This document shows positions 1 through 40,320 of a stretch of 40,320 nt of DNA, piece after piece. The DNA comes from Synergistaceae bacterium (GTDB taxonomy: Bacteria; Synergistota; Synergistia; Synergistales; Synergistaceae), in assembly GCA_031268885.1 (NCBI GenBank), contig JAIRWR010000080.1, forward strand, positions 1 through 40,320. The letters are read 5' to 3'. Positions within the stretch are counted from its first letter, which is position 1; each line of letters opens with the position of its first letter. Position numbers and translations under genes: made by a program. The notes beneath the pieces were generated by a model. It had not been told where the DNA came from. It did no database searches and saw only the letters and a program-made list of their open reading frames with translations.

Positions 1-1
1 G

Positions 2-88
2 GGGAACAGACCCAGAGTTCGGATTGAATACTTGATAATGGCGCTGAATCCTGTGATAACGCCGATAGAAGGCTTTTCAATTTCTTAA
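2..88 (+). CDS. possible C-terminal tail of an upstream gene cut by the window edge
   Basis: One frame is open from the first bases of the window to a TAA at 86-88, giving 28 residues that end in PITP-like hydrophobic sequence (..NPVITPIEGFSIS). It has no start inside the window, so it could be the end of a gene lying upstream. It is too short to identify, and an open frame of this length could arise by chance. Confidence 0.2.
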   Translation, partial: GNRPRVRIEYLIMALNPVITPIEGFSIS

Positions 89-138
89 TGTGAGAACTTT
101 GAACTCTCCAGCTCTCAAGTTAGGGATCTATTAATTCC

Positions 139-210
139 ATGAAAATCTATGCTGAAGACCTGTTCGAAAAGATCAAAGAATTTAAAGAGCAGGGTTGTGC
201 CCTATTTTGA
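139..210 (+). other. small open frame, possible broken gene start or leader peptide
   Basis: An ATG at 139 opens 23 codons before TGA at 208-210. The peptide is amphipathic and lysine/glutamate-rich (starts MKIYAEDLFEK). A one-base shift near its end would extend it by about 20 codons into sequence that also reads like protein, so it may be the start of a frameshifted gene. It could equally be a leader peptide or chance. The rest of 211-400 holds no gene I can support. I found no convincing -35/-10 pair for the downstream sugar operon in 89-400, although AT-rich stretches occur at 295-330. Confidence 0.2.
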
Positions 211-415
211 AGGGATTGAGGCGGCCCAATTGTCAAGGCCACTATTGGAGTACGGAAACAAGAGATAACAAGACCGGGACCCTCGATCCCAATCGTAAAT
301 ATTTTAACCGAAAAACGGAAAAATTTGTATGGAATGGGAGCTCTTTCGGCGTTATGCTTCTGACGTTTCCTATAAAAAAGGGGTATTATCCCCAAAAAAC
401 AGGAGGGGTATAGTG

Positions 416-1384
416 ATGAAACAGAAGTGTGCGTTACTGTCAGCCCTTGTCTTAGTAATGGTTTTTGTCTCCTTAGGCGCGGCGTTCGCGGCGGAAAAGA
501 AGATCGTCGTTGGGTTCGCCCAGATCGGGGCCGAATCCGACTGGCGAGTGGCTAACACGAAATCGATTCAGGACGCCTGCGCGGCCGCCGGAATTGAGCT
601 TCGCTTCGTGGATGGCCAGCAGAAGCAGGAAAATCAGATCAAGGCGCTCCGCGACTTCATAACGCAGGGCGTCGATGTCATCGGTTTCTCGCCGGTGGTC
701 GAGAGCGGCTGGGACGAGGTTATCGAGGAGATCAACGATGCCGGTATCCCTCTCATCCTTTCCGACAGGACGACCGACATTGAGGGTACCGATTACTACG
801 CGACGTGGATGGGCTCCAACTTCATCGATGAGGGAGAGAAGGCCGGCAACTGGTTGGCGGGATATCTCGAAAGACAGGGACGCGGCAAGGATGAGATCAA
901 TATTGTCGAGCTTCAGGGCACGGTGGGCAGCGGTCCCGCCCTTGACAGGAAGAAGGGTTTCGAGAATATTATCGCAAAGCATTCCAACCTAAAGATCACC
1001 CAGTCTCAGACCGGAGATTTTACGCGCGACCTCGGCAGGACGGTCATGGAGTCCTTCCTGAAGAAGGGCGAAAAGATCGACGTCCTTTACGCCCACAACG
1101 ATGACATGGCACTGGGCGCGATCCAGGCTATCAAAGAAGCGGGGCTTAAACCCGGCAAGGATATTATCATCGTTGGGGTGGACGCGGTTAAAGGAGCTTT
1201 CGAGGCGATCGCGGCGGGAGAGATGAACTGTACGGTCGAGTGTTCGCCTCTGCTTGGCCCGCAGTTTGTTGACGCGGTCAAGAAGCTCGTCGCTGGAGAG
1301 ACGCTTCCGAAGATTACCTATTCCGTGGAGTACGTCTACGACGAAACCAACGCGAAAGAAGAACTTCCGAAGAGACAGTACTGA
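416..1384 (+). CDS. ytfQ: periplasmic furanose-binding protein of an ABC importer (YtfQ-like)
   Basis: This is a periplasmic-binding protein of the LacI/ribose-binding fold that should capture a sugar outside the inner membrane and hand it to the YtfR/YtfT/YjfF transporter downstream. The start at 416 is chosen because AGGAGG lies at 401-406 and the frame then begins with a clear signal peptide (MKQKC, a hydrophobic core to about residue 22, then AFA-AEKK). The mature part follows E. coli YtfQ closely as I remember it, including DGQQKQENQIKALR, VELQGTVGSGPALDRKKGF, SQTGDFTRDLGRTVMESF and YAHNDDMALGAIQAIKEAGL. YtfQ is known to bind galactofuranose, and close relatives in other bacteria serve arabinose. 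The neighbouring pentose enzymes make an L-arabinofuranose-type ligand more likely here, but that is inference. Length, 322 residues, is normal. Confidence 0.9.
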   Translation: MKQKCALLSALVLVMVFVSLGAAFAAEKKIVVGFAQIGAESDWRVANTKSIQDACAAAGIELRFVDGQQKQENQIKALRDFITQGVDVIGFSPVVESGWDEVIEEINDAGIPLILSDRTTDIEGTDYYATWMGSNFIDEGEKAGNWLAGYLERQGRGKDEINIVELQGTVGSGPALDRKKGFENIIAKHSNLKITQSQTGDFTRDLGRTVMESFLKKGEKIDVLYAHNDDMALGAIQAIKEAGLKPGKDIIIVGVDAVKGAFEAIAAGEMNCTVECSPLLGPQFVDAVKKLVAGETLPKITYSVEYVYDETNAKEELPKRQY

Positions 1385-1396
1385 TCGGATTGCTGA

Positions 1397-1436
1397 CGGC
1401 GAGGGGCGGGAAGATCTCCCTCCTCCCGCCGTTTTT
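1397..1436 (+). terminator. imperfect GC-rich hairpin with T-run between ytfQ and ytfR
   Basis: Arms at about 1397-1411 and 1418-1431 pair with two mismatches and are followed by five T residues at 1432-1436. It sits just after the binding-protein stop and 80 bases before the ATPase start. A leaky terminator at this place would let the binding protein be made in excess over the membrane components, which is common in ABC operons. That role is inferred. Confidence 0.6.
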
Positions 1437-1516
1437 ATGCTACACTGGCGGCAGGCGGGACATCCCTGCCGCGCGCTTTTATCATCCGTTCGCGCTCTCA
1501 TTATGGAGGAATCGCC

Positions 1517-3067
1517 ATGGAAGTACCTTATCACAACGTTCCCAAAGACGACGTTCTTCCCAAAACCTCCAACGTTCTTCTCGAGGTTTTTGACATAGAA
1601 AAAACATTTCCAGGCGTGCGCGCCCTCAAAAGAGTGAATTTTGCCCTTTCGGAGGGCGAAGTCCATTCGCTTATGGGGGAGAATGGCGCGGGAAAATCCA
1701 CACTCATAAAGTGTCTCACCGGAGTTTATGGCTTCGACGGAGGCAGAATCGTATTCCAGGGAAGGGAGATCCGGCCGGAGTCTCCGTTGCGCGCTATCTC
1801 CATGGGAATCAGCAGCGTCTATCAGGAGGTGAATCTCTGCCCAAACCTTTCAGTGGCGGAGAACATCTTCGCGGGCAGGCAGCCGATGAAGGGATTTTTT
1901 ATCGACTGGAAGACGCTCGAAGAGCGCGCGGCGGCCGTGCTGGCTCGGTTCGATCTCGATATCGACGTCCGGCGGTCTCTCGACTCCTACTCGATCGCCA
2001 TACAGCAGATGATAGCGATAGCCAGGGCTCTCGACATCTCATCACGCGTGCTGATACTGGACGAACCCACATCGTCGCTGGACAAGCAGGAGGTGGAAAA
2101 GCTGTTCGAGATTATCCGGAGACTGCGCGGCGAGGGCATCGGGATAATCTTCATAACGCACTTCCTCGACCAGGTTTATGAGATTTCAGACAGGATAACG
2201 GTGCTGCGGAACGGGGAGCTCGTTGGCACATACAAAACAGAGGACTTGCCAAAGATTGATCTTGTGACGAAGATGGTCGGCAAGAACTTCGAAGACCTCG
2301 CTAAAGTCTCCAGGGTCCGCTCAGCCTCGCCCGGCGATGTCATTCTGGCCCTTGAAGAGGTTTCGGCGTATCAGTCAGTGGAGAACGTCTCTCTGGAGCT
2401 GAAGCGCGGGGAGGTGCTGGGCTTCGCGGGGCTTCTCGGATCGGGGAGGACAGAGACCGCGAACCTGATGTTCGGCATCGACCGCAACAGCGGCGGAGTC
2501 GTCAGATTGAAGGGGACGGCGGTAAAACTCGCCTCCCCTAGGGAAGCCATACGCGGCCGGATAGCCTTCTGCCCAGAAGACCGCAAACGCGACGGCATCG
2601 TTGGGGAGCTGTCCGTCCGAGAGAATATTATCCTCGCGCTGCAGGCGCGGCGCGGCGTTTTCAGATTCATCCCATTGAGGAAGCAGTACGAACTCGCAAG
2701 CAGGTATATCGAACTGCTCGGCATCGCGACGCCCGACGCGGACAAAAAGGTGAACGACCTTTCGGGCGGCAACCAGCCAAAGGTGATCCTGGCGCGCTGG
2801 CTCGCCACGGAACCTGAGGTGATGCTCCTCGACGAGCCTACTCGCGGCATAGACATCGGCGCTAAGGCCGAGATCATGAAACTCACGCTCGGCCTGTGCC
2901 AGGATGGGATGGCGATAGCGTTCATCTCCTCCGAGCTGGATGAAATCGTCCGAATATCGGACAGGGTGATCGTCATGAGGGACCGCGCGAAGATCGGTGA
3001 GATTGAAGGAGACGGCCTTAATCAGGACAATATCTTGAGGGCCATAGCGGGAGGGGGCGCAAAATGA
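1517..3067 (+). CDS. ytfR: sugar ABC transporter ATP-binding protein, two ATPase domains (YtfR-like)
   Basis: This protein powers import by the YtfQ/YtfT/YjfF system on the cytoplasmic face of the membrane. It has two fused ABC domains. The first carries Walker A (GENGAGKST, residues about 54-62), a degenerate signature (SIAIQQM) and Walker B LILDEPTSSLD. The second has a degenerate Walker A (LLGSGRTE), a canonical signature LSGGN and LLDEPTRGID. That pairing is typical of the sugar (CUT2) subfamily with one intact catalytic site. The start at 1517 follows GGAGG at 1505-1509. The roughly 20 residues before the first ABC strand form a short N-terminal extension. Its stop overlaps the ytfT start in an ATGA, so the two are probably translationally coupled. 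Length is 516 residues, in the normal range. Confidence 0.92.
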   Translation: MEVPYHNVPKDDVLPKTSNVLLEVFDIEKTFPGVRALKRVNFALSEGEVHSLMGENGAGKSTLIKCLTGVYGFDGGRIVFQGREIRPESPLRAISMGISSVYQEVNLCPNLSVAENIFAGRQPMKGFFIDWKTLEERAAAVLARFDLDIDVRRSLDSYSIAIQQMIAIARALDISSRVLILDEPTSSLDKQEVEKLFEIIRRLRGEGIGIIFITHFLDQVYEISDRITVLRNGELVGTYKTEDLPKIDLVTKMVGKNFEDLAKVSRVRSASPGDVILALEEVSAYQSVENVSLELKRGEVLGFAGLLGSGRTETANLMFGIDRNSGGVVRLKGTAVKLASPREAIRGRIAFCPEDRKRDGIVGELSVRENIILALQARRGVFRFIPLRKQYELASRYIELLGIATPDADKKVNDLSGGNQPKVILARWLATEPEVMLLDEPTRGIDIGAKAEIMKLTLGLCQDGMAIAFISSELDEIVRISDRVIVMRDRAKIGEIEGDGLNQDNILRAIAGGGAK

Positions 3068-4140
3068 GGGGAAATCCAGGCACGGCTGGCGTCTTTGATA
3101 AAATCGTCTCGTCGAAGTTATTTTCTTCGCTGGCGGCTCTTTTCGTCATCCTTCTCTTCAATGTCTTTCTCAATCCGGGCTTTCTGTCCATCACAATAGT
3201 CAACGGGCACCTGTTCGGTCAATTGATCGATATTTTAAACCGAGCGGTGCCGGTGATGATACTCTCCATAGGGATGACGCTGGTCATCGCCACCGGAGGC
3301 ACGGATCTATCGTGCGGGGCGCTGCTCGCGCTCGCCGGAGCCACGGCTATCTCGCTGATTAGGGGAGGATCAGCCGTTTTGAACTCCGACACGGCGATGC
3401 CGTTCGTACTCGTTATAGCGATCACTCTTGCCGTAACCACGCTCTGCGGGCTGTGGAACGGATTTTTGGTCGCGAAGCTGGGCATACAGCCTATCGTGGC
3501 CACGCTGATATTCATGACGGCAGGACGGGGTATCGCGCAGCTCATCACAGGAGCCCGCAACCTCACGACCGGCTATGCCCCCTTCTCGGTAATCGGTCAG
3601 GGATGGTTTCTGCTCTTCCCCGTTCCCATCTTCATTGCCGCGGGCGTCTGTCTCGTCGCGTGGTATTTCACGCGGCGCACTGCTTTCGGGCTCTTCGTGG
3701 AGGCTGTGGGTATCAACGCGTCGGCGGCGCGCTATTCGGGGATCAATTCGAGCCTGATCATCATGGCCGTCTATGCCATATCGGGATTTTGCGCTGGCGT
3801 GGCCGGGCTGATATACTCGTCAGGGATCATGTGCGCCGACGCGAACAACGCGGGGTTGAATTACGAGCTCGACGCGATCTTAGCGACGGTCCTCGGAGGA
3901 ACCTCGATGATGGGAGGGAGATTTTACCTCGCTGGCAGCGTGATCGGGTCGCTCATCATCATGGCTCTCACGAAATCTATATATGCCTTCGATGTCGCGC
4001 CGGAGAGCGCGCTCGTGGTAAAGGCGCTCGTTGTCGTCATCGTCGTGTTGATACAGTCGCCGTTCTTCAAGAAACGGAAATTCCGCAAAGCCGGAGGACC
4101 AGAACTCGAATTGGCTTCCGACAGGGAAGGCGGACGATAA
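3064..4140 (+). CDS. ytfT: sugar ABC transporter permease (YtfT-like)
   Basis: One of two membrane subunits of the furanose importer. The protein is almost entirely hydrophobic segments. It contains the permease signature GMTLVIATGGTDLSCGALLA (residues about 75-95) and the later LAGSVIGSLIIMALTKSI region seen in ribose/galactofuranose permeases. The ATG overlaps the ytfR stop by four bases. The C-terminus after about residue 335 is charged and cytoplasmic. Assignment to YtfT rather than YjfF rests on its position directly after the ATPase, as in E. coli ytfQRT-yjfF, and on sequence recall. The length of 358 residues is slightly above the usual 340. Confidence 0.88.
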   Translation: MRGNPGTAGVFDKIVSSKLFSSLAALFVILLFNVFLNPGFLSITIVNGHLFGQLIDILNRAVPVMILSIGMTLVIATGGTDLSCGALLALAGATAISLIRGGSAVLNSDTAMPFVLVIAITLAVTTLCGLWNGFLVAKLGIQPIVATLIFMTAGRGIAQLITGARNLTTGYAPFSVIGQGWFLLFPVPIFIAAGVCLVAWYFTRRTAFGLFVEAVGINASAARYSGINSSLIIMAVYAISGFCAGVAGLIYSSGIMCADANNAGLNYELDAILATVLGGTSMMGGRFYLAGSVIGSLIIMALTKSIYAFDVAPESALVVKALVVVIVVLIQSPFFKKRKFRKAGGPELELASDREGGR

Positions 4141-4144
4141 TGCC

Positions 4145-5194
4145 ATGGAAAGGGTAAAACTGAGAAAAACAGGCGGGGAGAAGAGAAAGCTCGGCATTGA
4201 TCTCAAATACATCCCGGCTCTCTCCGCGATCGCGCTCTTCTTAGCGGCCTATGCCATAGGGGGCATCCTGTACGGGGAGAGAGGTTTCCTCTCCATGAGG
4301 ACGTTCGCCACGCTGTTCACCGACAACGCTTATCTTGGCGTCTCGGCGGTTGGCATGACGATCGTGATCATCTCGGGAGGCATCGATCTGTCAGTCGGCT
4401 CTGTGGCGGCCCTTTCGACGATGATGCTCGCCTACGGCACGGAAGTGCTGCGTTGGAATTCGGTTCTGATGTTGATCGTGGTGCTCTTGACCGGCATGGC
4501 GCTGGGAGCTTTCATGGGGATGCTGATCGACGTCTTCGAGGTTCCCCCGTTCATCTCGACGCTGATTGGGATGTTCTTCGCGCGGGGATTGTGCTTCATA
4601 ATCAGCATCCAATCGATCACCATAAACGATCCACTGCTTCGAGCCCTCGGCAAATGGAGGATCAGGCTTCCGGCGGCGTCGCGCGCCGCGGCTTACGTCA
4701 ATTTGAGCGTCTTTATCTTCGCTCTCGTCCTGGCCGCCGGCGTGGTCATCATGCGGTGCACGAAATTCGGGCGGGGTGTCTACGCGTTTGGCGGCAACCG
4801 CGCTTCCGCTGTTCTCATGGGGCTGCCGACGAGGCGTATCCAGATAGGGATATACACGTTCAATGGATTTTGCTCGGCGCTCGCGGGCGTGCTCTTCGCG
4901 TTTTACACGTTCTCGGGGTACGGACGGCACCTGTACGGCATGGAACTCGACGTCATCTCGTCCGTTGTCATAGGCGGCACGCTTTTAACGGGCGGGGTCG
5001 GCTATCCGATAGGCTCGCTCTTCGGTATCATGATATACAGCGTAATTCTCAAGTTCATATCGTTCAACGGTTCGCTCTCGTCCTGGTGGACCAAAATCGC
5101 CGTCGGCGTTCTGCTCCTCTTCTTCATCGCGCTGCAGAGGGTAACGGTTGTGCTGGTCAAGAGGAGCAAGAGAGAATTAAAGCGAAAGAACTGA
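4145..5194 (+). CDS. yjfF: sugar ABC transporter permease (YjfF-like)
   Basis: Second membrane subunit, predicted to pair with YtfT to form the transport channel. It has the same family signature in canonical form (GMTIVIISGGIDLSVGSVAA, residues about 69-88), about eight to ten hydrophobic segments and a short basic tail ending KRSKRELKRKN. It starts four bases after the ytfT stop. Two different permease genes after one double ATPase is the hallmark of the ytfQRT-yjfF arrangement and separates it from the single-permease ribose systems. Confidence 0.88.
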   Translation: MERVKLRKTGGEKRKLGIDLKYIPALSAIALFLAAYAIGGILYGERGFLSMRTFATLFTDNAYLGVSAVGMTIVIISGGIDLSVGSVAALSTMMLAYGTEVLRWNSVLMLIVVLLTGMALGAFMGMLIDVFEVPPFISTLIGMFFARGLCFIISIQSITINDPLLRALGKWRIRLPAASRAAAYVNLSVFIFALVLAAGVVIMRCTKFGRGVYAFGGNRASAVLMGLPTRRIQIGIYTFNGFCSALAGVLFAFYTFSGYGRHLYGMELDVISSVVIGGTLLTGGVGYPIGSLFGIMIYSVILKFISFNGSLSSWWTKIAVGVLLLFFIALQRVTVVLVKRSKRELKRKN

Positions 5195-5238
5195 AGCAAA
5201 AGCGAAAGACGAAAATAAAGCACAGAGGGGGAAGCGCA

Positions 5239-6726
5239 ATGAACAATATACCGGTGATAAAGATAGGCATTGTGGCTGTTTCGCGCGACTGTTTCCCGAT
5301 GGAGCTCTCCCGCAGGCGGCTCAATGCCGTGAGTGCGGAATTTGGGAGACTGAAAGACGGAATTGATCTCTTCGCCGCGAAGACGATAATAGAGAGTGAG
5401 CGGCATCTGTCCAGCGCGCTGGAAGAACTCGAAGCGGCCGGGGTAAACGCGCTCGTGATCTATCTCGGTAATTTTGGGCCAGAGGGACCGGAGACGCTGC
5501 TCGCATCCCGCTTCAGAGGGCCGGTGATGTTCGCCGCGGCGGCGGAAGAGAGCGGCGAGGACCTGTTCGACGGGCGCGGAGACGCGTACTGCGGCATGTT
5601 AAACGCGTCGTACAACTTGGGGCTGCGCGGAATAAGAGCGTACATCCCCCATTATCCGGTCGCCATCCCTTCCGGAGTGGCCGGTATGATAGCCGATTTC
5701 GAGCCGGTCGCCCGCGTCGCGATCGGCATCCGGAACCTCAAAATATTCACCTTCGGTCCCCGTCCCTACGATTTTCTCGCCTGCAACGCGCCGATCAAGC
5801 CCCTGTACGACCTTGGGGTCGAGATACAGGAGAACTCCGAGCTTGACCTCTACGCCTCTTTCAACGCGCACAAGGGAGATAAGCGCATCGGGGACGTTGC
5901 GGAGGAGATGGCGAAAGAACTGGGGAAGGGCAATAAACAACCGGGCATACTCGAACGCCTGGCTCAATACGAGATAACGCTTCTCGACTGGGCTGAGGAT
6001 AACAAGGGCGTCAGCGCTCACTACGCGTTCGCGAACAAATGCTGGCCGGCCTTCCAGACCCAATTCGGCTTCGTTCCCTGTTACGTGAATTCGCGCCTCG
6101 CGTCGCGCGGCATCCCCGTTTCGTGCGAAACGGATATATACGGCGCGCTGACGGAGTACATCATCGCCGCGGCCACTGGTATCCCTCCAACGCTCCTCGA
6201 CATCAACAATACGGTTCCAGAGGACCTCTTCAGGGCTCACAAGGAGGCCGCCGGCCGGTACGATATCACTGACCTCTTTATGGGCTTCCACTGCGGCAAC
6301 ACGCCGGCCTGCCACGTCACGGAGCCCGAAATGAGATACCAGCTGATCATGAAGCGCGCGCTGGAGCCCGATGGCGAGCCTGACATCACCAGAGGAACTC
6401 TCGAAGGCACGATAAAGAGCGGGAGTATCACCCTCTTCCGTCTGCAATCGACGGCAGGAGCGGAACTCAAGAGTTATATCGCGGAGGGTGAGATCTTAGA
6501 CATCCCGCCTAAGTCCTTCGGAGGAATAGGCGTCTTCGCGGTACCTGAAATGGGGCGTTTCTACCGATACGTTCTCATAGAAAAGCAATACCCTCACCAC
6601 GTTGGCGTTGCCTTTGGGAACGCGGGCAAGACGCTCTATTCCGCGATGAAACTTATTGGCGTATCCGACGTGGCTCACAGCTTGCCGGCGGGGACGCTTT
6701 ACCCGAACGAGAATCCGTTCGTCTAG
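5239..6726 (+). CDS. L-fucose/L-arabinose isomerase-family protein
   Basis: Probable cytoplasmic, metal-dependent aldose-ketose isomerase. The 495-residue protein resembles the FucI/AraA superfamily. The segment from about residue 260 contains [19 protein letters not shown] followed by [16 protein letters not shown], where Glu and Asp are expected metal ligands. A second conserved block is [12 protein letters not shown] near residue 350, where a histidine ligand is expected. The start at 5239 follows a purine-rich GAGGGGGA at 5225-5232. It is not a close match to classical AraA or FucI as I remember them, so the substrate is uncertain. Placed between a furanose importer and AraD, the simplest role is making L-ribulose from L-arabinose. 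An L-fuculose-type or other ketose product is the alternative. Confidence 0.75.
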
Positions 6727-6761
6727 CGGCGGATGGAGACCTGAGCGTGGAGGAATCTCTA

Positions 6762-7463
6762 ATGCCTGAAAATCCAACTGTCGAAAGATTGAAGAGAGAA
6801 GCCTTGGAGGCGAACATTTCGCTGCCTAAGCATGGGCTTGTCGCGTTAACGTGGGGGAACGTATCCGTCATCGACCACGAGGGCGGTTTTATCGTGATCA
6901 AGCCGTCGGGTGTGGAGTACGAAAGCCTGAAGCTCGACGACATGGCGGTCGTGGATCTGTCTGGTAAACACTTGGAGGGACTGAAGCCGTCGTCGGACAC
7001 GAAGACTCATATCGAACTCTTCAAGGCGTTTCCTAAGATAGGCGCGGTAGTCCACACCCATAGCAGGTGGGCGACGGTCTTTGCCCAGGCTGGCGCCGGA
7101 ATCCCCGCTTTGGGGACCACGCACGCGGATTACTATTACGGCGAAATTCCGTGCACGAGGCGCATGACGCCTTCGGAGATAGAAGGCGACTACGAACGTG
7201 AGACGGGCAGGATTATCGCCGAGACCTTCAGAAATATCGACCCGATGAGCGTTCCTGCCGTGCTGGTTCACAGCCATGGCCCCTTCTGCTGGGGGGTGGA
7301 CGCCCGCCGCGCGGTCGAAAACGCCGCGGTGCTGGAGGAGGTCGCGATGACCGCATGGCACGCCCAAACGCTCAACGCCGCGCTGCCATCGATACAGCGA
7401 GAACTCCTGGACAGGCATTACTTGAGAAAGCACGGGGAGAGCGCGTATTACGGGCAGAAATAG
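6762..7463 (+). CDS. araD: L-ribulose-5-phosphate 4-epimerase
   Basis: This class II aldolase-fold, zinc-dependent enzyme converts L-ribulose 5-phosphate into D-xylulose 5-phosphate, the last step before the pentose phosphate pathway. The match to E. coli AraD/UlaF is strong along the whole length: [56 protein letters not shown] and [12 protein letters not shown] (His residues are the zinc ligands), ending [17 protein letters not shown] 6762 is chosen over the in-frame GTG at 6747 because GGAGGA (6749-6754) lies seven bases before it, giving 233 residues, near the usual 231. This gene is the firmest evidence that the operon handles an L-ribulose-type pentose. Confidence 0.93.
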
Positions 7464-7523
7464 AGGATAGAGAGTCAGATATGGTAGGTTTTTACATAGG
7501 TTTGACAGAACGGGAGGCCGCAT

Positions 7524-9125
7524 TTGGACAGACAGAGGATAAAACAGATCGTCGCCGAAGGTGAGACCATCCTCGGCATAGAACTCGGTTCCACCCGCAT
7601 CAAAGCCGTGCTGACCGGCGAGGATCATGTCCCCGTCGCCTTCGGCGGTCACGACTGGGAGAATCGCTTCGAGAACGGAGTGTGGACTTACAGTCTGGAA
7701 GAGGTATGGCTAGGTCTTCAGGACTGTTTCCGAGATCTGGCGGATGATGCGCGAAACCGTTACGGCGTGACGCTCGCCAGGGTAGGGGCCGTCGGCATCT
7801 CGGCTATGATGCACGGCTATCTGGTATTTGATCGGGAGGGACGACAGCTTGTCCCGTTCCGCACATGGCGCAATACGATTACGGAGCGGGCGGCGGCTCT
7901 GCTCACGGAGAAGTTCCAGTTCAACATCCCGCAGCGCTGGAACGTCGCGCACCTGTACCAGGCGATACTAAACGGGGAGAGCCACGTCAAGGACATCGCG
8001 TTTTTGACTACGCTGGCGGGTTATGTGCACTGGAAGCTGACGGGAGAAAAGGTGCTCGGCGTAGGCGACGCCTCCGGCGTATTCCCTATAGACAGCGGGA
8101 CAAACGACTATAACGCCGGTATGACTGGCCAATTTGACGCGCTTGTCGCCGATTTGAGGCTCGGCTGGACGCTCGCGGACATCCTGCCCAAGGTTTTGAG
8201 CGCGGGTGAACGAGCGGGAGCGCTCACCGAGGAGGGCGCGAAGCTGCTCGATCCCACGTGTCAGCTCCAGCCTGGCATCCCCCTGTGTCCGCCCGAAGGT
8301 GACGCTGGGACAGGCATGACGGCCACGAACAGTGTAGCTGAGCGTACCGGCAACGTTTCGGCCGGGACGTCGATATTCGCGATGATCGTGTTGGAAAAAG
8401 AGCTGTCGAAAGTATACGAGGAGATCGACAGAGTCACGACGCCATCCGGGAGATCCGTGGCTATGGTGCACTGCAACAACTGCACGTCAGACCTCGACGC
8501 GTGGATGAAGCTGTTCCGGGAGGTAACGGAGGCGTTCGGTCTGAAGATCGACAAGACCGCGCTTTACGACACCTTGTACCGCAAGGCCCTGGAGGGAGAA
8601 CCCGACGGCGGCGGACTGACATCATACAACTATTATGCCGGAGAGCATATTACCGGATTCGGAGAGGGACGCCCCTTGCTCGTTCGAACACCGGACAGCC
8701 GTTTGACGCTGGCGAACCTGACGCGCGCTATGTTATTTTCCGCCATGGGCACGCTGAAGATCGGCATGGACATTCTCACGGAAAAAGAGCGGGTCCGCCT
8801 CGACCGTCTGCTCGGTCACGGCGGGCTGTTCAAGGTTCAAGGCGTCGGGCAGAGTCTGATGGCCGCCGCTCTAGGGGTTCCCGTCGCAGTGATGGAGTCG
8901 GCCGGCGAGGGCGGCGCGTGGGGCATAGCGCTCCTGGCGGCCTATATGCTGCGGAGAGAAGAGGGCGAATCGCTGGAAGCCTATCTCGAACAGAAGGTGT
9001 TCGGCGAAAACGCAGGATTGCGGGTGGAGGCAGAAGCGGAGGACACGCGTGGCTTTGCCGTATTTATGGAACGTTACCGGCAGGGCCTCGCCGTCGAGAG
9101 AGCCGCGGTGGAACATTTGAAGTGA
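7524..9125 (+). CDS. FGGY-family carbohydrate kinase, probably a pentulose (ribulokinase-like) kinase
   Basis: A sugar kinase of the ASKHA fold that probably phosphorylates the ketose made by the isomerase two genes upstream, giving AraD its substrate. The N-terminus has the phosphate-1 motif [13 protein letters not shown] (residues about 18-30). The C-terminal half carries a [20 protein letters not shown] segment and a [15 protein letters not shown] helix typical of FGGY kinases. Translation appears to begin at TTG 7524, six bases after GGGAGG (7512-7517). No ATG is placed well. At 533 residues it is within the family range, but it is not a close copy of AraB, so I give no symbol. It is the last gene of the operon. 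No clear terminator follows at 9126-9220. Confidence 0.8.
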
Positions 9126-9222
9126 ACGCGATAAAGCTTGTCTATTCTACAAATGTTTAACAACTGATGACGTAAATTCACGCTTCTCGGCAACATTTGA
9201 AATTTAGTGATCGCTTAACCTG

Positions 9223-9262
9223 TTGACATTGATTATATGTTATAATATTCCATACGGAATAT
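9223..9262 (+). promoter_or_regulatory. promoter region with perfect palindromic operator candidate
   Basis: A consensus -35 TTGACA lies at 9223-9228. A perfect TATAAT at 9241-9246 is only 12 bases away, too close to pair with it. A 17-base spacing instead gives TATTCC at 9246-9251. Covering this -10 and the expected transcription start is a perfect 7+7 inverted repeat with a 4-base spacer at 9245-9262 (ATATTCC..GGAATAT). The palindrome is the size expected for a dimeric repressor, and the next gene encodes a candidate DNA-binding protein. Confidence 0.55.
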
Positions 9263-9299
9263 GAGAAAATTATTATGATAAAAGGAGATGTTATCTACC

Positions 9300-9503
9300 A
9301 TGCCCCGCGGAAGAATTAAGAGGGACGAAGATAAGGAATATCTTAACGTGAAAGTGGACAAGGACAAATTTGAAGTACTGCAAGCGCTTCTATTGCTCTC
9401 TCATCAAGGTATAGATGAAACATTGGAAAACCTGATTGATGAATATATACAGACGAAGGGGAAGGAATTTTTACAGCTGGATAAGATCAACAAGAAGAAA
9501 TAG
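9300..9503 (+). CDS. small ribbon-helix-helix-like DNA-binding protein (candidate autoregulator)
   Basis: This 67-residue, lysine-rich protein is not one I recognise by name. Its pattern fits a ribbon-helix-helix fold: a short strand (EYLNVKVDKD, about residues 13-22), a helix (FEVLQALLLLSH), a turn with glycine (QGID) and a second helix (ETLENLIDEYIQTK). The tail is basic (KINKKK). ATG 9300 lies 12 bases after AAGGAG (9282-9287). An in-frame ATG at 9288 touches that site and is less likely. The base composition is clearly more AT-rich than the neighbours, and no partner toxin or transposase is visible nearby. Function as a repressor of its own palindrome-bearing promoter is inference. Confidence 0.6.
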   Translation: MPRGRIKRDEDKEYLNVKVDKDKFEVLQALLLLSHQGIDETLENLIDEYIQTKGKEFLQLDKINKKK

Positions 9504-9510
9504 TAACATA

Positions 9511-9532
9511 TTCATCTGTACCCACAGATGAA
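9511..9532 (+). terminator. perfect 9-bp hairpin just after the small gene, without a T-run
   Basis: TTCATCTGT at 9511-9519 pairs perfectly with ACAGATGAA at 9524-9532 across a four-base loop, eight bases after the stop of the small gene. There is no T-tract, so it may be a transcript 3'-end stabiliser, a factor-dependent terminator or a second protein-binding palindrome. Confidence 0.45.
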
Positions 9533-9575
9533 CCTATTAAACGTGAAGAGAAAGAACGCGACGTTACAATACAGC

Positions 9576-9634
9576 GGACAGACAGATCAGAATTCAGTCA
9601 TACCATATGTTGAGTGGCTTCGATTCGTCTGTCC
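9576..9634. repeat. inverted repeat with about 43-base spacer in a gene-free stretch
   Basis: GGACAGAC (9576-9583) and GTCTGTCC (9627-9634) are an exact 8-bp inverted pair. After two mismatches three more bases pair inside. The surrounding 9533-9763 holds no open frame I can support and lies between convergent genes. The element could be a small structured RNA, an old mobile-element end or coincidence. Confidence 0.35.
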
Positions 9635-9763
9635 CACTATTATGAAAATCAGCTCAAGATCGCTGAGTTTTGTTTGGTGATGACTTGCCATCGTGGATAG
9701 TTGTACTGTAACAATGCAACCCCTAAGCGGCGCTCTCGTGATTAAAAAAAATTGACAGTTTCG

Positions 9764-10915
9764 CTATCTCCGCGTCCCGGAGACCAGGGACGCCAGGAGA
9801 TTTTTGCGGACTGTCATCGCGCCTTTTGGGCACATCTCGTGACAACAGAGGCACCGGACGCACTTTTTCCTGTCGATGCGAGGATACGCGCCGGTACGGC
9901 TTATGGCATTCACCGGACAGACCGATTCGCAGATCCAGCACTTCGCACACTGGCTCTCGTCGAGTACGGGTGTGATCTTGACCAGTCCGTGGGCCAATCC
10001 CCTGATGATCGTCGGTAGAGCCCTAAGAGCCCTGGTGGACTTTTTAAACCCCGCGACCGGAAGTTCATCCCAGTCAGCGCCGTTCAGGACGATTTCGGAC
10101 TCGGACGCTGGACCGATGCCCCGGTCGATTGCCGCCTTTATCAGGGGGATGGACGCCGGATCACCGTAACACATCATCCGGCACAGCACCCAGTCCACGG
10201 CAAGCGCGTTCTGTCCCGCGACGATCATGCCGGTTAGACGGGGCGTTCCGTGAGAGGGACCGTCTCCCTCCATGCCGACCACCGCGTCGGCTATGTTGAA
10301 CTCCGGCGGCCTGACGGAGAAGATATCGACTATCGCATCCGCTAGCCGCTTCTGTGATGACGAGCGATGAGCCTTTTTTCTGGTCTCCGTGTCGGCGGTC
10401 CCGAATATGTTCTTTATGCAGCCCGACATCTCCGTCTCGACGTGAGTCTTGAGCTTAGGCGCGTTTATGCGATACGCCGCGTCCAGATATCTCGCCGAGA
10501 TACGCGCATCCGGCAGAACGCTGAATCCATCCCCGGCGATCATCCTGGTTCCGAGGTCTGAGAGCGGCCCGACGCTTACGCGCGGCAGAGACGCGAGGTT
10601 CGCCAGTCCCGTCACCTCAAACAGCAGACCGGAGTCGGTAAAGAGATACCCTGGACTGTCCGCGACGCGGACGGAGACATCCATGCCGGATGTCCGTCTC
10701 TCGATCTCCTGAGCTATTCCCTCTATAACCCTGGGATGCGTGGTAACAGCCTCCTCCGGCGGCGAAGGAGAGAGGGCGTTTGTTTTTATCAGCACAGGAC
10801 CAGACATTTCGCCGGGAAACCCACCAGCCCTTTCGACGGCAACTCGAATGGCCTCGTTAACCTCGTCTCTTTCGTAACTTAGGCACTTCGCGAGACCTAC
10901 AATAAATTTTTTAAT
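9764..10915 (-). CDS. DUF362 protein with C-terminal double [4Fe-4S] ferredoxin domain; start codon apparently ATT
   Basis: DUF362 domain followed by a bacterial ferredoxin domain. The eight cysteines are in CAKCWICESVCP and CVRCLCCHEMCP near the C-terminus, so two [4Fe-4S] clusters and an electron-transfer role are expected. The specific reaction is unknown for the family. The first ATG in frame (10807) would remove conserved sequence. The 36 codons before it encode a DUF362-like N-terminus (KKFIVGLAKCLSYERDEV..) that runs into VLIKTNAL. This extended frame opens after an in-frame TGA and contains no ATG, GTG or TTG. The only near-cognate start is ATT at 10915, which overlaps the nth stop codon as ATTAA with GGAG just upstream. 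From ATT the product is 383 residues. A sequence error or frameshift is the alternative. Confidence 0.8.
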   Translation of the reverse strand: MKKFIVGLAKCLSYERDEVNEAIRVAVERAGGFPGEMSGPVLIKTNALSPSPPEEAVTTHPRVIEGIAQEIERRTSGMDVSVRVADSPGYLFTDSGLLFEVTGLANLASLPRVSVGPLSDLGTRMIAGDGFSVLPDARISARYLDAAYRINAPKLKTHVETEMSGCIKNIFGTADTETRKKAHRSSSQKRLADAIVDIFSVRPPEFNIADAVVGMEGDGPSHGTPRLTGMIVAGQNALAVDWVLCRMMCYGDPASIPLIKAAIDRGIGPASESEIVLNGADWDELPVAGFKKSTRALRALPTIIRGLAHGLVKITPVLDESQCAKCWICESVCPVNAISRTGAYPRIDRKKCVRCLCCHEMCPKGAMTVRKNLLASLVSGTRR

Positions 10916-11678
10916 CTCCGCTCACCCCAACTCTCTCGCACAGACCCACTACGACGCAGCCTTCGCACTTAGGATGCCTGGCGCCGCAGATTGCCCTGCC
11001 GTGTTCAATCATATTCAGATGCCCTCCGCCGCACCTCTCGGGTGGGACTACCAACTCCAGGAACTCCTGTATCCTCTCGGGAACCATTTTCTCCTTGACC
11101 CAGCCCAGCCGCCGCGATACCCTCGCCACGTGAGTGTCCACCGGAAACGCTGGCATCCCAAGGTCGAACATCATGACACACGCAACCGTCTTAGGGCCTA
11201 TTCCAGGAAGGTCCGAAAGGTACCGCCTGACATCGTCCGGAGGCCGTTTTTTCAGCGATGAGAGGCTGTAAGCGCCGAAATCCGAGCGGATTTGTTCCAG
11301 TATCGCCCTCATTCTCACCGATTTAGTATCCCCGAGGCCGGCAGGACGAATTAACGAGGCTATCTCCGCCGGCGTCAGAGACGCGACATCCTCCCAGGCC
11401 GGGTATCTTGCCCTAAGCGCGTCATAAGCCATGTCTCTGTTTCTGTCGTTTGTGTTTTGCGACAGCAGGGTAAGAATCAGACCATCCAGAGGTTCTCCGG
11501 TCGATAAAGCCTCCGGCGGCATTTCGTCGTTCCCGTAGGCGGAGTCGAGCGCGTCGAGAACGGCCAATATCCGCCCGACTTCGCCGGCTGCCTCCGCGTT
11601 ACGCTGAGGAAGATGTCGTCCTGATCCTCTAGGAGTTATCGCCTCCAGATCCTTCGCCATCCCCTTTGCTCTGCTCAT
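10911..11678 (-). CDS. nth: endonuclease III-like DNA glycosylase/AP lyase
   Basis: Base-excision repair enzyme that removes oxidised pyrimidines and cleaves at abasic sites. It has the helix-hairpin-helix LPGIGPKTVACV with the catalytic lysine, the catalytic aspartate in FPVDTHVARV, and the C-terminal iron-sulfur motif CGARHPKCEGCVVVGLC. The N-terminus is about 40 residues longer than in E. coli and is basic. Three ATGs compete (11687, 11678, 11660). I choose 11678 because GAGGAGG ends nine bases before it. The start lies inside the 3' end of the upstream protease gene (about 50 bases of overlap), and the stop overlaps the next gene, so all three are probably one coupled transcript. Confidence 0.88.
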   Translation of the reverse strand: MSRAKGMAKDLEAITPRGSGRHLPQRNAEAAGEVGRILAVLDALDSAYGNDEMPPEALSTGEPLDGLILTLLSQNTNDRNRDMAYDALRARYPAWEDVASLTPAEIASLIRPAGLGDTKSVRMRAILEQIRSDFGAYSLSSLKKRPPDDVRRYLSDLPGIGPKTVACVMMFDLGMPAFPVDTHVARVSRRLGWVKEKMVPERIQEFLELVVPPERCGGGHLNMIEHGRAICGARHPKCEGCVVVGLCERVGVSGD

Positions 11679-14214
11679 CCTCCTCATCCTCCTCGGATTC
11701 CAAAGCCGTCCCCGGAAACTTGCGCTTGAATCTGTCGGAGAGCTTGATCCACCTTTTCAGGCTCGCCTTGACCTTGCCGTGCACGCTCTCTTCCGGGTAC
11801 GATCCAGACTCGTCGGGGATCCCGGCCCGCGTCCCCATAAAAATCTCCAGCCCTTCGTCGACTGTCGAGATGGCCCATACGCAAAACTCGCCCCTTTGCA
11901 CCGCGTCGAGCACATCGTCGCGGAGCATGAGATGTTTCACGTTGCTGGCCGGAATGACAACCCCCTGAGTACCGGTCAATCCACGGGCCTTGCAGTAGCT
12001 GAAAAATCCTTCTATCTTCTCGTTGACGCCGCCGATCGGCTGGATTCCTCCAAATTGATCAATCGAGCCAGTCACGGCTATATCCTGTCTGAGAGGAATA
12101 CCGGAGAGCGCGGACAGAATGCAGAACAGCTCCGTCGAAGACGCGCTGTCGCCCTCTATGCCGCCGTATGTCTGTTCGAAGGCGATCCTCGCGGATATGG
12201 ATATCGGCATATCCTGCGCGTACATCCTTCCGAGATAGCTCGACAGAGTGAGGATGCCCTTGTTGTGGATCGGCCCTGTCATCTTCACCTCGCGCTCTAT
12301 ATTGACGACCCCTTCCGCTCCCATGAAGACGTTGGCGCTGATCCTGACGGGGTGCCCGAAGGTGTGATCGACCATGGATATCACCGTGAGTCCGTTGATC
12401 TGGCCAACCGCGCTGCCCTCCGTGTCGATTCGGATCAGACCCGTCTCGAACGCCCTGAGATAGCGTTCCTCGACGAGATTTGCCCTCTGTGTCTTTTCGT
12501 TGATCGCCTTCTTGACGTGGCGGAGGTCCACGCGCTCCGCTCTGTCCATCCTGGCCCAAGCTGTCGCCTCAGTCAGTATCTCGGCTATCTTGTTAAACTG
12601 AGTTGACATGCGGTCCTGCTCTCCGACAAGCCTCGACGCGTACTCGATGACCTCGGCGACCGCCTCCGCGTTGAACGGTATTTTGCCGTCGTTGCCGACG
12701 AAGTGCGCTATTACACACGCCAGCTTGTACTCCATCTCGCCGTTTCTAGGCATGTCCGACTCGAAATCCGCCTTTATCTTGAATATCTTCGGAAATTCCG
12801 GATCGTATATGTTGAGAAGGTGATATAGGTAATATGTGCCGACTATGACAACCTTCACATTGATCGGAATAGCCTCCGGCCTGAGAGACGACACTGGAAT
12901 ATAGCCCAGATGCTCGCCGAGGTTTTCGATTGACAGCTCTCCCGACGAGAGAACGCGCTTTAAGGCATCCCACGCCATAAACTGTCTGAGCACATTGTCG
13001 GCCTCAAGCAGCAGGTATCCGCCGCTCGCCCTATGAAGCGCCCCTGATTTTATCCGATGAAAGTCAGTGTACAGATATCCCTGCCTGCTCTCGTATTCGA
13101 TCTTTCCCGTGAGGTTGTAGTAGGTGGGATTGGTCTCCCGTATCACCGGAGCTCCGCCTTCAGGGTCGTTCGAGACAAAGACGTTGACGGTAAACCTGCT
13201 GAAGTCCACATCCATGCCATCTTCCCTCGTCGCTGCCACAAACATGCCGAAATTTTCTATTATGTCCTCGGTCAGCTCATCCATCCACTTTGAAAGTTTG
13301 TCGTTCTCCGGGAACTTCTCTCTCAGGTCAGAGAGTACCGGCTGAATCGAGTTCCGGCAGATCTCGCCCTCCAGATTCTTTATCTTCTCCTTAAGTTCCT
13401 TCTCGCGCTCTCTCATCATACGAAGCGTCTCAAGCGTCCTCTGGGCTATCTCCTCGGATTTCAGTTGGATCTCGCTCTGATCTTCCTCGGAGAGCTTCTC
13501 AAATTCATCCGGCTGCATCTCGCGAGTGGATGGCTTAGAGTCCTTCTCCGCCTGTTCGTCATCCTCTCCGTCCTGTTGATCTCCATCCTGCTGCTCTCCG
13601 TCGTCCTTCGACGGTTCGGTCTCCTTGATGAGCGGCAGGTTTACAAATCCCTGAGGGGTTCTCTTTATTGAGAAGTTCTGCTCCAGGGCATAGGCCCTGA
13701 GGCCCTCCATCAGCTCGCCGACGCTCTCCTGAAAAGCCTTCACCAACTGTGCCTTGTTGTCTTCATACTCGCTGTTGTCAAATGCCTTACCGAGATTGAC
13801 CTTGAGGTCTTCAACGAGCTCCTCCATGGATGTCGAGAGCACCTTGCCACAGCCAGCGGGCAGGTTTATGACCACCGGCTCGCCCGGCTCGTCGAAATTG
13901 TAAAGGTAAACCCAGTCGTCCGGCGCCCGCATCAGGGCCGCCTTGTTCTTTAGGGCGTCTAAGGTATATGTCGTCCTTCCGCTGCCTGGATCACCGACCA
14001 CAAAGATATTGTAACCCTTTCTGTCTACCTCAAGCGCGAATGATACCGCACCGACCGCTCTGCTCTGACCTATGAGCTGCTTCAGGCATGTGAGTTCATC
14101 CGTGGTCTTAAAGCCCAGCGATTCCATCGACGTCCTTCTGCGGAGATTTTCTATTGGCACTTTCCTTGCTTCAATCAACGACAAGCAGCATACCCCCCGA
14201 AATGATGACCGCAA
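11629..14214 (-). CDS. Lon-related ATP-dependent protease (COG1067-type)
   Basis: Putative AAA+ serine protease with an N-terminal ATPase part and a C-terminal Lon protease domain. Walker A is VVGDPGSGRTT near residue 73-83. The catalytic Ser-Lys dyad is in EGDSASSTELF (about residue 688) and NEKIEGFF (about residue 731). Between about residues 205 and 300 there is a long acidic, glutamine-rich low-complexity segment followed by a coiled coil, and the protein ends in an acidic tail (SEEDEEDEQ..). TTG 14214 is used, with AAGG upstream. A TTG at 14184 preceded by GGGGGG is a good alternative, giving 851 instead of 861 residues. Starting at the first ATG would cut into the conserved ESLGFKTTDEL region. 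It is the first gene of the lon-nth-DUF362 stack and is distinct from classical lonA. Confidence 0.85.
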   Translation of the reverse strand: MRSSFRGVCCLSLIEARKVPIENLRRRTSMESLGFKTTDELTCLKQLIGQSRAVGAVSFALEVDRKGYNIFVVGDPGSGRTTYTLDALKNKAALMRAPDDWVYLYNFDEPGEPVVINLPAGCGKVLSTSMEELVEDLKVNLGKAFDNSEYEDNKAQLVKAFQESVGELMEGLRAYALEQNFSIKRTPQGFVNLPLIKETEPSKDDGEQQDGDQQDGEDDEQAEKDSKPSTREMQPDEFEKLSEEDQSEIQLKSEEIAQRTLETLRMMREREKELKEKIKNLEGEICRNSIQPVLSDLREKFPENDKLSKWMDELTEDIIENFGMFVAATREDGMDVDFSRFTVNVFVSNDPEGGAPVIRETNPTYYNLTGKIEYESRQGYLYTDFHRIKSGALHRASGGYLLLEADNVLRQFMAWDALKRVLSSGELSIENLGEHLGYIPVSSLRPEAIPINVKVVIVGTYYLYHLLNIYDPEFPKIFKIKADFESDMPRNGEMEYKLACVIAHFVGNDGKIPFNAEAVAEVIEYASRLVGEQDRMSTQFNKIAEILTEATAWARMDRAERVDLRHVKKAINEKTQRANLVEERYLRAFETGLIRIDTEGSAVGQINGLTVISMVDHTFGHPVRISANVFMGAEGVVNIEREVKMTGPIHNKGILTLSSYLGRMYAQDMPISISARIAFEQTYGGIEGDSASSTELFCILSALSGIPLRQDIAVTGSIDQFGGIQPIGGVNEKIEGFFSYCKARGLTGTQGVVIPASNVKHLMLRDDVLDAVQRGEFCVWAISTVDEGLEIFMGTRAGIPDESGSYPEESVHGKVKASLKRWIKLSDRFKRKFPGTALESEEDEEDEQSKGDGEGSGGDNS

Positions 14215-14518
14215 ATCTACCTTAACAAACTAGACTTTAGAGTCTCCGCATCTTGAAATAACTCTGATTCACTGGTACCAACGCTTCAGACCATACCGAG
14301 GCCTGTTGTCACGAACCCTTGCTGTTGCTGATTTCAATAAGTTAATTCTAAGGTCAAGTTAACAAAATCAAGCCCAATTAAAAATTTATGTGAAAGGGGA
14401 GACGACGTAGTATCGCCTCCCCTTTATCTCGCCTGTTTTAAGTGTTTTGTTCTGCTATAATGCAGGCCACCGAAATAATTATTCTTTTAGGAAGAATAAA
14501 ACTAACGCTCGCTGCCGA
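14215..14518. other. gene-free intergenic region with two hairpins
   Basis: No gene seen. A strong stem is formed by AAAGGGGAG.CGA (14393-14405) and TCG.CTCCCCTTT (14413-14425) with one mismatch. An 8-bp AT-rich stem lies at 14479-14499, 20 bases past the cold-shock gene stop, and is followed on the minus strand by TTATTT, so it could end that transcript. A short AGACT/AGTCT hairpin (14232-14245) lies in the leader of the protease gene. No promoter could be assigned with confidence for the protease. Confidence 0.45.
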
Positions 14519-14722
14519 CTAAAGTTTTACTACGTCAGAAGCCTGTGGCCCCTTCGTACCCTGAGTAATCTCGAATGATACCTTCTGTCCCTCATCAAGA
14601 GTTTTGAATCCGTCTCCCTGAATAGCGCTGAAGTGGACGAAAACATCGCTGCCCTCGTCAGTTGTAATGAAACCATAGCCCTTAGTCGCGTTAAACCACT
14701 TTACCGTACCGTTGCTTTTCAA
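14519..14722 (-). CDS. cold-shock protein, CspA family
   Basis: A single-domain RNA-binding protein that melts RNA secondary structure. The 67 residues include the RNP1 motif KGYGFI and RNP2 VFVHF, with the usual WFNATKGYG and DEGQKVSFE surroundings, so the family is certain. It begins with TTG at 14722: the frame TTG-AAA-AGC lies eight bases after GGGAGG, and there is no ATG. The 5' leader from the promoter at 14776-14804 is about 45 bases, shorter than that of the strongly cold-inducible E. coli cspA. The gene stands alone between two hairpins, so it is probably monocistronic. Confidence 0.95.
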
Positions 14723-14775
14723 ACGTGTTGCCTCCCAACAAGTTGTTATCGCCGGCGGCGCCTGCCGACGCTGTC

Positions 14776-14804
14776 ACAATAGTTGAAATCCGTGCGGATG
14801 TCAA
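14776..14804 (-). promoter_or_regulatory. sigma-70-type promoter of the cold-shock gene
   Basis: On the minus strand TTGACA (14804-14799) is followed after exactly 17 bases by TATTGT (14781-14776). It lies about 55 bases before the cold-shock start codon and points towards it. Confidence 0.75.
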
Positions 14805-14865
14805 GCGTTTGCGGTAAATCAGTCCATCTGTTTTTACAACTCCGCAAGCGGTTGTAATAACGAAC

Positions 14866-14901
14866 CGCCCTGCCGTTAAGGGCAGGGCGCGCGTTCGCGC
14901 G
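14866..14901 (-). terminator. GC-rich hairpins between the SurA-like gene and the cold-shock promoter
   Basis: CGCCCTGCC (14866-14874) and GGCAGGGCG (14881-14889) form a perfect 9-bp stem with a 6-base loop. CGCGCG-TT-CGCGCG (14888-14901) is a second, overlapping stem. On the minus strand the large stem comes about 55 bases after the stop of the SurA-like gene and is followed by GTTCGTTATT, a weak T-rich tract. On the plus strand TTTTT follows at 14903-14907. Confidence 0.55.
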
Positions 14902-14941
14902 ATTTTTCCGCTCTGTTCACCTCATCGCGGTCGTAACATCT

Positions 14942-16072
14942 TCACTCGTCTGGTGATTCTGTCTCGGGCTTGCTGTCAGATACTGGTTCCAGTTCGTTGT
15001 CGGATGAGATTGATGGGGCGTCCTCTTCCTCCTCGGTCACGTCGCCGGACGTCAATGGCTCAGGCGTAAAAAATATCGATTCGTCGAGTATCTGGACATT
15101 CGCCTGAGTGCGCAGTTCCCTCAAAAATTCGGACTGCGAGCCCTGTCGCTTCTGCCCCAGTATCATCTGTTCGATGTCGGCGCTCACCTCGTCGAAATCA
15201 GCCGTGCCGGACTCTTCCTTGCTGCGTTTTATTACCAACATGAAATCGTCCGATGTTAACATCGTCACGTCCGATATCTCATCAAATGGGAAATCCTTCA
15301 GGGATTCAGCTTCCCCCGTGAATTGATCCGTTGGAATCAAGACCGGGGAGTCGAACGGCGTCTGAGTCATGACATCCCCAGATGCCGCCTCCATAGCGTC
15401 ATCCCAGGATGCGCCTCCGGTTATCGCGCCGCGGACACGCTCCGCCGATTCCCCGCTCGAAAAATGGGCCAGATTTACCTTGAAGCCCTCCGGTTTTTGA
15501 AAGTAATATGCCTTCATCATGTCGTAGAACGACTTGAGTTCACTCTCATCCGTGGAGACTGGCGCTGTGACCTGATCGAAGAGCTTTTGACGCGCGAGTT
15601 CGGTTCGAATCGTATCCCTCAGTTTTTTCTCGTCCAATCCCGCTCTCTTCATCTCCTGAAAATATATTTCACGCGTCGGGAAGGATGACTCTATGTCTTT
15701 TATCGTATTCCCGACCTCGTCATCGGTGACGGTTATATTCCTGGCCTTAATCTCCTTGTCCATCTCGGAAGCTATGGCAATTTGATCCAAAACGGCGGTG
15801 CGCAGCGAGGGATAATCATCCTCTGAGATCGACTGCCCTTGGGGGCCGAGATTCCTGATCATCTGGAACATCTCCGTCTCTACCCGGGATCGTCTTATAC
15901 GTTCGCCGTCAACTACCGCAACGTCATAGTCGGTCATACCCTCGCCGCTTCCCTCGCCGGCATTGCCTCCGTTGTTGTTGTACATGCCGTAACCAGCGAA
16001 ACAGGAGACAACGAAGAGAACGACGATAATCATCATTATCGATTTGACATTTTTCCTTAGATACCGCATCAT
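14942..16072 (-). CDS. membrane-anchored SurA/PpiD-like chaperone, degenerate parvulin domain
   Basis: Probable envelope folding factor. One N-terminal membrane anchor (residues about 11-31, hydrophobic, after RYLRKNVK) is followed by a Gly/Asn linker. A SurA-N-like helical domain follows (VVDGERIRRSRVETEMF, then DEVGNTIKDIES). A parvulin-like region from about residue 200 (FKVNLAHFSSGESAERVR, GASWDDAMEAAS) keeps the layout, but I do not see a clean peptidyl-prolyl isomerase active site. The C-terminus is a disordered acidic tail. The start is one of two consecutive ATGs, with AAAGGAGG 12 bases upstream. Topology resembles PpiD: a cytoplasmic tip, one TM segment and a periplasmic domain. At 376 residues it is shorter than PpiD, so chaperone rather than isomerase activity is my guess. 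Confidence 0.75.
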   Translation of the reverse strand: MMRYLRKNVKSIMMIIVVLFVVSCFAGYGMYNNNGGNAGEGSGEGMTDYDVAVVDGERIRRSRVETEMFQMIRNLGPQGQSISEDDYPSLRTAVLDQIAIASEMDKEIKARNITVTDDEVGNTIKDIESSFPTREIYFQEMKRAGLDEKKLRDTIRTELARQKLFDQVTAPVSTDESELKSFYDMMKAYYFQKPEGFKVNLAHFSSGESAERVRGAITGGASWDDAMEAASGDVMTQTPFDSPVLIPTDQFTGEAESLKDFPFDEISDVTMLTSDDFMLVIKRSKEESGTADFDEVSADIEQMILGQKRQGSQSEFLRELRTQANVQILDESIFFTPEPLTSGDVTEEEEDAPSISSDNELEPVSDSKPETESPDE

Positions 16073-16126
16073 AGTATTGAAAGTCCTCCTTTTATCTTAT
16101 CTGCCGTGAATGATAACAACCTTGTG

Positions 16127-16155
16127 ATGATACTATGTCAGTACGATCATGTCAA
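16127..16155 (-). promoter_or_regulatory. sigma-70-type promoter of the SurA/PpiD-like gene
   Basis: On the minus strand TTGACA (16155-16150) and TATCAT (16132-16127) are 17 bases apart, 55 bases before the ATG at 16072. The gap up to the polA stop (16156-16247) shows nothing else that I can name. Confidence 0.7.
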
Positions 16156-16247
16156 AAAACATCCGAACTTTCCAGGCGCGACACCCATAATCGCAGGTCA
16201 CGGCGAGCGGTAAGAATACTGGCGGGTCTGTTTTCGCGCCGACTGAC

Positions 16248-18776
16248 CTACACGTCGGCCAGAGAATAACCTCTTTTTGGAACCGCCTTCAGTGGCACGT
16301 CCAGGCGCCAGGCTCTCTCCATGATATCCACCAGCAAGGATTCCACGCGGTCCGCGGTCTCCGGCGGTGTCTCGCAGATGATGGAGTCGTGCACCTGGAG
16401 CACAAGCCGTGAATCAGGGTGTTCCCCGGCGAGCGATTTATGGAATCTTATCAGCGCGATCTTCGCGATATCAGCCGCCGCGCTCTGTATTGGGGTGTTC
16501 ACCGCGACCCTGTCGATAGGCGAGCCGCCCCGCCCCTCCACTGTTGAAACCTCGGCGAGCGGTCTTATTCTTCCGAATATAGTGCTGGTATAACCGGTCT
16601 CTTTCGCGTCCGCTATGCTGTCTTCGATATACCGGCTAACCTTAGGAAGCACGGCGAAGTATCTGTCCACCAGCTTAGCCGCCTGATATCTCTGTATACC
16701 CATCCTCTGAGCCAGTCCGTGCGCTCTCATTCCGTAGATCAGCCCGAAGTTGACGGTCTTCGCGAATCTTCGCTGTTCGGGAGTGATGTCGCAGGGCTCC
16801 AGCCCAAATACCCACGAGGCCGTCTCAAGATGAATGTCCTTGCCGTTCTCGAACGCGTCGATCAGACGGTCCTCACCTGAGAGGTGAGCCAAAACCCTGA
16901 GCTCTATCTGAGAATAATCCGCGGCCACGAATACCATATCCCGGCGCGAACGCCCGCCAGGCGTTATTGCCCTCCGAAACTTCATCGCCCAGTCGCCGAA
17001 CACGGGAAGGTTCTGAACGTTTGGGTCGCGGCTGGCCAGTCTCGCCGTCCCCGTCGCGGTGTGCAGGAATGTCGAGTGTATCCTGCCGTCGGCCGACTCC
17101 GCGGCGTACTTGATAAAAGGATGAACAAATCCGCTGGATATCTTCGAGCATTCGCGAAACTCTAAGATCTTCAATGGAATCTCGTTCTGCGGCGAGGGGA
17201 GCCGCGACAGGTCTTCCAATACTCCGACGTCGGTGGAGAAGCCGGTCTTCGTCTTTTTTGCTACCGGCAGGCCGAGTTGCTCGAAGAGCAGATTTCCCAC
17301 CTGTTTCGGCGAATTGAGATTGATAACTCCGCCAGCCGCCGCGAAAATTTCGTCTTCCACCCTGGCTATGTGCAGACCAAGCTCGCGATCCAGGTCTTCC
17401 AACGCGCCGCGGTCCGCGTAGATCCCATCGCTCTGGAGCGAGATCAGTACGGGCGTCAGCGGGGCGTCTATCTCGCTCATCACACGGTTCATGCCGCGCG
17501 CGCGCGGGCTCTCAGAGTACTCCTTCCAGAGCGGCAGAATCCACTCCGCGCTCGATGTCCCAGCATCCGCCGAGCCGCCAAGTATGTGTTCCAGATCGTG
17601 ATTCTTCGCGTCGGGATGCAGGAAGTAATGCGCCAGCTCCACGTCGAAAATCTTCTCCGGCTTCCCGCTCAATTCAGGCAGAACTTCGCACCAGCGCCTG
17701 TAGTCGGCCAGAATCAGCCTGTGTTCCCCATCCAGCCAGCGCGCAAGCCCTTTTTCCCCGCCCACGCCGAGTTCTGTCCATCCGCCGTCGCGCGCCATCA
17801 ACACCTTAGGGCCATCCGCGAGCACGAGGACCTCCTCCAGCATCAGGGATTCAACATCCCGCCTCTCTGCCCTCGGCGCGTGGACCGGTCTGGAACTGGC
17901 CTGTGCGGAGTCCAATCTCAAACGCCGCATGAGCTTTTTGAGCCCGAGCCTCTCGCAGAGTCTAACCGCCTCCCGTGTGTTTACAGGGCCGACGCGCAGG
18001 AGTTCCGGTCTCACCGCCTCGACATTTTGCGGGACGACCAGCTCATAGCTATTGTACGCCGACTCCCTTCCTCTCTCCAGTTTTGCCCTCACGCTCTTCG
18101 ACACAGAGTCCACGGCGCCGTAAATATCGTCGAGCGACCCGTACTCGGAGATCAGCGCTCTCGCCGTCTTGTCCCCTATGCCGCTGACGCCAGGGATGTT
18201 GTCCACCGAGTCCCCGACGAGCGCGAGATAGTCGGCCATCGCTCGCGGCGGGAAACCGTACTCCTCCGCGAACGATATCTCGTCGTACAGTTTGAACTCG
18301 GTGATTCCCTTGATCGGACGAATCATCTTCATGCCGCGCGAGAGTATCTGCAGCAGGTCCTTGTCGGCGGAGAGAATCAGGACCTCTACCCCTTCCTCGG
18401 CGGCGGCGGTAGCGGCGGCGGCTATGAGATCGTCAGCCTCTATGCCGTCGCGCACGAAGACGGGATACCCCAGGGCGGCGCACAGTTCGAAGATCAGGGG
18501 GATCTGCGTCTTGAACCCTTCCGGCGTAGGGCGTCTGCCATCCTTGTACGCGGCATACATCTCATCGCGGACAGTTGGGCCTTTGGGATCGAAGAAGAGC
18601 CCCACGCCGTCGGGCTGCCATTCATCCACCGCCTTTATCAGCATATTCATAAAACCCAGCACCGCGTTAGTGGGGGTACCGTCGGGGGCGTTCATCTCAG
18701 GGACGGCGTAAAACCCTCGAAATGCCAGTCCGTGCCCGTCAACCAGCATAATTTTCTTAACATCGCCGCAAGCCAT
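16248..18776 (-). CDS. polA: DNA polymerase I (5' nuclease plus polymerase; proofreading site apparently lost)
   Basis: Replication and repair polymerase that removes RNA primers and fills gaps. The 5' nuclease domain begins at the N-terminus (MLVDGHGLAFRGFYA) and has ADDLIA, ILSADKDLLQ and GDSVDNIPGVSGIGDKTA (about residue 190). The family A polymerase motifs are DYSQIELRVLAHLSGE (about 620), RRFAKTVNFGLIYGM (about 672) and QVHDSIICE (about 794). The middle 3'-5' exonuclease region is short and I cannot find the DxE metal-binding motif, so proofreading is probably absent, as in Taq. ATG 18776 is 12 bases after GGAGGA. Upstream in-frame GTGs at 18785 and 18788 are possible. The product is 842 residues, shorter than the E. 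coli 928, consistent with the reduced middle domain. Confidence 0.95.
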   Translation of the reverse strand: MACGDVKKIMLVDGHGLAFRGFYAVPEMNAPDGTPTNAVLGFMNMLIKAVDEWQPDGVGLFFDPKGPTVRDEMYAAYKDGRRPTPEGFKTQIPLIFELCAALGYPVFVRDGIEADDLIAAAATAAAEEGVEVLILSADKDLLQILSRGMKMIRPIKGITEFKLYDEISFAEEYGFPPRAMADYLALVGDSVDNIPGVSGIGDKTARALISEYGSLDDIYGAVDSVSKSVRAKLERGRESAYNSYELVVPQNVEAVRPELLRVGPVNTREAVRLCERLGLKKLMRRLRLDSAQASSRPVHAPRAERRDVESLMLEEVLVLADGPKVLMARDGGWTELGVGGEKGLARWLDGEHRLILADYRRWCEVLPELSGKPEKIFDVELAHYFLHPDAKNHDLEHILGGSADAGTSSAEWILPLWKEYSESPRARGMNRVMSEIDAPLTPVLISLQSDGIYADRGALEDLDRELGLHIARVEDEIFAAAGGVINLNSPKQVGNLLFEQLGLPVAKKTKTGFSTDVGVLEDLSRLPSPQNEIPLKILEFRECSKISSGFVHPFIKYAAESADGRIHSTFLHTATGTARLASRDPNVQNLPVFGDWAMKFRRAITPGGRSRRDMVFVAADYSQIELRVLAHLSGEDRLIDAFENGKDIHLETASWVFGLEPCDITPEQRRFAKTVNFGLIYGMRAHGLAQRMGIQRYQAAKLVDRYFAVLPKVSRYIEDSIADAKETGYTSTIFGRIRPLAEVSTVEGRGGSPIDRVAVNTPIQSAAADIAKIALIRFHKSLAGEHPDSRLVLQVHDSIICETPPETADRVESLLVDIMERAWRLDVPLKAVPKRGYSLADV

Positions 18777-18807
18777 GCGTAACACCACTCCTCCGCTCGG
18801 CCCTTGA

Positions 18808-18837
18808 TGTATAATTGAACTCCGCCGATGGCGTCAA
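18808..18837 (-). promoter_or_regulatory. candidate polA promoter
   Basis: Minus-strand TTGACG (18837-18832) and TATACA (18813-18808) are 18 bases apart and lie 32 bases before the chosen polA start. It overlaps the gltX promoter on the other strand. Confidence 0.5.
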
Positions 18838-18844
18838 TTATTAT
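18815..18844 (+). promoter_or_regulatory. candidate gltX promoter
   Basis: Plus-strand TTGAAC (18815-18820) and TATTAT (18839-18844) are 18 bases apart, giving a leader of about 50 bases to the gltX start. It shares DNA with the divergent polA promoter. Confidence 0.5.
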
Positions 18845-18901
18845 AGACGCTAAGCCGGTATTCTGTATCATGTATTTGTCTCTTTGGGAGGAATGAAGCG
18901 G

Positions 18902-20245
18902 ATGATCGGGAAAAATGTCAGGGCCAGGTTCGCGCCGAGCCCAACCGGCGCGCTCCACATAGGCGGCGCGCATACCGCCCTGTTCAATTGGCTGTGGGCC
19001 AGGCACAACGGCGGCAGATTTATACTGCGAATCGAGGATACGGACCGTGAAAGGTCCACCCCAGAATACGAGCGAACAATTTTGGACGGGCTCAAGTGGT
19101 TGGGACTGGACTGGGACGAGGGGCCGGATATTGGCGGCGGGCGGGGACCATACCGACAGTCCGAGCGCCTTCACAGCTACATGGAACGCGCGGAGGAACT
19201 GCTGGACCGCGGGTTGGCTTACAAGGATGGGGATGCGGTAATATTCAAGGTTCCATCTGGAGAGGAGATGGTCCTCCACGACCTGATATACGGCGACATA
19301 AACATACAGAGCGGCAGGGTGTCTACGAACCAGGACGGATCGGTCAAGGACATCGTAATGATAAAGAGCGACGGGATGCCCACTTACAACTATGCCGTCG
19401 TCATTGACGACCACGATATGAACATCACATACGTGATACGCGGCGAGGACCATATCTCGAATACCCCAAAGCAGATGCTGCTGTACAGAGCGTTCGGATG
19501 GGAACTTCCGGAGTTCGCTCACCTGCCTATGATACTGGGAGCGGACAAGAAAAAATTATCGAAGCGGCACGGCGCGACGAGCGTGTTCGAGTACAGCGAT
19601 ATGGGCTATCTGCCGGACTCGCTCTTCAACTTTCTCGCCCTCCTAGGCTGGACAGCCGGCAATGACACCGAGATATTCGACAGGGCCCTGGCGACCGAAC
19701 TCTTCGATCTGGCGAATGTGACAAAAAAGCCCGCAGTCTTTGACATGGACAAGCTCAACTTCGTGAATCAGGAGCACTTGAAGAGGCTTGATCCCGCGTC
19801 GAGGCGTGAGGCGGTCGAGCCGTTCTGGCAATTGCTGGACCTGCCGCTGGAGCGCTTCGGGAAGAAATACCTGGAGGACGCGCTCTCCCTTATGGGAGGC
19901 CGAGGCAGGACGACGAGGGAACTCGCGGAGTTCAGCGACTACTTCCTGGACTTCGAGCCTGTAAAACTCCGATACGACGCGTCCGATATACCGGAGGAGC
20001 GCAGGCTGGTCCTTCGCGAATTCTTCGGGGAGCTGTTGAACTTACCGATCTGGGGCGCTCAGGAGATGGAGGAATTCGCGCGAAGGTGGTGCGAGAGGAA
20101 CGAAACGCCGCTCAAGGACGTGGCTATGCCCCTCAGGTGGGTGCTCACAGGCAGAAAGGTCAGTCCAGGCGTATTCGAGGTTACGGCGCTTCTGGGCAGA
20201 GATGAGTGCAGGGCGCGGTTGACGCGTTATGGGCTCGCCGGATAG
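18902..20245 (+). CDS. gltX: glutamate--tRNA ligase
   Basis: Charges tRNA-Glu (and, in organisms lacking glutaminyl-tRNA synthetase, often tRNA-Gln for later amidation). Class I synthetase signatures are present: the HIGH-like APSPTGALHIGGAHTALFNW at residues about 10-29, FILRIEDTDRERS just after, and the KMSKS-like KKLSKRHGATS near residue 220. The C-terminal part is the helical anticodon-binding domain. ATG 18902 is chosen because GGGAGGA (18886-18892) lies nine bases before it. The ATG at 18893 directly touches that site. At 447 residues it is slightly short but within the bacterial range. It ends 19 bases before a convergent gene with no visible terminator. Confidence 0.95.
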   Translation: MIGKNVRARFAPSPTGALHIGGAHTALFNWLWARHNGGRFILRIEDTDRERSTPEYERTILDGLKWLGLDWDEGPDIGGGRGPYRQSERLHSYMERAEELLDRGLAYKDGDAVIFKVPSGEEMVLHDLIYGDINIQSGRVSTNQDGSVKDIVMIKSDGMPTYNYAVVIDDHDMNITYVIRGEDHISNTPKQMLLYRAFGWELPEFAHLPMILGADKKKLSKRHGATSVFEYSDMGYLPDSLFNFLALLGWTAGNDTEIFDRALATELFDLANVTKKPAVFDMDKLNFVNQEHLKRLDPASRREAVEPFWQLLDLPLERFGKKYLEDALSLMGGRGRTTRELAEFSDYFLDFEPVKLRYDASDIPEERRLVLREFFGELLNLPIWGAQEMEEFARRWCERNETPLKDVAMPLRWVLTGRKVSPGVFEVTALLGRDECRARLTRYGLAG

Positions 20246-20264
20246 AGACGGGGGCCGGCGCTTG

Positions 20265-21386
20265 CTAAACTGTATCGGCCAGTTCATTGTGGACAATCCT
20301 CAATAAGTCCATGATTTTTAAATTTTGCGGACAATGTCGTTGGCAGATACCACAGGATACACAACGGCTGGCATCGATATTGCCCGTTATGTATGTCTGG
20401 TTATATACGACTCTGTCGATGGGATTCGGCCGCGTCATCTTATAGTTGTTATACAGGCGGAACACCTCGGGAATGGCTATATTCCGCGAGCAGGGCATAC
20501 AGTAGCGGCAACCCGTACAACCGATGCTGTTTAACATCAGCGTTTCCAACTCCCCTTGAATCTGCTCAATAAGCGCGGTGTCAGCGTCTGACATCACATT
20601 GGGGGCCGATCGGTCAAAGATCCGCAAGTTGTCGTCAAGCTGCTCGACTGTGCTGGTTCCGCTGAGAACCACCGCAACCTCGGGTTTGTTATACAACCAG
20701 CGGAAGCACCATTCAACGAATGACCGCTTTTGAGGATGGTTAGCAATCAGTTCTTTTGCTCTTTCGGGCAGATTGTTCGGAAGATATCCTCCGCGAAGCG
20801 GCTCCATAATAACAACGGGGATGCCCTTGTCAGCGGCGTAGCGCAGCCCTTCAATCCCTATCTGACTATGTTCATCCAGAATATTAAGCTGAATTTGCGC
20901 CATCTCCCAGTCAAAAGCATCTACGATCTCTTTGAACGCGGGCAGCGTATTGTGTATTGAGAATCCCTTATGCAGAATCTTTCCCTTTTGCACCATCTTA
21001 TCAAGAAAGGCCAGCCCGTCATACCGTTTCACCTTGTCCCAATTGTCAGGATTCAAGTTGTGCAGTAGGTAAAAATCTATATAATCGGTTTGGAGCCTTG
21101 CAAGTTGCTCATCCAAATACCTTTCAAAATCCACATGACCACTTACATGGACAACAGGACACTTTGTTGCCATATATACCCGATTTCGGTAGCCGTCCTG
21201 TAATGCCCTGCCGGTGATACGCTCGCTATCGCCATAGATATAAGCGGAATCCAGATAATTAACACCGTTGTCAATGGCATGGCGAACCATCTTGATCGCG
21301 TCCGCTTCACTCTCCGGGAATCGCATACAACCAAGCCCGAATCGTGATACTTTATGATCCGTCTTTCCAAATTTTCTATATTCCAT
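20265..21386 (-). CDS. aldo/keto reductase with C-terminal [4Fe-4S] ferredoxin domain
   Basis: Predicted NAD(P)H- or ferredoxin-linked oxidoreductase. The N-terminal TIM barrel has the aldo/keto reductase tetrad: Asp46 and Tyr51 in DSAYIYG, Lys75 in ATKCP and His109 in LLHNL. The C-terminus holds two cysteine groups, GCTGCRYCMPC and CVSCGICQRHCP, for iron-sulfur clusters, as in the common anaerobe-type subfamily. GAGGTGAG precedes the ATG. A 70-base sample (20331-20400) counted by eye is about 49% GC against about 61% for a gltX sample, so recent acquisition is possible. It is last in the glycyl-radical cluster, 146 bases after the CoA-transferase. That gap has no strong signal beyond a weak TTGTAA/TTTATT pair, so it may be co-transcribed or separate. 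The substrate is unknown. Confidence 0.85.
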   Translation of the reverse strand: MEYRKFGKTDHKVSRFGLGCMRFPESEADAIKMVRHAIDNGVNYLDSAYIYGDSERITGRALQDGYRNRVYMATKCPVVHVSGHVDFERYLDEQLARLQTDYIDFYLLHNLNPDNWDKVKRYDGLAFLDKMVQKGKILHKGFSIHNTLPAFKEIVDAFDWEMAQIQLNILDEHSQIGIEGLRYAADKGIPVVIMEPLRGGYLPNNLPERAKELIANHPQKRSFVEWCFRWLYNKPEVAVVLSGTSTVEQLDDNLRIFDRSAPNVMSDADTALIEQIQGELETLMLNSIGCTGCRYCMPCSRNIAIPEVFRLYNNYKMTRPNPIDRVVYNQTYITGNIDASRCVSCGICQRHCPQNLKIMDLLRIVHNELADTV

Positions 21387-21532
21387 AACTCACCTCAATA
21401 TAGTTCGATAAGACCGCGCGCATGTGAGCCCACCTTTCATAAATCCCAAAAGGCAGGCTCAGCAGTGTCCAATAAAACACGAGATTCCGGTATTTACAAG
21501 GCTTCGCACGATTTATCCGCGAAAAAAGCGGT

Positions 21533-22825
21533 CTACCAGCTCGTTTTAAATCTTCTCTCGTACTCTTCGGTCAGCGCCTGGCGAAAGTTAGGATGCGCGA
21601 GGCCTATCAGCCCCCTTGCGCGTTCGCGCAGGGACTTGCCCTGCAGGTTAAAGGATCCATATTCGGTAATCACATAGCTAACATCGTTGCGGCTTGTGGT
21701 GACAGCCGTGCCATGATCCAGGAAGGGGACAATCTTTGAGATCTTCTGGTCCCCTGTCGTGGATGGGAAGGCAATGATGGAGACGCCGCCTTTGGACATC
21801 TGCGCGCCGCGCACAAAGTCCACCTGGCCGCCGACAGCTGAAAACTGGCGCAGGCCGAAACTCTCGGCGCAGATCTGGCCCATCAGGTCAACCTGAATAC
21901 AGGAGTTGATGGAGACGAATCTGTCGTTTTGCGCTATGACATACGGATCGTTTGTATAGTCTACAGGGGCCATGTAGATAGACGGGTTGTCGTCGATGAA
22001 ATCATAGAACTTGCGGGTGCCCATGAGGAAGGTGGCGAGCATCCTTCCGGGATGCAGCGTCTTCTTCGCGTTGGTGATGACGCCTGCCTCCACGAGATCC
22101 ATAACGCTGTCGGAGAACGTCTCCGAGTGAACGCCCAGATCCTTTTTGTCCTTGAGGTGAAAGAGTGTCGCGTTGGGCAGCAAGCCGATTCCGAGCTGGA
22201 GAGTAGCGCCGTCTTCGACCAGGTCCGCGCAGTTTTTGCCGATAGCGTCCGCTATACCGCCAAGTTCTTCCTCCCGCTTTAGCTCAATCAGGGGCGATTC
22301 GGCCTCCACAAGCCAGTCGAACTGGCTGACATGCGCGAATGATTCACCGTGGCAGCGCGGCATACAGTTGTTGACCTGCGCGATCTTCAGCTTGGCGGTC
22401 TTGAGCATGGCCATCATGTAATGCACGTTGATGCCGAAACTGACAAAACCGTGTCTGTCGGGAGGGCTTACATTAAAAAGGGCGACATCCATCTTCATGT
22501 CGGCAAAGAACGAGGGGTAGCCCGAAAAATTGCGGGGGATAAAGTCGGCGCGGCCCTCTTCGAGCGCCTTGCGGTCGTGTCTGCCGGCGAAGAGGGTGTT
22601 GTGGCGAATATGGCCGACAGCCTCGGGGGAGCACTGTGGCGCGGAACCATTACTCGACATGCTGTAGGTCTCTACGTCCTTCAGATCGGGCATACGTTCG
22701 CCCAGAGCTAACATCAGGGCTTCGGGCGCGCCGTAAATGCCGCCGAAGCCTATCTTATCGCCGTCTTTGATCTTTTGCGCGGCTTCCTGTGCCGTGATGT
22801 ACCTTTCAGGATACAACTTCGTCAT
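21533..22825 (-). CDS. acetyl-CoA hydrolase/4-hydroxybutyrate CoA-transferase family protein
   Basis: Probable class I CoA-transferase that moves CoA from acetyl-CoA (or similar) to a short-chain acid. The conserved GATLQLGIGLLPNAT block is followed by LGVHSETFSD, where Glu235 is the expected thioester-forming glutamate, and by a C-terminal VDFVRGAQMSKGGVSI and YVITEYG block. This matches 4-hydroxybutyrate CoA-transferase-type (Cat2/AbfT) proteins from fermenting anaerobes. ATG 22825 is seven bases after GGAGG and gives 430 residues, the normal length. It lies 86 bases downstream of the glycyl radical enzyme on the same strand. The neighbour suggests a role in the same catabolic route, but the acid substrate cannot be read from sequence. 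Confidence 0.85.
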   Translation of the reverse strand: MTKLYPERYITAQEAAQKIKDGDKIGFGGIYGAPEALMLALGERMPDLKDVETYSMSSNGSAPQCSPEAVGHIRHNTLFAGRHDRKALEEGRADFIPRNFSGYPSFFADMKMDVALFNVSPPDRHGFVSFGINVHYMMAMLKTAKLKIAQVNNCMPRCHGESFAHVSQFDWLVEAESPLIELKREEELGGIADAIGKNCADLVEDGATLQLGIGLLPNATLFHLKDKKDLGVHSETFSDSVMDLVEAGVITNAKKTLHPGRMLATFLMGTRKFYDFIDDNPSIYMAPVDYTNDPYVIAQNDRFVSINSCIQVDLMGQICAESFGLRQFSAVGGQVDFVRGAQMSKGGVSIIAFPSTTGDQKISKIVPFLDHGTAVTTSRNDVSYVITEYGSFNLQGKSLRERARGLIGLAHPNFRQALTEEYERRFKTSW

Positions 22826-22893
22826 CTTCAAACCTCCAATATAGTTTTGTATTGCGCGAACCCGGGCTCTTTTTAGGACCAATCGGACACTCT

Positions 22894-22909
22894 CGGCGTC
22901 ATGACGCCG
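22894..22909. promoter_or_regulatory. perfect 16-bp palindrome directly after the glycyl radical enzyme gene
   Basis: CGGCGTCATGACGCCG reads identically on both strands and starts two bases past the TAG stop of the upstream gene. It could be a protein-binding operator, or a hairpin that stabilises or separates the two parts of the transcript. No T-run follows. Confidence 0.45.
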
Positions 22910-22911
22910 CG

Positions 22912-25272
22912 CTAGAGGATCTCCTGCGCGGTGCGGGATATGACCTCCTCCTGATGATAGTCATCCATGTCTACGAAATAGTCGCTGTAACCGGCAACCC
23001 TGACCAGAAGCCCCCTGTACTGATCCGGATTCTTCTGTGCCTGCCGCAGGGTCTCCTCGTCCACCACGTTAAACTGAATGTGATGACCGCCGAGCTTGAA
23101 ATAAGTCCGGATGAGGTTTACCAGGCCGTTCAGCCCCTCCTCTCCCGCCAGAACGGACGGCAGGAAACGTTGGTTTAAAAGGGTGCCGCCAGATTTCACT
23201 TGATCCATCTTTCCGAGCGATTTCACTACGGCGGTTGGACCCTTGCGATCCGCGCCCTGACTTGGAGACGTCCCGTCCGATATCGGAGTGCCGCCAAAAC
23301 GTCCGTTTGGAGTCGCTGCCGTCATCTTTCCAAAATAGTTGTGACAGGTCGTCGAGAGCATGTTCAGATGGTAGGTTGGGCCCAATATGCCGGGCTTGCC
23401 GTCTATGCTCTCGAACAGGCTCGTATAGACCATCCGCATTATCGAATCGGCGTAGTCGTCGTCGTTGCCGTAGAAGGGCGTCTTGTTCCACATCGTGAGG
23501 CGAAGAGCCTCGTCACCCTCCCAGTCTCTGTTGCATGCGGCGATGAGAGCCTCCAGGGAGACCCGCCCATCCTCGAACACGTGCTTCTTTATCGCGGACA
23601 GGCTATCCGTGACAGTTCCTATGCCGGTACACTGAATGTAGTCAGAATTATAACGGGGGCCTCCGTTGTAATAGTCGCGCCCGTTCTGCACGCAGTCGCG
23701 GATCAGGACCGACAGAAATGTCGCTGGGAAAAATTCGGCGTATCTAGACCTGAGGTAGTTATCCGTCTCAATCTTGGTATCGACCACGTACTTCAACTGC
23801 TTTTCGAAAGCGCCGTACACATCTTCAAACGTACTGAAACCGGCGGGATCCCCCGTGCTTATGCTGACCCGCTTGCCGGTTGTCGGGTCAACCCCGTCGT
23901 TTAACGCCAGTTCGAGCAGCTTCGGCGTGTTGAGGTAGCCGTGCAACAGATAGGCCTCTTTTCCCGCGCAGCCCGTCTCTATGCAGCCGCTTGTGCCCCC
24001 TTCTCGCGCGTCCTCGATCGTCTTTCCGGCTCTCACCTGTTCCGCTATGACCATGTCCGCGTTGAATACCGACGGGTATCCCATTCCGTGCCGGATTACC
24101 TCTCCAGCGGCCTTGAGGACCCAATCCGGCGTTCTCACGCTGGTCTGAATGTTGCATTGCGGCTGCAGCAGCCGCAATTCATCTACCACCTCCAGCACAA
24201 TGCGCGTGATCTCGTTCGATCCATCCGTGCCGTCGCGCTTCAGTCCGGCGAGGTTGATATTGGTGAAGTCGTTGTAAGTGCCGCTCTCAGCCGCCGTCAC
24301 GCCAACCTTGGGCGGCGCCGGAGTGTTGTTGACCTTGATCCAGAAACATGAGATCAACTCCTTTGCCTTATCACGGCCGATCGTGCCGTCCGCGATTCCC
24401 TTTTCGTAGAAGGGCGCGAGATGTTGATCCAGATGTCCAGGGCTCATGGCATCCCAGCCGTTGAGCTCCGTTATTGTGCCAAGATGGACAAACCAATACA
24501 TCTGCACGGCCTCCCAGAAGTCACGGGGGGCATGGGCCGGTACCCAACGGCAGACATCCGCTATCTTCCTCAGCTCCGCCCCGCGCGCTTCGTCGGCTTC
24601 CCGCGCGGCCATGCTGTCCGCCAGCTCGGCGTGACGCTCGGCAAATATGATAACGGCGTCGCACGAGTAATCCATGCCCTGCAGCTCGTCATCCTTCGCG
24701 GTTGCGTCCGGGTCATTCAGGAAGTCGAGCTTGGCCCTCGCCTCGGCTATATCGCGCTTCAAGTCGAGCATTCCCTTCTCGTAGATCAGCCCGTCAAGGG
24801 CGGTATGTCCAAGCGCCCGCTGTTCGCCGAACTCGGTGAAGAGCCCAGCCTCGTACAGATTCAGCCATTTTTCGGGCATCCTGGCAAACGCCTTATCCCT
24901 CATGCTGCGCCCTCTCCAGTATGGGATTACGACCTTTTCATAGGATTCCATCTCCCGCTCGTCGACCGAGTAGCTCTGCATCCGGCGGGCGTTCAAAACC
25001 CTGAGATCCTCCAGCGAGTGACAGGTCAGCTCAGGGAAGGACGACACAGCCTTAGGAGCCGGGCCGCGTTCGCCCACTATCAACTCGTCCTGGCCGATGT
25101 AGATCTTCTTTCTCTCACAGATGTACTTGAAGTTCAACCCTCTCATGACGGGGGTCGAGAACTTGCCGTCGTTCTCCCTGTAAAATTCCGTCTCAAGCAC
25201 CGCGCGCTCCGCCGAAAAGCTCGGAAGCGCCTCAAAGCTCTCCCTGCGCAGCCTTTCTATCCGCTCATTCAT
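22912..25272 (-). CDS. glycyl radical enzyme, trans-4-hydroxy-L-proline dehydratase-like
   Basis: Oxygen-sensitive radical dehydratase/lyase. The C-terminal glycyl-radical motif is VRVAGYSDYF with Gly761. The active-site loop is GGTSGCIETGC with thiyl Cys430 and Glu432. Compared with HypD of Clostridioides difficile as I remember it, the whole length aligns with a constant offset of four residues. The residues reported there for substrate binding are kept: His156 (QRALGHT), Asp274 (ELNGWDA), Ser330, Asp335 and Phe336 (ESGTYNDF), and Tyr446 (LLHGYLN). HypD makes 1-pyrroline-5-carboxylate from hydroxyproline. ATG 25272 is 11 bases after AGGAGG. The in-frame GTG at 25284 overlaps that site. The product is 786 residues. 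No ProC-type reductase is present, so the substrate should be treated as probable, not proven; a ring-opening hydroxyproline lyase is one alternative. Confidence 0.85.
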   Translation of the reverse strand: MNERIERLRRESFEALPSFSAERAVLETEFYRENDGKFSTPVMRGLNFKYICERKKIYIGQDELIVGERGPAPKAVSSFPELTCHSLEDLRVLNARRMQSYSVDEREMESYEKVVIPYWRGRSMRDKAFARMPEKWLNLYEAGLFTEFGEQRALGHTALDGLIYEKGMLDLKRDIAEARAKLDFLNDPDATAKDDELQGMDYSCDAVIIFAERHAELADSMAAREADEARGAELRKIADVCRWVPAHAPRDFWEAVQMYWFVHLGTITELNGWDAMSPGHLDQHLAPFYEKGIADGTIGRDKAKELISCFWIKVNNTPAPPKVGVTAAESGTYNDFTNINLAGLKRDGTDGSNEITRIVLEVVDELRLLQPQCNIQTSVRTPDWVLKAAGEVIRHGMGYPSVFNADMVIAEQVRAGKTIEDAREGGTSGCIETGCAGKEAYLLHGYLNTPKLLELALNDGVDPTTGKRVSISTGDPAGFSTFEDVYGAFEKQLKYVVDTKIETDNYLRSRYAEFFPATFLSVLIRDCVQNGRDYYNGGPRYNSDYIQCTGIGTVTDSLSAIKKHVFEDGRVSLEALIAACNRDWEGDEALRLTMWNKTPFYGNDDDYADSIMRMVYTSLFESIDGKPGILGPTYHLNMLSTTCHNYFGKMTAATPNGRFGGTPISDGTSPSQGADRKGPTAVVKSLGKMDQVKSGGTLLNQRFLPSVLAGEEGLNGLVNLIRTYFKLGGHHIQFNVVDEETLRQAQKNPDQYRGLLVRVAGYSDYFVDMDDYHQEEVISRTAQEIL

Positions 25273-25320
25273 TATGAGCCGCACCTCCTGTTATAAAGGT
25301 TAAAAAGCCATCGTCACCGT

Positions 25321-26229
25321 TCAACCGCCGATGACCGCGCTAACTCCTAGGGCCTCCACTATTTCGGCAGCCCGCCTGAGGGAGTTCTCCGTAGGCGGAT
25401 GCGCCGCGCCCCTGAGCCGGTATTCCATGCCCCACCTGTCATGCTTGTCCTCCGCGGCGCTGTGATACGGCAACAGGTTGAGCCGGGTCACACCCCGCGC
25501 TCCAGCGAGAAAATCACCCGTCGCTCTCATATTCTCGTCATCTGTGTTGACTCCGGGAATGAACGGCATTCGCGCGTTGATAACAGCGCCCCTCTCACCC
25601 AGCCTCAACATGTTCGACAGTATCATATCGTTGTCAACACCGGTGTACTCCATGTGCTTTTCGGGATTCATGTGCTTGATGTCGTACAGAAACAGGTCGG
25701 TCACTGGGATAATGCCGAGAAGTACCTCCGGAGCCACAAAACCGCTCGTGTCCACAGCGGTGTGTATTCCATACCTCTTGCACTCGGCCAGCAGAGCCGC
25801 CGCGAATTCCGGCTGACAGAGAGGCTCTCCTCCTGACAGGGTTACGCCCCCTCCCGACTGATCGAAAAATATCCGCTCCTTCAGAATTTCCGTCATGACA
25901 TCACCCACGCCAAGACGCGCTCCGCAGATCTCCCTCGCGCCGGACGGACAGACATCAGCACACTTCCCATTCTGCCGGCACTTGGCGGGGTCCGTGAACA
26001 TCGTTCCTCCGGATGTGACTATCGCTCCATTCGCGCACGCGCCAACACAGATGTCGCACGCGACGCACCTCTCCCCCCTGTACAACAGTTGCGGGGCAGG
26101 GCTCTGGCTCTCGGGGTTATGACACCACCAACAGGAGAGAGGACAACCCTTAAAATGCACCACAACTCGAATGCCAGGACCGTCGTGAAGCGCGTACCTC
26201 TTTATGTCGAACACTATTCCGCTCGCCAT
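25321..26229 (-). CDS. glycyl radical enzyme activating enzyme (radical SAM)
   Basis: Installs the glycyl radical on the enzyme encoded just downstream, using S-adenosylmethionine. The radical-SAM motif is GCPLSCWWC with Cys29, Cys33 and Cys36. A ferredoxin-like insert follows, with Cys55/58/61/65 and Cys84/90/94, as in most non-pyruvate-formate-lyase activases. The glycine-rich SAM-binding stretch is GGGVTLSGGEPL. TTGAGG five bases before the ATG serves as ribosome site. It is the first gene of the cluster, with a promoter candidate 60-90 bases upstream, and the gap to the dehydratase is 48 bases. Length, 302 residues, is normal. Confidence 0.93.
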   Translation of the reverse strand: MASGIVFDIKRYALHDGPGIRVVVHFKGCPLSCWWCHNPESQSPAPQLLYRGERCVACDICVGACANGAIVTSGGTMFTDPAKCRQNGKCADVCPSGAREICGARLGVGDVMTEILKERIFFDQSGGGVTLSGGEPLCQPEFAAALLAECKRYGIHTAVDTSGFVAPEVLLGIIPVTDLFLYDIKHMNPEKHMEYTGVDNDMILSNMLRLGERGAVINARMPFIPGVNTDDENMRATGDFLAGARGVTRLNLLPYHSAAEDKHDRWGMEYRLRGAAHPPTENSLRRAAEIVEALGVSAVIGG

Positions 26230-26289
26230 CTTAGCCTCAAGCTCGCTCCGATCAATAATCGTTTTTCAGTAACTGTTTTCCATTGGTCT

Positions 26290-26317
26290 AGTTTACCATA
26301 GATATATCAGCCGTCAA
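26290..26317 (-). promoter_or_regulatory. candidate promoter of the glycyl radical enzyme cluster
   Basis: Minus-strand TTGACG (26317-26312) and TAAACT (26295-26290) are 16 bases apart, immediately past the flhB stop, and point at the activase gene. The match is moderate. Its position suggests the metabolic cluster has its own transcription independent of the flagellar operon. Confidence 0.45.
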
Positions 26318-26335
26318 TCGCTACCTCAAGCCGCG

Positions 26336-27445
26336 CTACTTCGCCCAATCCTTCTTCTTCAGCCTGTAGACGAACGCGAGAACCTCCGCGACGGCCCTGT
26401 AGAGATCCTCCGGTATGCTCTCGCCCACTTCGACCTGTCTCATGAGCGCTCTCGCGAGGGGTCTGTTCTCGACCACCGGTATGTTGTTCTCGACGGCGAT
26501 GTCCTTTATCCTCATGGCGATGAAGCCCTCACCCTTCGCGACGACCGTCGGCGCGCTCATCGTCATCTGTTCGTATTTTATGGCCACCGCTATGCGCGTC
26601 GGGTTAGTTATGACCGCGTCGGCCTTGGGGACATCCGCCATCATCCGGCTTCTGGCCAGTTCTCTCTGCTTCTGCCTGATCTTCTGCTTTATCTTGGGGT
26701 CGCCCTCCATCTGCTTGTACTCTTCCTTTATCTCCTGCTTGCTCATCTTTATCGACTTTTCAAACTCCCACTTCTGATATAAGTAGTCGATCATGGCAAT
26801 GACGAGCAGGGCGAGCGTCATTCGCAGGGCAAGATCCCAGACTTTTCCCATTATGACGGAAAATCCGCGCTCCATCGAGAACATCATCACCGACAGCATG
26901 AGGTCCCGCTCGTTTCTGATCATCATGAAGAGCAGGCCCAGCAGTACCAGTGCCTTGACTATGCCCTTTACGAGTTCGACTAAGGATCGGGCGGAGATTA
27001 TTTTTTTGAGGCCTGAGACCGGATTGAAGCGGTCAGGTTTGGGGACCAGCGGCTTTGTGGTGATCACGAATCCAACCTGATAGATCATTACGGCGAGGGC
27101 GACTATGGCGCACAGAATACCGACCGGCAGCCAACCGACGAAGAACGCCTTCGCTCCTTCCACAAGGGGACGCGCCCACCAAGCGTCGTCAAACATCAGC
27201 GGAGACCCGATGTGTCTCACTAAGTCCTTAAACAACGCGATCATTCGCTGCCATATAGTTGCGCTGAGGGCGTATATCGATAGCAACCCTGTTATGATAA
27301 CAACAGCGGCGGATAGATCCTGACTGCGCGCCGTCTGCCCCTCTTCCCGCGTCTTCTGTCTCTTTCTGGGCGTCGCGGGCTCGGTCTTCTCCTCCGCGAA
27401 GAACTGTATATCGAATATATCGGGTTCAGATCGGCGTGAGTTCAT
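26336..27445 (-). CDS. flhB: flagellar export switch protein FlhB, with NPTR instead of NPTH
   Basis: Membrane component of the flagellar type III export apparatus that switches substrate class from hook to filament. The N-terminal AEEKTEPATPRKRQKTREEG, four transmembrane segments, and the cytoplasmic YQKWEFEKSIKMSKQEIKEE linker are typical. The autocleavage motif reads VITNPTRIAVAI, residues 281-284 being N-P-T-R. The asparagine and proline flanking the scissile bond are kept, but the usual histidine is arginine (codon CGC at 26596-26594). ATG 27445 overlaps the fliR stop (ATGA), which gives 369 residues. It is the last gene of the flagellar operon here. flhA, often next, is absent. Confidence 0.95.
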   Translation of the reverse strand: MNSRRSEPDIFDIQFFAEEKTEPATPRKRQKTREEGQTARSQDLSAAVVIITGLLSIYALSATIWQRMIALFKDLVRHIGSPLMFDDAWWARPLVEGAKAFFVGWLPVGILCAIVALAVMIYQVGFVITTKPLVPKPDRFNPVSGLKKIISARSLVELVKGIVKALVLLGLLFMMIRNERDLMLSVMMFSMERGFSVIMGKVWDLALRMTLALLVIAMIDYLYQKWEFEKSIKMSKQEIKEEYKQMEGDPKIKQKIRQKQRELARSRMMADVPKADAVITNPTRIAVAIKYEQMTMSAPTVVAKGEGFIAMRIKDIAVENNIPVVENRPLARALMRQVEVGESIPEDLYRAVAEVLAFVYRLKKKDWAK

Positions 27446-28233
27446 CTCCAGAAGAATATACCCTCGAGCGCCCATTCGACGGTTCTCTCTATCTCCCCAT
27501 GAAATATATCGACGCACGACGGAAGTATCGTGAGGAGCACGACAAGCCCTACCCCTATCTTGATTGGAATGCCCAAGATGAAGACGTTCATCTGGGGCAC
27601 GGTGCGAGCGACAAAACCCAGTCCAACCTCAGACAGCAGAACAGATCCGAATATCGGAAGGCTTATTCTTACCGCGATGCTGAACGCCATCCCCAGCCAC
27701 TCTAACCATGGAATCTGATCCGCGCCCCCCCACGAGCCGAGGCCGGGCGGAACTAGCGTGACGCTCTCGGAGAGCGCCCTCAGCAGCAGGATATGTCCAT
27801 CCCAGTGCAGGTAAAACCAGACCGACAGCAAGTACTTCATCTGCGCCAGCACGGACGCTTGAGACAACGAGAGGGGATCGAATATGCTCATCATGTTAAA
27901 ACCCATGAGGGTACTGTCCAGAAAGCCGGAAAACTGCATGGCGTACACCGGCATACTGGATATGAAACCTATCGCGGCTCCTATCAGAAACTCCCTGCCG
28001 GACACCAGGATAACAGATGTCCAATTTTGCAGAAGGAGCATCGGTATTTCGATGTCGAGAGACGGCACGACGGCCACGGAGAGCATTACGGCCAGCCAGA
28101 ATCTCGCGGGGTTGGGAAAGGACGGAAGCGCGAAGACCGACGCGGTCATGATCAGCGCCAAAAATCTGATGCTCAGCAGAAAATGAACTATTAGAATATT
28201 TACTATGGCTTCGTTATCGAAAAACGGGAGCAA
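27442..28233 (-). CDS. fliR: flagellar export protein FliR
   Basis: Integral membrane subunit of the export gate with FliP and FliQ. The 263 residues contain about six hydrophobic segments and the FliR-typical GREFLIGAAIGFISSMPVYA and IGIKIG-like LGIPIKIGVGLVVL regions. Translation starts at TTG 28233, with a GGGGGGAG ribosome site four bases upstream. It ends in a four-base overlap with flhB, pointing to coupled translation. The start is 11 bases after fliQ. Confidence 0.93.
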   Translation of the reverse strand: MLPFFDNEAIVNILIVHFLLSIRFLALIMTASVFALPSFPNPARFWLAVMLSVAVVPSLDIEIPMLLLQNWTSVILVSGREFLIGAAIGFISSMPVYAMQFSGFLDSTLMGFNMMSIFDPLSLSQASVLAQMKYLLSVWFYLHWDGHILLLRALSESVTLVPPGLGSWGGADQIPWLEWLGMAFSIAVRISLPIFGSVLLSEVGLGFVARTVPQMNVFILGIPIKIGVGLVVLLTILPSCVDIFHGEIERTVEWALEGIFFWR

Positions 28234-28244
28234 CTCGCTCCCCC

Positions 28245-28514
28245 CTATCCGACATACCTGTGCATCTCTGAAAAGAGCCTTATGGCCATTTCACCGACCA
28301 TTCGGAACATCCACGGGCCGAATACGACCAGAGCGAATATGACCGAGAGAATCTTGGGGATGAATGACAGCGTCTGCTCCTGAATCGACGTAGCGGTCTG
28401 AATGATACCGACAATTAACCCTACTCCCATAGCGACGAGAAGAATCGGCATACTCGCCAGCACCACCATCCACATGGCGTTGTACAGAGCGTCGGAGATG
28501 CTCAGAGTATCCAT
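28245..28514 (-). CDS. fliQ: flagellar export protein FliQ
   Basis: Small (89 residues) two-helix membrane subunit of the export gate. The characteristic GVGLIVGIIQTATSIQEQTLSFIPK segment is present around residues 31-55, and the two hydrophobic helices flank it. The ATG lies 13 bases after the fliP stop, preceded by GGGGCGG. Its place between fliP and fliR is the conserved order. Confidence 0.95.
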   Translation of the reverse strand: MDTLSISDALYNAMWMVVLASMPILLVAMGVGLIVGIIQTATSIQEQTLSFIPKILSVIFALVVFGPWMFRMVGEMAIRLFSEMHRYVG

Positions 28515-28527
28515 CTCGGCCGCCCCA

Positions 28528-29325
28528 TCAGTTGTTGAAGCTCGTTACTAGGCTCGTAATCACGAGATTCCAGCCATCCGCCATTACAAACAGCAGTATT
28601 TTAAACGGCATCGATATCAGGGATGGAGGCAGCATCATCATTCCCATGCTCATCAGTATACTGGCTATTATCATATCGACCACGATAAACGGAATATATA
28701 TGACCACTCCCATCTGAAACGCGGTTTTGAGCTCGCTCAGCACATAAGCCGGGATCAGGACCATGGTGCCGACGTCGTTCTGGTTATTCGGCTGATTCTT
28801 CCCGGACAGTCTCAGCATCAGGGAGAGCTCCGTCTGCCTCGTCTGCCTGAACATGAACTGGCGCAGCGGCCGCAGCGTGTTCTCCCACGCGGCGTCCACC
28901 TGGATATCTCCCTGTATGTACGGAGTGAGGGCGTTGTCGTATATGTTAGTCAGAACAGGAGACATGGTGAAAAAGGTGATAAACAGGGCGAGCGAGGCAA
29001 TGACCTGGTTTGGCGGAGACTGCTGCAGCCCCATGGCGCTCCTCACAAATCCGAGGACGACCAGAATTCTGGTGAAGCTCGTCACCATCAGGAGTATTGC
29101 TGGAGCCATGCTCAGGACCGTTATCAGCGCAACTATCTGAAGGGTCAGCACGACATCCCGCGGACCGTCGGCGGCGCCGACCGCCAGATTGATCGCCGGT
29201 ATCGGAAGAGAGGGGAGGTTCGGCGCTGGGGCCGCGTCCGCCGCGCCCGCCGATATCGACGTGAGAATCAGCAGTGTAAGCAAAAAAAACTTGGCCGTTC
29301 TTTGGATTCTGTCCATCTGAGTCAT
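28528..29325 (-). CDS. fliP: flagellar export protein FliP
   Basis: Core subunit of the export gate. An N-terminal cleavable signal sequence (hydrophobic stretch to AGAADAAPA) is followed by the family hallmarks MVTSFTRILVVLGFVRSAMG and QSPPNQVIASLALFITFFTM, and later YIPFIVVDMIIASILMSMGM. ATG 29325 overlaps the fliO stop in ATGA with GGAG upstream. Longer in-frame starts are unnecessary. The length of 265 residues is normal. Confidence 0.95.
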   Translation of the reverse strand: MTQMDRIQRTAKFFLLTLLILTSISAGAADAAPAPNLPSLPIPAINLAVGAADGPRDVVLTLQIVALITVLSMAPAILLMVTSFTRILVVLGFVRSAMGLQQSPPNQVIASLALFITFFTMSPVLTNIYDNALTPYIQGDIQVDAAWENTLRPLRQFMFRQTRQTELSLMLRLSGKNQPNNQNDVGTMVLIPAYVLSELKTAFQMGVVIYIPFIVVDMIIASILMSMGMMMLPPSLISMPFKILLFVMADGWNLVITSLVTSFNN

Positions 29326-29753
29326 CTGTCGCTCCGGTCCTTCTGACCGCCGCAATCATCCTTCCCGTCATCGTCCCACTCTTCGCCGCTCCAACGCCCT
29401 ATGACTATCGCCCCGTTTTTGCCGGAGAGGACGGCAATTACATCCGGGCCGACCTGAATAACATACACTATATCACGCCCTAGATTGAGAGTGCCGATCA
29501 GCTTCAGCCTTCCTCCCCAGCCCGCCTTAAAGCGTCCTGGCATGTATCTGACCGCCAGATATCCGCACGCGCAGAGGATCACAAGCGCCAAGACCATGCG
29601 CGTTACATATCCGGTCAGGGATGCGTCGATATCCCCGACCGCGGCGGACGCGACGCCAACCAGGGGCGCTGAAAAAAAGAGCGTCAAGGCCATTTCGAAA
29701 AAAAGCCCCAACGCCCGTTTTCCGCAAGGATAGCCGACAGATTTATCGCTCAA
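29322..29753 (-). CDS. fliO: flagellar assembly protein FliO
   Basis: Small membrane protein that helps build the FliP ring. It has an N-terminal hydrophobic stretch, one firm transmembrane helix (MVLALVILCACGYLAV) and the FliO-type cytoplasmic beta domain (LKLIGTLNLGRDIVYVIQVGPDVIAVL). The C-terminus is charged and poorly conserved. TTG 29753 gives 143 residues but has a poor ribosome site. ATG 29693 (residue 21) is the alternative. It begins 22 bases after cheY and overlaps fliP. Confidence 0.85.
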   Translation of the reverse strand: MSDKSVGYPCGKRALGLFFEMALTLFFSAPLVGVASAAVGDIDASLTGYVTRMVLALVILCACGYLAVRYMPGRFKAGWGGRLKLIGTLNLGRDIVYVIQVGPDVIAVLSGKNGAIVIGRWSGEEWDDDGKDDCGGQKDRSDR

Positions 29754-29775
29754 GCCAGCGCGCTTTTAACAGCTT

Positions 29776-30138
29776 CTATGACAGCGCCTTGCCGAGGGCC
29801 TCCAACACGCGGTCCGGCTGGAAGGGCTTGACTATAAAGTCGGCAGCCCCCGACCGTATAGCTTCGATGACCATAGCCTGCTGTCCCATGGCGCTAACCA
29901 TAACAACCTTGGCGGAAGGATCGCTCTCCTTGATCTCCTTAACGGCGGCTATTCCGTCCATCTCGGGCATCGTAATGTCCATCGTGACAACGTCAGGCTT
30001 GAGTTCGTTGTACATCTGAACCGCCATCTTTCCATTCTCAGCTTCTCCGGCAATCTCAAATCCGTTTTTCGCCAGGATGTCGCGAAGCATCATTCTCATA
30101 AAAGCCGCGTCATCTACGATCAAAACCCTTGTTCCCAT
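29776..30138 (-). CDS. cheY: chemotaxis response regulator CheY
   Basis: Single receiver domain that carries the phosphoryl signal from CheA to the flagellar switch. Asp9/Asp10 (LIVDDA), phosphoacceptor Asp54 (VTMDITMPEMDG), the switch Ser82 (MVSAMG) and Lys104 (FIVKPF) are all in place. At 120 residues it has no output domain. It sits between fliY and fliO as in Bacillus and spirochaete operons, so it probably acts on the FliM/FliY encoded just upstream. Confidence 0.95.
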   Translation of the reverse strand: MGTRVLIVDDAAFMRMMLRDILAKNGFEIAGEAENGKMAVQMYNELKPDVVTMDITMPEMDGIAAVKEIKESDPSAKVVMVSAMGQQAMVIEAIRSGAADFIVKPFQPDRVLEALGKALS

Positions 30139-30220
30139 ATCCTTATTGACCCCCTTGGTTGCCCAAATCCAAATCTATTCTTTCTCGACTCTTTCAAGTC
30201 AGACGCGCTGTCCTTGCCGC

Positions 30221-31366
30221 TTATACCCCCATAGAGCGGATTCGCTCCGCTTTGCTCACAACTTCGGTAACCCTTATTCCGAAGCTTTCGTCTATTACAA
30301 CGACCTCGCCCCGCGCGATAAGCTTTCCGTTTACGAGAACGTCCACAGGTTCGCCGGCCATCTTGTTCAATTCTACCACCGAACCGGGCCCCAGCGCCAG
30401 AACCTCCCCTATGGTTTTTCTCGTTCTCCCTAATTCTACTGTAACACGTACAGGTATGTCGACTATCAAATCGATATTCCCCTGGGAACCGGCAGAATCA
30501 GTACCGCCAAGCTGCGCGAACTCGACCTGCCTGACATCCACCGGCGGCCCCTGCGGCTTAGGAGGAAGCTGAACCTGCATAGGCGCCTGCGGCGCTTGCG
30601 CGGCCTGTGCCGCCTGTTGGGAACGCTGCTGCGGAGGGGCTTTTGGCGCCGCCGGAGCAGCCTGCTCCGGAGCGGCTGGCGAGGGTTCGGGCTTTGGAGC
30701 CATAGCCTCCTTCACCTTCGAGGTCAGTTCAACCGCTTTATTCGACAACAGTATAACATCGAGCATGAAGGGCTCTACGCCCTCCACGTTCAGGTCGATC
30801 TTTCCAACCCATATGCGGGTTTCGGCGGCATCGGACGGAAAAGGCAGCCACCCGGCCGAATCCGCTATGTGGCCCTCGCTGGACGAGGCTGACAGCCTGC
30901 TTCCCCCAACGAGTCCGCTCAGACTCGTCAGAGCGGAGCCGACCAGCTGACTCAAGCCCTCCTGCGCGGCTGAGAGATACAGGTCGTTAGCCTCCGTTGG
31001 CAGGTCCTTCGCGTCTCCGCCCATCATGAGATCCGCCAGAGCCAGCGCGCCGCGCTCGCCGGTGACGAAGAGGGCGGGCATGGAGTTCAATCCTTCGAGG
31101 TTCATCGAATACGAAAACACTCGCGCTCCTTCGATCGTCGCCGACAGTTCACTCTGCGGAATCTCGACCTGCTCTGTCAGATTTGCCGACACGGTTCGTC
31201 CCGCGAGCATTCCTATAACATTGCTGGAGGCCGACGCAACTATCCCGGCCACCTCGTTCATAATCGACAGATCATCGGCCGTCAGGACAGAAGCGCCGCC
31301 GGAATTTTCGTCGCCGTCCGAGAGAAGGGCGTCTATCTCAGCCTGATTAAGAAACTCATCGACCAT
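30221..31366 (-). CDS. fliY: flagellar switch protein FliY (FliN-like), CheC-type active sites altered
   Basis: Switch-complex subunit with a FliM-like CheY-P-binding N-terminus (NQAEIDALLS), a CheC-like middle domain (about residues 30-215), a proline/alanine/glutamine-rich linker (about 225-280) and a C-terminal FliN domain (DIPVRVTVELGRTRKTIGEV). In CheC/FliY phosphatases each active site has the pattern S/D-x3-E-x2-N. Here the sites read S34-x3-E38-x2-G41 and S132-x3-E136-x2-S139, so both catalytic asparagines are missing and CheY-P phosphatase activity is doubtful. It starts two bases after the fliM stop, with GAGGAGGA upstream. At 381 residues it is the usual FliY length. 82 bases separate it from cheY. 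Confidence 0.93.
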   Translation of the reverse strand: MVDEFLNQAEIDALLSDGDENSGGASVLTADDLSIMNEVAGIVASASSNVIGMLAGRTVSANLTEQVEIPQSELSATIEGARVFSYSMNLEGLNSMPALFVTGERGALALADLMMGGDAKDLPTEANDLYLSAAQEGLSQLVGSALTSLSGLVGGSRLSASSSEGHIADSAGWLPFPSDAAETRIWVGKIDLNVEGVEPFMLDVILLSNKAVELTSKVKEAMAPKPEPSPAAPEQAAPAAPKAPPQQRSQQAAQAAQAPQAPMQVQLPPKPQGPPVDVRQVEFAQLGGTDSAGSQGNIDLIVDIPVRVTVELGRTRKTIGEVLALGPGSVVELNKMAGEPVDVLVNGKLIARGEVVVIDESFGIRVTEVVSKAERIRSMGV

Positions 31367-31368
31367 GG

Positions 31369-32376
31369 TTATTCCTCCTCTCCTGGGAGAAGGTCCTCTC
31401 CCAATACCTCTTTGACCTGCGCCGCGTAATTCTTATTGAACACTCCCGGTGATGAGAGGAATTTAATCCTGTTTCCGACCCTCAAGCCCAGAAGGCCGTC
31501 AACCGTGCCGTCTAGCCTCACCACATCCCCAACCCGCATCTGAATTACATCTCCCAGGCTGATTATGCTGTGCCCAAGTTCCAACGCGAGCGAAACCGAA
31601 ACTTCGTTCATGCGCTCAGTCAGGATCTCCTTCACCCCTTCCACGTTCTTGCGTCCGGTGGAGGAGAACCACTGCTGTGAACTCAGCTTGTCTATCAGCG
31701 GCTCTATGACAAAATAGGGAACGCAGAAATTCATTATCCCCTGAATCTCCCCTATCTGAATCTTCATTGTAACCAGAAGGACCATGTCCGTTCCAGGGCA
31801 GACCTGCACAAAGAATGGGTTGCTCTCCATCGTCTCGAACCGATAGCGGATGTCCACCACGGTGCTCCAGCTCTCCTCAAGGTGCTCTAAGATCTTCATT
31901 ATTACACGCTCAATGACGGTGCGCTCGATATCGGTCAGGTCCCTCGGCTTGCGAAGGGGCTCTCCCTTACCGCCCAGGAGCCGGTCTATGATCGCGAACG
32001 TCAGCTGGTTGCTTATCTCAAGTATGGCGTTCCCGCTCAGTGGATACATCTCCAGTATTCCTATAACCGTCGGCTGCACGAGCGAATGGATGAATTCATC
32101 ATACGCGAGCTGATCCACCGCTACGACCTCGACCGACACCATAGAGCGCACCATCGTCGAGAGCGACGTCGTGAGCGAACGGCAGAACGACTCGTGTATC
32201 ATCTGTATTGCCCTGAGCTGGTCCTTGCTGAATTTGTCCGGGCGTCTGAAATCGTAGAGCTTTAAAGGCTTTTCCTCTGCTTCCTGCATCTTGGCTATGT
32301 CGTCGTCGCCGCCGCTCGAAAACAACTGCAGCAGGGAATCTATTTCATTTTGCGACATTACCTCCGGCGGTACCAT
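31369..32376 (-). CDS. fliM: flagellar motor switch protein FliM
   Basis: C-ring protein that binds phosphorylated CheY and sets rotation direction. The N-terminal CheY-binding motif is SQNEIDSLL, followed by KLYDFRRPDKFSKDQLRAI, a CheC-like middle domain with the LLGGKGEP loop, and a C-terminal SpoA/FliN-type domain (LGDVIQMRVGDVVRLDG). ATG 32376 is six bases after GGGGAG. A second ATG at codon 7 has a badly spaced site. At 335 residues it is typical. It is followed directly by fliY. Confidence 0.96.
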   Translation of the reverse strand: MVPPEVMSQNEIDSLLQLFSSGGDDDIAKMQEAEEKPLKLYDFRRPDKFSKDQLRAIQMIHESFCRSLTTSLSTMVRSMVSVEVVAVDQLAYDEFIHSLVQPTVIGILEMYPLSGNAILEISNQLTFAIIDRLLGGKGEPLRKPRDLTDIERTVIERVIMKILEHLEESWSTVVDIRYRFETMESNPFFVQVCPGTDMVLLVTMKIQIGEIQGIMNFCVPYFVIEPLIDKLSSQQWFSSTGRKNVEGVKEILTERMNEVSVSLALELGHSIISLGDVIQMRVGDVVRLDGTVDGLLGLRVGNRIKFLSSPGVFNKNYAAQVKEVLGEDLLPGEEE

Positions 32377-32423
32377 TCAAATCTCCCCTTCATATCATAA
32401 GGCATACGGTCAGCGTTCCTGTC

Positions 32424-32445
32424 GAAACGGCCGAGACGCCGTTTC
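32424..32445 (-). other. perfect 8-bp hairpin between fliL and fliM
   Basis: GAAACGGC (32424-32431) and GCCGTTTC (32438-32445) pair perfectly across six bases within the 91-base fliL-fliM gap. No T-run follows on the minus strand. It may modulate mRNA processing or fliM translation. Confidence 0.4.
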
Positions 32446-32467
32446 AGCAAAATCAGCGCTCCTCTGC

Positions 32468-32923
32468 CTACTGAGCCAAATATTCGTCGAATAAAACTTT
32501 CCTGACGGCAAGATTGCCACCAACCCTTGGCAGGACCGAGTTGAACCTGTCCCTCATGTCTCGCTTCAGCTTTTCCATACCCTCGGTGTAGCGAACCAGG
32601 TCGTACTTCTGATCCTTCAGTGTCTTTATGACCTCGTCCTTCATCATAATAATCCACCCCGCGTTAGCGATGCGCTGCGCTGTCTCCGGACTGGCAAGCT
32701 CGACCGTGATCTTCAGCTTCAACATGTGCATCTGCGAGTCGGCAAGCGTGGATGTGAACTGTCCAAGCTCAATCATAGGACCAGGATCGGGAACAGTCTC
32801 CTCCGCCTGCATAGGCGGGGGTTGAAAAAGCCTCGTTGAGACATAAATTCCGCCGCCAACGCCCACAATGAGTACTACGACCACTACAACGAGCACGATG
32901 AGGGTTCTTCTTACCACTGCCAT
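32468..32923 (-). CDS. fliL: flagellar basal body-associated protein FliL
   Basis: Single-pass inner-membrane protein that forms a ring around the stator. Residues about 4-30 are a long valine/isoleucine-rich transmembrane helix after AVVRR. The periplasmic stomatin-like domain follows (LGQFTSTLADSQMHMLKLKI, VELASPETAQRI), and the protein ends VRKVLFDEYLAQ as FliL proteins do. ATG 32923 is chosen over an upstream in-frame start because GGAAGGAG lies just before it, giving 151 residues. Confidence 0.92.
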   Translation of the reverse strand: MAVVRRTLIVLVVVVVVLIVGVGGGIYVSTRLFQPPPMQAEETVPDPGPMIELGQFTSTLADSQMHMLKLKITVELASPETAQRIANAGWIIMMKDEVIKTLKDQKYDLVRYTEGMEKLKRDMRDRFNSVLPRVGGNLAVRKVLFDEYLAQ

Positions 32924-33008
32924 AAGTCTCCTTCCTCCCCGCAAATTAAGAGATCACCGATCGAACCTTCACCCTTAGGTCCTCCGGCGTAAAATCTATT
33001 CAGCATTC

Positions 33009-33761
33009 TTAGCGGACGTTATAATCCGACATAACAATTATGTCCACGCGCCTGTTGAGCCTCATGAGAGCCTCTGAGTCGTTCGGAACTATCGGGGAGG
33101 AGGCGCCGTACCCCACTGCTCTCAGCCGGTCTTCGGCGACATCCGCGGACTCGTTGAGATAGGAGACCACCGATGAAGCCCGCGCGCTCGAAAGACCCCA
33201 GTTATTCCCGTAGATGCTGTTCTCTGGTATCGCGGAGTCCGTATGCCCCTCAACCGCCAGCGTGTTTCCGAGAGAGTTAAGCACCTGGCCTATCTTATAA
33301 ATTATCCTCCGCGCCTCCGGCAGCAACCTCGCGGAGCCTTCCGCGAACAGAATCTGTTCCGACAGCGAGATCTCAATGCCCCTCTCGGTTACTCTTACTT
33401 GTACTTCGTCCTCCAGGTGCTCACTCTTTACAGCTTCCTGCACAAGAGCCAAAACCCTGCTCGAGTTTTCGGACAGATTGGACTCCGTTCGGATGTTCGC
33501 GTCACCCTGCCCCTCGCCTAACGCTCCGGTAATCAGGCCCGGCCTGTTGGTGATATCCGGCTCGCCGCCCGGTATCACGTTGTTAATGGCGGATTGCAGG
33601 GACTCGGCCATCGCGTTGAACTTTTGAGCGTCGATGCTTGAGAACGAGTAGAGCAACACAAAAAAACAGAGCACGAGCGTGACCATGTCTCCGTATGTAG
33701 CCAGCCACAACGGCGCTCCAACGGAGCCTCCCGACCCTCCGCCCCTCTTTTTTCTAGCCAT
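33009..33761 (-). CDS. motB: flagellar stator protein MotB
   Basis: Anchors the stator to peptidoglycan and carries the essential ion-binding aspartate. A short basic cytoplasmic N-terminus (MARKKRGG) is followed by one transmembrane helix containing Asp25 (WLATYGDMVTLVLCFFVLLYS). The C-terminal OmpA-like peptidoglycan-binding domain has LAVEGHTDS, NWGLSSARA and LNRRVDIIV. AAGGAGG is eight bases before the ATG. The helix resembles PomB-type sequences, but proton versus sodium use cannot be decided from sequence alone. Confidence 0.95.
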   Translation of the reverse strand: MARKKRGGGSGGSVGAPLWLATYGDMVTLVLCFFVLLYSFSSIDAQKFNAMAESLQSAINNVIPGGEPDITNRPGLITGALGEGQGDANIRTESNLSENSSRVLALVQEAVKSEHLEDEVQVRVTERGIEISLSEQILFAEGSARLLPEARRIIYKIGQVLNSLGNTLAVEGHTDSAIPENSIYGNNWGLSSARASSVVSYLNESADVAEDRLRAVGYGASSPIVPNDSEALMRLNRRVDIIVMSDYNVR

Positions 33762-33801
33762 CCGTGCCGCCTCCTTCCGTCTTCTTCAAGGTCAGCCTCT
33801 T

Positions 33802-34584
33802 CTACTCCTCCGCTTCCTTGCCCTCGTCAAGCTGCACTCTCATAGCGGGCGGCAGGAAGACCTTCAGCTTTTCTTCCACTATGCGCGGGTTTTCTCCGGC
33901 CTGGATGGAGAGGATGCCCTCCACCATCAACTCGCGGGCGAGTATCTCTCGGCTTGAGTTCTGAACCAGTTTTTTGCCTATCGGAATCGCGAACATGTTC
34001 GCCATAATGGAGCCGTAGAAGGTCGTGACCAGAGCGACCGCCATACCGGGGCCGAGGGATGACGGGTCGTCGAGGTTGCCGAGCATCTGAATGAGCCCTA
34101 TCAGCGTACCCAGCATTCCATATGCCGGGCCGAGTTCGGCGATGGAGTCGAAATATCCTTTGTTCGCGCTGTGGCGCTCCTCCAAAAGGCCGATCTCCGT
34201 ATCTAGTATGGATTTTACAAGCTCTGGATCGGTGCCATCGACGACGAGCTGAATGGACTTTCTCATGAACTCATCGTCGAGCTGTCCGGCGTCCTCCTCC
34301 AGGGCGAGCAGTCCCTCGCGCCGGGCTTTCTCGGCAAAGCTGACCAGCGTCTGAATGAGGCCTATCGTATCGATCTGTTCCGAGACAAACGCGTTCTTGA
34401 GTATCCTGATGGCTATCTTCGTCCTGTCGATGGGGTTTGCGAGCATCGTAGAGCCGATGGTGCCACCCACGACTATGAAGATGGACGGTATATCGATGAA
34501 TGCCCTCATATCTCCGCCCAGAACCATGCCGGCGATGACAACCATAATTGAAAAGCATAAACCCACAATAGACGCTAAATCCAC
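33802..34584 (-). CDS. motA: flagellar stator protein MotA
   Basis: Four-helix stator subunit that, with MotB, converts ion flow into torque. The first helices (IVGLCFSIMVVIAGMVLGGD, IPSIFIVVGGTIGSTMLA), the large cytoplasmic loop with the charged torque residues, and the GPAYGMLGTLIGLIQMLGNL and AVALVTTFYGSIMANMFAIP helices are as expected. The opening resembles sodium-type PomA. Translation starts with GTG 34584, seven bases after GAGGTGA. It ends 40 bases before motB, so the pair is clearly co-transcribed. Confidence 0.95.
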   Translation of the reverse strand: MDLASIVGLCFSIMVVIAGMVLGGDMRAFIDIPSIFIVVGGTIGSTMLANPIDRTKIAIRILKNAFVSEQIDTIGLIQTLVSFAEKARREGLLALEEDAGQLDDEFMRKSIQLVVDGTDPELVKSILDTEIGLLEERHSANKGYFDSIAELGPAYGMLGTLIGLIQMLGNLDDPSSLGPGMAVALVTTFYGSIMANMFAIPIGKKLVQNSSREILARELMVEGILSIQAGENPRIVEEKLKVFLPPAMRVQLDEGKEAEE

Positions 34585-34629
34585 TTGACAATCACCTCAT
34601 TCTCCCCGAGGGAAGCCCGAGCGCCAGAC

Positions 34630-34824
34630 TCACAGCACCGCCGGCTTCGAACAGTTCCTGCGGAATAACTCTATTTTCGATATGATCTCCCCGGACTTCT
34701 CCCTTACAAGATACTTATGCCCGTTTAACATCGTCACCACAGTGTCGGGCGTCTCCTCTAACGTCTCTATATGATCGGAATTCAGAGTGAACCTTTCTCC
34801 CTTCATCCTCGTCAGCGTTATCAT
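34630..34824 (-). CDS. flbD: flagellar protein FlbD
   Basis: A 64-residue protein of the FlbD/SwrD family, which in Bacillus is needed for full stator power. The family pattern ITLTRMKGERFTLNSDHIE and TVVTMLNGHKYLVREKSGEI is complete. It sits directly before motA, as in spirochaetes, Bacillus and relatives. Its leader is AT-rich and contains TATAAT-like strings, but I could not pair them with a -35 box. Confidence 0.92.
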   Translation of the reverse strand: MITLTRMKGERFTLNSDHIETLEETPDTVVTMLNGHKYLVREKSGEIISKIELFRRNCSKPAVL

Positions 34825-34888
34825 TATACCCTACCCCCCAAAAAAAATAAGAAAAACAACTTGAGCATTATATATCAATTATCCAAAA

Positions 34889-34915
34889 TGGAGGGCGACA
34901 TCAAGCCGCCCTCCA
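34889..34915 (-). terminator. strong hairpin between flgE and flbD, terminator-like on both strands
   Basis: TGGAGGGCG (34889-34897) and CGCCCTCCA (34907-34915) form a perfect 9-bp GC-rich stem with a 9-base loop. On the minus strand, the direction of the operon, TTTTGG follows. On the plus strand a run of six T follows four bases after the stem. It begins 16 bases past the flgE stop, so it could end or dampen the hook-gene transcript before the motor genes. Confidence 0.65.
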
Positions 34916-34930
34916 CGAGTTTTTTATAAT

Positions 34931-37228
34931 CTATCTCTTCATGTTGATGAGTTCCTCCAGCACCTGGTCCGATGTGGTCACAACCCTGGTGTTGGCCTGG
35001 AAGCCCCTCTGAGCCCTGATCAGATTTACGAACTCCTCCGTGAGGTCCACGTTCGACATCTCGATGGTGGTGCCCTCGATGCTGCCCGATCCTCCCTCCA
35101 TAGGCTTGCCCACCTGAGCGGTACCGGAGTTGATGGACTCCGCGAAGCACGTCTCGCCCACCTTGGTCAGGCCGCCATCGTTGGAGAACATGGCGATCGC
35201 CACGCGGGCTATGGACAGGACCTTGCCGTTGGTGTACGTGCCGGTGATGATGCCGTCCCCGCCAACGGAGTAGTTGTTCAGCTCGCCCATCGCGTAGCCG
35301 TCCTGAAATACTCCCTTCGTCGTCGTGGAGGACCCGAAGTTCGTGACGCCGTCTATGGGCTCCTTATTGACGCCGATCAGCTTGCCCCAGTCACTGCTGA
35401 GGAAGTCGAGCGTGATCATGTTCGAATTGTAAGGCGGGTTCCCTCCGGGGTTCGCCGATCCCTCCGCGCCGGCCACGTTGAAGTCCGCGACGACCTTTCC
35501 GGTGACAAGCCCGTCGTGAACGGAGGAGTTGTACTTGGGGTCGTTCTTGTCGATTATCTTCTCGACTATGCTCCAATTGTACTGCGCTGCCGTCCCCGCC
35601 GCCGTGGCGTTCGGATCGGGATAGGGGGGGGTCGGCGCGAAGTAGTACGTCCTCTTCAGCACGCCGTCGTCGCCGAATACGAGCGTACCCGCTCCCTGCC
35701 CGTACTGCGGAAGGATCTTGCCGTCCGCGTCGGCGTAGTACGAGTACCAGTCCCACTCCGACTCCGCGCCGACCGCGTTCGCCGTATTCGCCGGGACATC
35801 CACGACCTTGCGGAATGCCGTGACTAGAGTATAGGGATTGCCCTTTGAGTCATACACCGTCATCTTGGTATCGTGATTGTTCGACTTTATCATGCTCTCG
35901 CCAAATGCGGTGATGGTCGCCTGCGAGGTGGTCGACAGCTCGCTCGGGCGGAAATTCGAGACCGCGTACGGCTGGACCGTCCACGCGCTGCCACCCCATG
36001 TATACAACCTGTGATCGGCGGAATTCATGATGGTAGCGTTGGCCGGGGTTTCAAGCGCGCCTGTTTTATTCTTGACATAAAGAACAGGCGCGGCAGCGCC
36101 AACTGTAACATAGTACGCGGTATCGTTCGCGAGCGTCTGTACTGTTGTCGTATCCCAAGCGGTGCCAGCGGCATCGACTGTTCGTATTACACCTGTCTGG
36201 GTGTCTAAATATTTCTGACCGGCTGTCGCGCCTCCAGGAACAACGGGCGGGGTGGTCGGAGGGGGACCGCCAGTAGAGTCAGCGGTACCATCTACAGTGA
36301 TGGCGCCGCCAAGACTTGCCACAACACCGGTTGTGGCGCCGTTAAAGTAGAAGTTATTGTAAACACCCGTAGCGGCCGTCCTGGAATCCGGCCCGTAGTA
36401 ATAAGTGCTCGGATCCGGCGGGGTCACAACCCATGTAGTTCCATTATAAACCCTGAGGGTGGGCGGCGCTGTGGTGGGATCAATCCAATTTTGTCCATTG
36501 CCGTAACTTGTCGTTCCGTACCCGGTGACTGGATTGCCGCCAGCATCAGCCTCAGCGACATAATTGACAGCGGTGGCTCCGACGGCGACATAATCGTGCG
36601 GACGCGCCACCTTGGTGGCTCCGCCGGGAACATTGTTGATGTCGGGAACAGCCGCAGTCTCAGTGCTGCAGAGGTTGCATCGGAACGCGGCCAGCGTGGT
36701 GGCCTTGGCTGGGATCTTCTCTCCTATGGGGATGTTAATGGTGGAGAGGCTTGACTGCTCAACGCGCTCCGAGTTGCCCGTGGTCGGGTTGACCTGCTCC
36801 CTGAATTCGTAGCCCTGCACCTGGTAACCGTTGCCGGACATGACCAGATTGCCGTCGCGGTCGAGCGCGAAGTTGCCAGCCCTGGTGTAGAGCTGGTTGT
36901 TGGAGCTCTTTACCACGAAGAACCCGCCGCCCTGAATGGCCATGTCAGTCGGCACGCCTGTGCTCTGGAGGCTGCCCTGAGTGTGAGCGGTCTCGATGGA
37001 GCCGACCTTGACGCCAAGCCCGACCTGCGCCGGGTTGATGCCTCCTATGGGGACGCTCTGATCCGGGGCCGAGGCCCCCTTCTGATTCTGGTAGATCATA
37101 TCGCGGAACTGTATTATGTCCCGTTTGAAGCCGACTGTGTTGACGTTGGCTATGTTGTTGCCGGTCACGTCCAGATATGTTGTGTGCGCTTTAACGCCAC
37201 TGACGGCCGAATAAAGAGAACGAAGCAT
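34931..37228 (-). CDS. flgE: flagellar hook protein FlgE with a large central insertion
   Basis: Structural protein of the hook joint. The N-terminus (MLRSLYSAVSGVKAHTTYLDVTGNN..) and C-terminus (VDLTEEFVNLIRAQRGFQA..) are classical rod/hook-family helices that pack in the tube core. At 765 residues it is nearly twice the E. coli 402. The extra sequence lies mainly between about residues 198 and 425 (DNA about 35955-36635), in the surface-exposed D2/D3 part. It has Gly/Thr/Pro/Tyr-rich modules such as LRVYNGTTWVVTPP and AGQKYLDTQTG with AWDTTTV. The canonical hook sequence resumes at MTVYDSKGNPYTL. GGGAGGAAA precedes the ATG. It follows flgD, which makes the cap for hook growth. Confidence 0.94.
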   Translation of the reverse strand: MLRSLYSAVSGVKAHTTYLDVTGNNIANVNTVGFKRDIIQFRDMIYQNQKGASAPDQSVPIGGINPAQVGLGVKVGSIETAHTQGSLQSTGVPTDMAIQGGGFFVVKSSNNQLYTRAGNFALDRDGNLVMSGNGYQVQGYEFREQVNPTTGNSERVEQSSLSTINIPIGEKIPAKATTLAAFRCNLCSTETAAVPDINNVPGGATKVARPHDYVAVGATAVNYVAEADAGGNPVTGYGTTSYGNGQNWIDPTTAPPTLRVYNGTTWVVTPPDPSTYYYGPDSRTAATGVYNNFYFNGATTGVVASLGGAITVDGTADSTGGPPPTTPPVVPGGATAGQKYLDTQTGVIRTVDAAGTAWDTTTVQTLANDTAYYVTVGAAAPVLYVKNKTGALETPANATIMNSADHRLYTWGGSAWTVQPYAVSNFRPSELSTTSQATITAFGESMIKSNNHDTKMTVYDSKGNPYTLVTAFRKVVDVPANTANAVGAESEWDWYSYYADADGKILPQYGQGAGTLVFGDDGVLKRTYYFAPTPPYPDPNATAAGTAAQYNWSIVEKIIDKNDPKYNSSVHDGLVTGKVVADFNVAGAEGSANPGGNPPYNSNMITLDFLSSDWGKLIGVNKEPIDGVTNFGSSTTTKGVFQDGYAMGELNNYSVGGDGIITGTYTNGKVLSIARVAIAMFSNDGGLTKVGETCFAESINSGTAQVGKPMEGGSGSIEGTTIEMSNVDLTEEFVNLIRAQRGFQANTRVVTTSDQVLEELINMKR

Positions 37229-37304
37229 CTACTTTTCCTCCCTGCTATGTGGCGCAATCCATTGCCGTCAAGATTATCCAACTTCCTTATTGGAGTAATA
37301 ACGA

Positions 37305-37328
37305 GGAGCGGCGATATAAAACCGCTCC
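37305..37328 (-). other. hairpin in the flgD-flgE gap
   Basis: GGAGCGG (37305-37311) and CCGCTCC (37322-37328) pair perfectly with a 10-base loop. On the minus strand TCGTTATT follows. The 157-base gap also has a CCGGC/GCCGG pair near 37341-37355. It could be a weak attenuator between the hook-cap gene and the hook gene. Confidence 0.4.
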
Positions 37329-37385
37329 GAAAGTCCCGTAAGAAGACCGGCCTACTGCCGGAAGCCCTAGGAATAACAGCTTTGT

Positions 37386-37904
37386 CTAGGTTGAATCGCC
37401 GCCGTCTCCATCCTCATTGCCGTCGCCGTCACCGTCTTCATCGCCATCTGTCGTCGGGTCGGTGGCCGGAACATCCGGCGCGATGCCTATCTGTTGCACA
37501 TCGCTGAACGGCAGGTATGTGCCGTCGTGGAGGTAGAGGTTCACCTCGCCGTTAACTATGTCGAGGAATGTCACCAGCCCGGTCTTGAGCTGGCCATCTT
37601 CCCCGCTGTAGCCGACGACCGTGCCGATGAGTTCGACAGCGCTCGCGGCTGTGGTGGCGTTGTTGGACGCTATCAACGTCTCCAGGTTCTTGTTCATGTT
37701 CATCTGCTGCTCCAGACCCGAGTACTGCGCTAACTGAGAGATAAACTGCGTGTCATCCATGGGAGATGTGGGGTCTTGGTGTGTGAGCTGAGCAACCAGC
37801 AACTTGAGGAAGTCATCCTTGCCCAGGTTGTCCCCCTTGCTCTCCCTGACTATCGTGTCCTCATACCTGGTCCAAGCGCCCGTTATGCCCGAAAGATCGG
37901 CCAT
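37386..37904 (-). CDS. flgD: flagellar hook cap/assembly protein FlgD
   Basis: Scaffold that caps the growing hook. The conserved N-terminal core is NLGKDDFLKLLVAQLTHQDP and DDTQFISQLAQYSGLEQQ. After a short beta region (VELIGTVVGYSGEDGQLKTG) the protein ends in a tail of Asp, Gly and Glu (residues about 148-172) in place of the usual longer domain. At 172 residues it is a short FlgD. ATG 37904 lies eight bases after GAGGAGG. The ATG two codons upstream is too close to that site. Confidence 0.92.
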   Translation of the reverse strand: MADLSGITGAWTRYEDTIVRESKGDNLGKDDFLKLLVAQLTHQDPTSPMDDTQFISQLAQYSGLEQQMNMNKNLETLIASNNATTAASAVELIGTVVGYSGEDGQLKTGLVTFLDIVNGEVNLYLHDGTYLPFSDVQQIGIAPDVPATDPTTDGDEDGDGDGNEDGDGGDST

Positions 37905-37967
37905 TCTCATTACCTCCTCGATTCTGTCTCTCTCTTTATCTCAAGACGCCCAAACGATGGATTTCGA

Positions 37968-39914
37968 TCACGCTACCCAATGGAGAAGCCCGCGTTCGAG
38001 ATCAAGCCTGACCAGGCGATTCTGTACATCTTGCCCCTCGCCATCGTCCGTGCCCCCGATCCCGCCGACCCGGCGGTTTTTCCTGCCAGTGCCATAAAGA
38101 TCGCCGCGGCCTCTCTGGTCGTCTCTATTTTTAATATCGACCGCCAGGCTCGAAACATGAATACCCTGCGCCTGCAAAGATGCCTTCAATGTGTCTAACT
38201 GCTGCTGCAGCATCTGCCTCAGGTGCTCGTTGTCCACTCTGAACGAGGCCTCGACGCCTGACGCGGTTGCCTGAAGGGAGACATCCACGCGGCCCAGCGC
38301 CGGAGGCTCCACTACGATACGAGCCTGGCTCATGCCGTCCTCCCTCATAAATTCGAGCACGTTCGTCAATCCGTCGCCGAAGGCGTTCTCGGGGTTCAGG
38401 ACGCGGACCTGCCCCGGGAGTGGCGCATCCGGTCTTTCCGCTGCCGCGCTGGACGGCAGGGCGGCCGATTCGCCGCCGAAAGCCGCGGCCAGCGCGGACT
38501 GGAAGGAACCGGCGGCGCCAGCCGGTCTGCTGGAGTCCCGCGCGTCAGAGCCAGCCGAAAGTTCGGATCTATGCGAGGCTTTTGAATCGGCCGATGACGC
38601 GTCTCCCTTATCTCTTCTCGTCCGCGGCTGTGACAACTGTTCGCCCCGGCCGGAGTTCTTCTCTTCGCTGTTCCGTCCTGACTCTGCCGCTCTGCCAAAG
38701 AGCGCGGCCATCTCCTCCGCGCGGTCCGCCTCTGGTTCTCTGTCGGCCTCGCCGCCGGATGCCGTTACGGGCCGATCCGTAGCCGTCAAGGCCGCGTACT
38801 CCGCCGGTAACGGTTTCGGCCCGGTCACTCCGCCAGATAGAACAGTCATATCATCCATACTATCTGTCCCTGGTTCTCCGTCGGCCTCGCCGCCGGATGC
38901 CGTTACGGGCCGGTCCGTAGCCGTCAAGGCCGCGTACTCCGCCGGTAACGGCTCCGGTCCAGCCGCTCCGCCAGACAGAATAGCCATCTCCTCCATGCTG
39001 TCTGTCCCTGGTTCTCTGCCGGCCTCGCCGCCGGATGCCGTTACGGGCCGGTCCGTAGCCGTTAAGGCCGCGTACTTCGCCGGTAACGGCTTCGACCCGG
39101 CCGCTCTGGCAAACAGAACAGCCATATCATCAATACGGCCCGCATTGGGAGCTCTGTCCACTGTAAAGGGCATGTATTCGGCCAACGGCGACTCCGCCGA
39201 GGGTGGATTCAAGTTTTGGACTCTCGCCTTGGGTTCTTCGCGAACCGAGTCCTCATCGTCGGTCTCCCGCCTGGGGACCAGATCGAGCGGCACGGGCGGG
39301 GATTCCTCGGAGATCTCCGGCTCGCCGCCGAGTTTGGAGCCCAGATCCGGCAGTCCAGCCGAGGTATCCCCAGGGGATTCGCCTCTCGGAAGCAAGCCCT
39401 CCAAGGACCTGCCGGCGTCGCCGAACAGGCCCTCCTGTCCATCAGGAGAGTCGCTGATCGTATCGCCAGGCTCTTCGTCAACGTCTCCCAGGATGACATC
39501 CGGGTCGAAGCGGCTTGGCCTCGTCTTAGCGGCGAACAGCTTCGCGCGTTCGGGAGCTGGCGCTTCAACTATCTCTTTCGTCTGTTTGGAGGCTAGCGCC
39601 TCAACTATCTCTCCAAGGCGATTCATGCCGCCTGGGAGCGTATTTGGCATAAGGGAGATCTCTTCTCCGTCTAAGCCGGGATCCAAATTCTCCCCGCGGA
39701 TCAAAGCCATCTCGACCCCAGCGTCAGAGCTCGGCTTATCCTCGATCATAGCCAAGTTCAGAACGCCCCCGAACTCACCGGCGTGGATGTTCGCGCCTGT
39801 CTCCGGGAATCGCTGGCCATAAGTCGGCGCTATATTGTACCCACCCCGCATAGCCGCCAGCGTCTGACAAAACTCTTGGGCCGGCGGAGCGGCATACTGA
39901 AATTGAACGGGCAT
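37968..39914 (-). CDS. fliK: flagellar hook-length control protein FliK, with internal tandem repeats
   Basis: Secreted molecular ruler that measures the hook and triggers the FlhB switch. The conserved C-terminal domain starts near residue 525 (ARIVVEPPALGRVDVSLQAT, then ASFRVDNEHLRQMLQQQLDT, LKASLQAQGI). The first 500 residues are low-complexity and Pro/Ala/Gly/Asp/Glu-rich, as expected for the export and ruler region. They contain three near-identical 46-residue repeats. GGAGGTGA precedes the ATG at 39914. The assignment rests on the C-terminal domain and on position directly before flgD, since FliK N-termini are not conserved. At 648 residues it is longer than the E. coli 375, so the ruler could be longer. 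Confidence 0.85.
   Translation of the reverse strand: MPVQFQYAAPPAQEFCQTLAAMRGGYNIAPTYGQRFPETGANIHAGEFGGVLNLAMIEDKPSSDAGVEMALIRGENLDPGLDGEEISLMPNTLPGGMNRLGEIVEALASKQTKEIVEAPAPERAKLFAAKTRPSRFDPDVILGDVDEEPGDTISDSPDGQEGLFGDAGRSLEGLLPRGESPGDTSAGLPDLGSKLGGEPEISEESPPVPLDLVPRRETDDEDSVREEPKARVQNLNPPSAESPLAEYMPFTVDRAPNAGRIDDMAVLFARAAGSKPLPAKYAALTATDRPVTASGGEAGREPGTDSMEEMAILSGGAAGPEPLPAEYAALTATDRPVTASGGEADGEPGTDSMDDMTVLSGGVTGPKPLPAEYAALTATDRPVTASGGEADREPEADRAEEMAALFGRAAESGRNSEEKNSGRGEQLSQPRTRRDKGDASSADSKASHRSELSAGSDARDSSRPAGAAGSFQSALAAAFGGESAALPSSAAAERPDAPLPGQVRVLNPENAFGDGLTNVLEFMREDGMSQARIVVEPPALGRVDVSLQATASGVEASFRVDNEHLRQMLQQQLDTLKASLQAQGIHVSSLAVDIKNRDDQRGRGDLYGTGRKNRRVGGIGGTDDGEGQDVQNRLVRLDLERGLLHWVA
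38733..39146 (-). repeat. three tandem 138-bp (46-codon) repeats inside fliK
   Basis: TGGTTCTC recurs at 38733, 38871 and 39009, exactly 138 bases apart, and the bases after each copy are nearly identical. Each unit encodes AALTATDRPVTASGGEA at its centre and a more variable acidic edge. A partial fourth copy (EEMAALFGRAAES) follows at the C-terminal side. In-frame units of this similarity point to recent duplication. Confidence 0.9.
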
Positions 39915-39944
39915 CTACTCACCTCCACAGATGCGGACAGAACG

Positions 39945-40320
39945 CTATCTCTGTCTATTCTTTCTTCTCTGAAGTTCCGAAAGCTGTTCCGTCAGCTCAG
40001 CCGCCTTAGTCGAATCCATCCGACCAAGCATGTTCGCCCGAATATCCTCCGGCAGTCCGTCCAAAACGGCCACCGCCAGATTGTCGTTCAGCTTCTCGAT
40101 TATAGACGCCGCGTTTCTAACAGACATCTGCTCGAAGGTTCCTATTATCTCAGCGATCTCATTCTGCTGCGAATCGCTCATCTGCCCGCTCTCATTCGCG
40201 GCCATATCCTCACTAAGCGCCTCCAGCCTGGCCGCGAGTTCCTCTTGAGCGAAATTCAGATCATCCTCCTTCATGGAGAGATCCGCCGATACCTTGTCAA
40301 GCGCGTTCTGCCGGGCGTCC
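39945..40320 (-). CDS. MotE/MgtE-N-like coiled-coil flagellar protein, C-terminal part
   Basis: The frame runs off the right edge of the window with no stop, so the gene begins beyond base 40320. The visible 124 residues start with a charged heptad-like helix (LNFAQEELAARLEALSEDM) and continue into a MgtE-N-type repeat domain (IIGTFEQMSVRNAASIIEKL, LPEDIRANMLGRMDSTKAAE). An internal ATG at 40274 is preceded by more coiled coil in frame, so it is not the likely start. Proteins of this type (MotE, or the YlxF class) are encoded between fliJ and fliK and act with the motor or export apparatus. Which one this is cannot be settled from the fragment. Confidence 0.75.
   Translation of the reverse strand, partial: DARQNALDKVSADLSMKEDDLNFAQEELAARLEALSEDMAANESGQMSDSQQNEIAEIIGTFEQMSVRNAASIIEKLNDNLAVAVLDGLPEDIRANMLGRMDSTKAAELTEQLSELQRRKNRQR

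Follow-up and report, generated by a model that had tools for sequence, protein, structure and literature searches.

In a gut Synergistaceae bacterium, the gene for an iron-sulfur protein (DUF362) very probably begins at an ATT codon whose final base opens the stop codon of the preceding DNA glycosylase gene, the two together reading ATTAA. A sister species (genome G001) has the same arrangement. The window analyzed here is the whole stretch of 40,320 nt, and the genes concerned lie on its minus strand:

9764–10915, minus strand: gene for the DUF362 + 2x[4Fe-4S] protein (PF04015 and Fer4 matches), with orthologues in all close relatives.
10911–11678, minus strand: EndoIII-like HhH-GPD glycosylase gene (PF00730, 9.7e-16), its probable start at 11678 placed where the sister has GTG at the corresponding codon.
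11629–11631, minus strand: stop codon TAG of a Lon-like protease gene, inside the 5' end of the glycosylase gene (overlap of about 50 nt).

Read from the ATT, the DUF362 gene, which is single-copy in the genome, comprises 383 codons followed by a stop. Its protein contains a PF04015 domain (8.2e-41), passing the gathering cut-off with 140.7 bits vs 24, and a Fer4 match (1.8e-10) with paired C-terminal 4Fe-4S motifs. The upstream gene had been called nth in the earlier note, and the [4Fe-4S] cluster motif of EndoIII, C-X6-C-X2-C-X5-C, can indeed be read in its translation CGARHPKCEGCVVVGLC. The specific name did not hold, however, as the nth model TIGR01083 gave 101.6 bits against a cut-off of 211.7, and the DR2438-type model NF053634 gave 133 bits, also below its cut-off. 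Because the DR2438-type score exceeds that of nth and neither cut-off is passed, we refer to the gene as EndoIII-like. The glycosylase start probably lies within the end of the Lon-like gene (11629–11678), in which case three consecutive genes overlap. In Synergistales, the DUF362 gene is repeatedly found next to one for an Fe-S DNA glycosylase.

The junction between the two genes and the region downstream of it contain the following features:

10922–10928, minus strand: extended Shine-Dalgarno (SD) sequence GGGGTGA, 6 nt 5' of the ATT and identical in G001.
10924–10922, minus strand: in-frame TGA closing the DUF362 frame upstream, as read in the sequence.
10916–10919, minus strand: GGAG touching the ATT.
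10913–10915, minus strand: proposed start codon ATT, conserved in G001 and the positional equivalent of ATG in G003, G018 and L064.
10911–10915, minus strand: 5-nt overlap ATTAA of the DUF362 start and the glycosylase stop TAA (10913–10911), as read in the sequence.
10903–10928, minus strand: 26-nt block identical in the sister.
10808–10915, minus strand: conserved head of 36 codons lacking a canonical start, with strand 1 and helix 1 (selection and AF2 model).
10805–10807, minus strand: first canonical in-frame ATG, rejected as the start.
10793–10795, minus strand: GTG at codon 41, the sole canonical codon near the N-terminus common to both species.

The glycosylase gene ends GTT GGG GTG AGC GGA GAT TAA on the minus strand, and the DUF362 frame, one frame over, reads the same bases as TGA GCG GAG ATT AAA AAA. 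The junction thus runs ...GGGGTGAGCGGAG, then ATT AAA AAA TTT ATT GTA GGT CTC GCG AAG TGC... The overlap reported in the earlier note was confirmed, with the ATT at 10915–10913 and the TAA at 10913–10911. The same note described a frame that opens after an in-frame TGA with no ATG, GTG or TTG, and this is what is seen from the TGA at 10924–10922 to the ATG at 10807, 36 codons on. The GGAG that it placed just before the ATT is present at 10916–10919, but with zero spacing it is unlikely to serve the ATT and was rejected as its SD; GGGGUGA at 10928–10922 is the candidate instead.

With a standard anti-SD assumed, since no 16S 3' end turned up within the 1.65 Mb surveyed, the best duplex of GGGGUGA is -11.1 kcal/mol in both species. 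By the same measure and assumption, the SD of the ATT beats those of 63% of the genome's genes, and just 2.75% of internal positions drawn at random are preceded by one as strong. The ATT is also the sole near-cognate codon within the first nine codons that is common to both sister species. A second ATT (10903) was rejected as the start, as the sister has ACC there and its SD is weaker (-6.6). An RNA hairpin over the start was likewise set aside, its strength not being conserved (-9.4 kcal/mol in the sister and -1.2 in the window, over 41 nt), and an Rfam search of the window matched no family.

The geometry of the overlap requires an unusual start, because canonical starts end in G and stops begin with T. 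Among 421 close gene pairs in this genome, 72 overlap by -4, 25 by -1 and 14 by -8, and no canonical-start overlap of -5 was found. The glycosylase/DUF362 pair also has overlapping stop and start codons, but in a -5 arrangement with ATT rather than the canonical -4 or -1. Taken alone, an ATN codon at -5 is nothing unusual, occurring in 6 of the 115 pairs whose frame permits it; of these, only the glycosylase/DUF362 pair is without a nearby canonical start.

Comparison of the junction in related genomes, proposed in the earlier note as a check, showed that G001 keeps the ATT junction identically and offers no fallback ATG. The sister genome is a separate assembly (contig public as JAISLO010000157.1, Synergistaceae MAG), and its DUF362 protein is 81% identical to that of the host. 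Over 1,822 aligned nt, only three runs of identity exceed the 26-nt junction block GGGGTGAGCGGAGATTAAAAAATTTA, and these lie in the coding parts of the two genes. To some extent the glycosylase imposes this conservation of the ATT, since its Asp codon and stop have bases in common with the ATT.

Across Synergistales, 37 distinct EndoIII-like/DUF362 junctions were compared, and all but the ATT pair have ATG, GTG or TTG. The canonical start lies near the conserved column in 34 of the non-ATT junctions and 56 codons upstream in L078. The latter was considered as another case lacking a start and rejected: L078 carries an N-terminal extension, its upstream ATG is in frame and preceded by a good SD, and its DUF362 gene is not overlapped by the glycosylase and has an ordinary start. 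An ATG occupies the very column of the ATT in G003, a member of the same genus, and in G018 and L064. The commonest orthologous junction is a 4-nt NTGA overlap. Within the family, a DUF362 orthologue was found in 23 of the 53 genomes searched, with ATT in the host and G001 only. In the maximum-likelihood tree the two ATT species group as sisters (100/97); G002, which has a TTGA overlap, branches off next to them, and G003 beyond it. The frame relation between the two genes varies: counted from the column, the first base of the glycosylase stop lies at +2 in the ATT pair and at -2 or -8 in G002 and G003. The simplest history would combine an indel that shifted the frame near the end of the glycosylase gene, on the branch leading to the ATT pair, with a change of the old start to ATT, its third base becoming the T of the new glycosylase stop. 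Simple reversion of the ATT is obstructed, because T->G would lengthen the glycosylase by 18 codons in the host and 34 in the sister.

On the basis of these features, we propose that fMet-tRNA would initiate DUF362 at AUU 10915–10913, with the extended SD GGGGUGA setting the position. On completing the glycosylase at the UAA, a ribosome or 30S subunit would occupy the same bases, and a fraction may re-initiate one frame over at the AUU, giving a low DUF362 output coupled to glycosylase translation; 30S subunits that bind the SD afresh may contribute. Re-initiation in Escherichia coli requires initiator tRNA, is favored by IF2 and is inhibited by excess IF3 (PMC2268962). As IF3 discriminates against AUU, DUF362 output should rise as IF3 activity falls, as for infC; for non-canonical starts, PMC5472188 quotes increases of 3–15 fold. 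AUA in AUAA failed to support coupling in an SD-less reporter (PMC9955659), so the SD would matter at the DUF362 junction. Tight translational coupling of DUF362 to the glycosylase appears to us an evenly balanced proposition, whereas purposeful regulation of DUF362 through IF3, argued by analogy, is rather unlikely. The full combination, a natural conserved -5 ATTAA that re-initiates at AUU and ties DUF362 output to both glycosylase translation and IF3, is put forward tentatively, as possible rather than probable.

The most serious alternative, only somewhat short of an even chance, accepts initiation at the ATT but sees in it a weak start tolerated after a frame-changing indel, in a gene of which little product is needed, neither coupling nor IF3 control having been selected. 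As a start codon AUU is inefficient: a survey in E. coli, cited by PMC10666635, put it at about 0.3% of AUG, and non-canonical starts in Staphylococcus aureus reach about 10% of AUG (PMC13009471). This poor efficiency and the restriction of the ATT junction to two species count against the proposed mechanism and fit a tolerated start, and since a return to ATG harms the glycosylase stop, persistence of the ATT needs no benefit. On the other hand, the whole block from SD to start is identical between the two species despite a 45% difference at four-fold sites, and a tight overlap persists in nearly all relatives; both points tell against a start that is only tolerated.

Initiation at the ATT, as opposed to further downstream, is favored by the evidence that the 36-codon head encodes real protein. 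The earlier note had suggested that these codons are the DUF362 N-terminus, and several observations bear this out. The alignments of the closest relatives to the DUF362 protein begin at residues 1–6, and the match to NCBIfam NF052623, whose score is below the model's cut-off, starts at residue 6, corresponding to profile position 3. Between host and sister, dN/dS is 0.15 for codons 2–40 and 0.13 for the remainder of the gene, vs 1.2–1.4 when codons 2–40 are read in the other two frames; purifying selection acts on DUF362 codons 2–40. An AlphaFold2 model (28 sequences, mean pLDDT 87) forms the first strand from residues 4–10 and the first helix from residues 16–29, with block mean pLDDT of 93–99, so a start at 10807 would be predicted to delete the first strand and first helix of the DUF362 fold. 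In Foldseek the model resembles LarA lactate racemases (E 3e-6, TM about 0.4), which agrees with the Pfam clan common to DUF362 and the LarA-type DUF2088 (PMC11770544). The protein is thus predicted to combine a fold like that of the LarA nickel-pincer racemase with a C-terminal 2[4Fe-4S] ferredoxin-like domain.

An internal canonical start, either the ATG at 10807 or the GTG at codon 41 present in both species, with the first 36–40 codons untranslated or a minor form, is therefore improbable. Canonical codons are available there, and the match to the Pfam DUF362 profile does not start before residue 41. However, codon 37 of G001 is ATC instead of the host's ATG 10807, leaving GTG at codon 41 as its first canonical codon. 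The SD at ATG 10807 is at background level (-6.3 kcal/mol), and that at the GTG is weak (-3.7 in the host and -7.6 in G001). Moreover, the codons that would be lost are those under purifying selection that form the first strand and helix, and all other orthologues begin upstream of that segment. A glycosylase-DUF362 fusion through +1 programmed frameshifting at GAT TAA, as in prfB, is less probable still. The +1 frame relation, the stop at the site and the SD-like sequence upstream would suit it, but by pairing rules re-pairing of the P-site tRNA-Asp from GAU to AUU would bring two mismatches, unlike known +1 sites, and relatives use separate canonical starts. Finally, a sequencing or assembly error masking a true ATG, GTG or TTG, a concern of the earlier note, would be conceivable in a draft genome of 136 contigs but is scarcely credible, as the same ATT is found in the separately assembled sister, at 45% four-fold-site difference, and a G would also abolish the glycosylase stop. 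By keeping the ATT and having ATC in place of ATG 10807, the sister makes a base error unlikely, and initiation at 10807 as well.

Initiation at the ATT may not be alone in this genome. An ATT also seems to start infC (L039, contig C76; AGGAGGTGG TTAATC ATT AGC AAC); the same apparent ATT is seen in those close relatives that were inspected, and Synergistales further removed have ATA. Going by these apparent starts, initiation at AUU, with IF3 discriminating against it, is probably native to the lineage. In E. coli, infC has an AUU start and IF3 is autoregulated (PMC5472188). The DUF362 gene resembles infC in its AUU start after a strong SD. It differs in that DUF362 is no translation factor, its start overlaps an upstream stop and no feedback loop is implied.

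To our knowledge, few bacterial genes with AUU starts are known outside infC. For the remark in the earlier note that such starts are usually regulatory, the literature offers infC and Streptomyces sigR as precedents. Streptomyces sigR likewise has a conserved non-canonical start outside infC with a long SD, but that start is GTC, is IF3-repressed, has been experimentally shown and is without a stop/start overlap (PMC5472188). In S. aureus, cvfC1 (AUU) and ccpN (AUA) also have conserved non-canonical starts with an extended SD outside infC; unlike the DUF362 gene, cvfC1 is first in its operon, hence without overlap of an upstream stop, and its start was mapped by ribosome profiling (PMC13009471). 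The -4 (NTGA) and -1 termination-reinitiation pairs share bases between stop and start (PMC6728339, PMC10666635), as does the junction studied here, but with a canonical geometry in place of the -5 ATTAA. Huber et al. 2023 ruled out -5 for canonical codons, pointed out that ATT could give ATTAA, ATTAG or ATTGA, and suspected errors or infrequent non-canonical starts behind those -5 overlaps that are annotated (PMC10666635).

A codon-model survey of 1.65 of the 2.44 Mb of the genome, taken in stretches with 1,055 genes called, identified few long heads with coding signal but no canonical start, the DUF362 head being one. The strongest in the survey belongs to tatC (L204:17245–17403, contig C108), which directly follows tatA and has a conserved head of 49 codons without ATG, GTG or TTG, opening TAA and then ATT CAT AAA. 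In the congeners G002 and G003 (L227, L234) the tatC N-terminus is conserved, also without an in-frame canonical start; no near-cognate codon fits there, and an ATG or GTG lies one frame away. The G001 contig ends within tatC. The tatC head may reflect a non-canonical start, frameshifting or an assembly indel. An integrase-like gene (L095, minus strand, ~16934) has 39 initial codons without a start and looks truncated or frameshifted.

Gene callers limited to ATG, GTG and TTG misplace AUU starts. Further cases may be sought with the rule of a conserved head lacking a start together with ATTAA, ATTGA or ATTAG at the upstream stop. The DUF362 junction brings comparative evidence for an unusual start together with a -5 geometry that accounts for its hard reversion, and it offers a direct test of whether ribosomes can re-initiate at a non-canonical start that overlaps a stop. 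If true, re-initiation at ATTAA would represent a class of gene junction hitherto deemed impossible or an annotation error.
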